Assembly (NCBI GenBank): GCA_028288585.1
Contig: JAQBNL010000097.1
Location: 1 to 57,769, forward strand
Length of the DNA stretch: 57,769 nucleotides
Direction: 5' to 3'
From: Chitinophagaceae bacterium
Lineage (GTDB): Bacteria; Bacteroidota; Bacteroidia; Chitinophagales; Chitinophagaceae
Made by a program: the position numbers and the translations under genes. This document shows positions 1-57,769 of the stretch, piece by piece; the stretch's first letter is position 1, and each line of letters opens with the position of its first letter. The notes below the pieces were generated by a model, which did not search any database, was not told the origin of the DNA, and worked only from the letters and a program-made list of their open reading frames with translations.

Positions 1-362
1 GCCATATTCTTTTTGATCACTTTATTATTTTTAAATAAAAGAATTTTATTTCCTTTTACAATTGCCCCGATAGTTTCATTGTACATACTTATTAATGCCA
101 GGAGGCGGTGAACAACAGCTAATACAGCACCTGCAACTACCGTAGGAAAAAATGCAGAGGCACCTGTAACTGCCCTGCTGAGAATAGCGCCCAGCATAAT
201 AACAATGATCATATCGAATGCTGATTTTTGTCCGAATGCTCTCATGCCGGCCACACGAATAAGAAAAAGTGTTATAAAGAACATCACAAATGCACGGTCT
301 CCCATTTGTAATGCATCCAGCTCTTTGCCCTCACCAAAAAGCTTATAAATTATTTCATTCAT
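1..362 (-). CDS. DUF421/YetF-like membrane protein, 3' end outside window
   Basis: The reading frame starts at an ATG at 362 and runs off the left edge, giving about 120 residues. The translation begins MNEIIYKLFGEG, has hydrophobic stretches near residues 24-38, 48-62 and 66-84, and carries an RVAGMRAFGQKSAFDMIIVI segment that resembles the N-terminal core of the DUF421 (YetF/YdfR) integral membrane family. The C-terminal soluble part would lie beyond position 1. Its ATG overlaps the TGA of the upstream pyrophosphatase gene (ATGA, 359-362), so the two are probably translationally coupled. The function of DUF421 proteins is poorly known, and the link to pyrophosphatase is contextual only. Confidence 0.75.
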   Translation of the reverse strand, partial: MNEIIYKLFGEGKELDALQMGDRAFVMFFITLFLIRVAGMRAFGQKSAFDMIIVIMLGAILSRAVTGASAFFPTVVAGAVLAVVHRLLALISMYNETIGAIVKGNKILLFKNNKVIKKNM

Positions 363-874
363 TTGGTCATTTGTTTTTTAATAAGTTTTAAAGCGCCGGC
401 AGGGCCTTTATTCCCCAATGGCTTAAATTCTTTTTTACTCATTTCATTGTAAGTGATAAAAAAATTAATGATCTCTTTCACTAAATATTTATCAAGATCC
501 CTGATGCTGTTGAAATCTTTATAGCGGTGAGATTCTACTGCAGCAGAAATAAGCCTGTCATTCCGCATTGTTTTACCATTTTTTTCGGTTTGCTCTGCTT
601 TAATAACACCAAGCACTTTGCACTCGATAAGATTGCCCGGGTAGGATGGCTCATCCATTAAAACCAATACATCCAGGGGATCGCCATCCTCTCCCTTAGT
701 GCCAGGGATGAAACCAAAATGCAATGGAAAATTTAAACCTTCGGGAAGAATTTTACTCAGTTTGAATAATTGTGTTTTGGGATCGAATGTATATTTATTA
801 CCGCTGTCTTTAGGCGTTTCGATAATTACATTTATATTTTTACTATCAGGTACAAATGTATTGGGCAGTTTCAT
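359..874 (-). CDS. ppa: Family I inorganic pyrophosphatase, divergent
   Basis: A 171-residue cytoplasmic enzyme predicted to hydrolyse pyrophosphate to two phosphates. The family I signature DGDPLDVLV (about residues 62-70) supplies the three metal-binding aspartates, and RNDRLISA near residue 103 matches the second active-site strand. It departs from classical enzymes: the segment equivalent to the phosphate-binding arginine reads FKLSKIL, and the usual YPxNYGYIP reads FPLHFGFIP. It is therefore a divergent subgroup, and activity is likely but not assured. Its stop codon overlaps the start of the DUF421 gene. The gene upstream on the same strand is the NagB fusion, about 100 bp away across a repeat-rich gap. 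Confidence 0.88.
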   Translation of the reverse strand: MKLPNTFVPDSKNINVIIETPKDSGNKYTFDPKTQLFKLSKILPEGLNFPLHFGFIPGTKGEDGDPLDVLVLMDEPSYPGNLIECKVLGVIKAEQTEKNGKTMRNDRLISAAVESHRYKDFNSIRDLDKYLVKEIINFFITYNEMSKKEFKPLGNKGPAGALKLIKKQMTK

Positions 875-904
875 AGCTCAACAGTTTGCAAAAGTCATAC
901 CGAG

Positions 905-1000
905 TAAGTGATAAGTAATAAGTGATAAGTAATAAGTGATAAGGAATGGTAGCATACTTTCGAAAATCCGTAACCCGTAACTCACATCTTCCATCTTACA
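905..1000. repeat. Low-complexity word repeats (locus A)
   Basis: Positions 905-943 hold about 2.7 tandem copies of a 14-base unit, AAGTGATAAGTAAT. The stretch 969-1000 adds CGTAACCCGTAACTCAC and ATCTTCCATCTTAC, again built from near-duplicated short words. The patch spans the gap between ppa and nagB and overlaps the 3' end of nagB. Similar patches occur at four other intergenic places in the window. Confidence 0.6.
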
Positions 1001-2901
1001 AAAGCTTCCATAGCTGCATATTGCGTAAGGCCAAGCTGGCCGTAAAGTTTTGCTGTATTTGCATTTCGTTCTTCTGCTCTTTGCCAGAACTCCCTGTTAT
1101 CATCACCCTGAAATGGAACACTGTCTTTTTGTGACTGGTGAATAAAAATTCCGTATCTTTTTTTTCTTACCTGGTCAGGACTCAAGGGTATAGCCATTTC
1201 AATTTCTGTAATATCCCATTCCTGCCATGCGCCTTTATAAAGCCATATCCAGCAGTCCTCGATCCACTTGTCGCCCTCATTTATTATTCTTGCTATTGCT
1301 TCTAAAACCACATCAAGACAAACCTTATGTGTGCCGTGAGGGTCTGCAAGATCGCCTGCACAAAAAACCTGGTGGGGTTTTATCTGCCGCAAAAGATCAA
1401 CAGTAAGTTGAATGTCTTCTTCTCCCATCGGATTTTTTTCAATGGTACCTGTTTCATAAAAAGGAAGGTTCATAAAATGTATCTGCTCGTCTTTTAATCC
1501 AACATACTTACAGGTAGCCCGGGCTTCGCAGCGCCGTATCAATCCTTTTATAGTTCTTATTTCTTCACTGTCTTTTTCAGTTGATCTTTTTGAGTTTAAA
1601 AATGCCGTGGCATCATCCAGTATCTTCCTGCTCTTGGTATCATCAATTCCAAAAATATTTTCAAAGCCTACTGCAAAATCAATAAACCGGGTTACAAATT
1701 CATCTGTTACTGCAATGTTGCCGCTTGTCTGGTATCCAATATGCACTTCATGCCCCTGGTCGTGTAAGCGCATGAAAGTACCGCCCATACTTATTATATC
1801 ATCATCAGGATGCGGAGAAAAGATCAGTACTTCTTTAGGGAATGGTTTGCCTCTTTCCGGATGCCTGCCATGTTCCTGTGTGGGCTTACCACCTGGCCAG
1901 CCTGTTATTGTATCACGCAGCATGTAATACACTTCCAGGTTTATTTCATAAGCATCTCCTTTTTCAGTTAAGAGATCACTTAAACCATAATCATTATAAT
2001 CGTTATTGGTTAAACTTAAAACGGGCTTGCCTAATTTTAAAGCAAGGCTTACCACTGCACTGCGAACGATTTTTGGTGTCCATTCACATTCACCGGTAAG
2101 CCATGGTGATTTAAATCTTGTCAACTCGGATGCTGCAGCTTCATCTATTACGAAAGTGCAGTTATCATGGTTCTGCAGCAGCGATGCAGGCACATCTTCT
2201 GTGTCATCGTCTTCCACAGCTTTTTTAATAACAGGAGCTTTGTTTTGTCCCCATGCCATCAAAATAATTTCTTTTGATTTCATAATGGTACTGATGCCCA
2301 TGGTTATGGCCATACGTGGCACCTGCGAAATTGTGCCGAACTCATGTGAATTAGCAAGACGTGTGGAGTTATCTAAAGTTATCAATCTTGTTTTTGAATA
2401 GATGGCGGAACCCGGCTCATTAAAACCGATATGACCATTAATGCCGATGCCAAGTATCTGCAGGTCTATCCCACCGGCCTCTTCAATTTTTTTCTCATAT
2501 TGTAATGCATGTTCTTTTACTTTTTCCTTAGGCAATGTTCCATCAGGCAAAAAATAATTATTGGGATCAATATCAGTTTGCTCAAACAAATACTTCCTCA
2601 TAAAATAATGGTAGCTCTGCAATGCATTTGCTTCCATTGGATAATACTGGTCAAGATTAAAAGTGATAACGTTCTTAAAGCTTAATCCTTCCTGCTGGTG
2701 CATCCGCACAAGTTCTGCATATAAGGTTTTGGGAGAAGAACCAGTGGCAAGACCGATAACACACTTCTCACCTTTAGCTTCTTTTTCCTTTATACGGTCA
2801 GCAATTATATTGGCAACATATATAGAACCTTCCTTAGGAGAGAGGAATATTTTTACAGGAATTTTTTCTAATGAATCAGTAAGATCGATCCTTGGCCGCA
2901 T
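982..2901 (-). CDS. nagB: Glucosamine-6-phosphate deaminase fused to a PIG-L (LmbE-like) deacetylase domain
   Basis: A 639-residue two-domain protein. Residues 1 to about 280 are NagB: GLATGSSP near 51, NLDQYYPM near 83 with the catalytic Asp, and GINGHIGFNEPGS near 155 with the His and Glu used in ring opening. This half converts glucosamine-6-phosphate to fructose-6-phosphate and ammonia. From about residue 355 a PIG-L deacetylase domain follows, with the metal motif HPDDD near 365 and HGTH near 520, suggesting removal of an N-acetyl group, possibly from the amino sugar itself. The fusion is known in Bacteroidota NagB proteins, and the second activity is inferred. It feeds amino sugars into glycolysis, which fits the GH20 enzyme and Sus-type uptake genes nearby. 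Confidence 0.9.
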   Translation of the reverse strand: MRPRIDLTDSLEKIPVKIFLSPKEGSIYVANIIADRIKEKEAKGEKCVIGLATGSSPKTLYAELVRMHQQEGLSFKNVITFNLDQYYPMEANALQSYHYFMRKYLFEQTDIDPNNYFLPDGTLPKEKVKEHALQYEKKIEEAGGIDLQILGIGINGHIGFNEPGSAIYSKTRLITLDNSTRLANSHEFGTISQVPRMAITMGISTIMKSKEIILMAWGQNKAPVIKKAVEDDDTEDVPASLLQNHDNCTFVIDEAAASELTRFKSPWLTGECEWTPKIVRSAVVSLALKLGKPVLSLTNNDYNDYGLSDLLTEKGDAYEINLEVYYMLRDTITGWPGGKPTQEHGRHPERGKPFPKEVLIFSPHPDDDIISMGGTFMRLHDQGHEVHIGYQTSGNIAVTDEFVTRFIDFAVGFENIFGIDDTKSRKILDDATAFLNSKRSTEKDSEEIRTIKGLIRRCEARATCKYVGLKDEQIHFMNLPFYETGTIEKNPMGEEDIQLTVDLLRQIKPHQVFCAGDLADPHGTHKVCLDVVLEAIARIINEGDKWIEDCWIWLYKGAWQEWDITEIEMAIPLSPDQVRKKRYGIFIHQSQKDSVPFQGDDNREFWQRAEERNANTAKLYGQLGLTQYAAMEAFVRWKM

Positions 2902-2934
2902 AAAAGTGAATTTGGGTAAAATTATTTAATTTTT

Positions 2935-3049
2935 GTCTGAACCATGATTTGGGCTGATTATAGGATTAAATAGATATACCGTATTTGGAATTATAATTAC
3001 TTCCCTTTTCTTAGTAATCTTTTTAATCCGCCCCAATCATGGTTCAGAC
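2935..3049. repeat. Paired inverted-arm repeat (GTCTGAACCATGATTT family), copy A
   Basis: The left arm at 2935-2968 starts GTCTGAACCATGATTT and ends GGATTA. The right arm at 3024-3049 is its imperfect reverse complement, ending AATCATGGTTCAGAC. About 55 AT-rich bases separate them. A second copy with the same arm order lies at 34517-34668. It sits in the gap between the divergently and convergently transcribed nagB and ECF sigma surroundings and encodes nothing evident. Confidence 0.8.
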
Positions 3050-3105
3050 TATTATGTGTATCAGTTACCTTATTTGTAATGGAGTAATGGTGCTGAATAT
3101 TGTTA

Positions 3106-3684
3106 TCAGCAAAAAAATGAAACGAAGATAAGTTGAATGGTAATTATTTTTTTCAATACCTTAATTGCCTGGTAAACAAGATTACGGGCAGCCTGGTAAT
3201 TTATGTTCATGATCTCGCCTACCTCTTCATAACTTAAATTCTGATGAAATTTTAAATAGATTATTTCTTTTTGGCGGGCAGATAATTCCTGCATGGCATT
3301 AAAAACTTTTTGTGCAAGCGCTGCATTTTCCTGGTCATTTATCAAAAGCATTTCATGGCTTATTTCAAATTCGTTTTGATGAATTTCGGGGAGAAGACTG
3401 ATTGTTTTACCTGCTTTGCCAATTGCCTTTATCAACTTGAATTTGAAAGCTCTGAAAAAATAGGCTTTAAGCGAAAGGATCTCGGCTTTGCCCTGGGTAC
3501 GCCATAAATCAATAAAAAGTTCCTGGATGCAGTCTTCTATAATGGCATGGTCATCTGTAATTTTGCAGCCATAATTAAAAAGGTCGCTGTAATAATTTTT
3601 AAACAGGGATACAAAAGATTCCGCATCTCCATTTCTGAAATGATCCCATAATATAATATCTCTATCAGTATTGGTTATTGCCAT
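3106..3684 (-). CDS. ECF sigma-70 factor (Bacteroidota FecI-like)
   Basis: A 192-residue RNA polymerase sigma factor with only regions 2 and 4. Region 2 (residues about 25-95) contains the stretch around DCIQELFIDLWR, and region 4 (about 125-180) has LSARQKEIIYLKF and a helix-turn-helix around SYEEVGEIMNINY. The start chosen is the ATG at 3684: it is preceded by AAGGAG nine bases upstream, whereas the longer frame to 3753 would need a TTG start. It is divergent from the FecR anti-sigma gene and is expected to be held inactive by it until the STN-bearing SusC receptor signals, then to activate the SusC/SusD genes. Confidence 0.9.
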   Translation of the reverse strand: MAITNTDRDIILWDHFRNGDAESFVSLFKNYYSDLFNYGCKITDDHAIIEDCIQELFIDLWRTQGKAEILSLKAYFFRAFKFKLIKAIGKAGKTISLLPEIHQNEFEISHEMLLINDQENAALAQKVFNAMQELSARQKEIIYLKFHQNLSYEEVGEIMNINYQAARNLVYQAIKVLKKIITIQLIFVSFFC

Positions 3685-3837
3685 AATGTTCTTCTCCTTA
3701 ACACGTGAGGCGACAAATACTTTATAAGCGGAAAGAATAAAGAATGCCGGCAAAAACGAAAATATAATTTTTTTTTCCTAATAAGTGATTACAAATTGTT
3801 CATACCCTACACTTAGTAAGTATAAAGGGTAAAAAAT

Positions 3838-4830
3838 ATGAATGATAATTACAGCTTGATAGAAGATTTTATAGCAGATCAAAGTTTTCTTTCGTGGGTT
3901 TTTAAAACTAATAAACAAGATACAGCTGATTGGGATCTTTGGCTAAGCAATAATCCTGCAAAAGTTAAAATGGCAAATGAAGCAGCCTCCATTGTAAAGC
4001 TTATACAAATAAAAGACATTGCCGTAAGTAAGGAACAGCTTGCAGATGCAGAAGCAAAACTTCGTATTTCTTTGAAGCCTGATGCTACTTCTGCAAAAGT
4101 TATTAATATTAAAAGAAGAAAAATTTGGTATGCAGTTGCTGCCGTTCTAATAATATGTCTCGCCTTTGGATTAAGCTTCATTTTCACTCCTTCGGAAAAA
4201 TCACAGCTTGCCACTACATACGGGGAGGTAAAGAAGGATAGGTTGCCGGATGGAACAGAAATTATCCTGAACGCACATAGTACAATAACCTATGGTAAAC
4301 AATGGAAAACTGGCACTGAGCGTGAGGTTTGGATTAAAGGAGAGGCATTCTTCCATGTTAAAAAAACGGCGAATCACGATAAGTTTATAGTGCATACTGA
4401 TGCATTTGATATCGAAGTTACCGGTACATCTTTTAATGTTATTAATACTGGCGGTAAAAGCAGTATCATATTAAAAGAAGGTTCTGTAAAAATACATCGC
4501 CCCGGTGTACAGGAAATATTGATGAAGCCGGGAGACCTTGTGGAATTCAGCAATAAACAAATTCAAAAGAAAACTATTACCAAAGATGATTACATAGCCT
4601 GGACTGATAATAAACTAGTATTTGATAATACTTCTTTAACGGAGATAGCAAATATTATTAAAGAACACTATGGGGTTGAAGTAAAACTTAAGGGAACCAA
4701 CATTGCCGAAAAAACTATTACGGGTATAATGCCAAATAATAATCTCGAGGTTTTATTACAGGCGCTTAATGCAACACAGGATATTAAGGTAATCCATATA
4801 AAAGATTCTATTACTATTATAACTGAATAA
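3838..4830 (+). CDS. FecR-type anti-sigma factor
   Basis: A 330-residue inner-membrane regulator. The N-terminal cytoplasmic part (residues 1-92) would bind the sigma factor. One transmembrane helix follows at about 96-115 (IWYAVAAVLIICLAFG). The periplasmic FecR domain (about 120-215) contains RLPDGTEIILNAHSTI and WIKGEAFFHV, and a C-terminal DUF4974-like domain (about 255-325) contains FDNTSLTEIANIIKEHYGV, which resembles the STN fold. It lies divergently from the ECF sigma gene and 40 bp upstream of susC. The trio FecI-FecR-SusC is the standard trans-envelope signalling set for glycan sensing in Bacteroidota. Confidence 0.92.
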   Translation: MNDNYSLIEDFIADQSFLSWVFKTNKQDTADWDLWLSNNPAKVKMANEAASIVKLIQIKDIAVSKEQLADAEAKLRISLKPDATSAKVINIKRRKIWYAVAAVLIICLAFGLSFIFTPSEKSQLATTYGEVKKDRLPDGTEIILNAHSTITYGKQWKTGTEREVWIKGEAFFHVKKTANHDKFIVHTDAFDIEVTGTSFNVINTGGKSSIILKEGSVKIHRPGVQEILMKPGDLVEFSNKQIQKKTITKDDYIAWTDNKLVFDNTSLTEIANIIKEHYGVEVKLKGTNIAEKTITGIMPNNNLEVLLQALNATQDIKVIHIKDSITIITE

Positions 4831-4870
4831 CAGGGTTTAAATAATTGTTCAAAAACTAAAAAGCTGCAAA

Positions 4871-7800
4871 ATGAGAATGTTCAAACTTACACTATTACTG
4901 CTGTGTTTAATAAGTACTTTTTTATGCATTGATATGGCAAAGGCTTATGCACAAAATACTTATTCTTATAACACTGGTATTGCAAAGCATGCCAACTTTA
5001 AAAAACCTGACCTTTATTTACAAACGAATGAGAAAAATGAAAAGAGTAAACTCATTAATGTTTTAAAAGAACTTAATAAGGTTAAGGGCGTTTATTTTAT
5101 GTTCTCCAACCAGTCGTTAAACAATAAAATTGTAAACCCTGTTGATGATATGAATGAGGATGTAGAAGTTATTTTAGATAAGATGCTTAAAAACACCTCT
5201 CTTTCTTACAAAAAAATTAATCCTAAAACATTTGTAATTGTTGCAGTAAAAGAAGCTAAAAATAATAATGAAATAATAAGCGCCTTCAATGAATTATCCC
5301 AGGGAACATTTGTGTTAGCAGATATTATTACCGGTAAAATTGTTGATAAAGAGGGTAACCCAATTTCGGGCGTAAGCGTAACAGTAAAAGGAAACAACAA
5401 AGGAACTTCTACTAATGCCAATGGATTATTCAGTATTGAAGCAAGCAAAGGTGCAGTATTGGTCTTTACTTCTGTAGGGTATGAAATGCAGGAAATAACT
5501 GTAGGAAATGATAATGACTATTCTGTTCAATTAATAGAAAAAGATAACCGGTTAAATGAAATAGTGGTAACTGCTTTGGGTATTCAGCGTAAAGCAAAAA
5601 GCTTAACCTACTCAACACAAATGGTAAGTAATTCTGACCTGACTACAGTAAAGGATGCCAATGTGATAAATAATCTTAACGGCAGAGTTGCAGGAGTTAC
5701 CGTTAATAAAAGCGCTTCGGGCACAGGTGGATCTGCAAGAGTAATTCTTCGTGGCCAAAAATCTACCAGGGAAAACCAGCCATTGTATGTTATTGATGGT
5801 GTGCCAATGTCAAATTATTCACCTGCACAACCAACCGATATTTGGGGACAGGGAAGCGGTTCCGGCAGTGGCGGCAGGGATGGTGGTGACGGAATTTCCA
5901 ACATCAACCCTGATGATATTGAAACCATAAGCGTATTAAAAGGTGCTGCTGCATCTGCACTATACGGCTCACAGGGAAATAACGGCGTTATTTTAATTAC
6001 TACCAAAAAAGGAAAATCAGGCCTTGTTAAAGTAGATTTTTCTTCCTCATTTACATTAGATAAAGCAGCCTACATTCCAAAAATGCAATGGGATTATTTG
6101 CAGGGCAATGCAGGTGCAGCTTCCGCAGGTAGTTTTAGCTGGGGGCCTGCCGGTGGTTCTCCTGATCATGTAAAATCTTTTTTCAATACAGGCAGAACAT
6201 GGATAAACAGTATCTCCGTAAGTGGCGGTACAGAAAAAGCACAGACTTATTTTTCTTATAGTAATACCAACAGCCAGGGCATTATGCCTACCAATATTTT
6301 CAACAGGCACAATTTTGCTGTAAGAGAAACTATGAAAATGCTGAATGATAAACTTACCCTGGATGCTAATGTAATTGTAGCATCACAAAAAGTAAATAAC
6401 CGCCCAAGCAGTGGTTTGTATTATAATCCTTTAACTGGTTTATATCTTCTACCCCGCGGCCAGAATTTTAATAAATTTAAAAACAACTATGAATATTTTA
6501 GCCCAACGCGTAATGTTAATTTGCAAAACTGGTGGAACATTAATGTAGATGCAGGATTAACAGGGGATGATAACCAGCAAAATCCTTATTGGATATTAAA
6601 CAGGGACAAGACAGAAGATAAATTATTCAGGGTTTTTGGTTCCCTTGTTTTAAAATATAAATTAACCGATAATTTGTCAATACAGGCAAGGGGTAATGTA
6701 GACAAATCAAATATCAATTATCAATTAAAAGCCTATGCCGGCACACAGGGAACTTTAGCAGATGGCAATGGCAGGTACACTTTAGACAAGCAGGATAATA
6801 CCCAGATTTATGGTGATGTAATCGCTACTTACAATAAACAAATTACCAATAAAATTGGTTTAGTTGCTGCTGTTGGCTCCAGCATCCAGGATTTGCATTC
6901 AGGTTACCAGGATTTTTTTGATTCAAAAGGGGGCAACTTAACTTTTGCCAACCAGTTTCATGTTGGTAATATGAATTTAACACCTGGCAGTGGCTCCACT
7001 TATTTTCAGGCCGGTAACAGGAAACAAATACAATCTGTTTTTGCAAGCCTGAATTTTAATTTAGATAATAAATATTTTATAGATGTTACAGGCAGAAACG
7101 ACTGGTCTTCAGCTTTAGCATTCACGCCTAAAAATAGTTATTTCTATCCTTCAGTTGGTGCTAATGCCATTCTAAGTGAGATAATTAAAATGCCTGCCGC
7201 AGTTAGCTTTGCAAAAATACGGGCAGCGTATGCACAGGTGGGTAGTGATGTTGCCACTTACTCCACAAACCCTTTAAATTTAATAAGAAATGGACAGCTG
7301 GTTTCAAATGATAAAGGACCATTACCCGGCACGTTTTTAAAACCTGAATTATCTACCTCTACCGAGGTTGGAACGGAGTGGCGTTTTATGAATAACCGTT
7401 TAGGGTTTGATGTTACGTGGTACCAGTCAAATACTAAAAATCAATATTTCGAATTATCATCAACTTCTTTAGGAACAGGTTTAAGTACCTTTTATTTAAA
7501 TGCGGGGAATATTAAAAACTCGGGTATAGAAGCAACAATAGATTATAATAGTTCTGTAAGTAAAAATATTAAATGGAATACAGCGCTGAATATTACCGCC
7601 AATAAAAATAAAATTGTTGAACTGGCAACTCAAATACCACCCAACGTAAATTATAAAATAACTGATGGTGGTGTAAATAATTACAACCTGGTAATCCGTA
7701 AAGGTGGAAGTTTTGGGGATATAACCGGTATGCAGTTTTTAAGAGATGCCGCAGGGAATATAGTAGTGGACGCAACCACCGGGGCACCACAGGCGGGTAC

Positions 7801-8344
7801 CTTTGGAGTGGTGGGTAATCCAAATCCTAAATTGGTTTTAGGATGGAACAATTCTTTTGCACTTAAAAATGGGTTGACAGTTAGTTTCTTAATCAATGGC
7901 CGTTTTGGTGGTAAAGTAATGAGTATTACACAGGCGGTTTTAGACCAGTATGGAGTAAGCCAGCAAAGTGCTGATGCCCGTAAAAATGGCGGTGTTAGCA
8001 TTGCCGCATCAAAAGTAGGCGGCGGAGCTTATACCGGTAAAATACCTGCCGAGGTTTTTTTTACAACTGTAGGAGGAAGAGCAGGCATCACGGAATATTA
8101 TATGTATGATGCTACCAACGTACGCTTACAGGAATTAGCGCTGGGATATAGAATAAAGTGGAAAAGCAATACTATTAAAGACATGCATCTCTCATTGGTA
8201 GGAAAGAATTTATTCTTCTTCACAAAAAAAGCACCATTTGATCCTGAAACAAGTATGAGCACAGGAAATGGATTGCAGGGAGTAGACGTATTTGGTTTGC
8301 CCTCAGTAAGAAGTTTTGGTTTAAACTTAAAAATGTCATTGTAA
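4871..8344 (+). CDS. SusC/RagA-family TonB-dependent receptor with N-terminal STN domain
   Basis: An 1157-residue outer-membrane transporter. The signal peptide covers about residues 1-28. It is followed by an STN domain (about 50-125) for transmembrane signalling, a CarboxypepD_reg-like beta-sandwich (GKIVDKEGNPISGVSVTVKG, from about 154), a plug domain (NEIVVTALGIQRK to GNNGVILITTKKGK, about 230-385) and a 22-strand barrel ending in an aromatic-poor LKMSL. The STN domain fits regulation by the adjacent FecR/ECF sigma pair. The SusD gene begins 17 bp after its stop, so the two are one operon and form the SusCD oligosaccharide import complex. The substrate cannot be read from sequence; neighbouring enzymes suggest an N-acetylhexosamine-containing glycan. 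Confidence 0.95.
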   Translation: MRMFKLTLLLLCLISTFLCIDMAKAYAQNTYSYNTGIAKHANFKKPDLYLQTNEKNEKSKLINVLKELNKVKGVYFMFSNQSLNNKIVNPVDDMNEDVEVILDKMLKNTSLSYKKINPKTFVIVAVKEAKNNNEIISAFNELSQGTFVLADIITGKIVDKEGNPISGVSVTVKGNNKGTSTNANGLFSIEASKGAVLVFTSVGYEMQEITVGNDNDYSVQLIEKDNRLNEIVVTALGIQRKAKSLTYSTQMVSNSDLTTVKDANVINNLNGRVAGVTVNKSASGTGGSARVILRGQKSTRENQPLYVIDGVPMSNYSPAQPTDIWGQGSGSGSGGRDGGDGISNINPDDIETISVLKGAAASALYGSQGNNGVILITTKKGKSGLVKVDFSSSFTLDKAAYIPKMQWDYLQGNAGAASAGSFSWGPAGGSPDHVKSFFNTGRTWINSISVSGGTEKAQTYFSYSNTNSQGIMPTNIFNRHNFAVRETMKMLNDKLTLDANVIVASQKVNNRPSSGLYYNPLTGLYLLPRGQNFNKFKNNYEYFSPTRNVNLQNWWNINVDAGLTGDDNQQNPYWILNRDKTEDKLFRVFGSLVLKYKLTDNLSIQARGNVDKSNINYQLKAYAGTQGTLADGNGRYTLDKQDNTQIYGDVIATYNKQITNKIGLVAAVGSSIQDLHSGYQDFFDSKGGNLTFANQFHVGNMNLTPGSGSTYFQAGNRKQIQSVFASLNFNLDNKYFIDVTGRNDWSSALAFTPKNSYFYPSVGANAILSEIIKMPAAVSFAKIRAAYAQVGSDVATYSTNPLNLIRNGQLVSNDKGPLPGTFLKPELSTSTEVGTEWRFMNNRLGFDVTWYQSNTKNQYFELSSTSLGTGLSTFYLNAGNIKNSGIEATIDYNSSVSKNIKWNTALNITANKNKIVELATQIPPNVNYKITDGGVNNYNLVIRKGGSFGDITGMQFLRDAAGNIVVDATTGAPQAGTFGVVGNPNPKLVLGWNNSFALKNGLTVSFLINGRFGGKVMSITQAVLDQYGVSQQSADARKNGGVSIAASKVGGGAYTGKIPAEVFFTTVGGRAGITEYYMYDATNVRLQELALGYRIKWKSNTIKDMHLSLVGKNLFFFTKKAPFDPETSMSTGNGLQGVDVFGLPSVRSFGLNLKMSL

Positions 8345-8361
8345 TTTATAAAATAATACAC

Positions 8362-9957
8362 ATGAAAAAATATATAGATAAAATCAGAAGCTTAGGATTA
8401 ATAGGATTAATACTTATTTATGGATTAAGCAGCTGTACAAAAAAGTTCGAAGAGTATAATACCAATCCTTTTGGCGTCAGCGACCAGGATTTAAATCCTG
8501 ATGGAGCTTTGATTGTAGCTTCTTTACAAAATGCCCAGAAAAATATTTATGTAAACTCTCCTGCATGGATAACGCAGCTACAGCAAAATTTAATGGGAGA
8601 TATTTACTCCGGTTATATGATGTCGCCCACTCCTTTTGCAGGCAACAGTAATAATATTACCTATAACCTGGTGGATGGATGGAACACCTGGGCCTGGCAA
8701 CCTGCTTATACCGGCGTAATGTTGCCCATATCTAAAGTAGAGCCACTAACTAAAACAGCAGCACCTGATATTTATGCAATGGCAAAAATTATTAAGGTAG
8801 AAGCTATGCACAGGGTAAGTGATATTTTTGGCCCGATCATTTATACAAAGTATCGCCAGCCAAATTCAGATTTGGGGGTTGATTTTGATAGCCAGCAGGC
8901 TGCTTACACAGCATTTTTTGCAGACTTAAGTGAAGCAATCGGAATTCTTACTCCAAAGATTGGACAAGCTGCCAGTGCAAACTTTACAAAATCTGATTTG
9001 GTGTATGGGGGCAACTATGGTAAATGGGTACGCTTTGCAAATACCCTGCGTCTTCGCCTTGCATTGCGGATTGTAAAGGCAGATGCCGCGAAATCAAAAA
9101 CAGAAGGAGAAGCAGCATTGGCAAACAGCGCAGGGCTATTAATCAACAATGCCGATAATTTTAATGTAGACCTTGGCACTAACCATCCTTTAAATGTAAT
9201 GAATAATGAATGGGGAGATATAAGGATGGGGGCCCCGATGGAATCGATATTATCAGGCTATAATGATCCCCGGTTACCTAAATACTTTGTGCCTGCCGTT
9301 GATCCTGTTGTGGCGGGACAATATAAAGGGATAAGGCAGGGAATTAATATTGATGCAAAAAGCCGTTATGGCGATTTCTCAAAATTGGCAACCTTTACCA
9401 ATTTTGCACAGATGATGACAAGTGCAGAAGCATCTTTTTTAAAGGCTGAAGCAGCCCTGCGTGGATGGACAGGTGCAGGCTCCGCACAAACAAATTACGA
9501 AGCAGGTATTCAGCGTTCCTTTGATCAATATGGATTAACGGGCGCCCCTGCATATTATAGCAATGCAGTTTTAAAACCTAATCCATACTTAGATCCAAAA
9601 GCAATTGTCCCGGGACAAAATGATGTATTAACAGGTTCACCATATTTAAGTACTATCACTATTAAATGGAATGCTGCTGCAACATTTAATGAAAACCTGG
9701 AACGTATAATTACACAAAAATGGATAAGTGTGTATCCTGACGGGCAGGAGGCATGGAGTGAATTTAGAAGAACCGGGTTCCCTAAACTTTTCCCGGTTAT
9801 TGTAAATAGCAGTGGCGGTAAAATTTCTACAGCGGTTTTTATACGTCGTATTAATATGCCTACTGCTGAAGCAAATAATCCTGCATTACCTGCTGCCATT
9901 GCAACTTTAGGCGGGCCAGACAATGGAGGCACCAGGCTGTGGTGGGATAAACCTTAA
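8362..9957 (+). CDS. SusD/RagB-family glycan-binding outer-membrane lipoprotein
   Basis: A 531-residue surface lipoprotein. The lipobox LSSC gives a mature N-terminal cysteine at residue 25. The mature protein begins KKFEEYNTNPFG, and the body has the helical TPR-like framework of the SusD-like_2 group, with AEASFLKAEAALRGW near residues 355-370 typical of the family and an EAWSEFRRTGFP segment near 460. It caps the SusC barrel and captures the oligosaccharide. It is co-transcribed with the SusC gene just upstream and followed by a hairpin terminator at 9985-10018. Confidence 0.93.
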   Translation: MKKYIDKIRSLGLIGLILIYGLSSCTKKFEEYNTNPFGVSDQDLNPDGALIVASLQNAQKNIYVNSPAWITQLQQNLMGDIYSGYMMSPTPFAGNSNNITYNLVDGWNTWAWQPAYTGVMLPISKVEPLTKTAAPDIYAMAKIIKVEAMHRVSDIFGPIIYTKYRQPNSDLGVDFDSQQAAYTAFFADLSEAIGILTPKIGQAASANFTKSDLVYGGNYGKWVRFANTLRLRLALRIVKADAAKSKTEGEAALANSAGLLINNADNFNVDLGTNHPLNVMNNEWGDIRMGAPMESILSGYNDPRLPKYFVPAVDPVVAGQYKGIRQGINIDAKSRYGDFSKLATFTNFAQMMTSAEASFLKAEAALRGWTGAGSAQTNYEAGIQRSFDQYGLTGAPAYYSNAVLKPNPYLDPKAIVPGQNDVLTGSPYLSTITIKWNAAATFNENLERIITQKWISVYPDGQEAWSEFRRTGFPKLFPVIVNSSGGKISTAVFIRRINMPTAEANNPALPAAIATLGGPDNGGTRLWWDKP

Positions 9958-9984
9958 TTTTTTTGTTTTTTTAATAGCAATCAC

Positions 9985-10018
9985 AAGGCTGTTCAATTCT
10001 TTGAGCGGCCCTTTTTTT
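9985..10018 (+). terminator. Rho-independent terminator after susD-like gene
   Basis: A bulged stem pairs AAGGCTG with CGGCCCTT and continues through TCAA/TTGA around a TTCT loop, followed by a run of seven T. It lies 28 bp after the SusD stop codon and would separate the SusCD operon from the FG-GAP gene. Confidence 0.7.
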
Positions 10019-10113
10019 ATTAATTTGTACCGCTTTAATATTTAAAAACAAAAACAAAGCAAAACATCATCACTGGTATTGGATGTGGTATTATTGTAAT
10101 TTAAAATTGAACT

Positions 10114-13100
10114 ATGCGCTTTATTTTCCCGGGTATAATATTTATTTTTCTGTGCCTCATCTGCGGCTGCAATGCGGGCAAAGTAAAATTGTTTACTAAA
10201 CTATCGGAAGATAATACGGGCATAGATTTCCGCAACCTGCTTAAAGAAGATAACCCCGAGTTCAATATCATTCTGTATCCATATTTTTATAATGGGGGAG
10301 GTATTGCAGTTGGCGATATTAATAATGATGGCTTACCTGATATTTGTTTTACCGGCAACATGGTAAAAAACCGGTTGTATTTAAATAAAGGCAATTTTAA
10401 ATTTGAGGACATCACAGAAAAATCAGGTATTGCATCAAAAGAAGGATGGTGCACAGGTGTTACCATGGCGGATGTAAATGGAGATGGGAAACTTGATATT
10501 TATATTTGCCGTTCAGGATTATCAAATATTAATTTCAGGAAAAACTTATTATTCATTAATAACGGCGATCTCACTTTTACAGAAAAGGCCGAAGAGTATG
10601 GATTGGCAGATGCCGGTTATTCCACCCAGGCTTCATTTTTTGATTATGATAAAGATGGTGATCTTGACATGATCCTTATTAACCAAAGTACTCCCGGGTA
10701 CTCAAAAGGCAGAATAGAATACCTGTACATGCGCATCCAGCCTGCCGACAGTACCTTAAAAAATAAATTATTCAGAAATGATAATGGGCATTATACAAAC
10801 GTATCTGCACAGGCCGGTATTACAAGCAACCCTTTAAGCTTTAGTTTAGGGCTAAGTACAACTGACATTAATAAAGACGGATGGCCCGATATATATATTG
10901 CCAATGATTTTAAAGAGCCCGATTATTATTTTATCAATAACAGGGACGGAACTTTTACAGAACAATTGGGCAAAAGCTTTTCTCATACTTCTTTATATGG
11001 AATGGGTATTGATGTTGCAGATTATAACAATGATGGCTTTCCTGATCTTATTGAATTGGATATGTTGCCGGAAGGAAACCATGCCCAGAAAATGCACATG
11101 GGTATAGATGGGTTTGATCAATACAACCCGTTGTTTCAAAATGGTATGCCTTATCAGTACATGAAAAACAGTCTTCAGAAAAACAATGGCGACGGTACTT
11201 TCAGCGAAATCGGGCAACTGGCCGGCGTGTCAAATACTGATTGGAGCTGGAGTCCCCTGTTCTGTGATTTTGATAATGACGGCATGAAAGACCTGTTTGT
11301 GAGTAATGGATATAAAAGAGATAATACTGATATAGAGTTTCTAAAATATGCTATGGATAAATCAATTAAAATCCAGTTGGGTGACACTGCCGAAAGTGCC
11401 GCAGAATATATTTCGCACATGCCGGGTATAAAACCGGGCAGCTATATTTATCAAAATGCAGGCAATGATAAATTTGTAAATAAAATTAAAGATTGGGGGC
11501 TGGAGGAGAAAATATTTTCCAATGGCGCTATCTATGCTGACCTTGATAATGATGGGGATATGGACCTGGTAACAAACAATGTTGATGATTATGCAGGAGT
11601 GTATAAAAACAATTCAGAAACATTAAATAAAAATAATTTTCTTAAAATAAAATTGCAGGGAGAAGCAAAAAACAGTTTGGGCTTTGGCGCCAAAGTATAT
11701 GTATGGAAAGATGGTAAATCATTTTACCAGGAAGAAAATCCTGTACGTGGTTACTGTTCTTCAGTGGATCCTGTATTGAATTTTGGCCTGGGTAAAATGG
11801 AAAATGCCGATTCTGTTTCGGTGATTTGGAATGATGATAAACAACAGGTTTTAAAAAATGTAAAGACCAATCAAACGTTAATTATAAAGCAGGCGGAAGC
11901 AAACAGTGCTTGGTATTTACCTGCCAACCCTGAAAAATATTTCTCTGAAATGAAGGACAGCGTTGATTTTACGCATGTTGAGAATGATTTCAATGATTTT
12001 GTAGTGCAGACTTTATTACCTTCTTATTTATCAAGACTCGGACCCTGCATGGCAACGGCAGATGTAAATAAAGATGGTAAGGAAGATATTTTTGCAGGTG
12101 GTGCAAAAGGTCAATCTGCACAATTATTCATCCAGGATGCTGATGGAAATTTTGTAAATAAACTGCAACCTGCGTTCGTAAAAGATTATTTAAGTGAAGA
12201 TGTTGCTGCCATTTTTTTTGATGCTGATAAGGATGGGGATATGGATTTGTATGTTGGCAGCGGTGGCTATGAATTTCCGGAAAATGATCCGGCGCTGCAG
12301 GATAGGGTATACATAAATGACGGGCAAGGAAATTTTGCAAAAAAAGAAAGGACTTTACCATCCATGCTCATAACTACGGGTTGTGTAAAAGCTGCTGATA
12401 TTGATGGTGATGGTGATATGGATTTGTTTGTTGGTGGAAGGTGTATGCCTGGTAAATATCCGCTTACACCCGAAAGCAAAATTTTATTGAATGATGGTAC
12501 AGGAAATTTCACTGATGCAACTTCAATTGTTTGCCCGGCTATTGAACATATAGGTATGGTAACAGATGCACTTTGGTTAGATGTGAATAAGGATGGAACA
12601 AAAGATTTGATTATAGTGGGTGAGTGGATGTCGCCCAAAATTTTCATTAATCAAAAGGGAAAATTAACAGATGCATCGTCAACCTATATAAAATTTGCTG
12701 CCTATGGCTGGTGGAATAAAATTTATGCAGATGATTTTGATAATGATGGCGATACTGATTTAGTGCTTGGTAACCAGGGATGGAACAATCAATTTGCTGC
12801 CAGCGAACAAAAGCCTATGAATCTTTACTACAAAGACTTTGATGGCAATGGCTCTGTTGATCCTTTCATGTTTTATTACATTGGCGATACATCTTACCCC
12901 GCTTATTCAAGAGATGATGTTGTGCAGCAGGTGCCATTTCTAAATAAAAAATATTTGTATTATACCAATTATGCAGATGCAACTTTGCATGATATGTTTA
13001 CCAAAGAACAATTAAATGATGCAGGAGAATTAAAAGCGAATAATCTTTCTACAATATATTTAGAAAATAAAGGAAATGAATTTGTGCCCAGGCAATTGCC

Positions 13101-13395
13101 GGCCGAAGCACAGTATGCGCCGGTGTATGCAATCACTTCTGCTGATGTAAATAAAGATGGAAATAAAGACCTGGTTTTGGCGGGTAATAATACGTGGACA
13201 AGAATAAAATTCGGCCGCTATGATGCCAGTCATGCTGTATTATTATTGGGAGATGGGAAAGGCAATTTTTCTTATGTGCCGCAATGGCAAAGTGGTTTTA
13301 ATGTGCAGGGTAATGTGAGAAGCCTGGAGCGGATTAACAATACACTCATCTTTGGAATTAATAATAGTAAAATGATCAGTTACTCATTCAAATAA
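10114..13395 (+). CDS. FG-GAP/VCBS-repeat lipoprotein with ASPIC/UnbV domain
   Basis: A 1093-residue predicted outer-membrane lipoprotein: a hydrophobic signal peptide ends in CGC with the lipidated cysteine at residue 19. About fourteen calcium-binding loops of the form DxNxDGxxD (for example DINNDGLPD, DVNGDGKLD, DADKDGDMD, DIDGDGDMD) recur along the chain, marking two beta-propeller blocks. Between them (about residues 510-590) lies an ASPIC/UnbV-like segment including NSLGFGAKVYVW. In Bacteroidota such proteins are often encoded next to SusCD pairs, but their function is not established; extracellular binding or adhesion is a guess. It has its own leader after the susD terminator and may be expressed separately. 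Confidence 0.9.
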   Translation: MRFIFPGIIFIFLCLICGCNAGKVKLFTKLSEDNTGIDFRNLLKEDNPEFNIILYPYFYNGGGIAVGDINNDGLPDICFTGNMVKNRLYLNKGNFKFEDITEKSGIASKEGWCTGVTMADVNGDGKLDIYICRSGLSNINFRKNLLFINNGDLTFTEKAEEYGLADAGYSTQASFFDYDKDGDLDMILINQSTPGYSKGRIEYLYMRIQPADSTLKNKLFRNDNGHYTNVSAQAGITSNPLSFSLGLSTTDINKDGWPDIYIANDFKEPDYYFINNRDGTFTEQLGKSFSHTSLYGMGIDVADYNNDGFPDLIELDMLPEGNHAQKMHMGIDGFDQYNPLFQNGMPYQYMKNSLQKNNGDGTFSEIGQLAGVSNTDWSWSPLFCDFDNDGMKDLFVSNGYKRDNTDIEFLKYAMDKSIKIQLGDTAESAAEYISHMPGIKPGSYIYQNAGNDKFVNKIKDWGLEEKIFSNGAIYADLDNDGDMDLVTNNVDDYAGVYKNNSETLNKNNFLKIKLQGEAKNSLGFGAKVYVWKDGKSFYQEENPVRGYCSSVDPVLNFGLGKMENADSVSVIWNDDKQQVLKNVKTNQTLIIKQAEANSAWYLPANPEKYFSEMKDSVDFTHVENDFNDFVVQTLLPSYLSRLGPCMATADVNKDGKEDIFAGGAKGQSAQLFIQDADGNFVNKLQPAFVKDYLSEDVAAIFFDADKDGDMDLYVGSGGYEFPENDPALQDRVYINDGQGNFAKKERTLPSMLITTGCVKAADIDGDGDMDLFVGGRCMPGKYPLTPESKILLNDGTGNFTDATSIVCPAIEHIGMVTDALWLDVNKDGTKDLIIVGEWMSPKIFINQKGKLTDASSTYIKFAAYGWWNKIYADDFDNDGDTDLVLGNQGWNNQFAASEQKPMNLYYKDFDGNGSVDPFMFYYIGDTSYPAYSRDDVVQQVPFLNKKYLYYTNYADATLHDMFTKEQLNDAGELKANNLSTIYLENKGNEFVPRQLPAEAQYAPVYAITSADVNKDGNKDLVLAGNNTWTRIKFGRYDASHAVLLLGDGKGNFSYVPQWQSGFNVQGNVRSLERINNTLIFGINNSKMISYSFK

Positions 13396-13414
13396 CCTGG
13401 CTAAAGCTACTGTA

Positions 13415-15745
13415 TCATTCTACCTCTATCTCATCAACAAACAGCCATGCAGGATTTCCTGCGCCGGCTTTACCTGTAGGAATAATTCCATAATTTTTTG
13501 CTATCACTTTTATGAATCTTGCTGAAACAGTATTCAATTTCTTTTCAATTTGCCTTTCGTTTGCCCATATGCCATTAGTACCGGGGTTTAAAATTCCCTG
13601 CGAAATAAAATTAACCCCATCAGCCGAAGTAAAAAATTCAACAGATGATGGAGGGTATATCCAGCTTCCTTCCTGTAATAAAACATTTAGTCTTATTTTA
13701 TTAATATTTTCTTCTTTGCCAAAATCAATTACTGCTTCAAGATCTTTTCCTAAAAAGCCCAGCCACTCTGCTGATTGCGATAAACCTCTTTCGGTGATAA
13801 CACCATTCACCAGCGTAAATGCCCCGCTTCCCGGGTAGCTTGAAGATGGTTGCTCTTTAAGGGTGATTTTTTTAGCCGTTGCTTTATTAAAAGAAAATTG
13901 TTGCCATAGCCATTTGCTTATTAATGTATGATCTTTCCTGGTTAACACTGCTCCATATTCTGCATTTTTATTTATTAAAACAGGTTGGGAATAATTAAAA
14001 GTTGCATTGGTTGTTTTACCTTTTACATAAATGATATTACCATCTATATTTTTGCTTTCCAGTTTCCATAAAACTCCATTATAATCCGGTGTTGGTAAAA
14101 TGGATGCCTGTAAATTATAATAGGTGGTGCTGTAGTTTGCTCCCCAAAATTCATATCGTTTAATTAATGCAGGAAATCTTCTTTCAAAATCCTTCCAGTT
14201 ACGTTTTTCTTTTGGGCTCCAAAGCACTTCGCTCAAGGCGCTCATTCTTGGAAATATCATGTACTCCACTTTTCCCGGGTTGGTCATATATTCTGTCCAT
14301 ACATTTCCCTGGGCGCCCAAAACATATTTTGCCTCATCTGCATTTAATCCTTTTGGGATTGGCTCATAACTATAAACCGTTTCCAGGGGAACATATCCGC
14401 CAATTGTAACGCTGTCTTCATTTTTACTTTGAGAATGGTCGAAGTAGCAATACTCCTGTGGACACATTATTACATCATGATGCGCTTTCGCTACAGCACT
14501 TCCTCCCTCTTCTCCCTGCCAGCTCATTACAGTTGCATTAGGTGCAAGGCCGCCTTCTAGGATTTCATTCCAGCCAATAATATTTCTACCCTTGCTGTTT
14601 AAATATTTTTCAATCCGTTGAATAAAATAACTCTGCAATCCATGCTCATCTTTTAATCCTTTTTCTTTTATTAATTGCTGGCAGAATGCTGAACGCTTCC
14701 AGTTTTCTTTAGGACATTCATCGCCGCCGATATGAATATATTTTGAAGGAAATAACTGCATTACTTCATCCAGTACATTCTCTAAAAAAGTAAAAGTGTA
14801 TTCTGATGGAGAAAATACATCTTCAAAAACCCCCCATCCCTGTTGTACCTGTTTGCCTGTTCGTGGCCCTGCCCATGCAGTGCCCGCTGCAGGAATTGTT
14901 GGCTCATCAGGAAAGCAGCTTAATTGAGGATACGCTGCAATGGCAGCTGATGAATGCCCAGGCATTTCAATTTCTGGAATAACAGTAATGTATCTATCTG
15001 CTGCATATTTTACAATATCTTTTATTTCTTGCTGCGTATAATAGCCGCCATAGCGGGTTCCATTATTTCCATTACCGGGAAACCTGCCGGTAATAGTTCC
15101 ATTCCTATATCCGCCAACAGAAGTAAGCCTGGGATATTTTTTAATCTCAATCCTCCATCCCTGGTCTTCGGTGAGGTGCCAATGAAATGTGTTGAGTTTG
15201 TGGTACGCTAAATAATCAATATATTTTTTTATAAAAGAAGGAGGAAAAAAATGACGACCAACATCAAGGTGCATTCCGCGGTAAGGGAAGCGGGGATAAT
15301 CAGTAATGGTACAATATGGAATTTTAATTTCCTTTCTTTTTGCTAATGGAAATAGTTGTTGTAAAGTTTGAAAAGCATAAAACACTCCATTTTCCGTTCC
15401 GGTAATTTTAATGCCTTTCTTAGTTATTTCTATTTTATATCCTTCAGCAGTGGAATATTTTTTTTCATATTCTATAAAAATTTCTGTAGGTAAACCATAT
15501 GAGTGCGTATTACCACTAATGAATTTCGTAAACCCGAAAGTTTTATTTAAAAATTTTTTGAATAATAATGTTGGATTTTTTCCTGAACTACCTTCTATTA
15601 TAAATCCAACCGGTTCTTTTATTGTTAGATAGCCACCCGTAAATTTTATATCTACAGGCTGCGGCATGATATTTATCTCATTGATGGTTTGAGAAGATGA
15701 TAGCAGTGAAATAAAAAGAACAGGTAACAGCAAAATTTTCTTCAT
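13415..15745 (-). CDS. GH20 beta-N-acetylhexosaminidase, exported
   Basis: A 776-residue glycoside hydrolase. The signal peptide covers residues 1-19. A GH20b N-terminal domain (about 25-150) is followed by the TIM-barrel GH20 domain (about 150-500) starting FPYRGMHLDVGRHFF. HIGGDECPK near residue 343 holds the Asp-Glu pair of substrate-assisted catalysis. After a linker, a C-terminal discoidin-like (F5/8 type C) domain lies at about 640-775. It removes terminal GlcNAc or GalNAc, probably in the periplasm or at the cell surface. It starts 2 bp after the stop of the CocE-like gene on the same strand, so they are likely co-transcribed. With the NagB fusion it outlines an amino-sugar pathway. 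Confidence 0.94.
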   Translation of the reverse strand: MKKILLLPVLFISLLSSSQTINEINIMPQPVDIKFTGGYLTIKEPVGFIIEGSSGKNPTLLFKKFLNKTFGFTKFISGNTHSYGLPTEIFIEYEKKYSTAEGYKIEITKKGIKITGTENGVFYAFQTLQQLFPLAKRKEIKIPYCTITDYPRFPYRGMHLDVGRHFFPPSFIKKYIDYLAYHKLNTFHWHLTEDQGWRIEIKKYPRLTSVGGYRNGTITGRFPGNGNNGTRYGGYYTQQEIKDIVKYAADRYITVIPEIEMPGHSSAAIAAYPQLSCFPDEPTIPAAGTAWAGPRTGKQVQQGWGVFEDVFSPSEYTFTFLENVLDEVMQLFPSKYIHIGGDECPKENWKRSAFCQQLIKEKGLKDEHGLQSYFIQRIEKYLNSKGRNIIGWNEILEGGLAPNATVMSWQGEEGGSAVAKAHHDVIMCPQEYCYFDHSQSKNEDSVTIGGYVPLETVYSYEPIPKGLNADEAKYVLGAQGNVWTEYMTNPGKVEYMIFPRMSALSEVLWSPKEKRNWKDFERRFPALIKRYEFWGANYSTTYYNLQASILPTPDYNGVLWKLESKNIDGNIIYVKGKTTNATFNYSQPVLINKNAEYGAVLTRKDHTLISKWLWQQFSFNKATAKKITLKEQPSSSYPGSGAFTLVNGVITERGLSQSAEWLGFLGKDLEAVIDFGKEENINKIRLNVLLQEGSWIYPPSSVEFFTSADGVNFISQGILNPGTNGIWANERQIEKKLNTVSARFIKVIAKNYGIIPTGKAGAGNPAWLFVDEIEVE

Positions 15746-15747
15746 AG

Positions 15748-17709
15748 TTATTTATTTAGAACAGGCAGTATTATTTTCGAATTATTTATTCCATCATGAT
15801 AAATACGAATGCTGGCTTTTTGAAAATCTTTTTCATCTGCATGGTAGATATCAATAAATTTCTGCGGATTCCTGTCTGCCAAAGGAAACCAGCTGCTTTG
15901 TACCTGTATCATTATCCTGTGTCCTTTTTTAAATGTATGGGCAACATCTGGTAATTCCCATTTTACTTCGGTTATTTTATTCGGCGTAAATGGTTCAGGG
16001 GTTTCGAAACTGTTTCTGAATTTGCCTCTCATAATTTCTGCACGAACCAGCATTTCATACCCACCCATCGGGTAATTTTTCTCACTTCCTTTTATATTTT
16101 TACCGTATTCAAAATAATCAGGAAAAACATCAATAAGCTTTACTACAAAATCAGCATCAGTAGCAGAAATACTTGTCAACAGGTCAGCAATTACAGGGCC
16201 GGCAACGGTTATATCGGCGTTTAAAGTATCCGTTTGAAAAGTTAATACATCCGCCCGCCTTTCTGCAAAGCGCTGGTCATCGGTCATGTATTCTCTTGTT
16301 CTGCGGTTGTGCACATCTTCAGTATAAGGAACAGGATGCGCCGGGTCACTTATGTATTCATCAAAATCTTCAGAAGGTTTATTAGATGTAAATATGTTTT
16401 GAATTTTATCTGTGAGCGCTTTTATTTTTTCGCCTGTAGTTCCGGCATCCTTTGCAGGCTTTGGTTTGGGGGCAGTAAACGAAGCGCTGCCATTGGGCAA
16501 TAAAAATAAACTGGTTGTTGCAGAATTTTGCGGAGGCCATTGATCATATTTTTTCCAATTGTTTTCTCCCGTAAAAAAAATATTTGCTTCTGCTATTTGG
16601 GAAATATTTCCTTTTCCTTTTAAATAATAATTAAAGAAGGGTATTTCAAGATTTTGCTGAAAATAGGCTGATGTATTGCTTTCAAAACGAACATTGCCCA
16701 GGTAACTTCCTTCGGCGCTCCATTGCCCGTGATACCAGGGCCCCATTACTATCTTACTATTGGTTTGAGGGCTTTGCTTTTCATTGGCCTTATAACTATT
16801 CCATGCTCCCCAGCAGTCTTCTGCATCAAACAGGCCGCCAACCCAAAGCATAGCAGGCTTTACATTATATAAACCAACCCTTGCATTTCGTGCTTTCCAC
16901 CAATCATCATAATTGGGATGCTGGTACAATTCGTGCCAGAATTTTATGCTGTCACCAATTAATCTTCCAAAGTTTTTTAATGTGCCTGTTTGTAAAAAAA
17001 ATTTGTAATTATCTTTTATAGGAGTGGTAAAGCCTGTACCATAATCCATTGTAGGTTTTGGATGTGGTTTACCAAATGTTGAATAAAATGAAAAGCCATC
17101 CATTACAAAAAATGCTCCCTTGTGATGAAAATCATCACCAATAAACCAATCAGTAACCGGCGCCTGCGGACTAACAGCTTTTAATGCAGGATGCCCGCTG
17201 AGTGCAGCTTCTGTAGAGTAAAAGCCGGGATATGAAGTGCCTATTACACCAACTTTTCCATTGTTACCCGGGATATTTTTTACCAGCCAGTCAATGGCAT
17301 CATACGTATCGCTTGCCTCATCAATATCTTTATTCGTTTTTTTATTTGGATTAAAAGGCCTTACATCCACAAACTCACCTTCGCTCATATATCTTCCTCT
17401 TACATCCTGCGTAACTATTATATAATTTTCTTTTAGATAGGCAATGCGATACGTTTTCCATATTTCTGAAAATTTATCTTCTCCGTACGGTTTACAGGAA
17501 TAGGGGGTACGGGTCATTAACACAGGATGTGTTTCAGTTTTATCTTTTGGAATATAAATGGCGGTAAACAATTTTATGCCATCCCTCATGGGTATGTATT
17601 TTTCAATTTTATAATAGTTATTTACAAACCATGTGCTGTCAGCATTTTGGGCTATAACCGAAAAAGAAATAAAAAACAGATAAATAATAAGAAAGAGAAA
17701 TCTTTTCAT
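15748..17709 (-). CDS. CocE/NonD-family serine hydrolase (X-Pro dipeptidyl-peptidase fold), exported
   Basis: A 653-residue alpha/beta hydrolase with signal peptide (residues 1-20). The N-terminal part reads YIPMRDGIKLFTAIYIP, typical of the S15/CocE family. The nucleophile is the serine of GTSYPG near residue 158, and the acid and histidine are probably in GLFDAEDCWG and MGPWYHGQW. The C-terminal jelly-roll domain (about 470-650) includes HRIMIQVQSSWFP. Family members hydrolyse acyl esters, beta-lactam side chains or X-Pro peptides, so the substrate is open. It is upstream of, and probably in one transcript with, the GH20 gene, so deacylation of a glycan is possible but unproven. Confidence 0.87.
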   Translation of the reverse strand: MKRFLFLIIYLFFISFSVIAQNADSTWFVNNYYKIEKYIPMRDGIKLFTAIYIPKDKTETHPVLMTRTPYSCKPYGEDKFSEIWKTYRIAYLKENYIIVTQDVRGRYMSEGEFVDVRPFNPNKKTNKDIDEASDTYDAIDWLVKNIPGNNGKVGVIGTSYPGFYSTEAALSGHPALKAVSPQAPVTDWFIGDDFHHKGAFFVMDGFSFYSTFGKPHPKPTMDYGTGFTTPIKDNYKFFLQTGTLKNFGRLIGDSIKFWHELYQHPNYDDWWKARNARVGLYNVKPAMLWVGGLFDAEDCWGAWNSYKANEKQSPQTNSKIVMGPWYHGQWSAEGSYLGNVRFESNTSAYFQQNLEIPFFNYYLKGKGNISQIAEANIFFTGENNWKKYDQWPPQNSATTSLFLLPNGSASFTAPKPKPAKDAGTTGEKIKALTDKIQNIFTSNKPSEDFDEYISDPAHPVPYTEDVHNRRTREYMTDDQRFAERRADVLTFQTDTLNADITVAGPVIADLLTSISATDADFVVKLIDVFPDYFEYGKNIKGSEKNYPMGGYEMLVRAEIMRGKFRNSFETPEPFTPNKITEVKWELPDVAHTFKKGHRIMIQVQSSWFPLADRNPQKFIDIYHADEKDFQKASIRIYHDGINNSKIILPVLNK

Positions 17710-17758
17710 GTAAATAATTTTTTTAGAATTCTAAATGTAAAGAAACTAAATTGTATGT

Positions 17759-18229
17759 ATGAATAATAATGAAGAACTGATACAAACTTTTTACGATGCA
17801 TTTGCACGATTGGATTATGCAACTATGCAAAATTGCTATGCTGATGATCCCATTTTTAATGATCCTGTATTTGGAATACTGCAGGGGGATGAAGCAGGAG
17901 CCATGTGGGAAATGCTATGTAAGAACGCAAAAGATTTTTCTTTACACGCTGATAAAATAGAAGTTGATGGAGAATATGGAACCTGTAACTGGACGGCAAC
18001 GTACACATTTTCAAAAACAGGGAGAATAGTAGTGAACAAAGTAAAAGCCCACATGCGAATTGAAAATGGTAAGATAACAGAGCATACTGATGAGTTTGAT
18101 ATTTATAAATGGAGCAGGCAGGCCCTGGGCTTGCCCGGAATATTGCTGGGATGGAGCGGGTATTTAAAAAATAAGATCAGGTATGATGCAAAACAAAAAT
18201 TGCAGCGGTTTATAAACGATAAACGATAA
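17759..18229 (+). CDS. NTF2-like (SnoaL-type) small protein
   Basis: A 156-residue protein of the NTF2-like cone fold: an N-terminal helix (ELIQTFYDAFARLDYATM), then ADDPIFNDPVFG and a curved sheet ending in ITEHTDEFDIYKWSRQALG, as in nuclear transport factor 2 family proteins of unknown substrate. It has no signal peptide and is likely cytoplasmic. It starts 50 bp from the divergent CocE gene. Its last codons and stop lie inside a 7-bp tandem repeat (18212-18246), so slippage there would alter or extend the C-terminus. Confidence 0.82.
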   Translation: MNNNEELIQTFYDAFARLDYATMQNCYADDPIFNDPVFGILQGDEAGAMWEMLCKNAKDFSLHADKIEVDGEYGTCNWTATYTFSKTGRIVVNKVKAHMRIENGKITEHTDEFDIYKWSRQALGLPGILLGWSGYLKNKIRYDAKQKLQRFINDKR

Positions 18230-18270
18230 ACGATAAACGATAAACGTAACCGGTAACCGGTGATGAGTGA
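18212..18270. repeat. ATAAACG x5 microsatellite plus GTAACCG/GATGAGT words (locus B)
   Basis: Five exact copies of the 7-base unit ATAAACG fill 18212-18246 and overlap the stop codon of the NTF2-like gene. Directly after come GTAACCGGTAACCGG and GTGATGAGTGATGGG, two more near-duplicated words. The class matches other intergenic patches in this window, though the words differ from place to place. Confidence 0.75.
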
Positions 18271-18341
18271 TGGGTAAAGTTGCAAATAGGGAAAAGAGTT
18301 TGTATTTTTCTAAAACTAAATTCTTAACCAAAACTATTTTT

Positions 18342-18758
18342 ATGACACAAACTTTTAGCGAGCTTAACTGGATAGCAATATTAGTTGGCACTATAGGCTA
18401 CTTTGCTTTAGGTGCTATTTGGTATTCTTTTTTATTCCAGAAAAAATGGATAGCCTACAATAAAATTGATATGAGTGATCCAAATGGTAAAAAAGGCGTA
18501 GGCGCTATAATGTTCGCCTCATTTATTTTAATGTTTGTTACCAGTTTGGGGATAGCCATTTTGGTAAACAGGATAGGCGTGTGGAGCTGGATGAGCGGCG
18601 TAAAGCTTGGTGCATTTACAGGCGTATGTTTTGCCTGTACTTCTATGGGTATTAATATGCTTTACGAAAAAAAACCGCTTGGATTATTTTTTATTAATGG
18701 CGCTTACCAGGTTTTGGGAAACATTATTGCTGCAGTAATAATTGTTTGCTGGCAATGA
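18342..18758 (+). CDS. DUF1761 membrane protein
   Basis: A 138-residue integral membrane protein. The start is taken at the ATG giving MTQTFSELNWIAILVG, because the longer frame from 18267 encodes a charged, repeat-derived leader atypical for the family. Four hydrophobic segments lie at about residues 10-28, 55-74, 85-104 and 115-137. The early GYFALGAIWYSFLF stretch is the hallmark of DUF1761 proteins, whose role is unknown. The gene is convergent with pyruvate kinase across a short repeat patch. Confidence 0.8.
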   Translation: MTQTFSELNWIAILVGTIGYFALGAIWYSFLFQKKWIAYNKIDMSDPNGKKGVGAIMFASFILMFVTSLGIAILVNRIGVWSWMSGVKLGAFTGVCFACTSMGINMLYEKKPLGLFFINGAYQVLGNIIAAVIIVCWQ

Positions 18759-18761
18759 TTA

Positions 18762-18830
18762 CAAATTGGCAATAAGCAATCTGTAAAACATAAATTATTG
18801 CCTATCGCTATTTGCTTATTGTTAAATGCC
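18762..18830. repeat. Inverted low-complexity words between DUF1761 gene and pyk (locus C)
   Basis: GGCAATAAGCAAT on the left is mirrored by ATTGCC, GCTATTTGCTTATTG on the right, forming loose inverted arms in the convergent gap. It may serve as a bidirectional terminator, though no long T tract is present. Confidence 0.45.
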
Positions 18831-18832
18831 TG

Positions 18833-20323
18833 TTAATCAACCTTTGTTATCTTAAGTAAATTAGTTGGCATATGCAGATCAATGGGTATGCTGCTTGTAT
18901 TTACAACCAGGTCACCTGCCTTTAAAAAACCTCTTTCTTTCAAAATATTTATCTGGTCAAAAATTATATCATCAAGACTATGTTCTTCTGCATAGAAAAA
19001 TGCTCTTACACCCCAGCTAAGACTTAACTGGTTAATTAAACTTTTTTCCTTGCTAAAAATATAGAGTAACGATTTGGGGCGGTAACTGCTGAGCATAAAA
19101 GCAGTATAACCGCTTTGTGTCATTCCTATCAACGCTTCAGCCTGCACATCCTGTGCAAGTTTGCATGCGCTGTAACATAATGCATCACTTAAAAAAGATG
19201 GAGAGTGCGATTGTGGTGCCAGTATATCATCACGATCGTAATCGTAGGCATTCTTTTCTACCTCTGCAATTATTTTACACATGGTTTCTATTACCAGTGT
19301 AGGATGATGGCCTGTAGCGGTTTCACCACTGAGCATTAAAGCATCTGCACCTTCCAATACAGCATTTGCAACATCTGTTATTTCGCTGCGGTTTGGTTTT
19401 ATACGATCGATCATGCTTTCCATCATTTGTGTTGCTACAATAACAGGCTTAGCCCGGTGCATACATTTACGGATGATCTCTTTTTGTATCAGCGGAACTT
19501 TTTCAACCGGCAGTTCAACACCAAGATCGCCACGGGCAATCATTATTCCATCACTTTCAATAATAATATCACGGATGTTTAAAACAGCTTCAGGCTTTTC
19601 AATTTTTGCAATCACTTTTGATTTGCAGTTCCTTTCTTTTAAAATATCTTTTAACCCGGAAATATCTTTTACCTGCCGAACAAATGAAAGTGCAATCCAG
19701 TCTACATTTTGCCCTATGATAAAATCAAGATCAACCAGGTCTTTTTCTGTTAAGGCCGGCAGTGAAATTTTTGTGTCAGGAAGATTTATTCCTTTGTTGG
19801 AAGACAGGATGCCTCCCATTATCACCACAACTTTTACATCGTTGTTAGCAGCAATTTCTACAACCCGTACTTCCAGTTTGCCATCATCAATCATTATACA
19901 GTCACCATGTTTTACATCGGAATGCAGGTTAGGATAACTAACATATATCCTTTCCATGGTACCGATACATTTCTCATTCGTGAATGTGAGTATGTCGCCG
20001 GGCTTAACATCCAGGGCATCATTTTCTATCTGGCCCACGCGGAGTTTGGGTCCCTGCAGATCAGCAAGTATGGCAATGTTGTATGGTTCGGTATTATTTA
20101 TCTGGCGGATAAGTTCAATAATCCTGGCCTTATCTGCATGTGTGCCATGAGAGAAGTTAAGCCGGAAAACATTTACACCTGCTTTTACCAGTTCTAAAAG
20201 TTTATCGTATGTATCGCAGGCAGGGCCTACGGTTGCAACAATTTTAGTTCTTTTGATAGTGTGTTCAATACCGGCCTGTTTATCCATATTCTTGTGGAGG
20301 TATTTTGATAAGTGTTTAGACAT
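18833..20323 (-). CDS. pyk: Pyruvate kinase
   Basis: A 496-residue glycolytic enzyme that transfers phosphate from phosphoenolpyruvate to ADP. RTKIVATVGPA opens the barrel, RLNFSHG near residue 55 carries substrate-binding Arg and Asn, DLQGPKLRVG near 90 marks the start of the B domain, KIEKPEAV near 240 has the catalytic Lys, and ARGDLGVELP near 262 the metal-binding residues. The C-terminal allosteric domain follows from about 365. The start could instead be the methionine at residue 13, since the first 12 residues (MSKHLSKYLHKN) are extra to the family core. It lies 153 bp upstream, in map terms, of pfkA on the same strand, giving a two-gene glycolytic cluster. Confidence 0.96.
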   Translation of the reverse strand: MSKHLSKYLHKNMDKQAGIEHTIKRTKIVATVGPACDTYDKLLELVKAGVNVFRLNFSHGTHADKARIIELIRQINNTEPYNIAILADLQGPKLRVGQIENDALDVKPGDILTFTNEKCIGTMERIYVSYPNLHSDVKHGDCIMIDDGKLEVRVVEIAANNDVKVVVIMGGILSSNKGINLPDTKISLPALTEKDLVDLDFIIGQNVDWIALSFVRQVKDISGLKDILKERNCKSKVIAKIEKPEAVLNIRDIIIESDGIMIARGDLGVELPVEKVPLIQKEIIRKCMHRAKPVIVATQMMESMIDRIKPNRSEITDVANAVLEGADALMLSGETATGHHPTLVIETMCKIIAEVEKNAYDYDRDDILAPQSHSPSFLSDALCYSACKLAQDVQAEALIGMTQSGYTAFMLSSYRPKSLLYIFSKEKSLINQLSLSWGVRAFFYAEEHSLDDIIFDQINILKERGFLKAGDLVVNTSSIPIDLHMPTNLLKITKVD

Positions 20324-20328
20324 AATGT

Positions 20329-20480
20329 GAGTTGTGAATTGTCAGTTGTCAGTATTATTTTTACTAATCATACCGCTTAATAATTTAAATGTTTTTATAA
20401 ATATCTTTAAAGGAGATTGTCAGTTGTAGGTGGTTCCGAATTTGAAAATGGCTCACAACTCACAACTGACCACTCACTAT
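20329..20480. repeat. Inverted low-complexity words between pfkA and pyk (locus D)
   Basis: On the left, GTGAGTTGTGAATTGTCAG and TTGTCAG words; on the right, CTCACAACTCACAACTGAC and CACTCAC, their reverse complements. About 70 AT-rich bases and another AGATTGTCAGTTGTAGG lie between. The arms could fold into a long imperfect hairpin between the two glycolytic genes, with possible effect on read-through. Confidence 0.6.
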
Positions 20481-21457
20481 GATGATAATATTTTTACAAT
20501 TTTCATCCAATCTTCACTTACTCTTTGCTTCTTTTTTACCGCTTCGTTTAATGGAATATAATGCATGCGGTTGTTAACTATACCAACAAATACGTTATAC
20601 CTGCTTTCGAGCAAACACTCAACAGCTGCAAAACCCATCCGGCTTGCTACCAACCTGTCGAAACAACTGGGAGAGCCCCCGCGTTGAATATGGCCAAGTA
20701 TACAAACCCTTACTTCCTGTTGCGGCAACCTCTCTTTTATAGCGTTTGCCACTTCGTTGGCCCCTCCAAATTTTCCTTCTGCAACTACAATAAGATTTAC
20801 CAGTTTTTGTCTCCGCTCTTTTTCCATCAGGGCAGAAAGTATTCCTTCTATATCAGTTTCCTTTTCAGGTATTAAAATGTTTTCTGCACCGGTGGCAATG
20901 CCGCTGTGCAAAGCAATATAACCTGAATCACGGCCCATAACCTCGATAACGAATATCCGGTCGTGGGCATCCATAGTATCTCTTATTTTATCAATGGCTT
21001 CTACGGCTGTATTTACTGCAGTGTCAAAACCAATTGTAAAATCAGTTCCGGCAATGTCTTTATCAATTGTACCGGGTACACCTATGCAGGGAATATCAAA
21101 TTCATTGCTGAATACCTGGGCGCCGCGGAAAGAGCCATCACCTCCAATTATCACTAGGCCATTTATGCCATGCTTTTTTAAATTTTCGTACGCTTTTTTT
21201 CTTCCTGCAGCATCAAAAAATTCTTTGCACCTGCCGGTTTTTAAAATAGTTCCGCCACGCTGAATAATATTGGCAACGCTCCTGCTTTCCATTTTAATGA
21301 TATCATTGTCTATCATGCCGGCGTAGCCACGCATTATGCCATACACTTCAAGGTCAAAATAAATTCCTGTTCGTACTACTGCCCGTATAGCAGCATTCAT
21401 TCCAGGGGAATCTCCGCCGGAAGTAAGGACGCCGATCTTTGTTACTTTTTTATCCAT
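20477..21457 (-). CDS. pfkA: ATP-dependent 6-phosphofructokinase
   Basis: A 326-residue enzyme that phosphorylates fructose-6-phosphate. GGDSPGMNAAIR (about residues 14-25) and GGDGSFRGA (about 104-112) form the nucleotide site; the glycine after GGD indicates ATP rather than pyrophosphate use. GTIDKDIAGTDFTIGFDTA near 130-148 carries the catalytic Asp of the TID motif, and EVMGRDSGY near 172 binds sugar phosphate. Asn of the usual TIDND is Lys here, a conservative oddity outside the catalytic Asp. It is upstream of pyk on the same strand. Confidence 0.96.
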   Translation of the reverse strand: MDKKVTKIGVLTSGGDSPGMNAAIRAVVRTGIYFDLEVYGIMRGYAGMIDNDIIKMESRSVANIIQRGGTILKTGRCKEFFDAAGRKKAYENLKKHGINGLVIIGGDGSFRGAQVFSNEFDIPCIGVPGTIDKDIAGTDFTIGFDTAVNTAVEAIDKIRDTMDAHDRIFVIEVMGRDSGYIALHSGIATGAENILIPEKETDIEGILSALMEKERRQKLVNLIVVAEGKFGGANEVANAIKERLPQQEVRVCILGHIQRGGSPSCFDRLVASRMGFAAVECLLESRYNVFVGIVNNRMHYIPLNEAVKKKQRVSEDWMKIVKILSS

Positions 21458-21530
21458 AATTTATAAGAAGTGTAAGCCTTTTTTTATAATTAAAGTGCAA
21501 AATTACATTTTTACGAACAAACATATTTTT

Positions 21531-21562
21531 TTTGACAGACTTGGAAACAATATTTAATTTCA
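21531..21562 (+). promoter_or_regulatory. Candidate Bacteroidota-type promoter for the prolyl oligopeptidase gene
   Basis: TTTG at 21531-21534 and TAATTTCA at 21555-21562 are separated by 20 bases, near the Bacteroidota -33 TTTG / -7 TAnnTTTG pattern. The last two bases of the -7 box deviate. The ATG follows 19 bases later. Confidence 0.35.
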
Positions 21563-21580
21563 GCCCAAATCAAAAAAAGA

Positions 21581-23689
21581 ATGACAAAAAAATATTCGAT
21601 CCTGTTTATTGCTATGATGATTATGCTGTCATCAATTGCACAGATAAAATACCCTGAAACCAGAAAAGTAACCCAGGTTGATGATTATTTTGGTACGAAA
21701 GTAAGTGACCCATACCGCTGGCTGGAAGATGATAAAAGTGATGAAACTGCCGCCTGGGTTGCCGCACAAAACAAAGTAACACAGGATTATCTTTCTAAAA
21801 TTCCTTTTAGAGAGCAGGTACGCAAAAGGCTTGAAGAAATGTGGAATTATCCAAAATATGGTTCACCAAGAAAAGAAGGTGAATATTATTACTACTATAA
21901 AAATGATGGCCTGCAAAACCAAAGTATCCTGTATCGCCAAAAAGGATTGGAGGGCACTCCCGAGGTTTTTATTGATCCCAATACAATGAGCAAGGATGGA
22001 ACTGCTGCTGTTGGATCACCTGCATTCAGCCAACATAAAAAGTATGCAGGTTATTTAATTGCACAGGCTGGCAGCGACTGGCAGGAAGGATATGTAATGG
22101 ATGTTGCTTCCAAAAAACTATTGGATGATAAAATTCAATGGATAAAATTCAGCGGCATTACATGGAAAGGTGACGACGGTTTTTATTACAGCCGCTTTCC
22201 CGATGCTGATGAAAAAAGTAAACTAAGCAGGCAAAACCAGAACCAGGCAGTGTATTATCACAAGTTAGGCACGCCTCAATCTTCTGACGTTTTGATTTAT
22301 GAAGATAAAGCGCATCCATTACGCAGTGCCACTGCAGACCTTACGGAAGACGAGCGCTTTCTTTTATTGTATATCTCCGAAGGAACAAGCGGAACCGAGA
22401 TATGGGTTAAGGATCTTAAGAGCAATCAAAAAGATTTTTCTCTTTTAATAAAAGGTTTTGATACACAGGCGGGTGTTGTAGATAACGATGGCGACCGGTT
22501 ACTTGTACATACCAATGCTGATGCACCCAATTATAAAGTAGTTTCCATCGATCCTAAAAATCCTGCGAAAGGGAACTGGCAAACCATAATACCCACCCGT
22601 ACCAAATTTTTGAGCGGCGTTGGAACCGCAGGGGGTAAACTTTTTCTTAATTATTTAGAAGATGCCTCAAGCCGTGTTTATCAAACCAACTATAAAGGCA
22701 TATTGGAAAGACAAATTCAATTACCGGGCATTGGCACTGCCGGTGGTTTTGGAGGCTATAACAATGATAAAGAAATATTCTACACATATTCATCATTCAA
22801 TTACCCGCCTGCTATTTTCAGGTATGATATTGCAACCGGCAAATCAGAATTATTTCGCAGGGCTGAAGCAAAAATAAATGCAGATAATTATCAAACTGTT
22901 CAATCGTTTTTTACCAGTAAGGATGGCGCCAAAGTGCCTATGTTCATCACTTATAAAAAAGGGTTGAAGCTTGATGGCAACAATCCAACTTTAATTTATG
23001 GCTACGGCGGATTTAATATTCCTTCAACACCGGGCTTTAGTATTTCCAACGCTTTCTTTTTGGAGCAGGGCGGGGTATATGTTTTAGTAAACCTTCGCGG
23101 AGGAAATGAGTATGGAGAAGAATGGCATAAGGCAGGCATGCTGCAGAATAAACAAAATGTTTTTAATGATCTTATAGCGGCTGCTGAATTTCTTATTAAA
23201 ACAAAATATACCAATCCGCAAAAGCTTGCCATGCGGGGCGGCAGTAATGGTGGTTTGCTGATAGGCGCAGTGATGAACCAGCGTCCTGATCTTTTTAAAG
23301 TTGCCATTCCGCAGGTTGGGGTTATGGATATGTTGCGCTATCATACTTTTACTATTGGTCATGCATGGGCAACCGAATATGGAAGAAGCGACAATGCTGA
23401 ATATTTCCCCATTCTTTATAAATATTCTCCTTTGCATAATTTAAGAAAAGGAGTGAAGTATCCTGCAACGCTTATTACCACTGCCGATCATGATGACAGG
23501 GTAGTGCCTGCCCACAGCTTTAAATACGCTGCCACTTTACAGGAAGATAATGATGGCACCAACCCTACATTGATACGCATTGAAACCAAAGCCGGCCATG
23601 GCGCAGGAAAACCAACCAGCAAACAGATTGAAGAAACTGCCGACATCTGGAGCTTTATAATGTATAATTTGGGGATGGGGTTTAGGTAG
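21581..23689 (+). CDS. Prolyl oligopeptidase (S9A), exported
   Basis: A 702-residue serine peptidase cleaving after proline in short peptides. A signal peptide covers about residues 1-20. A seven-bladed propeller (about 90-430) follows the YPETRKV and SDPYRWLEDD entry motifs, then the catalytic alpha/beta hydrolase domain (about 440-702). The nucleophile is Ser in GGSNGG near 555, the acid lies in DHDDRV near 640, and the histidine is in KAGHGAG at about 673. Length and motif order match the family. It is probably periplasmic, in peptide scavenging. The gene ends about 60 bp before the first cassette site. Confidence 0.95.
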   Translation: MTKKYSILFIAMMIMLSSIAQIKYPETRKVTQVDDYFGTKVSDPYRWLEDDKSDETAAWVAAQNKVTQDYLSKIPFREQVRKRLEEMWNYPKYGSPRKEGEYYYYYKNDGLQNQSILYRQKGLEGTPEVFIDPNTMSKDGTAAVGSPAFSQHKKYAGYLIAQAGSDWQEGYVMDVASKKLLDDKIQWIKFSGITWKGDDGFYYSRFPDADEKSKLSRQNQNQAVYYHKLGTPQSSDVLIYEDKAHPLRSATADLTEDERFLLLYISEGTSGTEIWVKDLKSNQKDFSLLIKGFDTQAGVVDNDGDRLLVHTNADAPNYKVVSIDPKNPAKGNWQTIIPTRTKFLSGVGTAGGKLFLNYLEDASSRVYQTNYKGILERQIQLPGIGTAGGFGGYNNDKEIFYTYSSFNYPPAIFRYDIATGKSELFRRAEAKINADNYQTVQSFFTSKDGAKVPMFITYKKGLKLDGNNPTLIYGYGGFNIPSTPGFSISNAFFLEQGGVYVLVNLRGGNEYGEEWHKAGMLQNKQNVFNDLIAAAEFLIKTKYTNPQKLAMRGGSNGGLLIGAVMNQRPDLFKVAIPQVGVMDMLRYHTFTIGHAWATEYGRSDNAEYFPILYKYSPLHNLRKGVKYPATLITTADHDDRVVPAHSFKYAATLQEDNDGTNPTLIRIETKAGHGAGKPTSKQIEETADIWSFIMYNLGMGFR

Positions 23690-23752
23690 GGAGTGGTGAA
23701 TGATTTTTTTCAGTAGCAGGTAAATCAGAAAAGCTGGAATTGAAAAGAACGA

Positions 23753-23800
23753 AGCCAACTTACGCAATCTGTTTTTATTGCAGCAAACCCAATGTTGGGC
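23753..23800 (-). repeat. Short attC-like site (cassette 1)
   Basis: AGCCAAC at 23753-23759 and GTTGGGC at 23794-23800 delimit 48 bp, with inner GCAAT/ATTGC arms. Read on the minus strand its first 20 bases closely resemble the opening arm of the 24309-24504 site, so it may be a long site with an internal deletion, or a natural short form in the size range of classical attC. Confidence 0.6.
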
Positions 23801-23806
23801 GCCGTT

Positions 23807-24274
23807 TTAATTCTGTTCATCAAAGACTTCTTGCAATTCATCAGTTAATTGCTTTGCTAAATCTGGACGTTCATGAAATGCTGCAGGGGTATTTTGGAAA
23901 AGAGCTATTTGGAAATGATCTGATAGCTTTTCGGCTATCAGAGTTTGAATAGCATTAACCTTTGGATTAATTTCTGATTTTTCAGGTGGTATCATTCCCG
24001 CAACCGCTCTAAGTAGATAAACAGATGATGAAAGAGGACGAACTTCTTTCACGATGCTAACATAAGTAGAAACCTTATGATTTGCGAATATTTTACTGAA
24101 TTCTTCTTCAATTTGCTTTTGACCATTCATTTGACTCCCATCAAAACCAATTGTATTACCATCAGAAGCAAATAATTTTGCAAAACTTGATGCACTATTG
24201 TTATTCCAGGCATTCAACAAATCTTTATAAATATTTCGAACTTCCTGTTCGTCATGATTGAGGTGTATTTCCAT
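23807..24274 (-). CDS. NTF2-like/DUF4440-type protein in cassette 1
   Basis: A 155-residue protein with the SnoaL/DUF4440 pattern: an N-terminal helix (EQEVRNIYKDLLNAWNNN), then SSFAKLFASDGNTIGFDGS and a sheet with YVSIVKEVRPLSSSVYLLRAV. Relatives are annotated as SgcJ/EcaC-like proteins of unknown activity. It has no signal peptide. It fills one cassette almost completely: the stop lies 7 bp from the GTTGGGC core and the start 35 bp from the opposite GCCCAAC core. No promoter is evident, so it is likely read from upstream of the array. Confidence 0.8.
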   Translation of the reverse strand: MEIHLNHDEQEVRNIYKDLLNAWNNNSASSFAKLFASDGNTIGFDGSQMNGQKQIEEEFSKIFANHKVSTYVSIVKEVRPLSSSVYLLRAVAGMIPPEKSEINPKVNAIQTLIAEKLSDHFQIALFQNTPAAFHERPDLAKQLTDELQEVFDEQN

Positions 24275-24308
24275 TACTTTTCGATTATTTTACTGTCAAA
24301 TAAATGGC

Positions 24309-24504
24309 GCCCAACGGTTACGGCTTGCTGCTGTGCTGGTATTTTATAATGTCAAAGCCCGGAGCCGCAGCCGATTGAAAAACTGATGATGAAGATAACA
24401 ACTAAAGCTCATTTATATTCTTCAGCCCGAACAAAAGCTGATAGTGAACGGAACGATGAGAATATGTTCGTCCAGCCAGCATAGTAGCAAACCGAATGTT
24501 GGCT
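24309..24504 (-). repeat. attC-like recombination site (cassette 2), 196 bp
   Basis: Starts GCCCAAC and ends GTTGGCT. Inner arms CTTGCTGCTGTGCTGG and CCAGCATAGTAGCAA are near-complementary. Internal blocks AAGCCCGGAG, TTCAGCCCGAAC and AAGCTGATAG recur in the other long sites. The outer base pairs match the far ends of the adjacent cassettes better than each other. Confidence 0.8.
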
Positions 24505-24520
24505 GCCGTAACTTTTCTCG

Positions 24521-25588
24521 TCAGTCTTTTTTGTCCTTTGGTTTTGTCTTAATAATAACTCCAAATGATTTGTCAGAAATATTATAGTCCTTTTTTAATT
24601 TTTGTTTGTCAATTATGTTTAGTTCAATGAACATCTGATCGTCAATGCCTGAAAGGTCGCCTTCAAAATTTGTTTTCAAAACTTTGTCATTGAGAATATA
24701 TATTACTGAACTGTCACTTTGTGGTGTCGGTACAGTTTTAAAATAGTCTGCTGATTTTGATTTGAAGAAGTTCCAGTATTTATTTCTTGCAAACTTTTTT
24801 GTCTCAACATACACAGCACCGAATTTGCCTTGTTCACCAACAAGCTTAATAGCATTTGTGTCCTTATAAACTGTCACAACAGCAATGTCGGTTGGCTGAT
24901 ATTCTTGCATTTCCATTCTTGTCACGTTAACGCTGTCAATGAAAAATACTGGGTCATTTAAAAATTGTTTGTAGCGTTCCGTTTTTTCAAAAATTCGATA
25001 ACAAGAAATTAAAAGGTCAACAGCTTCGATTGGTTTGTCATAATAATATGCTTCATCAATTGGGAATTGTGGCTTTTTGGTCGTGTCAACTTTGACATAG
25101 AAAAATAAAGTGTCATTTGCAAAACTCCAATAGTCAGAACAGCCACGAGAACCCCAAGTGTCCTTTAATTTGGGATAAATATTGAAAACATCTTTGAGCT
25201 TTAAATCTCTTAAATCTATTGGTGTACCATCTGGTAAATTCCCTTTAAAGTCTTTCGTTAATCGAATTTTACTGACTTCATCGGAAGTTTGGTCTTTCTG
25301 GAAAATCATTCCTGGAAACTTGTCAGAGTAATATCCTTTTCCATTTTCAAAACGACTGTCTTGCGAAATACATTTTTTTCCTAAGTCCATTTCTTCAACT
25401 TCGATTGGTTTGAAGTCGTTGCTTAGTTTTTGCAAGTCAGGTAATGTTGTTTGGCATAAACAAAAACCCGAAACAGTTATCTTCTTAGCAAGTGAAGTGT
25501 CTAACAATGAGGTTTGGTCATTAGTTTGAGAGTGTCCCGTCAAAGTGTAAAAAGCAAGAAGAAAAATAAAAACTGTTTTGAATTTCAT
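24521..25588 (-). CDS. Exported protein with plug-like C-terminal repeats, cassette 2
   Basis: A 355-residue protein with signal peptide (about residues 1-20). I do not recognise a named family. Two segments resemble the small beta-alpha-beta module of TonB-dependent receptor plugs seen in many Bacteroidota exported proteins: TDIAVVTVYKDTNAIKLVG with GKFGAVYVETKKFARN (about 233-272), and VIYILNDKVLKTNF leading to KSFGVIIKTK (about 293-350). The N-terminal half (about 30-220) contains SRGCSDYWSFANDTLFFYV and looks like an independent beta-rich domain. It probably acts in the periplasm or outer membrane. The stop lies 16 bp from the GTTGGCT core and the start 14 bp from the opposite core. Confidence 0.7.
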   Translation of the reverse strand: MKFKTVFIFLLAFYTLTGHSQTNDQTSLLDTSLAKKITVSGFCLCQTTLPDLQKLSNDFKPIEVEEMDLGKKCISQDSRFENGKGYYSDKFPGMIFQKDQTSDEVSKIRLTKDFKGNLPDGTPIDLRDLKLKDVFNIYPKLKDTWGSRGCSDYWSFANDTLFFYVKVDTTKKPQFPIDEAYYYDKPIEAVDLLISCYRIFEKTERYKQFLNDPVFFIDSVNVTRMEMQEYQPTDIAVVTVYKDTNAIKLVGEQGKFGAVYVETKKFARNKYWNFFKSKSADYFKTVPTPQSDSSVIYILNDKVLKTNFEGDLSGIDDQMFIELNIIDKQKLKKDYNISDKSFGVIIKTKPKDKKD

Positions 25589-25605
25589 GGTCTAGATGTT
25601 ATGGC

Positions 25606-25799
25606 AGCCAACGTTTAGGTATTGCCGAAGGCGGGATATTTTATAATGTCCAGCCCGGAACTAAAGATAAATAGAATTACAAAAGCTGATAAACATTTTA
25701 TTGACGCAGCGAAGCAAGTCAAGCCCGAACCGATGCTGATAGGGAAATGCAGATGATGGTATATTCTTCAGCCCCGCTTTTGGCAATACGATGTTAGCG
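25606..25799 (-). repeat. attC-like recombination site (cassette 3), 194 bp
   Basis: Starts AGCCAAC, ends GTTAGCG. Inner arms GGTATTGCC and GGCAATAC pair exactly, extended by GGCGGG with CCCCGC. Shared blocks: TATTTTATAATGTCCAGCCC, AGTCAAGCCCGAACC, GCTGATAG, TATTCTTCAGCCCC. The core at 25793-25799 contains the TAA stop of the cassette 3 gene. Confidence 0.85.
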
Positions 25800-26441
25800 G
25801 CTGTTTTTGTCGGGGTTAGAAATTGTTTCCATTAGTTGAGTCTTATTTTTATTCATGAGTGATAAAATATATTTCTTTTCAACATTGTCAAATGCTGAGT
25901 CATCCGGCTGAGTGTCATAAAGATTTTTTAGGATTTTGTTTGCTTGTATTAAGTCACCTAACATAATTAAGTTAATTGCTTTGTTAGTTGTTAGCATTAC
26001 ATAATCTCTGTTGGTTGTACTCATGGTATCCAGAACACTATTACATATTGTCAACGCTTTTTGAAAGTTTGATTTTGATGAAATAGTATCACCAATTATT
26101 TCATAAAGATTTCCCTTCATCATGAAAAGGTCATGTGCATTTGGGCGCAGCCTCAGTAATTCATTAACAGTCAAGATTGCTTTATCATATTGTTTCAATC
26201 CGTATAAGAACATCAATTTATTGTCATACGCTAAAAAATTATTGCTGTCAATGGCTGTAGCGCTGTCCAGCAATAAAAGCGCTTTTCTACAACTATCTGG
26301 ATTATCAGTAAAGCGGATTAATGGTATGATTTGATTGTTCAGTCTAACAGCTTCGGGGTTAGCTTTATATTTTGCTGGTTGTTGTCCGCAAGAACAAAGC
26401 CCGATAAATAAAAGGAAAGTTATAAATTTTAGAGTCGTCAT
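25794..26441 (-). CDS. TPR lipoprotein, cassette 3
   Basis: A 215-residue protein with a lipobox (LCSC, lipidated Cys at residue 18). The body is helical with tetratricopeptide-like units: FLAYDNKLMFLYGLKQYDKA at about 74-93, LRPNAHDLFMMKGNLYEIIG at about 97-116, then further helices with AINLIMLGDLIQANKILKNL. It is likely anchored in the periplasm or outer membrane as an interaction module; the partner is unknown. The final residues NSR and the stop are encoded within the cassette-end inverted repeat AGCCGCTAAC, so the gene terminates inside its recombination site. Confidence 0.78.
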   Translation of the reverse strand: MTTLKFITFLLFIGLCSCGQQPAKYKANPEAVRLNNQIIPLIRFTDNPDSCRKALLLLDSATAIDSNNFLAYDNKLMFLYGLKQYDKAILTVNELLRLRPNAHDLFMMKGNLYEIIGDTISSKSNFQKALTICNSVLDTMSTTNRDYVMLTTNKAINLIMLGDLIQANKILKNLYDTQPDDSAFDNVEKKYILSLMNKNKTQLMETISNPDKNSR

Positions 26442-26449
26442 AATATAGC

Positions 26450-26644
26450 CGCTAACGTCCAGGGCTTTATGCTGTTGGGATATTTACCAATGTCCTGCCC
26501 GGAACCGCTGCTAAATTTATAAATTAACGTTCATTTTTTTTACTAAAGTTCAAAAATGCTAGTCAAGCCCAAACTGAAGACTGGCTTTGCTTTTAGCTGA
26601 TGTTTATTGGTCAAGCCCCAATAGCATAAAACCCACTGTTGGCT
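26450..26644 (-). repeat. attC-like recombination site (cassette 4), 195 bp
   Basis: Starts CGCTAAC, ends GTTGGCT. Inner arms GGGCTTTATGCTGTTGGG and CCCCAATAGCATAAAACCC pair almost fully. Shared internal blocks: GATATT, AATGTCCTGCCCGGAACC, AGTCAAGCCCAAAC, TAGCTGATG, GTCAAGCCCC. Confidence 0.85.
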
Positions 26645-26656
26645 GCTGGCAAAGTT

Positions 26657-27442
26657 TTAGAGTTTCTCAAAATATTTGTCTTTAAATTGATATCGTATTT
26701 TTTTATTCGTCACTTTTGAGTCTTCAAGTATAACTGGGATACTTATAATTTTATTTGCTTTGTCATACTCAATATAAAAGTCCGGAACGTCTCTGTCTCT
26801 ATTCGATGAAGCTGTTAAATCAACTTCGTATCCTAACTGATTTTTAATGCTTGTATTTGTCTTAATTAATTTGGCGGTATCGTTAAGCTTTGAATTGTCA
26901 ATAGAAAATATTTTAATTTTATGATAGGATAAGCCTGAACTTAGAACGGCCCTACTTTGAGTTATATAAAATTTCTTATTTCCTGAAATTATGTCGTCAA
27001 CTTGGTTATAAAAGCATCCCGGATCACCTTCCTCATCTCTCTTTGGCTTGAAAATTTTTGAAAACACTTTTATGTCTGTTTTATATTGAAATACATTTCG
27101 AAAATTGTGCATTGTTCCTCCAGTCCAAGTATCCCAAGAGTAAATTCTAAAAAGACCATCCTCAGATGTCACAATTGTCAGACCACTGTCTGCAAGAGAT
27201 TTGAAACTATATGAAATTGTTTGTGAATTTGAGGAAGTATATTTTAAAAGTAAACTTTCAAATAAATTATTTGCTTCTTCTAGCGAATCATAAGGATTAA
27301 TTTTTTCATCGTCTGTCTTAAAGAATGCCCAGTAATTGATTTTATCAAATGCAGCAATCAATTTTTTGTCAATAGATTTTAAGTCTTGTCCAAATGCAGG
27401 TGTTAGGATAAAAAATAAAGAGATTGAGAGAATATGTTTCAT
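26657..27442 (-). CDS. Exported protein of unknown function, cassette 4
   Basis: A 261-residue protein with a clear signal peptide (MKHILSISLFFILTPAFGQ). I do not recognise its family. The mature part contains NLFESLLLKYTSSNSQTISY, a central sheet with GLFRIYSWDTWTGGTMHNF (about 100-118), where Trp and Gly-rich text suggests a beta-propeller or immunoglobulin-like edge, and a C-terminal strand set ending KKIRYQFKDKYFEKL. It is the first cassette after the recombinase; its start lies 23 bp from the outer AGCAGCCAAC end and its stop 13 bp from the next core. Its text is visibly richer in TTG, GTC and TCA than the host genes. Confidence 0.7.
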   Translation of the reverse strand: MKHILSISLFFILTPAFGQDLKSIDKKLIAAFDKINYWAFFKTDDEKINPYDSLEEANNLFESLLLKYTSSNSQTISYSFKSLADSGLTIVTSEDGLFRIYSWDTWTGGTMHNFRNVFQYKTDIKVFSKIFKPKRDEEGDPGCFYNQVDDIISGNKKFYITQSRAVLSSGLSYHKIKIFSIDNSKLNDTAKLIKTNTSIKNQLGYEVDLTASSNRDRDVPDFYIEYDKANKIISIPVILEDSKVTNKKIRYQFKDKYFEKL

Positions 27443-27467
27443 GTTATAGGGTGTTCAAATTGCTAGC

Positions 27468-27560
27468 AGCCAACACATAAATATATGTACAAATCTTTTT
27501 ACCTCAAACACTTTTTACATTGACAGTCAATATTAACTTGTTCATATTTTATGTTTACCT
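27468..27560 (-). other. Putative attI-like end of the cassette array
   Basis: The outermost core GTTGGCT (27468-27474, minus strand) is preceded by TATATTTATGT. The same text, CATAAATATA one base after an AAC core on the plus strand, occurs at the outer end of the second cassette locus (45727-45749). The motif TTGTACATA occurs twice on the minus strand, near 27482-27490 and 27567-27575. The position between recombinase and first cassette is where attI is expected. Confidence 0.5.
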
Positions 27561-27579
27561 GGGCGGCTTTATGTACAAG

Positions 27580-28725
27580 CTAAATATCAAGATAATCAAG
27601 TGGGCTAGTTACTTTTTCTATCTGTGCTTTGCTTACATGGGTATATCTTACTGTGGTTTTAATACTATTGTGTCCCAGTAATTCCTGTATCAGTCTCAGG
27701 TCAGTTCCATTTTCCATTAAATGGGTTGCATAGCTATGCCGCATGGTATGGATACCGCCTTCAGTTTTTACACCTGCTTTTTCTTTTGCCCTGGAAAATA
27801 CCATTTGCAAACTTCTATAGCCATATGGTTCTCCTGGCTGTCCTTCAAACAGCCATTTTTTTGGCTTGTATTGTATAAAATATAATCTTAATTGCTGTAA
27901 TAATTTTTCTGATAAAACCACCTGCCTGTCTTTTTTCCCTTTGCCTCTCCTTATTTCAACCACCATTCTTGCAGAGTTGATATCTTTTATTTTTAAATTT
28001 ATTATCTCCTGTAATCGCATGCCCGTTGCATAGGCCAACATCAACATGGTTTTATGCTTTTCATTGGCGGTAGCCTGTATTATTTTTTTCACCTGTTCCG
28101 TTGCATGAACTTTTGGAAGCTGCCAGGCCTTTTTGGGCCGCGGTATATACACTACTATTTGGGGCCGGCGTAATACTTTTTCAAAATAAAATTTAATTGC
28201 ATTAATAGCTGTATGTGCCTGAGACTCGCTGTAATTTTTTTTCTGCAACAGGTATAATATGTACGATTTAATATGACTTTCCTGCATGTCATCAACGGGG
28301 AACTTATCTAAAAGTTTAAGAAGTACACTAAATTCAGTGCGATAGGTTTTAATGGTGTTTGTACTGTATGCTTTTAACTGAAGTGTTTTAATAAAAATAT
28401 CAAGTGCATGCTGGTTTGCTGCACTTAAAAGATGCAGCATTACTTTTTGTGTTGCCGGTGGCAATACTGCAAGTGGCTTTTTTTTCTTTTCTTCCAATTG
28501 CCTTTTTAATGCAGACGTATCAAGTACAGCTAAGGAATTGATCTTTTCCCGGAGATGTATAACAGAAGTTTGTGCTGCAGGCAAGTGCCACTCTTTATGT
28601 GTCTGGCTCCATTTTACACCTGCTACCTGCCGTATGGCATTATTGATTTGTTTATTGTAAGTAAAGTCAGCAAATATTCTGTCTTCTCCATTGTGTTCTT
28701 TAATGTTTAAAGTTATTGTAACCAT
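27580..28725 (-). CDS. Tyrosine recombinase adjacent to the cassette array (Xer-like spacing)
   Basis: A 381-residue integrase. The catalytic set is complete: Arg237 (ATGMRLQE), Lys262 (RRGKGKKDR), His326 and Arg329 (HTMRHSYATHL), His352 (LGHNS) and Tyr361 (RYTHVS). A SAM-like core-binding domain spans about 100-195. The first 95 residues form an extra domain with YNKQINNAIRQVAGVKWS and KEWHLP, resembling a HARP-type module. The Lys-to-His spacing is 64 residues, close to XerC/D (about 72) and much shorter than IntI (about 106), so the IntI-specific insertion is absent. It may mobilise the adjacent cassettes or be a bystander. It reads toward the array, unlike most intI genes, which face away. 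Confidence 0.88.
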   Translation of the reverse strand: MVTITLNIKEHNGEDRIFADFTYNKQINNAIRQVAGVKWSQTHKEWHLPAAQTSVIHLREKINSLAVLDTSALKRQLEEKKKKPLAVLPPATQKVMLHLLSAANQHALDIFIKTLQLKAYSTNTIKTYRTEFSVLLKLLDKFPVDDMQESHIKSYILYLLQKKNYSESQAHTAINAIKFYFEKVLRRPQIVVYIPRPKKAWQLPKVHATEQVKKIIQATANEKHKTMLMLAYATGMRLQEIINLKIKDINSARMVVEIRRGKGKKDRQVVLSEKLLQQLRLYFIQYKPKKWLFEGQPGEPYGYRSLQMVFSRAKEKAGVKTEGGIHTMRHSYATHLMENGTDLRLIQELLGHNSIKTTVRYTHVSKAQIEKVTSPLDYLDI

Positions 28726-28814
28726 GAGTATGGTTACTAATTTATAAAATAATATTGAAACGTTGTTTCTGCTTCATTAAAAGATCACATCATTGCGGCA
28801 GTCCGCTGAAATTC

Positions 28815-28833
28815 ACGAATATTTGATATTCGT
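28815..28833. promoter_or_regulatory. Perfect 8-bp inverted repeat upstream of the recombinase gene
   Basis: ACGAATAT-TTG-ATATTCGT lies 90 bp upstream of the recombinase start. It could be an operator or a recombinase core-binding site; the 3-bp centre argues against a standard dif site with a 6-bp centre. Confidence 0.5.
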
Positions 28834-28851
28834 AAACCTTTGTTTGCTCAG

Positions 28852-28932
28852 TCGTAGCCAGGTCTCCCAACGGGGACTCGGCGCAAAATTTAGAATTGAC
28901 GCCGAGTCTCTTGCAGAAGACTCGGCTACGAC
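28852..28932. repeat. Compound palindrome (REP-like)
   Basis: GTCGTAGCC at the left pairs with GGCTACGAC at the right, and GACTCGGCG pairs with CGCCGAGTC around an AAATTT-type loop. Two smaller hairpins are nested, GTCTCCCAACGGGGAC and CCGAGTCT/AGACTCGG. The GC-rich 80-bp element stands out against AT-rich surroundings, between the recombinase and the lipoprotein gene, and looks like a mobile extragenic palindrome. Confidence 0.75.
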
Positions 28933-28991
28933 TTGCGGGTAGTAAGGATAGCGTTCATTTGAAACGGGGACCGGGCTTAAAGCTGGTGCTG

Positions 28992-29606
28992 TTATTTGTC
29001 CACTATTTCAATGTCAAACAATCCTTTTTTAATATTAATTATGAGTCCGTCCTGGTTTTTTATCAATCCACTAAATATTCCCTGAAGCCTGTTATTTACT
29101 CTGGATAAAACTGTCAATTCAAAATTATCCAAATAGGTAGTGGCTGCATATGTATTTGTACCATAAACAAGATTGCCATTGGTATCGTAAAAGGGTCTTA
29201 AGCCGATCACATAGTTTATTTGAGCATTTTGAATATCACCCGCCTTGAACTTATAAGGCAGTGTTAGTGAATTAAGATTGGTCCCAACAAAAAATATAAA
29301 TATTCTATTTTGAAAATCCTTAGGATTGAGGCGATGTAATTGAACCCACGGAGTTGAAGGTTTTGAATATCCATAATCGTCTTTTTCAGAAAGGTTATCC
29401 CCAATAGAAGTAAAATTAACGGTAGTGTCTTTTATTGTGGAATTCCCAAATACTATTGTTGGTATTTGATATTGAAACTTGATAATCCCTGTAGCATAGG
29501 GCTTATAAAATACGTCATCAAAAGGTATCTCTACAGTATCTTTTTTACAACCGTTTAGAGCAATAAGTCCAACAAATAATATCGATAAGTTAAAGCCTCT
29601 TTTCAT
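28992..29606 (-). CDS. Lipoprotein of unknown function
   Basis: A 204-residue protein with lipobox LNGC (lipidated Cys20) followed by KKDTVEIPFDD, the usual Lys-Lys-Asp opening of Bacteroidota lipoproteins. The rest is beta-rich, with SKPSTPWVQLHRLNPKDF (about 80-97), YKFKAGDIQNAQINYVIGL (about 117-135) and a final NRLQGIFSGLIKNQDG. It resembles exported beta-sandwich proteins of the DUF4843/lipocalin-like sort, but I cannot name it. Its stop codon lies in GTTATTT, an arrangement like the cassette genes, and a remnant of a cassette site begins 6 bp upstream of its start, so it may be a decayed cassette gene. Confidence 0.65.
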   Translation of the reverse strand: MKRGFNLSILFVGLIALNGCKKDTVEIPFDDVFYKPYATGIIKFQYQIPTIVFGNSTIKDTTVNFTSIGDNLSEKDDYGYSKPSTPWVQLHRLNPKDFQNRIFIFFVGTNLNSLTLPYKFKAGDIQNAQINYVIGLRPFYDTNGNLVYGTNTYAATTYLDNFELTVLSRVNNRLQGIFSGLIKNQDGLIINIKKGLFDIEIVDK

Positions 29607-29611
29607 ATAGT

Positions 29612-29677
29612 TTGTTTTTTAATGTACAGCCGGTTACCGAAGATAATAGAATTACAAATGCTGGTTCATTTTATTGA
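29612..29677. repeat. Degenerate remnant of an attC-like site
   Basis: About 65 bp align with the left interior of the 25606-25799 site: AATGTACAGCCGG for AATGTCCAGCCCGG, then AAGATAATAGAATTACAAA for AAGATAAATAGAATTACAAA, GCTG, and CATTTTATTGA. The outer core and right half are missing. Confidence 0.65.
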
Positions 29678-29781
29678 ATTTAGATTAAAAATCGCAATTT
29701 ATGGTCCATTCACTTTTCGATTGTTTTTTGTATTGTTGAGTTACGTTACTGCAATTACACTTCAAAATAAGTATTTTGAAT

Positions 29782-31569
29782 TCACATCCTCTCCGGCACT
29801 TTAATCCCCAGCAACTGCATACTGCTTTTAATAACATTCGCCGTCATAGTTGCAATGTGTAAACGCAGCTGTTTTTTTTCTTCGTTTTCTGCATTGGCAA
29901 TGGAGTGCTCTGTATAAAATGAATTAAATGTTTTGGCAAGATGAAAAATATAATTCGCAATCACTGATGGATTTAATTCAGTTGACGCCTGCTCTATAAT
30001 TTGTGAATATTGTTCAAGGGTTAATATCAATTCTTTTTCAAGAGGTAACAGTTCGGGATCTGTTTGCGATTGCCTATTGTCTTTTGACCATTGACCTGCC
30101 TTCCTCAACACCGATTGTATCCTTGCATACGTATACTGTACAAAGGGCCCGGTAAATCCGTGGAAATCTATGCTCTCTTCAGGGTTAAATACCATTCTCT
30201 TTTTAGGATCAACTCTTAGCAAATAGAACTTCATCGCTCCTAATCCTAACGTTTTGTATAATTCCTGTAATTCGTGGCTTTCAAAGTCCTTTACTTTGCC
30301 TAACTCTTCAGTATGATGTTTTGCGGTTGCTATCATTTCATCAACCATGTCATCAGCATCTACTACAGTTCCTTCACGGCTTTTCATTTTACCGGTAGGC
30401 AGCTCAACCATTCCATAACTCAAATGATAAATGCCATCGGCAAAAGGCATCCCGAGTTTTTTGCAGACGAGTTTTAAAACTTTCATGTGATAGTTTTGCT
30501 CATCACCAATTACATAAATGCTTTTACCCGGCTTGTATTCTTCATACTTTTGTTTTGCCAGGCCAATATCCTGTGTCATGTATACAGAAGTGCCATCACT
30601 TCTTAATAATAATTTTTCATCCAGCCCCTCATCAGTAAGGTCTATCCAAACACTGCCATCTTCTTTTTTAAACAAAATACCTTTTTGCAAACCTTCCTGC
30701 ACAAAATCTTTTCCTAAAAGGTAGGTTTTGCTTTCATAATATGTTTTATCAAAGTCGCTGCCAATGCGCTTATAGGTTACATCAAATCCATCATACACCC
30801 ATCCATTCATTTTATTCCAAAGCGCTATCACTTCAGGTTTATGATTTTCCCAATCCAGTAACATCTGTTGTGCTGCCTGCATTAGCGGCGCCTGTTTTTC
30901 CGCCTCATCTTTTGATATTCCTTTAGAAATTAATTCTTCCACCTGCTTTTTATATTCATCATTGAATCTTACATAATATTTTCCTACAAGATGATCTCCT
31001 TTTTCTCCGGTTGATTCAGGGGTTTCGCCATTGCCAAATAGCTGCCACGCTATCATGCTTTTACAAATATGAATTCCCCTGTCGTTTACAATGCATGTTT
31101 TTATTACATCATAGCCATTGGCTTTTAATATCTCTGCTACACTCCATCCCAAAAAATTATTTCTTAAATGCCCAAGATGCAAAGGCTTATTGGTATTAGG
31201 CGAAGAATATTCAACCATCATCCTTTTGCCATTAATTGCATGTTTACCAAAGCTTACATCGTTGTAATTTTTATTGAGCAGGTCAAGTAAATAATTATCT
31301 GTGATGGTAAGATTTAAAAATCCTTTTATCACGTTATATTTTGAGAAAACACCCGGATGATCTTTGATAAGTTTTTCTCCCAGTTCATTTCCTAATACTT
31401 CGGGAGACTTTTTTAAACTCTTGACCAAAGAAAATAATACAACAGTATAATTGCCTTCAAATTCCGGTTTGGTCTGGCTTACCTGGAAATCTTTTTCAGT
31501 AAAAGACTGGTTATATAAAGCCTGCAGGCTTTCTATGGCAACTGTTTGTAATGTGTGTACTATCGTCAT
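29782..31569 (-). CDS. argS: Arginyl-tRNA synthetase
   Basis: A 595-residue class I aminoacyl-tRNA synthetase that charges tRNA-Arg. An N-terminal Add-1 domain (about 1-115) is followed by the catalytic fold with VEYSSPNTNKPLHLGHLRNN (about 117-136), containing the HIGH-type HLGH. GKMKSREGTVV near 394 occupies the KMSKS-loop position. The anticodon-binding helical domain with FVQYTYARIQSVLRKAG (about 480-496) and the terminal GIKVPERM match the bacterial family in length. It is a stand-alone housekeeping gene, convergent in no pair, followed on its 3' side by a 175-bp gap holding the site remnant. Confidence 0.96.
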   Translation of the reverse strand: MTIVHTLQTVAIESLQALYNQSFTEKDFQVSQTKPEFEGNYTVVLFSLVKSLKKSPEVLGNELGEKLIKDHPGVFSKYNVIKGFLNLTITDNYLLDLLNKNYNDVSFGKHAINGKRMMVEYSSPNTNKPLHLGHLRNNFLGWSVAEILKANGYDVIKTCIVNDRGIHICKSMIAWQLFGNGETPESTGEKGDHLVGKYYVRFNDEYKKQVEELISKGISKDEAEKQAPLMQAAQQMLLDWENHKPEVIALWNKMNGWVYDGFDVTYKRIGSDFDKTYYESKTYLLGKDFVQEGLQKGILFKKEDGSVWIDLTDEGLDEKLLLRSDGTSVYMTQDIGLAKQKYEEYKPGKSIYVIGDEQNYHMKVLKLVCKKLGMPFADGIYHLSYGMVELPTGKMKSREGTVVDADDMVDEMIATAKHHTEELGKVKDFESHELQELYKTLGLGAMKFYLLRVDPKKRMVFNPEESIDFHGFTGPFVQYTYARIQSVLRKAGQWSKDNRQSQTDPELLPLEKELILTLEQYSQIIEQASTELNPSVIANYIFHLAKTFNSFYTEHSIANAENEEKKQLRLHIATMTANVIKSSMQLLGIKVPERM

Positions 31570-31600
31570 TCATTAAAATCTTAGCTGTAAAAATACATGA

Positions 31601-31742
31601 AACGTTAGACGTGAGACGTGAGATGTTTCTACAAACCCTTGAATACTTTTTTCATTTTACGTTTTACATCTCATGATGTGTGTGGTTAAAAAAATCATAA
31701 CCCTCAAAATCGTACATCTCATATCGTACATCCTACATCGTA
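31601..31742. repeat. Inverted low-complexity words between argS and ABC-F gene (locus E)
   Basis: The left part reads ACGTTAGACGTGAGACG then TGAGATG; the right part has ACATCTCATGATG and CGTACATCTCATATCGTAC, ATCCTACATCGTA, roughly the reverse complement. The divergent gap thus carries long imperfect arms made of short, near-duplicated words. Confidence 0.6.
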
Positions 31743-31748
31743 AAAGCT

Positions 31749-31756
31749 TACCTTTG
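31749..31756 (+). promoter_or_regulatory. Candidate -7 promoter box for the ABC-F gene
   Basis: TACCTTTG exactly fits the Bacteroidota TAnnTTTG box and lies 22 bp upstream of the ATG. No convincing TTTG -33 element is seen at the expected distance, so this is a partial match. Confidence 0.35.
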
Positions 31757-31778
31757 CGCCTCTTAAAAAAGGCAGTAA

Positions 31779-33404
31779 ATGATTAGTGTAAACAATGTAA
31801 CGCTTGCATACGGTAAAAGGGTTTTGTTTGATGAGGTAAATCTTGGTTTCACCAAAGGGAACTGCTATGGAGTTATAGGCGCAAATGGTGCAGGCAAATC
31901 AACATTTTTAAAAATCATCAGTGGCGAAATAGAACCCAATAAAGGAAATATAAGTATTTCTCCCGGAGAACGTATGGCTGTTCTAAGGCAGGACCAGTTT
32001 GAATTTGATGAGGTATCAGTTTTGGATACTGTTTTAATGGGGCATAAAAAGATGTGGGATATCCGGCATGAAAAAGATGCCATCTATTTAAAGGAAGATT
32101 TTAGTGAAGCTGATGGAATGAAAGCGGCTCATCTTGAAGAGGAGTTTGGAGAAATGGGAGGATATACTGCAGAAAGTGATGCCGCCAGTTTATTGAGTGA
32201 GTTAGGTGTAAAAGATGAATTTCATCAAACATTGATGAAGGATATTGGCGCAAATGTAAAAGTAAGAGTACTGCTTGCGCAGGCGCTTTTTGGCAATCCT
32301 GATATTTTATTATTGGATGAGCCTACCAACAACCTTGATGTGGAAACCATTTCATGGCTTGAAAATTTCCTGGCCGATTATCAGAATATTGTTTTGGTGG
32401 TGAGTCACGATCGGCACTTTTTAGATGCAGTGTGTACGCATGTTGCAGACGTTGACAAAAAGAAAATAAAAATTTACACAGGTAACTATACTTTTTGGTA
32501 CGAGAGCAGCCAGCTGGCAGCAAGGCAGGCAACTGATAAAAATAAAAAGCAGGAAGAGAAGAAAAAAGACCTGCTTGAATTTATTGCCCGGTTCAGTGCC
32601 AATGCATCAAAAAGCAAACAGGCAACATCACGTAAAAAGGCATTGGATAAACTGGTATTTGAAGATATTACTGCAAGCAACCGGAAATATCCAGGGATAA
32701 TTTTTAAGCCTGAAAGAGATGCCGGTAATCAAATTTTAAATGTTCAAAAGCTTTCCAAAAAAAGCGACGGCAGAACATTGTTCAATAATATTTCTTTTGA
32801 TGTTGTGAAGGGACAGAAGATAGCTTTTTTAAGCCGTGACCCTGTTGCACTTACTTCTTTCTTTGAAATAATTAATAACAGGATGCAGCCTGACAGCGGG
32901 AAAGTTGAATGGGGAACCACCATTACAACCGCCTATCTGCCCAATGATAATACAGAATTTTTTACCGGCTCACTAACGTTGATGGATTGGCTAAGGCAAT
33001 ATGTTCCGCCTTATGTAAAGGATGTGGATGAAGATTTTTTAAGAGGATTTTTAGGAAAGATGTTATTCAGCGGAGATGAGATATTGAAGAAAACAAATGT
33101 GCTAAGCGGCGGTGAAAAAGTTCGCTGCATGGTTAGCCGGATGATGCTGCAAAATCCTAATGTTATAATTCTTGATGAGCCGACCAACCATCTTGACCTG
33201 GAAAGTATCACTGCATTTAATGATGGCATGATAACCTTCCCCGGCATAGTTTTATTTACCACACATGATCACCAGTTTATGCAAACGGTTGCCAACCGTA
33301 TCATCGAGATAACGCCAAAGGGTTTAATAGACCGTTTATATACGTATGATGAATACATCGCTGACGAAAGAATAAAAGTACTGCAGGACGAAATGTACAA
33401 TTAA
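31779..33404 (+). CDS. ABC-F ATPase, YbiT-like, with one degenerate ATP site
   Basis: A 541-residue soluble twin-ATPase of the ABC-F family, which acts on ribosomes. Domain 1 has Walker A GANGAGKST (about 34-42) and Walker B DILLLDEPTNNLD. The linker matches the YbiT pattern RFSANASKSKQATSR (about 268-282). Domain 2 has an intact signature VLSGGEKVR and Walker B NVIILDEPTNHLD (about 455-470), but its Walker A position reads FLSRDPVALTSFF with no GxxGxGKS. The domain 1 signature is also altered (GANVKVRVLLAQ). So the site made from domain 1 Walker A and domain 2 signature is intact, and the other is degenerate on both sides. It probably works in translation, and resistance is not implied. Confidence 0.9.
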   Translation: MISVNNVTLAYGKRVLFDEVNLGFTKGNCYGVIGANGAGKSTFLKIISGEIEPNKGNISISPGERMAVLRQDQFEFDEVSVLDTVLMGHKKMWDIRHEKDAIYLKEDFSEADGMKAAHLEEEFGEMGGYTAESDAASLLSELGVKDEFHQTLMKDIGANVKVRVLLAQALFGNPDILLLDEPTNNLDVETISWLENFLADYQNIVLVVSHDRHFLDAVCTHVADVDKKKIKIYTGNYTFWYESSQLAARQATDKNKKQEEKKKDLLEFIARFSANASKSKQATSRKKALDKLVFEDITASNRKYPGIIFKPERDAGNQILNVQKLSKKSDGRTLFNNISFDVVKGQKIAFLSRDPVALTSFFEIINNRMQPDSGKVEWGTTITTAYLPNDNTEFFTGSLTLMDWLRQYVPPYVKDVDEDFLRGFLGKMLFSGDEILKKTNVLSGGEKVRCMVSRMMLQNPNVIILDEPTNHLDLESITAFNDGMITFPGIVLFTTHDHQFMQTVANRIIEITPKGLIDRLYTYDEYIADERIKVLQDEMYN

Positions 33405-33425
33405 CAAAACATAGGCTTATAGTCT

Positions 33426-33442
33426 TTGGCACGATTTTTAAC
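33426..33442 (+). promoter_or_regulatory. Weak sigma-54-like promoter candidate
   Basis: TTGGCACGATTTTTAAC has the -24 TGGCAC element but AA instead of GC at -12 (GG and AA are 10 bases apart). It lies about 24 bp upstream of the ATG at 33466. Confidence 0.25.
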
Positions 33443-33465
33443 TTTATCCCATAAAAAAAATCTTT

Positions 33466-33933
33466 ATGAAAACAATGCTCGTATTATTTTTCGCAATTTT
33501 TCTAACTGTAACTTCTGTAAATGCACAAACAACCGGTTCTGATTACAAAACCGCACTGGGCATAAAATTTTATCCCACCGCTGTAACCTTAAAACATTTC
33601 ATATCAGGTAAGAATGCTTTGGAAGGACTGGGATATTTTTTTAATTATGGGGCAAGAATTACCGGGTTATATGAAATACATGGCAATATCAATAATGCCG
33701 GTGGTTTAAAATGGTATGTAGGTCCCGGGGCGCACATTGGCTTTTATAATACTAAGTATGGCGGTGGAACCAGCATAGGTGTTGATGGTGTTTTGGGCCT
33801 GGATTATAAAATAAATTCTGCTCCTATTAACCTGTCACTCGACTGGCAGCCTTCAATTGAATTTGGAAACGGATTTAATAATGGCTTTTCAGGTAACTGG
33901 GGTGGGATAGCCATCAGGTACGTACTCAACTAA
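33466..33933 (+). CDS. Exported small beta-barrel-like protein
   Basis: A 155-residue protein with signal peptide MKTMLVLFFAIFLTVTSVNA. The mature part consists of amphipathic beta strands with glycine turns: ALGIKFYPTAVTLKHFI, GYFFNYGARITGLYEIHG, GLKWYVGPGAHIGFYNT, GVDGVLGLDYKINSAPINLSL and a final GGIAIRYVLN ending in an aromatic-containing strand, as in small outer-membrane barrels. No function can be assigned. A strong terminator follows. Confidence 0.75.
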   Translation: MKTMLVLFFAIFLTVTSVNAQTTGSDYKTALGIKFYPTAVTLKHFISGKNALEGLGYFFNYGARITGLYEIHGNINNAGGLKWYVGPGAHIGFYNTKYGGGTSIGVDGVLGLDYKINSAPINLSLDWQPSIEFGNGFNNGFSGNWGGIAIRYVLN

Positions 33934-33951
33934 ATCTATTTTTATATAATT

Positions 33952-33980
33952 AATCCCGGTATTACAACCGGGATTTTTTT
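33952..33980 (+). terminator. Rho-independent terminator
   Basis: Stem AATCCCGGT / ACCGGGATT with loop ATTACA, followed by TTTTT, 19 bp after the barrel gene. Confidence 0.88.
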
Positions 33981-34019
33981 ATTTAATAATGTTGTAACTA
34001 TCTTCGGTTATAAATAATT

Positions 34020-34511
34020 GTGTTGCAAAACAAAATAAAGCAATTCATAGATCAGTTTTATCCTCCTTTTAAAAGGCTGATGCCGATTCGTACTTTCAGG
34101 TATGCAGTATGCGGAGGAAGCAATATGCTGCTGGATATTTTTGTGTATTATATCAGCTATAATTTTATTCTTCATAAGGAAATCCTTGATCTTGGTTTCA
34201 TTGCATTTAAACCACATATCGCTGCGCTTTGGATAGCATTCTGCATAAGTTTTCCGATTGGTTTTTTACTTTCTAAATACGTTGTGTTTACAAAGTCTGA
34301 GTTAAGAGGACGGGTACAGCTTTTCAGGTATTTATTAATTGTAGGCGTAAACCTGATACTGAACTATGCTTTTTTAAAAACGCTTGTAGAGTATATGAAT
34401 TTTTATCCGACTATAGCCAGGATATTTACTACCTGCATTATCGTGACTTTTAGTTTTCTCTCACAAAAACATTTTACTTTTAAAGAAAGGAAAGAAAGCC
34501 ATGAGATATAG
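34020..34511 (+). CDS. GtrA-like small membrane protein
   Basis: A 163-residue protein with four hydrophobic segments (about 27-50, 62-84, 96-112 and 122-145). FRYAVCGGSNMLLDIFVYYI at about 26-45 matches the start of the GtrA/DPMS family, and FLSQKHFTFKER near the C-terminus is the family's typical end (xxKxxxF). GtrA proteins are thought to help move lipid-linked sugars across the inner membrane. The start is uncertain: the open frame begins with GTG/TTG at 34020-34025, and the first ATG is at 34080, which would shorten the N-terminal tail but keep all membrane segments. It precedes a sulfatase-like membrane enzyme, suggesting a cell-envelope role. Confidence 0.78.
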   Translation: MLQNKIKQFIDQFYPPFKRLMPIRTFRYAVCGGSNMLLDIFVYYISYNFILHKEILDLGFIAFKPHIAALWIAFCISFPIGFLLSKYVVFTKSELRGRVQLFRYLLIVGVNLILNYAFLKTLVEYMNFYPTIARIFTTCIIVTFSFLSQKHFTFKERKESHEI

Positions 34512-34516
34512 TAAAT

Positions 34517-34668
34517 GTCTGAATCCTGATTTGAAGAGATTAAAAGGGATTAATATGAAAGAAAAAATATAATACCTGCTTCTTTTTTTTTTGAAAAAGA
34601 AGATACAATAAAAATATAAACTGCATTAATCTTATTAATCTAATAATCCAATAAATCATGGTTCAGAC
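34517..34668. repeat. Paired inverted-arm repeat (GTCTGAACCATGATTT family), copy B
   Basis: The left arm begins GTCTGAATCCTGATTT (34517-34532) and continues to AAAGGGATTAATATG; the right arm has CATTAATC, TTATTAATC, AATCC and ends AAATCATGGTTCAGAC (34653-34668). Between them is a hairpin of the type CTTCTTTTT/AAAAAGAAG (about 34579-34602). Same architecture as the 2935-3049 copy. Confidence 0.78.
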
Positions 34669-34828
34669 AATTTTATATGTAGACCCCGGCAGCGGAAGCT
34701 ATCTTATTCAAATAATAATAGCAGGTGTTTTAGGTGCTGTATTTTATATAAAAACGTTTTGGTATAAAATAAAATCAATATTCACTAAGAAAAAATCCGG
34801 CGAGGATGATGGTATAGAAAGTGAATAA
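34658..34828 (+). CDS. 56-residue membrane protein beside the sulfatase-like gene
   Basis: A short gene encoding MVQTILYVDPGSGSYLIQ, then a single membrane helix (about 16-32) and a basic tail rich in Lys. The text YVDPGSGSYLIQ is characteristic of small membrane proteins often found beside sulfatase-like or polysaccharide genes in Bacteroidota. The ATG lies in the right arm of the inverted repeat (AATCATGGTTCAGAC), and an in-frame TAA sits two codons upstream, so the repeat supplies both the start codon and the first four codons. No Shine-Dalgarno is visible. It ends 72 bp before the sulfatase-like gene, so co-transcription is likely. Confidence 0.65.
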   Translation: MVQTILYVDPGSGSYLIQIIIAGVLGAVFYIKTFWYKIKSIFTKKKSGEDDGIESE

Positions 34829-34900
34829 ATTTTTACTGGTAGATAATTATCCATGCTTTCTGCTTCCTGTTGCATTAGTATATGATGTATTGATAAATCA

Positions 34901-36382
34901 ATGAGATCTTTAAAAAAAATACCTCTCTTTCTTTTTTTACTTCCCTTATTTTTTTGTTTACACGGCAGTGTTGAAAATTTTGGGTATGTAACAGCCTCCG
35001 GAGTAATTAAGCTATGCCTTATCATTTTAGCTGTATTGCTTCTTTTCTTTTTTATAATAAAATATTTTACAAAAGACCTTGTTTTTTCTGCCCTCATCGT
35101 TTTTTATATTGGGGTATGGAATTTATTTTTTGGCGCCTTGCAGGATTGGTTAAAAAGCAGGCATATTTTATTATGGCTGGGCAGCTATTCTGTATTGCTT
35201 CCCGTGTTGCTTGTAAGTACAATCACCTGGATAATTTTATTAAAAAGAAATAAAAATTTTCAAAATAAATTACTTTATTACTTTAATATTTTACTGCTCA
35301 TCTATTGCGCTTATGATATTTCTATCCTGATAATTAAATCTTTTAACCACGATAAAAAAACACAGAAAACTCCTGTTGCTTTTAATTATGCTGCGGTTAA
35401 GTCAAGGCCCAATGTATATTATTTATTATTTGATGGTTACCCCGGTTATAAAAGTTTGAAAGACAGGTTTGGATATGCAAACGATTCTCTTTATTCCTAC
35501 TTTAATAAGAATGGTTTCGGAATATTGCCAACCTTTTCCAATTATAATTTAACTTATTTCAGCCTGTCTGCTGTATTTAATATGCAATACACGCAAGAAG
35601 GATTTAATTCGGCCTCCGTTACAGAAAAAGATTACCTGCACCAAATGGTGGAGGTTAAAAATGGAAAAGTTTTTTCCATTTTTTCTAAAATGGGATATTC
35701 AATTAAAAACTTATCAATTTTCAATGTGCAAAACACTCATAGTTTTGCCAATAATGAAACTGTGCCCAGTGATATAGAGCTGTTTACTTATAAAATATTA
35801 TACCGTAAATTTATTAAGGATGTTGGATGGCTGTTCATAACCGGGAAATACCAGGTACCTTTTCTTAAAAAGATCTTTTTTCTTAAAGATGAATTTAACA
35901 AGGGAGTTGAAAGGAACCTATATAATATTATAGGAGAAAAATCAACTAATCCAATTTTTGTCTATTCTCATTTTTTACTTCCACATCCTCCTATATACGT
36001 TGATAGTACAGGAAATTATCTTCCTGATTCAATAATAGATAATAGGGCTACAATACTTAATAAAAATTATTACCTGGGATATATAAAGTACACCAATTCA
36101 AAAATTATCTCTATAAGTAACCAGATAATTAAGGCTGATCCTGGCGCTGTAATAATTGTTATGAGCGATCATGGGTATACTTTTGGTAATATTACTCCTT
36201 CTTATTTTTTTGATAATATTTGTGCGGTCAGGCTAGGTGATTTTATATGTTCAAATTACTACCCATCAAAATTTAGCGGGGTTAATTTCTTTAGATATTT
36301 ATTTAATTGCAGGTACAATCAAAATTTTCCCTATCTAAAAGATACCATCGTAGAGTTAAAGGATTATTTGCCACCACGGTAA
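34901..36382 (+). CDS. Membrane-anchored sulfatase/phosphatase-superfamily protein
   Basis: A 493-residue protein. About five hydrophobic segments fill residues 1-150, followed by a periplasmic alkaline-phosphatase-superfamily domain (from about 165). RPNVYYLLFDGYPGYKSL holds the first metal-binding Asp, NYNLTYFSLSAVFNMQY probably the nucleophile (Thr or Ser; not the Cys of true sulfatases), HFLLPHPP a substrate-side His and VMSDHGYTFG the metal-binding Asp-His. This layout resembles lipid A phosphoethanolamine transferases and LTA-synthase-like proteins, so a phosphate- or phospholipid-group transferase of the envelope is most likely, with substrate unknown. It follows the GtrA-like and 56-residue membrane genes. 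Confidence 0.8.
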   Translation: MRSLKKIPLFLFLLPLFFCLHGSVENFGYVTASGVIKLCLIILAVLLLFFFIIKYFTKDLVFSALIVFYIGVWNLFFGALQDWLKSRHILLWLGSYSVLLPVLLVSTITWIILLKRNKNFQNKLLYYFNILLLIYCAYDISILIIKSFNHDKKTQKTPVAFNYAAVKSRPNVYYLLFDGYPGYKSLKDRFGYANDSLYSYFNKNGFGILPTFSNYNLTYFSLSAVFNMQYTQEGFNSASVTEKDYLHQMVEVKNGKVFSIFSKMGYSIKNLSIFNVQNTHSFANNETVPSDIELFTYKILYRKFIKDVGWLFITGKYQVPFLKKIFFLKDEFNKGVERNLYNIIGEKSTNPIFVYSHFLLPHPPIYVDSTGNYLPDSIIDNRATILNKNYYLGYIKYTNSKIISISNQIIKADPGAVIIVMSDHGYTFGNITPSYFFDNICAVRLGDFICSNYYPSKFSGVNFFRYLFNCRYNQNFPYLKDTIVELKDYLPPR

Positions 36383-36421
36383 ATGATACCTGGATATGAC
36401 AATTTTTCACAAAAATCGCTG

Positions 36422-36436
36422 TGGCACAATCATTGA
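36422..36436 (+). promoter_or_regulatory. Sigma-54-like promoter candidate for dnaK
   Basis: TGGCACAATCATTGA has TGGCAC and TTGA with the required 10 bases between GG and GA, close to the -24/-12 consensus (TGGCAC-N5-TTGC). It lies 24 bp upstream of the ATG. The last base deviates (A for C). Confidence 0.4.
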
Positions 36437-36460
36437 CAATTCTTTATAAAATTATTAATC

Positions 36461-38386
36461 ATGGGAAAGATAATAGGTATAGACTTAGGAACAACCAATA
36501 GCTGCGTTGCAGTTATGGAAGGTAATGAACCTGTAGTGATAGCAAACGATGAGGGCCGCAGAACGACCCCGTCGGTAGTCGCTTTTTTAAAAAACGGGGA
36601 AAGAAAAGTGGGTGACCCTGCAAAGCGCCAGGCAATTACCAATGCTCAAAACACTATTATGAGTGTTAAGCGTTTTATGGGACATAAATGGGATGAAGTG
36701 ACGACCGAGGCGGGACACTGGAGTTATAAAGTTGTAAAAGGTGACAATAATACTGTTCGAATTGATATAGATGGCAGGCAATATACGCCGCAGGAAATTT
36801 CTGCAATGATTCTTCAAAAAATGAAGAAAACTGCAGAAGATTATTTAGGGCAGGAAGTTACTGAAGCCGTAATTACAGTACCTGCCTATTTTAATGATGC
36901 ACAACGGCAGGCTACAAAAGAGGCCGGTGAAATTGCAGGCTTAACAGTTCGCAGGATAATTAATGAGCCAACAGCCGCAGCATTGGCTTATGGTCTTGAT
37001 AAAAAACATAAAGATCAAAAAATAGCAGTGTTTGATTTGGGTGGTGGTACATTCGATATCTCTATTCTTGAATTAGGTGAAGGAGTATTTGAAGTAAAAT
37101 CAACCAATGGTGATACTCACTTAGGTGGTGATGATTTTGATAAAGTAATTATGGATTGGCTGGCCGATGAATTTAAAAAAGATGAGGCTATTGATCTTCG
37201 TAAAGACCCTATGAGCTGGCAGCGTTTAAAAGAAGCTGCAGAAAAAGCAAAAGTTGAATTATCATCATCCAGCGAAACAGAAATTAATCTCCCTTATGTT
37301 ACAGCTGTTGATGGCGTTCCAAAGCATTTGGTTAAGAAATTAACCCGTGCAAAATTTGAACAACTTGCTGATGACTTGTTTGCAAGATGTTTAAAGCCAT
37401 GTGAGCTTGCATTAAAAGATGCCGGGATTGATAAATCAAAAATTGATGAAGTGATATTGGTGGGTGGTAGTACACGTATCCCTAAAGTGCAGGAAATTGT
37501 TGAAAATTTCTTCGGCAAAAAACCACACAAAGGCGTTAACCCTGATGAGGTAGTTGCCATTGGTGCAGCCATACAGGGTGGTGTATTAACCGGCGAAGTA
37601 AAAGATGTGTTATTATTGGACGTTACTCCTCTTTCTCTTGGTATAGAAACCATGGGTGGTGTAATGACAAGATTGATAGAAAGTAACACAACCATTCCAA
37701 CAAAGAAAACAGAAGTGTTCTCAACAGCCAGTGATAACCAGCCCGGCGTTCAGATACATGTGTTGCAGGGTGAAAGACCTTTGGCTTCTCAAAATAAAAG
37801 TTTGGGTACATTTAATTTAGATGGTATACCGCCGGCGCCAAGAGGTGTTCCGCAGGTAGAAGTAACTTTTGATATTGATGCCAATGGTATCTTACATGTT
37901 AACGCAAAAGATAAAGGCACCGGAAAATCTCACAACATTCGTATAGAAGCTGGCAGCGGTTTAAGCAAAGAAGAAATTGAAAAGATGAAGAATGAGGCAA
38001 AAGCAAATGAGGCAACTGATAAAGAAGCAAAAGAAAAAATAGAAAAGATAAACCAGGCAGACAGTTTAATATTCCAGACCGAAAAACAATTGAAAGAGTA
38101 CGGAGATAAAATTCCTGAAGATAAAAAAGGCCCGATAGAAAGCGCTCTTGCTAAATTAAAAGAAGCACATAAATCGCAGGACATAGCAGCGATAGATACT
38201 GCAGTTACTGAAATGAATACTGCATGGACAGCAGCCAGTGAAGAATTATACAAAGCATCTCAGGGTGCAGGTGCAGAAGGCGGCGCTCCCAATGGAGATG
38301 GACAACAACAGGAGGGTGGAAATGGTGAGCAACAAGGCCAGGGTACTGAAAATGTAACTGACGCTGAATTTGAAGAAGTGAAATAA
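36461..38386 (+). CDS. dnaK: Chaperone DnaK (Hsp70)
   Basis: A 641-residue ATP-driven folding chaperone. The nucleotide domain starts [17 protein letters not shown] (about residues 5-20), with [18 protein letters not shown] (about 190-207) and [20 protein letters not shown] near 334-353. [17 protein letters not shown] opens the peptide-binding domain (about 385-505), and a helical lid ends in [11 protein letters not shown], the standard C-terminal tail. Partners dnaJ and grpE are not in this window. The [10 protein letters not shown] linker is glutamine- and glycine-rich but normal for the family. A terminator follows 23 bp after the stop. Confidence 0.98.
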
Positions 38387-38408
38387 AGATTTATCCAAAC
38401 AATTTATA

Positions 38409-38436
38409 AAGGCTATCCAATAGGGTAGCCTTTTTT
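38409..38436 (+). terminator. Rho-independent terminator after dnaK
   Basis: Stem GGCTATCC / GGGTAGCC with loop AATA and six T following. A similar stem is reused after two other genes at 38954 and 41338. Confidence 0.9.
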
Positions 38437-38495
38437 GTTAAATACAATTTTCAAAACATGGTACGTCCTTTGTTTTATAATAAGCTAAAAATTAA

Positions 38496-38501
38496 AGGAG
38501 G
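38496..38501 (+). promoter_or_regulatory. Unusually strong Shine-Dalgarno (AGGAGG)
   Basis: AGGAGG lies 8 bases before the ATG at 38510. Most genes in the window lack any such site, which suggests high or early translation of this small exported protein. Confidence 0.75.
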
Positions 38502-38509
38502 ACAAAATC

Positions 38510-38899
38510 ATGAAAACATTATCACTTATTATCGCAGTTTTTTTTACGGTGTCATCAGTTTCTGCACAGAATAACAATGGAAATGGCAGGAGGCATTATA
38601 ATAACCAAAGTATTGTTACCGTAAATGTAAACAGTAACACAAGGAATGAAATACGGATAGACGGACAGGATTATGGCCGGGGAACTAATAATGTTATTTC
38701 CATTACTGATCTTCAGCCGGGACAACATACTTTACAGGTTATTGAACGAAGGGGCATAAAGGGTGTTCTTAACGGACGTGGTAACACAAATGCCACTACC
38801 ACATTCAATGTAAGAGAAGGGTATGATATGCAGATAACTGTAAATGCCAATGGAAGAACCAGGATAAGGGAAACAAGAAGCAGAAATTACCGGAGATAG
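38510..38899 (+). CDS. Small exported protein with PEGA-like fold
   Basis: A 129-residue protein with signal peptide MKTLSLIIAVFFTVSSVSA. An Asn/Gly/Arg-rich stretch (NNNGNGRRHYNNQS) precedes a beta-rich module, TRNEIRIDGQDYGRG at about 44-58 and LQPGQHTLQVIERRG at about 65-79, similar to PEGA-type domains, and an Arg-rich C-terminus (RTRIRETRSRNYRR). The high positive charge and Asn content suggest contact with nucleic acid or polyanionic surface polymers, but this is inference. It has a very good ribosome site and its own terminator. Confidence 0.72.
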   Translation: MKTLSLIIAVFFTVSSVSAQNNNGNGRRHYNNQSIVTVNVNSNTRNEIRIDGQDYGRGTNNVISITDLQPGQHTLQVIERRGIKGVLNGRGNTNATTTFNVREGYDMQITVNANGRTRIRETRSRNYRR

Positions 38900-38953
38900 A
38901 GTGACAAAAAATAATTCTTATTAAATTTTATTTAGTCTATACATTTTTTATAC

Positions 38954-38985
38954 AGGGCTATCCATCAGGGTAGCCTTCTTTTTTG
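38954..38985 (+). terminator. Rho-independent terminator
   Basis: Stem AGGGCTATCC / GGGTAGCCTT, loop ATCA, followed by CTTTTTT; two G-U or mismatched positions. It ends the transcript of the small exported protein gene. Confidence 0.8.
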
Positions 38986-39070
38986 TAATATTTAAAGCTG
39001 TCTATCACTGCCTGTAACAAGTGTTTAAGAAATATTCCTGAGCTACAAATATTAAATGAATACCTTCAGC

Positions 39071-39117
39071 TAAAGCAGGGAAACAAAATGCCTGCTTTAC
39101 ATTTCCTGTTTTTTTTA
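39071..39117 (+). terminator. Hairpin with T tract
   Basis: Perfect 9-bp stem TAAAGCAGG / CCTGCTTTA with an 11-base loop, then CATTTCCTG and eight T. It lacks an obvious gene to terminate and may belong to an unannotated short RNA. Confidence 0.5.
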
Positions 39118-39233
39118 TTTCGGCCCACTCCCTAAAAAATTATTTTTTTGTCATTTCCTTTTGTTGAATTCCAAAAACAGCGTTGTAAGAATTTTTTAAA
39201 TATCATTCCCTCAAAACAAGTATAAAAATTATT

Positions 39234-40481
39234 ATGATGAGAATATTTACAATTAGTTTTCCGTTTTTTCTACTCGTAATAAGCAGCCCGGTATTTGGGC
39301 AAACAACGGTAGTGCTTTCTGCTGCAAAGGACAATACTATATTCCAGAATTATTTACAATATAGCAATGGAAGCGGTAATGAATTTGCTATAGGAAATAA
39401 TGATAGTTATCAAAGCAGGCGGTCACTTATAAAATTTGATGTTGCCGCTTCTGTTCCTGTTGGAGCTACTATTACGGCAGTTACGCTAATATTAAATGTT
39501 GCCCAAAATTTTCGTGGTCCACACGATGCAAAATTATATAAACTTTTAACTGATTGGGGAGAAGGTACATCAACGGCAAATGGATATGCTGGACAAGGGA
39601 ATACGGCTACTGGTAACGATGCTACCTGGAATTGTGCTAAGGCAGTGGCTGGCGGAGCTACTTGTGTAACGGCCTGGACAGCCGCAGGCGGTGATTTCAG
39701 CGCCACACTTTCAGCAAATACTACAGTCGATCAAGGTTCACCTGCGTGGACGGGCTTACAAATGGTAGCAGATGTACAGTCATGGCTGAGTTCTCCTTCA
39801 AATAATTTTGGTTGGACCATTATAGGAGATGAATCTATTGCATATACTCCAATATTTTTTGCATCAAGGGAAAATAGTACTACGGCTATCCAGCCGCAAC
39901 TTTCTGTTACTTATACTCCTGCTGTTCCTTTACCCGTAACATTTACAGGTGTAAAAGTTTTCAGTAAGAATACAGGAGTGCAGGTAGAATGGACAACCCA
40001 GCAGGAAATAAATATAGAAAGGTATGAAGTGGAAAGGTCAACAGATGCACAGCAATTTAGTAAAATAGGAAGTGTGCAGGCAAACAACAGAAGTGTTGTA
40101 AATAACTATAATTTACTGGATGTAAATCCATATAGCGGTGTTAACTTTTACCGAATAAAAATAATTGACAGGGCAAGTAAGGTAACCTATAGTGAGATCG
40201 TAAAAGTAAGTGTGGCAAGCAGTCTTTCACAAGTAACAATCTCTCCAAATCCTGTACGTGGCAATACAATTACTTTGCTGTTAAGTAATTTGCAGAAGGG
40301 GAACTATACCATAAGATTATTCGATAAACTGGGTCGGCAACTGTTGAGTAAAGTAATAGAATACGATAGTGGTTCTGTTACAGAGAGCATATCGCTTTCA
40401 AAAGTAATGGCGCCGGGTGCGTACCAACTTAAGGTTACCGGAAATGGAAATACACTTACCAGGCAGGTAATAAAGAATTAA
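39234..40481 (+). CDS. DNRLRE-domain protein secreted by type IX secretion
   Basis: A 415-residue exported protein. Signal peptide at about 1-23; DNRLRE-type jelly-roll (about 25-225) beginning VLSAAKDNTIFQNYLQYSNG with SRRSLIKFDVAA; a linker FTGVKVFSKNTGVQVEWTTQ (about 240-260), a fibronectin-like unit; and the C-terminal sorting domain with ISPNPVRGNTITLLLSN, LFDKLGRQLLS and GAYQLKVTGNGNTLTRQVIKN (about 335-415), the hallmark of type A T9SS cargo. It is thus transported across the outer membrane and probably attached to the surface. Its ligand is unknown. Confidence 0.9.
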   Translation: MMRIFTISFPFFLLVISSPVFGQTTVVLSAAKDNTIFQNYLQYSNGSGNEFAIGNNDSYQSRRSLIKFDVAASVPVGATITAVTLILNVAQNFRGPHDAKLYKLLTDWGEGTSTANGYAGQGNTATGNDATWNCAKAVAGGATCVTAWTAAGGDFSATLSANTTVDQGSPAWTGLQMVADVQSWLSSPSNNFGWTIIGDESIAYTPIFFASRENSTTAIQPQLSVTYTPAVPLPVTFTGVKVFSKNTGVQVEWTTQQEINIERYEVERSTDAQQFSKIGSVQANNRSVVNNYNLLDVNPYSGVNFYRIKIIDRASKVTYSEIVKVSVASSLSQVTISPNPVRGNTITLLLSNLQKGNYTIRLFDKLGRQLLSKVIEYDSGSVTESISLSKVMAPGAYQLKVTGNGNTLTRQVIKN

Positions 40482-40498
40482 ATTATTGTAAAGAATTT

Positions 40499-40783
40499 TT
40501 AAAACGGGGTACCCCGGTTGCCAGGCCGTACTACTGTAAATTTTTCTATCCTGTTACTGATCTTGCTATGTATACCTGCGGGATATTCATCAGCATCATT
40601 TTGCAGTTCTATTTCATTGTCTCCAAAGTGTTGTGCAAAAGCAGGAAATTGTTTTTCAGTTAATTCTACATAACAATACTTTTCATCTTCAGTTTGCGGA
40701 ACACACATTTCTACATAACTTCCTTTATAGGTGGTCAACACTTCTTTAAATAAATTAGGGGGCTTTAAAAACTTATAGATCAT
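40499..40783 (-). CDS. Hypothetical 94-residue protein
   Basis: The start is taken at the ATG 40783; the two extra residues of the longer frame would need a TTG. The protein is acidic and globular: MIYKFLKPPNLFKEVLTTYK, EMCVPQTEDEKYCYVELTEKQ and a hydrophilic tail. I recognise no family. It is convergent with the T9SS gene (17 bp between stops) and stands alone. Confidence 0.5.
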   Translation of the reverse strand: MIYKFLKPPNLFKEVLTTYKGSYVEMCVPQTEDEKYCYVELTEKQFPAFAQHFGDNEIELQNDADEYPAGIHSKISNRIEKFTVVRPGNRGTPF

Positions 40784-41017
40784 CTGCAAATATACTTACA
40801 TGCTCTGTGGTATGCCTGAATAGCTTTGCCGAAAAACATAAAATATCGTTAAGCAATCTGCAATTTTGAGACAGGTTTATTTTACCGGCATCATTATATA
40901 ATCTATTTATATTTTAATTATACTGCCCTGTGTTATTTACAATTCTTCCAATAAAATGCCTGTTAAAGTAATTTGGGCATGATTGCTGCCTTATATACAC
41001 AAACAAATAGTACAATT

Positions 41018-41314
41018 ATGAAAAAGATACTTTTAATGGCAATACTTGGTGGCCTTACTTATTTTGGCGCAGCTGCACAAGGCAATTCAGCTTATGGCCA
41101 TAGTCATAAAAAAGCTAAGAAGCATCACCATGTTGCCTATCATAATAATACAGACCGTACGGCAATTAATGTAAGACATAGAACAGCGATACGAACTGTT
41201 AAACAAAATGACGCTCTTTCTAATCGTCAACAAAAAGACCTGGTAAAACAAGCCAATACTACCCATAAAGTAGAGATGAAAAGAGAAACTATGAGCAATA
41301 AAGGGAAAAAATAA
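41018..41314 (+). CDS. Small exported basic protein
   Basis: A 98-residue protein. The start is taken at the ATG giving MKKILLMAILGGLTYFGAAAQ, a textbook signal peptide; the longer frame from 40973 would place it internally. The mature part is His/Lys-rich (HSHKKAKKHHHVAYHNN) and without hydrophobic core. It could bind metal or polyanions, but no function is assigned. It ends at a hairpin terminator. Confidence 0.65.
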   Translation: MKKILLMAILGGLTYFGAAAQGNSAYGHSHKKAKKHHHVAYHNNTDRTAINVRHRTAIRTVKQNDALSNRQQKDLVKQANTTHKVEMKRETMSNKGKK

Positions 41315-41337
41315 AATTTAACTAAGATTATTAATTC

Positions 41338-41366
41338 AGGTTATCCGAATGGGTAACCTTTTTTTA
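41338..41366 (+). terminator. Rho-independent terminator
   Basis: Stem AGGTTATCC / GGGTAACCT, loop GAAT, then seven T. Just upstream of trhO. Confidence 0.88.
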
Positions 41367-41383
41367 TTTTTTAAATTTGCAGC

Positions 41384-42442
41384 ATGGCAGTACTGCACAA
41401 TAAAATTTCTCAAAAAGAACTTAAGCAACGTCTTTATGAAGAGACGGAGCCAAGAACTACTTTAAGTTTTTATCAATATGCAAAAATTGATGACCCTAAA
41501 GCTTTCCGTGATGAGCTGTATAAAAACCTTGATGCATTAAAAGTTTTTGGAAGAATTTATGTTGCAGAGGAAGGCATCAATGCGCAACTGAGTGTGCCTC
41601 AAAATAATTTTGAATCTTTTAAAAAATATCTTCACTCCATTTCTTTTTTAAATAATGTAAGATTGAATATTGCAGTTGATGATGATCCCGAAAGCGATCG
41701 GAACAAGCGTGGTAAAGGTTTTTGGGTTTTAAAAATAAAAGTGAGAGATAAAATTGTTGCTGATGGCATTACCGACGCTGATTTTAATATGGAGAAAAAA
41801 GGTAAGTACGTTGATGCAAAACAATTCAATGAACTCACTAATGATCCTGATACAATAGTGGTTGACATGCGCAACCATTATGAATATGAAGTAGGTCATT
41901 TTGAGAATGCTATCGAAATTCCTTCTGATACTTTTCGTGAGCAGTTACCTATGGCGGTTAACATGCTGAAAGAAAATAAAGACAAGAATATCATTATGTA
42001 TTGCACCGGCGGCATCAGGTGTGAGAAAGCAAGTGCCTACATGCTGCACAATGGATTTAAAAATGTGTTTCATTTGGAAGGAGGCATTATCAACTACGCC
42101 AACACTGTAAAAGAAGAAGAACTCCCCAATAAATTCAAAGGGAAAAATTTTGTATTTGATGATAGGCTGGGGGAGAAGATAGGCAGTGAAGTTATCAGCC
42201 ATTGCCATCAGTGCGGCAAAGCAAGTGACACACATACCAATTGTAAAAATGATGGCTGTCATCTTTTATTTATCCAATGCGAAGACTGTGCAAAAAAATA
42301 TGATGGCTGCTGCAGTGATGAATGCCAATCTATTTATAATATGCCCGAAGGTGAACAAAAAGAATTACGCAAAGGAAAGATGAATGGGATGATGGTGTTT
42401 AATAAATCGAGACATAGGTTAAGGCCGAAGTTAAAGGGTTGA
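41384..42442 (+). CDS. trhO: tRNA uridine(34) hydroxylase TrhO (rhodanese family)
   Basis: A 352-residue protein of the YceA/TrhO family, which makes 5-hydroxyuridine at the tRNA wobble position using oxygen. An N-terminal acylphosphatase-like domain (about 20-115) with [12 protein letters not shown] is followed by a rhodanese domain (about 140-245) with [19 protein letters not shown] and the catalytic cysteine in [15 protein letters not shown] near 208. A C-terminal Cys-rich zinc-binding tail (about 268-310) has [17 protein letters not shown] and [16 protein letters not shown]. The last codons are inside a 55-bp tandem duplication (42425-42524). Confidence 0.93.
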
Positions 42443-42524
42443 AACTTTTTTGTTGGTCCGCGACCAACAACGGCCAGGGCCTAAGTTAAAAGGCTGAAAC
42501 TTTTTTGTTGGCCCCGCAAGTTTG
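42421..42524. repeat. Tandem duplication of the trhO 3' end
   Basis: AAGTTAAAGGGTTGAAAC with TTTTTTGTTGGTCCGC (42428-42462) recurs as AAGTTAAAAGGCTGAAAC with TTTTTTGTTGGCCCCGC (42482-42517), about 55 bp apart. The first copy includes the last codons and TGA of trhO; the second is non-coding and slightly diverged. Confidence 0.75.
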
Positions 42525-43331
42525 TTATCTCCTTAAAAAGGATAATATTTTTTCAGCGAACTCCGGGGTATATGCTGATGAATTGTGATTGCCGGTTATT
42601 TCGACAAATTTAGAATTGGGAATTAATAATTGCAGTTCTGAGCCTTTGCCATTATCTGTATCCTGGTTGCCGCAAATAATTAAGACCTGCTGTTTCAGCC
42701 TTGCCAGTTGTTCTTTAGAAGTTGATGGTTGTTCTTTTTGCTGGCATGCCAATACCATGGGATCAAGCCCTTTGCCGGATATGTATTTCCTGAAGCCTTC
42801 ATAGCCTTTAATTGTATCATTCATCAAAGCGTTATAAAAGCCAATCCTTCTTGGCCATAGCGGGTTGGTAAAATCAGCGCCCATACCACCTATTACCGCC
42901 CGTTTACAATTTTTATCCAGCACCAGTAAGCTGGCTAAAATAATCGATCCCCTGGAGTAGCCCACGGCATCGTATTTTTTTATTCCTAAAAAAATCATTA
43001 ACCCTACCAGGTCTTTTGCCTCGGCATTATTGGCGTATGCTCCTGGTATAGCAGGCTTATCAGATAAGCCATTGCCCCGCAGGTCTACGAGTATTATTTT
43101 AAATCCATTGGCAAGTAAACTATCAGCAAGCGGTTTATTTTTCCAGTCGCTGCTGGTACCGGTAAACCCGTGGATCAATAATACTGGTTTACCATTGCCC
43201 AGTATTTCATAATAGATCTTTGTTCTATCAAAAGATGAAAAATATCCTGAAATATTTTCCTGTGCAAACGATGAAACCCTGATCAATAAAAACAAATAAA
43301 TGAATAATTGCACCAGCCAGTTTTTTTTCAT
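42525..43331 (-). CDS. Exported alpha/beta hydrolase
   Basis: A 268-residue hydrolase with signal peptide (about 1-23). VLLIHGFTGTSSDW near residue 50 is the oxyanion-hole HG motif, VDLRGNGLSDKP near 85-96 a standard fold element, GYSRGS near 126 holds the nucleophile (GxSxG), ICGNQDTDN near 222 probably the acid, and ITGNHNSSAY near 245 the histidine. The substrate is unknown; an ester or lactone hydrolase in the periplasm is likely. It lies downstream of the 43.4-45.7 kb cassette-like locus, and has no cassette core directly at its start. Confidence 0.85.
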   Translation of the reverse strand: MKKNWLVQLFIYLFLLIRVSSFAQENISGYFSSFDRTKIYYEILGNGKPVLLIHGFTGTSSDWKNKPLADSLLANGFKIILVDLRGNGLSDKPAIPGAYANNAEAKDLVGLMIFLGIKKYDAVGYSRGSIILASLLVLDKNCKRAVIGGMGADFTNPLWPRRIGFYNALMNDTIKGYEGFRKYISGKGLDPMVLACQQKEQPSTSKEQLARLKQQVLIICGNQDTDNGKGSELQLLIPNSKFVEITGNHNSSAYTPEFAEKILSFLRR

Positions 43332-43446
43332 AATAGTTTGTATTTATAGGGCTTAATAATTACGCCAAGCCGCATGTTATGTGTCGGATTTTATTGGCTT
43401 ATAAATTCTCCGCCAAAATAAATTATTCCAATGATATTTATTATGT

Positions 43447-43475
43447 TCCAGACCTGCCATAGCATTGTGTTATGT
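43447..43475. repeat. Possible right half of an attC-like site
   Basis: Plus-strand text CCAGACCTGCCATAGCATTGT followed by GTTATGT resembles the right arm of the long sites (CCAGCCAGCATAGTAGC... then GTTGGCT). The TTA within GTTATGT is the stop of the adjacent membrane gene. No matching left arm is found within 200 bp, so this is a truncated or chance site. Confidence 0.35.
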
Positions 43476-43958
43476 CAAGGGATTCGATCTATTATTGGAA
43501 TGCTTTACTACTTTATATAACATTATGAAATTTATTATAGCCAATAATAACATCGGGATCCTTCTATAAATCATATCGGTTGATATAAGCCTATCAATTA
43601 ATTCTAAAGAAAATCTTTTATCAAGCTCAGTTTGAATAGGAATTTGAATAGCTATAGTTGAGACTAATGTTATCAAATTAAAAAGTAATGCTAACCAAAC
43701 TAACCACCTGGATATGATCATCGGCCGAAACCAAAATAATAAAATCTGGGGGATGAAGGATAAGAAAAAGAAAACAACAAATAGGGGAATAATCAGCGAA
43801 CTATCAATGTGATGAAATTTGGGAAATTCATTTACGCCTACCGCACGCCATGTTTTGTAAGCTACCAGCGAATTTACTATACCTCCACCAAAAACATAGA
43901 AAGCAATCAGGATATAGATTGAGAATACAATATTTGAAACTTTGTTTTTATTAGCCAT
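43470..43958 (-). CDS. Small integral membrane protein, cassette-like
   Basis: A 162-residue protein with four hydrophobic helices (about 10-28, 50-68, 78-100, 130-150) and short loops. No family is recognised. On its 5' side lies a complete 196-bp site (44019-44214); on its 3' side the stop is inside GTTATGT, as for the cassette 3 gene. Its placement, size and strand fit a cassette, but its outer ends do not match each other well (GTTAGTA versus GTTATGT), so one end may have changed. Confidence 0.6.
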   Translation of the reverse strand: MANKNKVSNIVFSIYILIAFYVFGGGIVNSLVAYKTWRAVGVNEFPKFHHIDSSLIIPLFVVFFFLSFIPQILLFWFRPMIISRWLVWLALLFNLITLVSTIAIQIPIQTELDKRFSLELIDRLISTDMIYRRIPMLLLAIINFIMLYKVVKHSNNRSNPLT

Positions 43959-44018
43959 TTAATAATTTTTTTAAAACATTTTAAATAACATTCCTTATTA
44001 GAGTAGCCACTGATTTGC

Positions 44019-44214
44019 TACTAACATTCGAGTATTTGCGCAGGCAGGGAATTCATTGAGGGTGCAGCCCGGTACAAATGCCCAAATAAAAATATATTAT
44101 TGAAGTTAAGTAGTAAAGCTGAAAATGGAACATCGGGCCCGAACCACTGATGATGTTTATACATAGCTGATGTTGCATTGTTCAGCCCTGCTTTTGCAAA
44201 TACTTTTGTTGTGC
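44019..44214 (-). repeat. attC-like recombination site, isolated, 196 bp
   Basis: Starts TACTAAC, ends GTTGTGC. Inner arms GTATTTGC / GCAAATAC and CAGGG / CCCTG pair exactly. Shared blocks with the main array: GCAGCCCGGTA, AAAGCTGAA, GGGCCCGAACCACTGATGATG, TAGCTGATG, TTCAGCCCTG. Length and order match the 23.7-27.5 kb sites although it is 16.5 kb away. Confidence 0.8.
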
Positions 44215-44224
44215 TTTCGTGCTT

Positions 44225-45625
44225 CTAGTCTGATTTGTTATCTGGCTTTGTGTCTAATTGCTGAATAGTTTTTTTTGCAGCAGCCAACCGAATCTGTTTA
44301 TTCTTTTCCACCAATTTTGCGGTTGCCCATTTTTCCGCTTTATGGTGTAGTGGTACAAGTAAAGCGGCAATACATACCAATGCCAGCAGCATCAGCAAAG
44401 GAGAGTGATGCGTTACCCGTTCTAAAAAAGGGTGCAGCAATAAATTGAGAAATTCAAATACAATCAATAAAGCAATTACTCCTAAAAACTCTATCATCTT
44501 TGTATTGGTAATAAAGCTGCGGCTAAGCAATAAAAAGATAATGATGAAACTGATAATGCCCAAAGCCATCAAAGCAAACTGGATATTTTGCCGTTGTTCT
44601 TCTGCAGCTTCTTTTGCTTTGGTTTGTTCATCTATCTCATGCAACTGCTGGCTAAATGTAAGGTTCTGAAATTCAGATTGTTTTTTTTGATTGCTTACAG
44701 AGTCTTTATAATCGATCTGCAATTGGGCATAATAGATGATACTATCTTTCCATGCAGTGTGTGTATATATTTTTCGAAGCACTTCCGCTACATTAGCGAT
44801 GCCCTCATTGATACCGGCTTTTTTAGCCACATCAAGATCTTGAAGTGCAATCTGTTTAGCTTCATCATATTTTCCATTCTTCATTAAAAAATTGCAATAA
44901 ACATTGCCCGTGCGTATGATGGATAAAGGAAGATATTTTTCTTTACAATATGCCATTGTTTTTTTATAGTAAGTTTCTGCCAGGTCTGCGTCTCCCTGTA
45001 ATTCATATGCCCTGCCCATTTGTAACAGTCCTACCGAGATCAGCAATGGATCAGTAATTTTTGTCGGCAAATTCTCCGCCTGCCTGAAATAAAACAAAGC
45101 CGAATCCGGTTTCTCAAGGTCATTGTAAATAAGACCGTACAAAAGATTTTCAAAGTAAAGATTCTGTCCGGTTTGACCGATCGCTTTTCCTTTTTGAATA
45201 TAATCAAGCGCCACCTGGATATTCCCCGTTACTATATACACATAAGCAATGTTCAGATAAAGACCTGCCCTTCTTTGTTTATCTCTGGTTGTATAATCAA
45301 GACCCCTGGCGTAGTTTACAATACTGAAATTATAGTCTGTTTTTGTCACATACCTGTTACCGATGGCCCGATAAACGAGAGCCATCATCGAATCTCTTTT
45401 CGATTCTTTAGCAATTGCAAACATTTCTTTTTGTAAAAGTGCCGAACTATCAAACTTTCCTGTTGTATAGTAAAAGCGATCCAGCGAACGCATACCGCTG
45501 AATCTTTCTTCAGATGTTTTGCCCGACCAGGTAAGTTTCCTTGCAGAGTCTATATCCATATACCCTTGCGCTGAAATTTGAAGTGTTAAAATCAAGCAAT
45601 AACTCAAAAGAAAAAAATATTTCAT
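44225..45625 (-). CDS. TPR protein with membrane segments, cassette-borne
   Basis: A 466-residue exported protein (signal peptide about 1-19). Tetratricopeptide repeats span about 55-330, with AGLYLNIAYVYIVTGNIQVA (about 120-139), DLAETYYKKTMAYCKEKYLP and others. A short coiled coil (about 330-345) with KAKEAAEEQRQ precedes two transmembrane helices (about 350-370 and 385-405) and a third (about 410-432), ending in a charged tail. The layout resembles sensor TPR proteins without the kinase. Its outer ends GTTGTGC (44208) and GCACAAC (45727) are complementary, so it sits in one cassette of about 1.7 kb. Confidence 0.75.
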   Translation of the reverse strand: MKYFFLLSYCLILTLQISAQGYMDIDSARKLTWSGKTSEERFSGMRSLDRFYYTTGKFDSSALLQKEMFAIAKESKRDSMMALVYRAIGNRYVTKTDYNFSIVNYARGLDYTTRDKQRRAGLYLNIAYVYIVTGNIQVALDYIQKGKAIGQTGQNLYFENLLYGLIYNDLEKPDSALFYFRQAENLPTKITDPLLISVGLLQMGRAYELQGDADLAETYYKKTMAYCKEKYLPLSIIRTGNVYCNFLMKNGKYDEAKQIALQDLDVAKKAGINEGIANVAEVLRKIYTHTAWKDSIIYYAQLQIDYKDSVSNQKKQSEFQNLTFSQQLHEIDEQTKAKEAAEEQRQNIQFALMALGIISFIIIFLLLSRSFITNTKMIEFLGVIALLIVFEFLNLLLHPFLERVTHHSPLLMLLALVCIAALLVPLHHKAEKWATAKLVEKNKQIRLAAAKKTIQQLDTKPDNKSD

Positions 45626-45726
45626 GTCAGTTAATTTGGTTGTTATTCTTTATTAAGGATAAGTCCTTTTTATCTGTATATTTTATTGGGAAGATATCAA
45701 ATTATAAGCGAGTTCATATGCATAAC

Positions 45727-45749
45727 GCACAACTCATAAATATACGCAC
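45727..45749 (-). other. attI-like end of the second cassette locus
   Basis: GCACAAC is followed by TCATAAATATACGCAC, matching AGCCAAC followed by ACATAAATATATGTAC at 27468-27490. The match covers CATAAATATA at identical spacing from the AAC core. No recombinase gene is nearby. Confidence 0.5.
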
Positions 45750-45753
45750 CTCC

Positions 45754-45797
45754 TTGTATAAAAATGAATTGGTATTCAATATACATTTATACAAATC
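45754..45797. terminator. Long imperfect palindrome downstream of the DUF72 gene
   Basis: TTGTATAAA pairs with TTTATACAA, and inside GAAT-TGGT-ATTC forms a small hairpin. It sits just after the stop of the DUF72 gene (minus strand) and could stop its transcript or be part of the cassette-locus boundary. Confidence 0.45.
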
Positions 45798-45804
45798 AAT
45801 TTTT

Positions 45805-46527
45805 TCAAGAAATAAACTCCTGCATCTGCCTTGCATTGGCTAATGCTCCTGTGCCCCATGTGTTATTAAAATAAATGTATGCTTCTTTAAACCTGCCTGC
45901 ATTTTTTATCTCATTGGTAATTTCTTCTATAAAATCTTTTTTGTATTCTGATTTATATAACACAGGTACTCCATGAAAACGATAATACAAAATGGAATTA
46001 TTTTTTATTACATCATCCTGCAGGGTGGGATGGCTGATGCCGCAAAAAGTTATCTTATGTTTTTTAAGAGCAGCATACACTTTTTTATTCCACCAGCTTT
46101 TATCACGAAATTCTATTACATTATCAAAAGCAGGGTTAAGGTTTTCAATGATCCTGTTTAATACTTCATCGCTGTAAACAATCCTTGATGGTAATTGAAA
46201 TAAAACGCATCCAAGCTTATCCTGCAATCCTTCATACACTGAAGCATAAAAATCTCCCAGCATTCTCTCGCAATCAATAAATATTTTGTAATGGCTGATT
46301 AAGCGTGGTCCCTTTACTGAGAATTTAAAATCTTCGGGGCTTCGCTGTTGCCAGCTTTGTAAAGCTTCGGGCCTTGGAAAACGGTAAAAAGTTGTGTTGA
46401 GTTCTATGGTATTAAAATGCCGGCAGTAATATTCAAACCATTTTGTTTGCGGAACTCCTTTGGGATAAAAAACTTCTTTCCATTCTTTATAATGAAATCC
46501 CGAACAACCTATCCACCATTTAGCCAT
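45805..46527 (-). CDS. DUF72 family protein
   Basis: A 240-residue TIM-barrel-like protein of the YecE/DUF72 family. Family hallmarks: WWIGCSGFHYKEW (about 4-16), FNTIELNTTFYRFP (about 38-51), FSVKGPRLISHYK (about 66-79), LGCVLFQLPSRIVYSDE (about 104-120) and YIYFNNTWGTGALANA (about 217-232). Function is not firmly known; the fold suggests a metal-dependent nuclease- or isomerase-like enzyme. It is followed on the same strand by the VOC and YCII genes, a group of small enzymes. Confidence 0.9.
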   Translation of the reverse strand: MAKWWIGCSGFHYKEWKEVFYPKGVPQTKWFEYYCRHFNTIELNTTFYRFPRPEALQSWQQRSPEDFKFSVKGPRLISHYKIFIDCERMLGDFYASVYEGLQDKLGCVLFQLPSRIVYSDEVLNRIIENLNPAFDNVIEFRDKSWWNKKVYAALKKHKITFCGISHPTLQDDVIKNNSILYYRFHGVPVLYKSEYKKDFIEEITNEIKNAGRFKEAYIYFNNTWGTGALANARQMQEFIS

Positions 46528-46536
46528 ACAATCTAT

Positions 46537-46905
46537 TTATTCATCCAGCGAAAGAATATTTCCATCGGCATCTTTAAACCATGCAACTTTTGTACCACCC
46601 GGGGCATGCCATATTCCCAGGTCATCCTGTTGCAGAAAATCATAGCGTTCGCAAAAAATATTCTTTTTATTTAATTCAACAATCACCGATGCAATATCAG
46701 TAACCTTCCAGCCCAAAACGGTAAATGGATGTGGCGTTAATTCCCGAACGGTGGTAACTCTCAATAATGTTCCATTGGCATCAAACTCCATTGCATAATT
46801 ATCTTCCGATAAAAATTGTAAGCCTAAAATATCTTTGTAAAAATGTTTTGCTTTTTGCGGATCAGTTGTGGGAATAAAAGCTTTAAGTTTTTTATCTGAG
46901 AGCAT
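46537..46905 (-). CDS. VOC-superfamily protein (glyoxalase-like)
   Basis: A 122-residue protein of two beta-alpha-beta-beta-beta units. KAFIPTTDPQKAKHFYKDIL opens the first, YAMEFDANGTLLRVTTVRE a central strand, and GTKVAWFKDADGNILSLDE closes the second with the usual Glu. Whether it binds metal is unclear, since the His of typical lactoylglutathione lyases is not obvious. It may act on a small metabolite. It lies 9 bp from the DUF72 gene on the same strand. Confidence 0.8.
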   Translation of the reverse strand: MLSDKKLKAFIPTTDPQKAKHFYKDILGLQFLSEDNYAMEFDANGTLLRVTTVRELTPHPFTVLGWKVTDIASVIVELNKKNIFCERYDFLQQDDLGIWHAPGGTKVAWFKDADGNILSLDE

Positions 46906-46933
46906 GAATAAACTTTTAAAGTGAAGAATTATT

Positions 46934-47224
46934 TTACTTTACAAAAGCGCTCATGGGGTGCATTTCAAAAGTATGAAGATTTGCTTTAATGGTTGGATCA
47001 TTAACTGCAAGCTCGGTGGCTGCCGCTTCATTCTCCACTTCTATAATTGCCATTCCCCACGATCCGGTTGGCTCAAATACAGGACCATACACAAGTGCAA
47101 TACCTTTTTCCAGCAACTGTTTCCAGTAAGCTGAATGTTGCTGCATTAAATTTCTTTCAGTATCATTCATATCCTGCGCAAAAGAAGAACGTGGAGGAAT
47201 GAGCTTAAATAAAAAGTGTTGCAT
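46934..47224 (-). CDS. YCII-related protein
   Basis: A 96-residue YciI-like small protein. [15 protein letters not shown], then HSAYWKQLLEKGIALVYGPV and GSWGMAIIEVENEAAATELAVNDP (about 54-77) fit the alpha-beta plait with a conserved Asp-Pro. Family members are dimers of uncertain activity. The ATG overlaps the stop of purC by one base (TAATG at 47222-47226), so it is translationally coupled to purine synthesis. Confidence 0.82.
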   Translation of the reverse strand: MQHFLFKLIPPRSSFAQDMNDTERNLMQQHSAYWKQLLEKGIALVYGPVFEPTGSWGMAIIEVENEAAATELAVNDPTIKANLHTFEMHPMSAFVK

Positions 47225-48150
47225 TAATTTAAATTTTGTAATCCTTCAACAATTCTTTGTTCAGTTTCTTCATCACTTAATTGCTGCGGGATAAATCTTT
47301 CTCCAATTAATTTTTCATACAGCTCAATGTAACGTTTGCTTATTGTATCTATCCATTCCTCATTCATTGCAGGAACTGTTTGCCCTTCTTTGCCCATAAA
47401 ATTATTTTCAATCAGCCATTCTCTCACAAACTCTTTGCTTAACTGTTTTTGTTTTTCATTTTTAGTCTGTCTTTCTTCAAATCCATCTGCATAAAAATAT
47501 CGTGAGCTGTCAGGGGTAAGTATCTCATCCATTAAATAGATCTTGTCACCTATTTTTCCAAATTCATATTTAGTGTCCACTAATATCAGTCCTCTTTTGG
47601 CGGCAATTTCTTTACCTCTTTCAAATAACTGCAAACTGTATCTTTCTATTTTTTCATAATCATCTTCCGTCACCAACCCGTTTTTTATAATTTCTTCTTT
47701 ACTTATATCTTCATCATGTCCTTCAGTGGCTTTTGTAGAAGGTGTAATTATGGGTGAAGAAAAGAAGTCATTTTCTTTTAATCCTTCAGGCAATATTACT
47801 CCGCATAATTCTCTTTTACCTGATGCGTAAGTACGCCATGCATGGCCTGTAAGATTTCCTCTCACTACCATCTCTACACGAAAGGGATCACATTTTTTTC
47901 CGATAGCAACATTTGGGGCAGGCGTTTGCAGCAGCCAGTTTTCACAAATATCTTTTGTAGCATGCAGCATATATGCAGCAATTTGATTTAATACCTGTCC
48001 TTTAAATGGAATAAGTTTAGGAAGAATAACATCGAATGCAGAAATGCGGTCACTGGCAATCATTACCAGCCATTTATTTTTGATAGTATAAACATCTCTA
48101 ACTTTTCCGCTGTAAAAATTTGTTTGTTCAGGTAATTGAAGTGCAGGCAT
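47224..48150 (-). CDS. purC: Phosphoribosylaminoimidazolesuccinocarboxamide synthase
   Basis: A 308-residue SAICAR synthetase, which joins aspartate to carboxyaminoimidazole ribotide in purine synthesis. [30 protein letters not shown] (about 14-43, quoted in pieces) has the ATP-binding KVRDVY and the SDR motif, [14 protein letters not shown] is at about 92-105, [12 protein letters not shown] at about 139-150, and [11 protein letters not shown] with [12 protein letters not shown] at about 190-215. The length fits the longer, eukaryote-like form. It starts the transcript; the YCII gene follows with a one-base overlap. Confidence 0.95.
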
Positions 48151-48300
48151 ACTGCTAAAGTAAATTGTGAATAGAGATTTACCATTTTTTATATTAATAA
48201 GATTTGAACAATTTTTAAGGCAGGTGGTGAAAATTAAATTTTCAAACTATAATAACAATCCTTATTTTGCTTGAAATTCATTAAACCCAAAATTGCTATT

Positions 48301-51219
48301 ATGAGAAAAAGTTTAAAATACTTTGCTGCATTACTAACAGCAAATTTTATTTCCATATTTGCGTTTGCCCAAACAACAACCATTAGCGGCAATGTAAAAA
48401 ACAGTGTTACCGCCGAAGTTGTGTCAGCAGCTTCTGTAACCGTAAAAGGTTCCAGTGCAGGAACATTTACTGATGACAAAGGAAATTTTACGCTTACTAC
48501 CAGCCAAAAATTTCCGGTTATTTTAATTATCTCTTCTATAGGATATGAAATGCAGGAAGTAACTGTTTCCATTTCAGAAAATGTACAGGTGGATTTTAAA
48601 CCTGCCAGTACATTAGGCCAGGAAGTTGTAATAGCTGCCACCCGTACGCCTTCACGTATTTTGGAATCACCTGTATCTATCGAACGGGTTAGTTTAGCGG
48701 GAATAAGAAATACTCCTTCGCCAAGTTACTACGATGTTCTTGCTACCTTAAAGGGAGTAGATATGACAACATCAAGCTTTGCCTTCAGAACCCCCAGCAC
48801 CCGTGGATTTAATGGCAGCGGTAACCTGCGTTTTAACCAGTTTGTTGATGGTATGGATAACCAGGCGCCTGCATTAAATTTTGCTGTAGGTAGCATCATA
48901 GGGTTAACCGAACTGGATGTTGAAAGCATGGAATTACTTCCCGGCGCATCATCTGCATTATATGGCTCAGGCGGTATGAATGGGACTTTACTTATTAATA
49001 GTAAAAGTCCTTTTAAATACCAGGGGCTTAGCTTCCAGATAAAACAAGGCGTAAATCATATAGATCAATATGAAAGAACGATTGCACCTTATTATGACTG
49101 GAGTGTACGCTGGGCTAAAAAAGTAACTGAAAAATTTGCATTTAAAATAGGAGCACAATTAGTACAGATAAAAGATTGGCAGGGCACTGATACAAGAGAT
49201 CTTTTGAGGAATAATGTAATTAGCTCATTAAAACCCGGCAACCTTACAAGGCAAACTGACCCTAATTACGATGGTGTAAATGTATTTGGAGATGAAGTAA
49301 CGTACAGTATGCCACTTTTAGCGCAGCAGGTACGGGCAGCTTTTATAGCAGCGGGCGGGGCACCCGTAGCGGCAGGAGTTGATGCTTCTTTAAATGCAGG
49401 CTTAACAGCACAACAGATTGCCAGCAATCCCGGATTTGCTCCTTATGCCCAATATCTTCCTTTTTTAATTCCTACCAGCTCAGCAGCCAATAATCCTTAT
49501 AAAGGAATATTTGGAGGCCAGTCAATTAGCAGAACAGGTTATAATGAAAGGGATCTCGTAAATTATAATGCGTATAATTTTAGGTTTTCGGCCGGTCTTA
49601 ATTATAAAATAACGGATAATATTGAAGCATCTTTTTTAGGATACATTGGCACAGGTACTTCAGTTTATACAGGTGCTGACAGGTATTCACTTAAGGATTT
49701 AAAAATGGGGCAATATAAACTTGAGCTTAAAAGTAAAAACTGGTTCCTGAGAGGATATACTACCCAGGAAAATTCCGGAAACTCTTATACAGCAACTACC
49801 GCTGCAATATTTGTGAACAGGGCATGGAAGGCTGATGATATATGGCTTCAACAATATACCGGTACTTATGCAGCTGCCAAACTCGGGCTGGTTACAGGCC
49901 TTCCTACTACTTTAAGTGATTCATTTTATCATGCTACGGCAAGAGGACAGGCAGATGTAGGCAGATTGATGCCGGGAACCGCTGCATACGATCAGGCATT
50001 TAAAAATGCTATCAATACAAATATTTCTGCAGGCGGTTCTAAGTTTGCAGATAAATCAAGTTTGTTTCATTATGAAGGCCAGCTAAATTTAACTGACCAG
50101 GTTAAATTTATTGAAGTATTAGTAGGTGCAAGTACCCGCCAATATCTTTTGAATTCACAAGGAACTATTTTTTCTGATACTGCCGGTAAAATAAAGATAC
50201 ATGAATACGGAGCTTACATACAGTTACAAAAGAAATTACTAAACGATGTATTAAAACTTACTGCATCTGTACGGTATGATAAAAATGATAATTTTAAAGG
50301 ACAGTTTACGCCGCGTTTTAGTGCATTGATAAAAGTTGCACAGGATAATAATATCCGCTTATCATATCAAACGGCTTATCGGTTTCCGTCAACACAGGAT
50401 CAGTATATAAATTTACTTACCGGCGGAGTTAACCGGCTTATTGGCGGGCTTCCTCAATTCAATACATTTTTTCATTTCGACACAAATCCGGCATATACTG
50501 CTGAAAGTGTAGTGGCTTATCGTAACTCTTTTGCTGCAGGCGCACTTAATCCTGCATTACTGGTTAAGGCCGCAGCATTTACTACTATTAGGCCGGAGTC
50601 AATGCAATCATACGAGATAGGTTATAAAGGCCTTTTATCAAAGAAGTTATTGGTAGATGTGTATTATTATTTTAGTAAGTATAAAGATTTTATAGGCAGG
50701 GTTGCTGTTGCAAGAGGAAAAAGCGGAGTGCCTGCAAATGCATTTACAGACCTCCTGGGCTCTACAGACAATTATTCATTTGTAATTAACTCTCCTACTC
50801 CTGTAAAAGCAAGTGGATATGGTGTTGGCATGGAATGGAATGTTGCTAAAAATTATTTGTTTACTGCTAATGGTTTTGGCGACCAATTAAAAAGTGTACC
50901 TGCAAATCTTATTACCTATTTTAATACTCCTAAATTCCGTTACAACCTTGGGTTTGCTAATAGTGATGTTTATAAAGGATGGGGTTTTAATGTGAATTAC
51001 AGACACCAGGCTAAAATAAACTGGGAAGGTACTTTTGCTGCAGGTGAAGTACCTGCTTATGGTTCTTTGGATGGTATGATCAGTTATAAATTTAAAGAAA
51101 TTAAAAGCCTTTTAAAATTTGGAGCTACCAATTTCTTCAATAAATACTATAGAACATCTTTTGGTAATCCACAGGTTGGAGGATTATACTATGTAAGTTT
51201 TGGCTATAATGTTTTTTAA
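48301..51219 (+). CDS. TonB-dependent receptor with carboxypeptidase-regulatory-like domain
   Basis: A 972-residue outer-membrane protein. The start is taken at the ATG giving MRKSLKYFAALLTANFISIF, a proper signal peptide, and not the ATG-less upstream frame. A CarboxypepD_reg-like unit (about 27-105) has TTTISGNVKNSVTAEVVSAA. Plug domain EVVIAATRTPSRILESPVSI (about 110-230) with PGASSALYGSGGMNG. Barrel to the C-terminal YYVSFGYNVF, ending in Phe as usual. Unlike the locus at 4.8 kb it has no STN domain and no SusD partner, so it probably imports another ligand such as a siderophore or cobalamin-type compound. A bidirectional terminator follows. Confidence 0.92.
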   Translation: MRKSLKYFAALLTANFISIFAFAQTTTISGNVKNSVTAEVVSAASVTVKGSSAGTFTDDKGNFTLTTSQKFPVILIISSIGYEMQEVTVSISENVQVDFKPASTLGQEVVIAATRTPSRILESPVSIERVSLAGIRNTPSPSYYDVLATLKGVDMTTSSFAFRTPSTRGFNGSGNLRFNQFVDGMDNQAPALNFAVGSIIGLTELDVESMELLPGASSALYGSGGMNGTLLINSKSPFKYQGLSFQIKQGVNHIDQYERTIAPYYDWSVRWAKKVTEKFAFKIGAQLVQIKDWQGTDTRDLLRNNVISSLKPGNLTRQTDPNYDGVNVFGDEVTYSMPLLAQQVRAAFIAAGGAPVAAGVDASLNAGLTAQQIASNPGFAPYAQYLPFLIPTSSAANNPYKGIFGGQSISRTGYNERDLVNYNAYNFRFSAGLNYKITDNIEASFLGYIGTGTSVYTGADRYSLKDLKMGQYKLELKSKNWFLRGYTTQENSGNSYTATTAAIFVNRAWKADDIWLQQYTGTYAAAKLGLVTGLPTTLSDSFYHATARGQADVGRLMPGTAAYDQAFKNAINTNISAGGSKFADKSSLFHYEGQLNLTDQVKFIEVLVGASTRQYLLNSQGTIFSDTAGKIKIHEYGAYIQLQKKLLNDVLKLTASVRYDKNDNFKGQFTPRFSALIKVAQDNNIRLSYQTAYRFPSTQDQYINLLTGGVNRLIGGLPQFNTFFHFDTNPAYTAESVVAYRNSFAAGALNPALLVKAAAFTTIRPESMQSYEIGYKGLLSKKLLVDVYYYFSKYKDFIGRVAVARGKSGVPANAFTDLLGSTDNYSFVINSPTPVKASGYGVGMEWNVAKNYLFTANGFGDQLKSVPANLITYFNTPKFRYNLGFANSDVYKGWGFNVNYRHQAKINWEGTFAAGEVPAYGSLDGMISYKFKEIKSLLKFGATNFFNKYYRTSFGNPQVGGLYYVSFGYNVF

Positions 51220-51240
51220 TAAAAAATATAAGTGCATTAA

Positions 51241-51271
51241 AAAAGAGACGGGATTTATTCCGTCTCTTTTT
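51241..51271. terminator. Bidirectional Rho-independent terminator
   Basis: Stem AAAAGAGACGG / CCGTCTCTTTT with loop GATTTATT, flanked by A on one side and T on the other. It separates the convergent TonB receptor and ychF genes. Confidence 0.92.
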
Positions 51272-51305
51272 TAATTTATAAGCCTTTTGTGAAGATTTAC
51301 ATGGC

Positions 51306-52406
51306 TTATACATTAAACCTGAAATGCATTACATCTCCATCATTTACAACGTATTCTTTTCCTTCAATTCTTAACCTTCCGTTTTCCCGGGCAGCAGCTT
51401 CAGAGCCATATTGTATAAAGTCATTGTAAGAAATTACTTCTGCTTTTATAAATCCTTTTTCAAAATCTGTATGAATAACACTCGCAGCCTGCGGCGCTTT
51501 CCATCCATGGTGAATTGTCCATGCCCTTACTTCCTGAACACCTGCTGTAAAATATGTTAACAGGTCTAGCAATTTATATGCAGAATGAATAAGCCTGTCC
51601 AGCGCAGGTTCTGTCATTTTATATTCATCCATAAACATTTGCCTGTCATCGGCATTGTCAAATTCTGCAATTTGTGCTTCAATCGCATTGGTCATAATAA
51701 TAACCTGTGCATTCTCTGTTTTTGCTGCTTCCGTTAATGCATCAGAATATTTATTGCCTGTATGCATGGATGCCTCATCAACATTGGCAACATATAAAAC
51801 AGGTTTGTCAGTTAATAAAAAATTTTCTGCAATAGCGGCTTTATCCTCTTTAGATAGATTTAAAGAAAGGATATTTTTTCCTTTATCCAGATGCTCTTTG
51901 CATCTAAGTAAAACCTCGTATTCAAGTTTAACTTTTGCATCACCCGTCTTCAGCATTTTTTCAGTGCGTGATAATTTTCTTTCAACGCTGTCAAGGTCCT
52001 TTAACTGCAATTCAGTTTCAATAATTTCTTTATCGCTTATGGGATTTATGGGTCCCTCATCTCTTAAAATATTTTCATCTTCAAAACATCTTACTACGTG
52101 AATAATTGCATCCACTTCACGAATGTTTGCCAAAAATTTATTTCCCAGGCCTTCTCCTTTACTTGCTCCTCTCACTAAACCTGCAATGTCAACTATCTCA
52201 ATTTGTGTTGGCACTATCCTGTCTGGCTTTACCAGTGCTGCTAATTTATCAAGTCTTTCATCAGGCACATTTACTAAACCAATATTAGGCTCAATGGTAC
52301 AAAACCTGTAATTACTTGCCTGTGCCTTTGCACTGTTACTTACTGCATTAAATAAGGTTGATTTTCCAACGTTGGGCAAGCCAACAATTCCTGCTCTTAA
52401 AGACAT
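51306..52406 (-). CDS. ychF: Redox-regulated ATPase YchF
   Basis: A 366-residue OBG-family ATPase. P-loop GLPNVGKSTLFNAVS (about 8-22), FCTIEPNIGLVNVPDERL (about 36-53), DIAGLVRGASKGEGLGNKFL (about 72-91), a coiled-coil region (about 128-190), NVDEAS in the G4-like position (Asn replacing the usual NKxD, as in ATP-specific members) and a TGS domain (about 280-365) ending VMHFRFNV. It binds ribosomes and ATP and is linked to oxidative stress responses. It stands alone. Confidence 0.96.
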   Translation of the reverse strand: MSLRAGIVGLPNVGKSTLFNAVSNSAKAQASNYRFCTIEPNIGLVNVPDERLDKLAALVKPDRIVPTQIEIVDIAGLVRGASKGEGLGNKFLANIREVDAIIHVVRCFEDENILRDEGPINPISDKEIIETELQLKDLDSVERKLSRTEKMLKTGDAKVKLEYEVLLRCKEHLDKGKNILSLNLSKEDKAAIAENFLLTDKPVLYVANVDEASMHTGNKYSDALTEAAKTENAQVIIMTNAIEAQIAEFDNADDRQMFMDEYKMTEPALDRLIHSAYKLLDLLTYFTAGVQEVRAWTIHHGWKAPQAASVIHTDFEKGFIKAEVISYNDFIQYGSEAAARENGRLRIEGKEYVVNDGDVMHFRFNV

Positions 52407-52532
52407 TTATTTTCTTTATTTATAATAATGATTCAAATAATTTTTGGGCGGCAAAGATAGCACAAGAATTAACTAATTTTAAAATGAAACAGTTAACTTC
52501 AAACTTTATACTTCAAACAAGAAATTCATGGT

Positions 52533-53930
52533 ATGGCTTTAAGCAGGATATGGGCAGCATTTATTATTATCGCAGTTGTTGCTGCATCATTTCAGTATAT
52601 TTTTTCAGGTGAAAAAGATATTTACAGCAACATGGTGGTTGGTAAATCAGGCGATACATCCAAAACCAGGACACTCGATTCATCTGTACTGTCGCCGGAA
52701 GTTACCAGGACTTTAAATGCATCAAAAGAATATAAAAGCGGCGAAAATAAAATTATTAGAACAGCTGATAATAAAATTATTAATTACCGTGAGCAAAGTG
52801 CAGATGGTATTATTTCAACCTGCAAAACAGCTGTAGATATTTCTATAAATCTTATTGGTATAATGGCTTTGTTTATGGGCTTTATGAGCATTGCTGAAAG
52901 GGCGGGTGGCATAAGAGTATTATCAAGAATTATAGGCCCGTTCTTCTCCAAACTTTTTCCTGAAATTCCCAAAGGCCATCCTGCTATGGGGCATATGATG
53001 ATGAATTTTTCTGCTAATTTATTAGGTCTTGATAATGCAGCAACCCCATTTGGAATTAAAGCCATGCAAAGCCTGCAGGAAATAAATCCCAATAAAGAAA
53101 CCGCTTCCAATGCACAGCTTATGTTTTTATGTTTACATGCCGCAGGACTTACTTTAATTCCTGTAAGTATCATTGCAGCAAGAGCGGCAGTAAAATCAGC
53201 AAACCCCACAGATATTTTTGTGCCATGCATGATAGCAACATTTGTGGCAACAATGGCTGCCATGCTAATAGTATCGTATAAACAAAAGATAAATGTTTTT
53301 CAGCCTGTAGTGTTGCTTTGGGTAGGAGGGTTGTCGGCAATAATTGCATTACTTGTAATATATCTTAAATCACTTAGTTTCCAGGGAGTACAAAGTTTTT
53401 CCGGGGTGTTAAGCAATGGTTTGATATTGCTGATTTTTTTCTTAATAATCCTCGGAGCGCTTTATAAGAACATAAATATTTTTGATGCATTTGTGGAAGG
53501 CGCTAAAGGTGGTTTTGAAACAGCAGTAAAAATTATTCCTTATCTCGTTGGAATGCTGGTAGCAATTAGCATGCTGCGTACCAGTGGCACCTTTGATGTA
53601 ATAATAGTGGGGATGAAAAATTTGTTTGCAGCTATGGGTACTGATACACGATTTGTTGATGGCTTACCAACAGCTTTAATAAAACCCCTGAGCGGCAGCG
53701 GAGCAAGAGGAATGATGATAGATACAATGAAACCTTTTTCGCCTGATTCATTTGCAGGAAGGCTTGCCTGTATTTTACAGGGATCGTCAGACACCACTTT
53801 TTATGTCATTGCCGTTTACTTTGGCGCTGTCTCTATAAAGAACACACGCTATGCAATAGGCACTATGCTGCTGGCTGACCTGGTAGGAATTGTTACATCC
53901 ATATTTTTATGCTATTTATTTTTTGGATAA
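52533..53930 (+). CDS. Nucleoside-recognition (Gate) membrane protein, SpmA-SpmB fusion
   Basis: A 465-residue membrane protein with about ten hydrophobic segments. The first half reads like spore maturation protein A (IWAAFIIIAVVAASFQY, then VDISINLIGIMALFMGFMSI and NFSANLLGLDNAATPFGIKA), the second half like SpmB (GGFETAVKIIPYLVGMLVAI and KPLSGSGARGMMIDTM, ending AVSIKNTRYAIGTMLLADL). The Gate domain carries the fold of nucleoside and ion transporters. No spore genes are near; in Bacteroidota this fusion is common and its role is unknown. It starts about 130 bp from the divergent ychF gene. Confidence 0.87.
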   Translation: MALSRIWAAFIIIAVVAASFQYIFSGEKDIYSNMVVGKSGDTSKTRTLDSSVLSPEVTRTLNASKEYKSGENKIIRTADNKIINYREQSADGIISTCKTAVDISINLIGIMALFMGFMSIAERAGGIRVLSRIIGPFFSKLFPEIPKGHPAMGHMMMNFSANLLGLDNAATPFGIKAMQSLQEINPNKETASNAQLMFLCLHAAGLTLIPVSIIAARAAVKSANPTDIFVPCMIATFVATMAAMLIVSYKQKINVFQPVVLLWVGGLSAIIALLVIYLKSLSFQGVQSFSGVLSNGLILLIFFLIILGALYKNINIFDAFVEGAKGGFETAVKIIPYLVGMLVAISMLRTSGTFDVIIVGMKNLFAAMGTDTRFVDGLPTALIKPLSGSGARGMMIDTMKPFSPDSFAGRLACILQGSSDTTFYVIAVYFGAVSIKNTRYAIGTMLLADLVGIVTSIFLCYLFFG

Positions 53931-54145
53931 GCTGTTGAAATTCTGAATGAAGGCACAGAAGGGATGTATTTATTACGTTTACGACCATGCATTGGCTTTT
54001 CTTCTTTGAAATAACAACAGTCGGCGCTGTTTATACATGGTTTGTTTTTTGGAGCAATCTAAAGCTTTATTTTTTTTATTACTTTTCAATCACTTCACAT
54101 TTATTACCTTGCCATAAATTGTAAATTACATTTTCATAATTAACT

Positions 54146-55141
54146 ATGGCAGAAGTTTTCAAAAGACAATTCCTTGAATTTGAGCAACCCATAAAGGAGC
54201 TGTATGAGCATATAGAGGATAACCAAAAACTGGCGGCTAAAAATCCAAAGATGGATTACGAGCCTCTTATTAAACAACTGGAAGAAAATATTCTGGTAAA
54301 GCGAAAAGAAATTACCGAGCATTTAACGCCCTGGCAAAAAGTTCAATTAAGCCGGCATCCTGACAGGCCTTATACCCTTGAATATATTGATAAGATGTGT
54401 ACCAGCTTTGTTGAAATGCATGGCGACCGGAATGTAAAAGACGATAAAGCTATGGTAGGCGGATTTGCACAACTTGATGGCGAAACCATTATGATTATTG
54501 GCCAGCAAAAAGGTACCAATACCAAAATGCGTCAATATAGAAATTTTGGTATGGCAAACCCCGAAGGCTACAGGAAGGCATTGCGTTTAATGCGGTTGGC
54601 AGAAAAATTTAATAAACCTGTTGTTACTTTAATAGATACCCCCGGCGCTTTTCCCGGATTAGAAGCGGAAGAAAGGGGACAAGGTGAGGCTATAGCAAGA
54701 AATATTTATGAAATGCTTCGTTTAAAAGTGCCGGTAATATGCGTGATAATTGGTGAAGGCGCCAGTGGCGGTGCATTGGGAATTGGCGTTGGCGACAGGG
54801 TTTTTATGTTAGAGAATAGCTGGTACACTGTTATTTCTCCTGAGAATTGCAGTACCATTCTTTGGCGCAGCTGGGAAAAGAAAGAAGTGGCTGCAGAACA
54901 ATTGAAATTAACTGCTGATGATATGCTGAAGTTTGGATTGGTGGATGGAATTATTGAAGAGCCTTTAGGGGGCGCACATTGGAATTATGATGAGGCAGCG
55001 CAACATTTAAAAGAATATTTAATTCCCGTGATAAAAGAACTTAAACAAATTCCTGCGGAAGAAAGAATAAAACAGCGCATAGAAAAATTTGGGAAAATGG
55101 GATTTTGGGAAGAGTCCGAATCAATTGACAATAAGCAATAA
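54146..55141 (+). CDS. accA: Acetyl-CoA carboxylase carboxyltransferase subunit alpha
   Basis: A 331-residue subunit that carboxylates acetyl-CoA for fatty-acid synthesis, paired with AccD elsewhere. It contains [20 protein letters not shown] (about 52-71), [33 protein letters not shown] (in pieces) and [17 protein letters not shown], with [20 protein letters not shown] (about 206-225) forming the oxyanion site and the typical [19 protein letters not shown]. Length agrees with the family. The dapA gene follows 34 bp after the stop; a shared transcript is likely. Confidence 0.96.
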
Positions 55142-55175
55142 GAAAATCAATAAATCTAAAATCAGAAATAATATT

Positions 55176-56069
55176 ATGTCTTTAAGAAATGTCTTAAAAG
55201 GTACGGGGGTAGCATTGATAACGCCTTTCAAACAAAATTTTGAAATTGATTTTGATGCTTTGGAAAAAGTAATAAATTATGTTATTAATAATGGTTGCGA
55301 ATACCTGGTAACGCTTGGCACTACAGGCGAAACGCCAACATTAAATGAAGAGGAAAAAAATGCTATAATTTATTTTACGTATGATGTGGTTAAAGACCGT
55401 GTACCTGTGGTGGTAGGCATTGGCGGTAATAACACAAAAGAATTATGCAAAGAATTAGAGACCTATCCTTTACACAAAGCGGTTGCCGTTTTAAGCAGCA
55501 GTCCTGCATACAATAAACCTTCCCAGGAAGGAATTTTCCAGCATTATAAAACATTGGCCGCAGCCTCTCCAAAGCCCATTATATTATACAATGTACCCGG
55601 CAGAACGGGAAGCAATATTACAGCCGCCACCACTTTACGATTGGCTGAAGAAGTTGAAAATATTTGGGGTATAAAAGAAGCAAGCGGCAACATGATCCAG
55701 TGCATGCACATTTTAAAAGACAGGCCTGAAAGATTTTTAGTGGTAAGCGGGGATGATCATCTTGCTATGCCATTAATTGCCTGTGGCATGGACGGAGTAA
55801 TAAGTGTTGCTGCGAATTGTTTTCCTAAAGATTTTTCTGAAATGGTAAGACTGGCATTGCATGATGATCTTAATAATGCAAGACCCCTGCATTACAAATG
55901 CCTTGAAGGAAATGATCTTTTATTTGCCGAAAATAACCCGGCAGGAGTAAAAGCATTTTTAGCTGAATTAGGAATTATAGAAAACGTTTTGCGTTTACCT
56001 TTAGTTCCGCTAAGTAAAGATCTTGATAAAAAAGTGAAGCATTATCTCTCACATACTTTTAAAAATTAA
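55176..56069 (+). CDS. dapA: 4-hydroxy-tetrahydrodipicolinate synthase
   Basis: A 297-residue lysine-pathway aldolase joining pyruvate and aspartate semialdehyde. The start is taken at the ATG giving MSLRNVLKGTGVALITPF; upstream in-frame text overlaps the accA end and does not resemble the family. GTTGETPTLNEEE (about 47-59), the catalytic Tyr in YNVPGRTGSN (about 135-144), the Schiff-base Lys in GIKEASGN (about 163-170) and SGDDHLAMPLIACG (about 189-202) are all present. The enzyme is cytoplasmic, and meso-diaminopimelate for peptidoglycan is its product line. Confidence 0.95.
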   Translation: MSLRNVLKGTGVALITPFKQNFEIDFDALEKVINYVINNGCEYLVTLGTTGETPTLNEEEKNAIIYFTYDVVKDRVPVVVGIGGNNTKELCKELETYPLHKAVAVLSSSPAYNKPSQEGIFQHYKTLAAASPKPIILYNVPGRTGSNITAATTLRLAEEVENIWGIKEASGNMIQCMHILKDRPERFLVVSGDDHLAMPLIACGMDGVISVAANCFPKDFSEMVRLALHDDLNNARPLHYKCLEGNDLLFAENNPAGVKAFLAELGIIENVLRLPLVPLSKDLDKKVKHYLSHTFKN

Positions 56070-56079
56070 AAATCCTGAT

Positions 56080-57769
56080 TTATTTTGCCCAGTTAATTGA
56101 TGTAGATTTTACATCCCTTGAGTTGCTGCCGATCATAATTTGAAATTCTCCCGGCTCCCAATCATATTTAAGATCAGCGTTATAAAATTTTAGATCATTG
56201 GGAGTAATGTTGAATGTTACTGTTTTTGTTTCACCTTGTCTCAGTTCAATTTTTTGAAATCCTTTCAATTCCTTTACCGGTCTCGTTATGCTGCCCACTA
56301 CGTCGCGGATATATAATTGCACAACTTCTTTTCCATTCCTGTTTCCTGTATTGGTAACAGTAACTGATGCAGTGAGAGTTTGATTTCCCTTAAATGATTT
56401 ACTGCTCACTTTTATATCACCATAATTAAAAATTGTATAGCTCAAACCATAACCAAAAGGATATAGCGGATCGTTAGAAACATCTAAATAATTGGAACGG
56501 AACTTTTGAAACCATTGTCCTTCTAGTGGCCGCCCTGTATTTTTATGATTGTAATAGATAGGCACCTGGCCAATATTTTGTGGAAATGTTGTAGTTAGTT
56601 TTCCTGAAGGATTTACATCGCCGAACAATACATCTGCAATTGCAGTACCTGCTTCGGTTCCGCCAAACCAAACATTTAAGATCGCAGGTACATTTTCGCT
56701 TTCCCATTTTAATGCCAAAGGGCGGCCGGTAAATAATACTAATACTACAGGCTTACCGGTTTTTAATAATGCTTTCAATAGATTTTTTTGTACTGCCGGA
56801 ATTTCAATATTGCTTCGGCTGCTGCTTTCTCCGCTCATTTCAGCAGATTCACCCAATGCAGCAACAATAACATCAGATTGATTTGCTATGTTAACTGCTT
56901 CCTGAATTATGTCAGCAGCGGGCCTTGTATCCCTGTGCAAAGATTTACCAAACATTCCTGCCCTGTCTTCAAACAAACTATCCTCATCAAGATTGGATCC
57001 ACGGGCAGTTAAAATTTTTACGCTATTTCCAACCACTTCTTTTAATCCTGCCAGTACAGAGATAGGTTTGGAATAATCTGTTGCAACACTCCATGTGCCG
57101 GGCATATTTTCTTTATTATCTGCCAGCGGGCCTATCAGCGCAATAGTTCCACTCTTTTTTAATGGGAGAATATTATTTTGATTTTTTAGAAGTACAAAAC
57201 TTTGAGCAGCGATATCTCTTGCAACTTTACGGTTAGCATCTGTAAATATTTCTGTCTGCGATCTTTTAATATCAGTGTAGTGATACGGATCATCAAATAG
57301 TCCGAGTTTATATTTTGCTTCCAGAATTCTTCTGCATGCAATATCAATTTGTTGTTGGGTGACTTTCCCCTCTTTTAAGGATTTTGGAATTGTAGTTAAA
57401 AAACCTTCACCCACCATATCCATATCAATGCCTGCCATTAATGCTCTTGCAGAGACTGTTTGCAGATCACCAATTCCATGATCTACCATTTCGTTATTGC
57501 CCGTATAATCAGTTACTACAAAACCCTTAAAGCCCCATTGTTTACGCAGCACATCAGTCATCAGCCATTTATTTGCCGTTGCCGGTATTCCATCAACTTC
57601 ATTGAAAGATGACATCACACTTCCCACGCCTGCATCTACTGCCGCTTTGTAAGGAGGAAAATATTCATTGTACATTCTTACATGGCTCATGTCGGTAGTG
57701 TTGTAATCCCTTCCGGCTTCTGCAGCGCCATACAATGCATAATGTTTTACGCAAGCCATTATAGTATTA
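56080..57769 (-). CDS. GH3 beta-glucosidase, 5' end outside window
   Basis: At least 562 C-terminal residues of a family 3 glycosidase; the frame continues to the right edge with NTI before MACVKHYALYGA, so the apparent methionine is internal. MACVKHYALYG and GRDYNTTDMSHVRMYNEY end the first barrel domain, with the nucleophile Asp in GFVVTDYTGNNEM. The alpha/beta sandwich domain with SDVIVAALGESAEMSGES carries the acid/base region, and a fibronectin-like C-terminal domain has KEVVQLYIRDVVGSITRPVK. It is convergent with dapA (10 bp apart) and probably exported. The substrate is likely a beta-linked oligosaccharide. Confidence 0.93.
   Translation of the reverse strand, partial: NTIMACVKHYALYGAAEAGRDYNTTDMSHVRMYNEYFPPYKAAVDAGVGSVMSSFNEVDGIPATANKWLMTDVLRKQWGFKGFVVTDYTGNNEMVDHGIGDLQTVSARALMAGIDMDMVGEGFLTTIPKSLKEGKVTQQQIDIACRRILEAKYKLGLFDDPYHYTDIKRSQTEIFTDANRKVARDIAAQSFVLLKNQNNILPLKKSGTIALIGPLADNKENMPGTWSVATDYSKPISVLAGLKEVVGNSVKILTARGSNLDEDSLFEDRAGMFGKSLHRDTRPAADIIQEAVNIANQSDVIVAALGESAEMSGESSSRSNIEIPAVQKNLLKALLKTGKPVVLVLFTGRPLALKWESENVPAILNVWFGGTEAGTAIADVLFGDVNPSGKLTTTFPQNIGQVPIYYNHKNTGRPLEGQWFQKFRSNYLDVSNDPLYPFGYGLSYTIFNYGDIKVSSKSFKGNQTLTASVTVTNTGNRNGKEVVQLYIRDVVGSITRPVKELKGFQKIELRQGETKTVTFNITPNDLKFYNADLKYDWEPGEFQIMIGSNSRDVKSTSINWAK

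Follow-up and report, generated by a model that had tools for sequence, protein, structure and literature searches.

An integron-like gene cassette array downstream of a tyrosine recombinase in Bacteroidota

Organization of the array

The window, that is the whole stretch of 57,769 nucleotides analysed here from a Chitinophagaceae genome, carries on its minus strand, in reading order, a recombinase gene (28725-27583), an attI-like core (27474-27465) and four cassettes running from 27473/27474 to ~23750, each made up of one gene and then one site. The array is genuine and bigger than first described: the initial annotation, which had placed it at 23753..27477, correctly recognised four same-strand genes (23807-24274, 24521-25588, 25794-26441 and 26657-27442, all minus) split by three sites, but left the recombinase at 27583-28725 out of the interval. 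This gene (27583..28725, minus; stop codon at 27580-27582) encodes a 381-aa tyrosine recombinase and is followed by the attI-like site (27465..27534, minus), whose core GTTGGCTGCT at 27465-27474 pairs at 10/10 positions with the R'' of site s3, and which contains a promoter-like element on the same strand (TTTG-N19-TATATTTA) ending 3 nt upstream of the core.

The gene of cassette 1 (26657..27442, minus) codes for a 261-aa protein without a Pfam match at E<=0.1 and is followed by the attC-like site s3 (26447..26647, minus; R'' AGCAGCCAAC, R' GTTAGCGGCT). Cassette 2 consists of a gene for a TPR-like protein of 215 aa (25794..26441, minus) and the attC-like site s2 (25603..25802, minus; R'' AGCCGCTAAC, R' GTTGGCTGCC), and cassette 3 of a gene for a 355-aa protein (24521..25588, minus), with homologues in other genera, one of them within another array, and the attC-like site s1 (24306..24507, minus; R'' GGCAGCCAAC, R' GTTGGGCGCC). 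The gene of cassette 4 (23807..24274, minus) encodes a 155-aa member of the SgcJ/EcaC family (TIGR02246 above cut-off) and is followed by a putative short terminal site (~23750..23805, minus), which folds poorly, with weak arms and no clear arm pairing, and whose R'' GGCGCCCAAC pairs with the cassette start GTTGGGCGCC. A lone attC-like site (44016..44217, minus) lies away from the array, with no partner cores within ~4-6 kb.

Structure of the sites

Boundaries set with our site model R1 give 200-202 bp for the three long window sites. In cassette direction the first core ends in AAC and the last begins with GTT, and between the cores lie pairing arms of ~18 nt and a variable middle. The complementary internal arms and common internal blocks described for the three sites were confirmed, and the arms are supported by a structure alignment of 29 sites, drawn from 31 near-full-length ones (L034 10050 and L043 left out), in which the arm helix has 19 pairs, 13 of them with changes on both sides, and 84.6% paired cells. 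Arm covariation reached 0.555, compared with 0.163 in shuffled alignments (none of 500 as high) and at most 0.103 when slid, so that the pairing is not due to chance. The sites have an attC-like foldability in which structure is conserved and sequence varies. Some of the blocks singled out in the initial annotation, used as patterns in the window's genome, fell in nine places, just one of which is a known site.

Among the 29 aligned sites, 26 have A.C at column pair 28/191, equivalent to a G.T wobble on the other strand; at pair 25/194 there are 14 with A.C and 11 with G-C, and at pair 18/200 there are 15 with T.G, to the advantage of the top strand at that position. With a T run linking the two arms, 24/29 sites folded more stably as the bottom strand than as the top. 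The A.C mismatch and the bottom-strand bias are only hints, but would point to docking through extrahelical bases and to recombination of a single, bottom strand.

Running R1 over 61 sources returned 184 matches at E<=0.05. The 150 best of these, 8 weaker ones and the short window site made up a core set of 159, from which we removed 37 sites that did not show a recognisable core at each end. Measured from AAC to GTT, the remaining 122 sites comprise 92 of 180-212 bp, 23 of 115-135 bp and 7 of other lengths. The usual core is GT(T/A)R (120/122), with G at position 8 in 105/122. The RYYYAAC and GTTRRRY ends first ascribed to the sites do not hold in general: GTTRRRY matched in 8/122, RYYYAAC in 10/122 and both in only 2/122, and among the three array sites of the window, taken in the direction of the genes, a single R' core (GTTGGGC) fits GTTRRRY and no R'' fits RYYYAAC.

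Core pairing across cassettes

Integron cassettes begin with a stretch complementary to the inverse core (R'') of the attC that they carry. The same complementarity spans the gene in all four window cassettes, which read GTTGGCTGCT-gene-AGCAGCCAAC (s3), GTTAGCGGCT-gene-AGCCGCTAAC (s2), GTTGGCTGCC-gene-GGCAGCCAAC (s1) and GTTGGGCGCC-gene-GGCGCCCAAC (short site). The 122 sites gave 60 adjacent pairs (same strand, <3 kb apart), and in 47 of these the R' of one site and the R'' of the next agreed at >=6/7 variable bases (38 at 7/7 and 9 at 6/7), compared with 19/268 for other pairs of the same locus and 11/122 for pairs within a site. Among the 13 weaker pairs, sites in between may have been missed. 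The longest ORF lies on the site's strand in 56 of the 60 cassettes, and the pattern that emerges by comparison is TTRNNNG... gene ... site, with complementary cores at the two ends.

The attI-like site

At 11 of 24 loci the vicinity of the integrase stop codon has a core complementary to an R'' further downstream, with pairing at 10/10 positions in 8 loci and at 9/10 in 3, and at L043 the pairing starts only past an inserted element; at 12 of the 24 no such pairing core was found, several of these loci lying at contig ends. The region beside the integrase is kept up to the core while the cassettes beyond it differ. Five close Winogradskyella integrases share a mean of 90% identity over the 90 nt before the core and 41% after GTTR (10 pairs; two contigs offer only ~15 nt after the core), between G017 and G006 identity falls from 99.3% in the 1000 nt preceding the core to 26% in the 300 nt following it, and between the Chryseobacterium plasmids NZ_CP041688.1 and NZ_CP094530.1 it falls from 93-99% in the preceding 600 nt to 33-44% past the core. 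Comparison thus places the start of the array at an attI-like position immediately 3' of the integrase.

The promoter consensus of Bacteroidota is TTTG-N17-23-TAnnTTTG. Matches to it in the 11 attI-like sites averaged 8.18 of 10, compared with 7.21 in shuffled sequences (none of 1000 as high), the best match not lying at the core in every site.

Distribution across genomes and plasmids

The window's genome holds 19 R1 matches at E<=0.01, in clusters and as lone sites, with matches on contigs C36, C58, C68, C81 and C65 and weak ones on C30, C51 and C45. Among 59 genomes of relatives (the window's included) sites were found in 39 (E<=0.001), the integrase in 27 (E<=1e-40) and both in 22. Co-occurrence of the two at genome level is imperfect. 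In the phylum sample 94 of 296 genomes gave a family match at E<=1e-70, many of these matches starting only near model position 100, i.e., without the N-terminal part. Clear family members made up 10 of the 13 loci from named records, namely eight Winogradskyella, one Cryomorphaceae MAG and one Flavobacteriaceae MAG, the remaining three being weak.

Full-length relatives are also present on plasmids of Chryseobacterium (2), Pontibacter and Persicobacter (four records in which PLSDB, counting one place, has >=80% of the query covered). Downstream of the integrase, NZ_CP041688.1 has same-strand R1 sites, four of them at E<1e-6, and NZ_CP094530.1 has none; on the C. oryzae plasmid no array was found. 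The arrangement seen in the window is found again in relatives, in isolates of Winogradskyella and on one Chryseobacterium plasmid. In Winogradskyella the R1 matches are few and weak, and the cassettes were recognised by their repeats and core pairing. In several records the contig breaks off no more than ~280 nt past the 3' end of the integrase gene, as is expected of repeat arrays.

Of 30 integrase loci taken with at most 1.5 kb of flank (less where the contig ended), 10 had a site at E<1e-4, and in 8 of these 10 it was 3' of the integrase and on the same strand. Exact-core chains at 26 integrase loci (20 from the phylum sample and 6 known) gave 31 linked pairs downstream and none upstream, where the stretch was <9 kb in many; the opposite-strand chain control is uninformative because a complementary pair reads alike on both strands. 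No chain of exact cores was detected at 10 of 23 family integrases with a long downstream stretch. Exceptions to the orientation occur at L008 and L027/L045.

Cassettes shared between genomes

Two genomes, G166 and G131, share a cassette that is 99% identical over 925 bp (97-100% per 100 nt over 900 nt) and sits directly at the attI of two different integrase loci, whose sequences are no more than 37-66% alike in the 1400 nt leading up to the core. The identity starts at GTT and stops just past the GTTAGC end of a ~140-bp site with the same arms in both genomes. Seven of 58 genomes matched this cassette, two at full length and five over 26-30 bases.

The cassette 3 protein has an 86% homologue in another genus (G414), where its gene lies within a same-strand run of seven sites. 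DNA similarity extends from core to core between different neighbours, and the cores have undergone a compensatory change, the start from GTTGGCTGCC to GTTGGCAGCC and the R'' from GGCAGCCAAC to GGCTGCCAAC. The body of the attached site is not the same (131 vs 202 bp), which would not be expected of an attC inherited strictly together with its gene.

With the whole window array as query, 36 of 117 family genomes matched, mostly over single sites or one gene, and apart from the window's own genome none matched beyond one gene (two best places scored per genome). Related genomes hold ordered arrays with different genes, which upholds the initial reading of an integron-like cassette array rather than a gene order kept among relatives; nor are the array sites randomly placed, since they alternate with genes, though lone sites exist. 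BLASTN of 60 cassettes against a set of the loci (>=250 nt) gave one stretch common to two loci of G028 and one 68% similarity within L109; sharing between genomes is seen in G166/G131 and G414.

The recombinase and alternative explanations

The integrase is composed of an N-terminal HARP-like domain of ~80 aa, a SAM-like domain and a catalytic domain in which R237, K262, H326, R329, H352 and Y361, which we take to fill the RKHRHY catalytic roles of tyrosine recombinases, are invariant across 30 aligned family members. The AlphaFold model of the N-terminal domain resembles the DNA-structure-recognition domains of SMARCAL1 (HARP) and XPB with modest scores. Other common alpha/beta folds score close to XPB in the structure-match list (VIA). 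By sequence, Pfam gave only weak DUF5710 matches in 4/7 N-termini, and a PDB profile search with the domain gave nothing significant. The SMARCAL1 HARP and XPB damage-recognition domains are parts of helicase-type ATPases, whereas the domain with this modestly matching fold is here fused to a recombinase. Near relatives of the catalytic domain are the XerA-type or Phage_int_SAM_4 simple recombinases of IMG/VR viral contigs, but no ORF in 80 viral loci with related integrases matched the N-terminal domain profile. A viral scan with query A5 had short phage integrases among the matches listed, and none of the phage records matched the integrase at 1e-40.

A classical integron whose divergent IntI has lost its insertion would be the most serious alternative, although we consider it improbable. 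The recombinase shares its C-terminal 'SPLD' end with IntI, NF040815 (200.3 bits against a cut-off of 220) and TIGR02249 are its highest-scoring NCBIfam families, and PMC8138268 mentions an 'integron-like' subgroup of recombinases that does not fully conserve the insertion. However, the TIGR02249 match reaches 182.7 bits, under the cut-off of 265, and falls into two pieces, no IntI scored above cut-off in the window's genome, and at the site of the IntI-specific additional domain (I2) around patch III the recombinase has 25 residues compared with 68 in the Vibrio IntI structure 2A3V. The family also falls outside the IntI clade: joining it with IntI was rejected at p-AU 0.012, and joining the 11 array-type members with IntI at p 0.001, in both cases with four IntI rows, one of them long-branched. 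A strict reading of the sites as attC sites of integrons is thus not supported, and the system is no textbook integron, because the IntI insertion is absent, the IntI clade is rejected (against those four sequences) and the GTTRRRY core is rare.

It is considerably less probable still that the host XerC/XerD recombine dif-like sites and that the adjacent recombinase is a bystander integrase of phage type. Two further Xer-like recombinases are encoded in the genome and some sites do lie away from the integrase, but integrase and array are found together on chromosomes and a plasmid, several species preserve the attI, immediately 3' of the integrase, as far as the core, and the sites are mostly hairpins of ~140-200 bp with variable arms. 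Lastly, that the sites are dispersed palindromic repeats (MITE- or REP-like, or intergenic structured RNA) lying between genes by chance could draw on lone sites such as 44016-44217 and those of single-site contigs, but is already largely refuted and has a negligible probability, as core complementarity spans the gene and not the repeat, same-strand arrays adjoin the integrase, a cassette is common to genomes from core to core, and the window has no Rfam match at or above a gathering score.

A probable integron-like gene-capture platform

Judged from sequence, the locus is very probably an integron-like gene-capture platform, in which the recombinase (27583-28725) would integrate and excise gene cassettes. 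Such an array would follow a known kind of logic, working like an integron yet being no textbook one, and would apparently represent a second integron-type system, independent of IntI integrons. In the proposed mechanism, recombination would be carried out by the adjacent integrase, cassettes would travel as circles and newcomers would enter at attI. Through its covarying arms one strand of the site, perhaps the bottom one given its better folding, would form a hairpin that may be cut beside the G of the GTT core. The N-terminal HARP/XPB-DRD-like domain may help to recognise the folded ss/ds DNA, which is the task of the I2 helix in IntI, and expression of the first cassettes would start from the promoter-like element at attI. 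We give even weight to the further possibility that cassette capture by folded single strands evolved a second time, in a XerA-like lineage of Bacteroidota in which a HARP/XPB-DRD-like N-terminus replaces the I2 helix, and which is widespread in the phylum and also on plasmids.

Most classical integrons have an integrase that is divergent from the array, whereas the integrase described here points toward the array on the same strand. Both kinds of system have an integrase beside attI, tandem and mostly single-gene cassettes, structured sites, cassette starts complementary to their own R'', a promoter-like element at attI, and arrays and sites also without a nearby integrase. Unlike in classical integrons, the recombinase has an extra N-terminal HARP-like domain, lacks the IntI insertion and is rejected from a joint IntI clade, the core is GT(T/A)RNNNG... 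and rarely GTTRRRY, and the sites are mostly ~190-205 or ~140 bp.

Within Bacteroidetes, a complete integron is given for Salinibacter in the IntegronFinder 2.0 paper (PMC9024848), and Bacteroidota are among the phyla listed with integrons in PMC8618304. The IntI insertion is treated as defining in PMC7790495 and PMC9668308. None of the papers listed by our searches of open PMC, to which most subscription papers and all preprints do not belong, describes such a system in its title or the beginning of its abstract, and a description may exist elsewhere. If our reading is true, a non-IntI platform with the same logic would suggest that cassette capture arose more than once, and would provide both a natural test of what folded-site recombination needs and an added pool of cassette genes that searches for IntI and classical attC may miss.

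Results and Discussion

The Chryseobacterium plasmids NZ_CP041688.1 (L335) and NZ_CP094530.1 (L337) have in common the backbone, the attI and the family integrase, a relative of the tyrosine recombinase of the window, and their sequences diverge directly past the attI core; within this pair, attC-like sites are detectable downstream of the core on NZ_CP041688.1 only. In the genome from which the window derives (G000), a shorter paralogue of the protein of cassette 3 (44% identity) lies between two sites at a separate position (C58:51775-52197).

Classical integron attC sites are targets of IS110/IS1111 relatives. An IS110 transposase, flanked by same-strand genes, is located 3' of the integrase both on NZ_CP041688.1 (13272-14273) and at locus L336 (11868-13223). 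At locus L043 of genome G006, the attI core marks the exact start of a GC-rich inverted-repeat element, and a sequence resembling this element occurs where the first site has its R' end.

Three matches to the site pattern in the window's own genome (C7:46241, C8:13240 and C95:559) share by eye a further repeat, AGCCCGGTGA.G.TTTTGTGC..., and may belong to a separate family of repeats in it. Within the window, recurring coding repeats of DxDxDGD type (10300-13173) appear by eye to be FG-GAP/calcium-binding-like, and a hairpin followed by a T-run (GGCTATCC..GGGTAGCCTTTTTT), present in three copies at 38411-41367, perhaps acts as a terminator.

A true IntI, scoring 421.9 bits against TIGR02249, is encoded on contig C40 (L141) of G052, an order-level relative, so the classical IntI and the window-type integrase are both present in the order.
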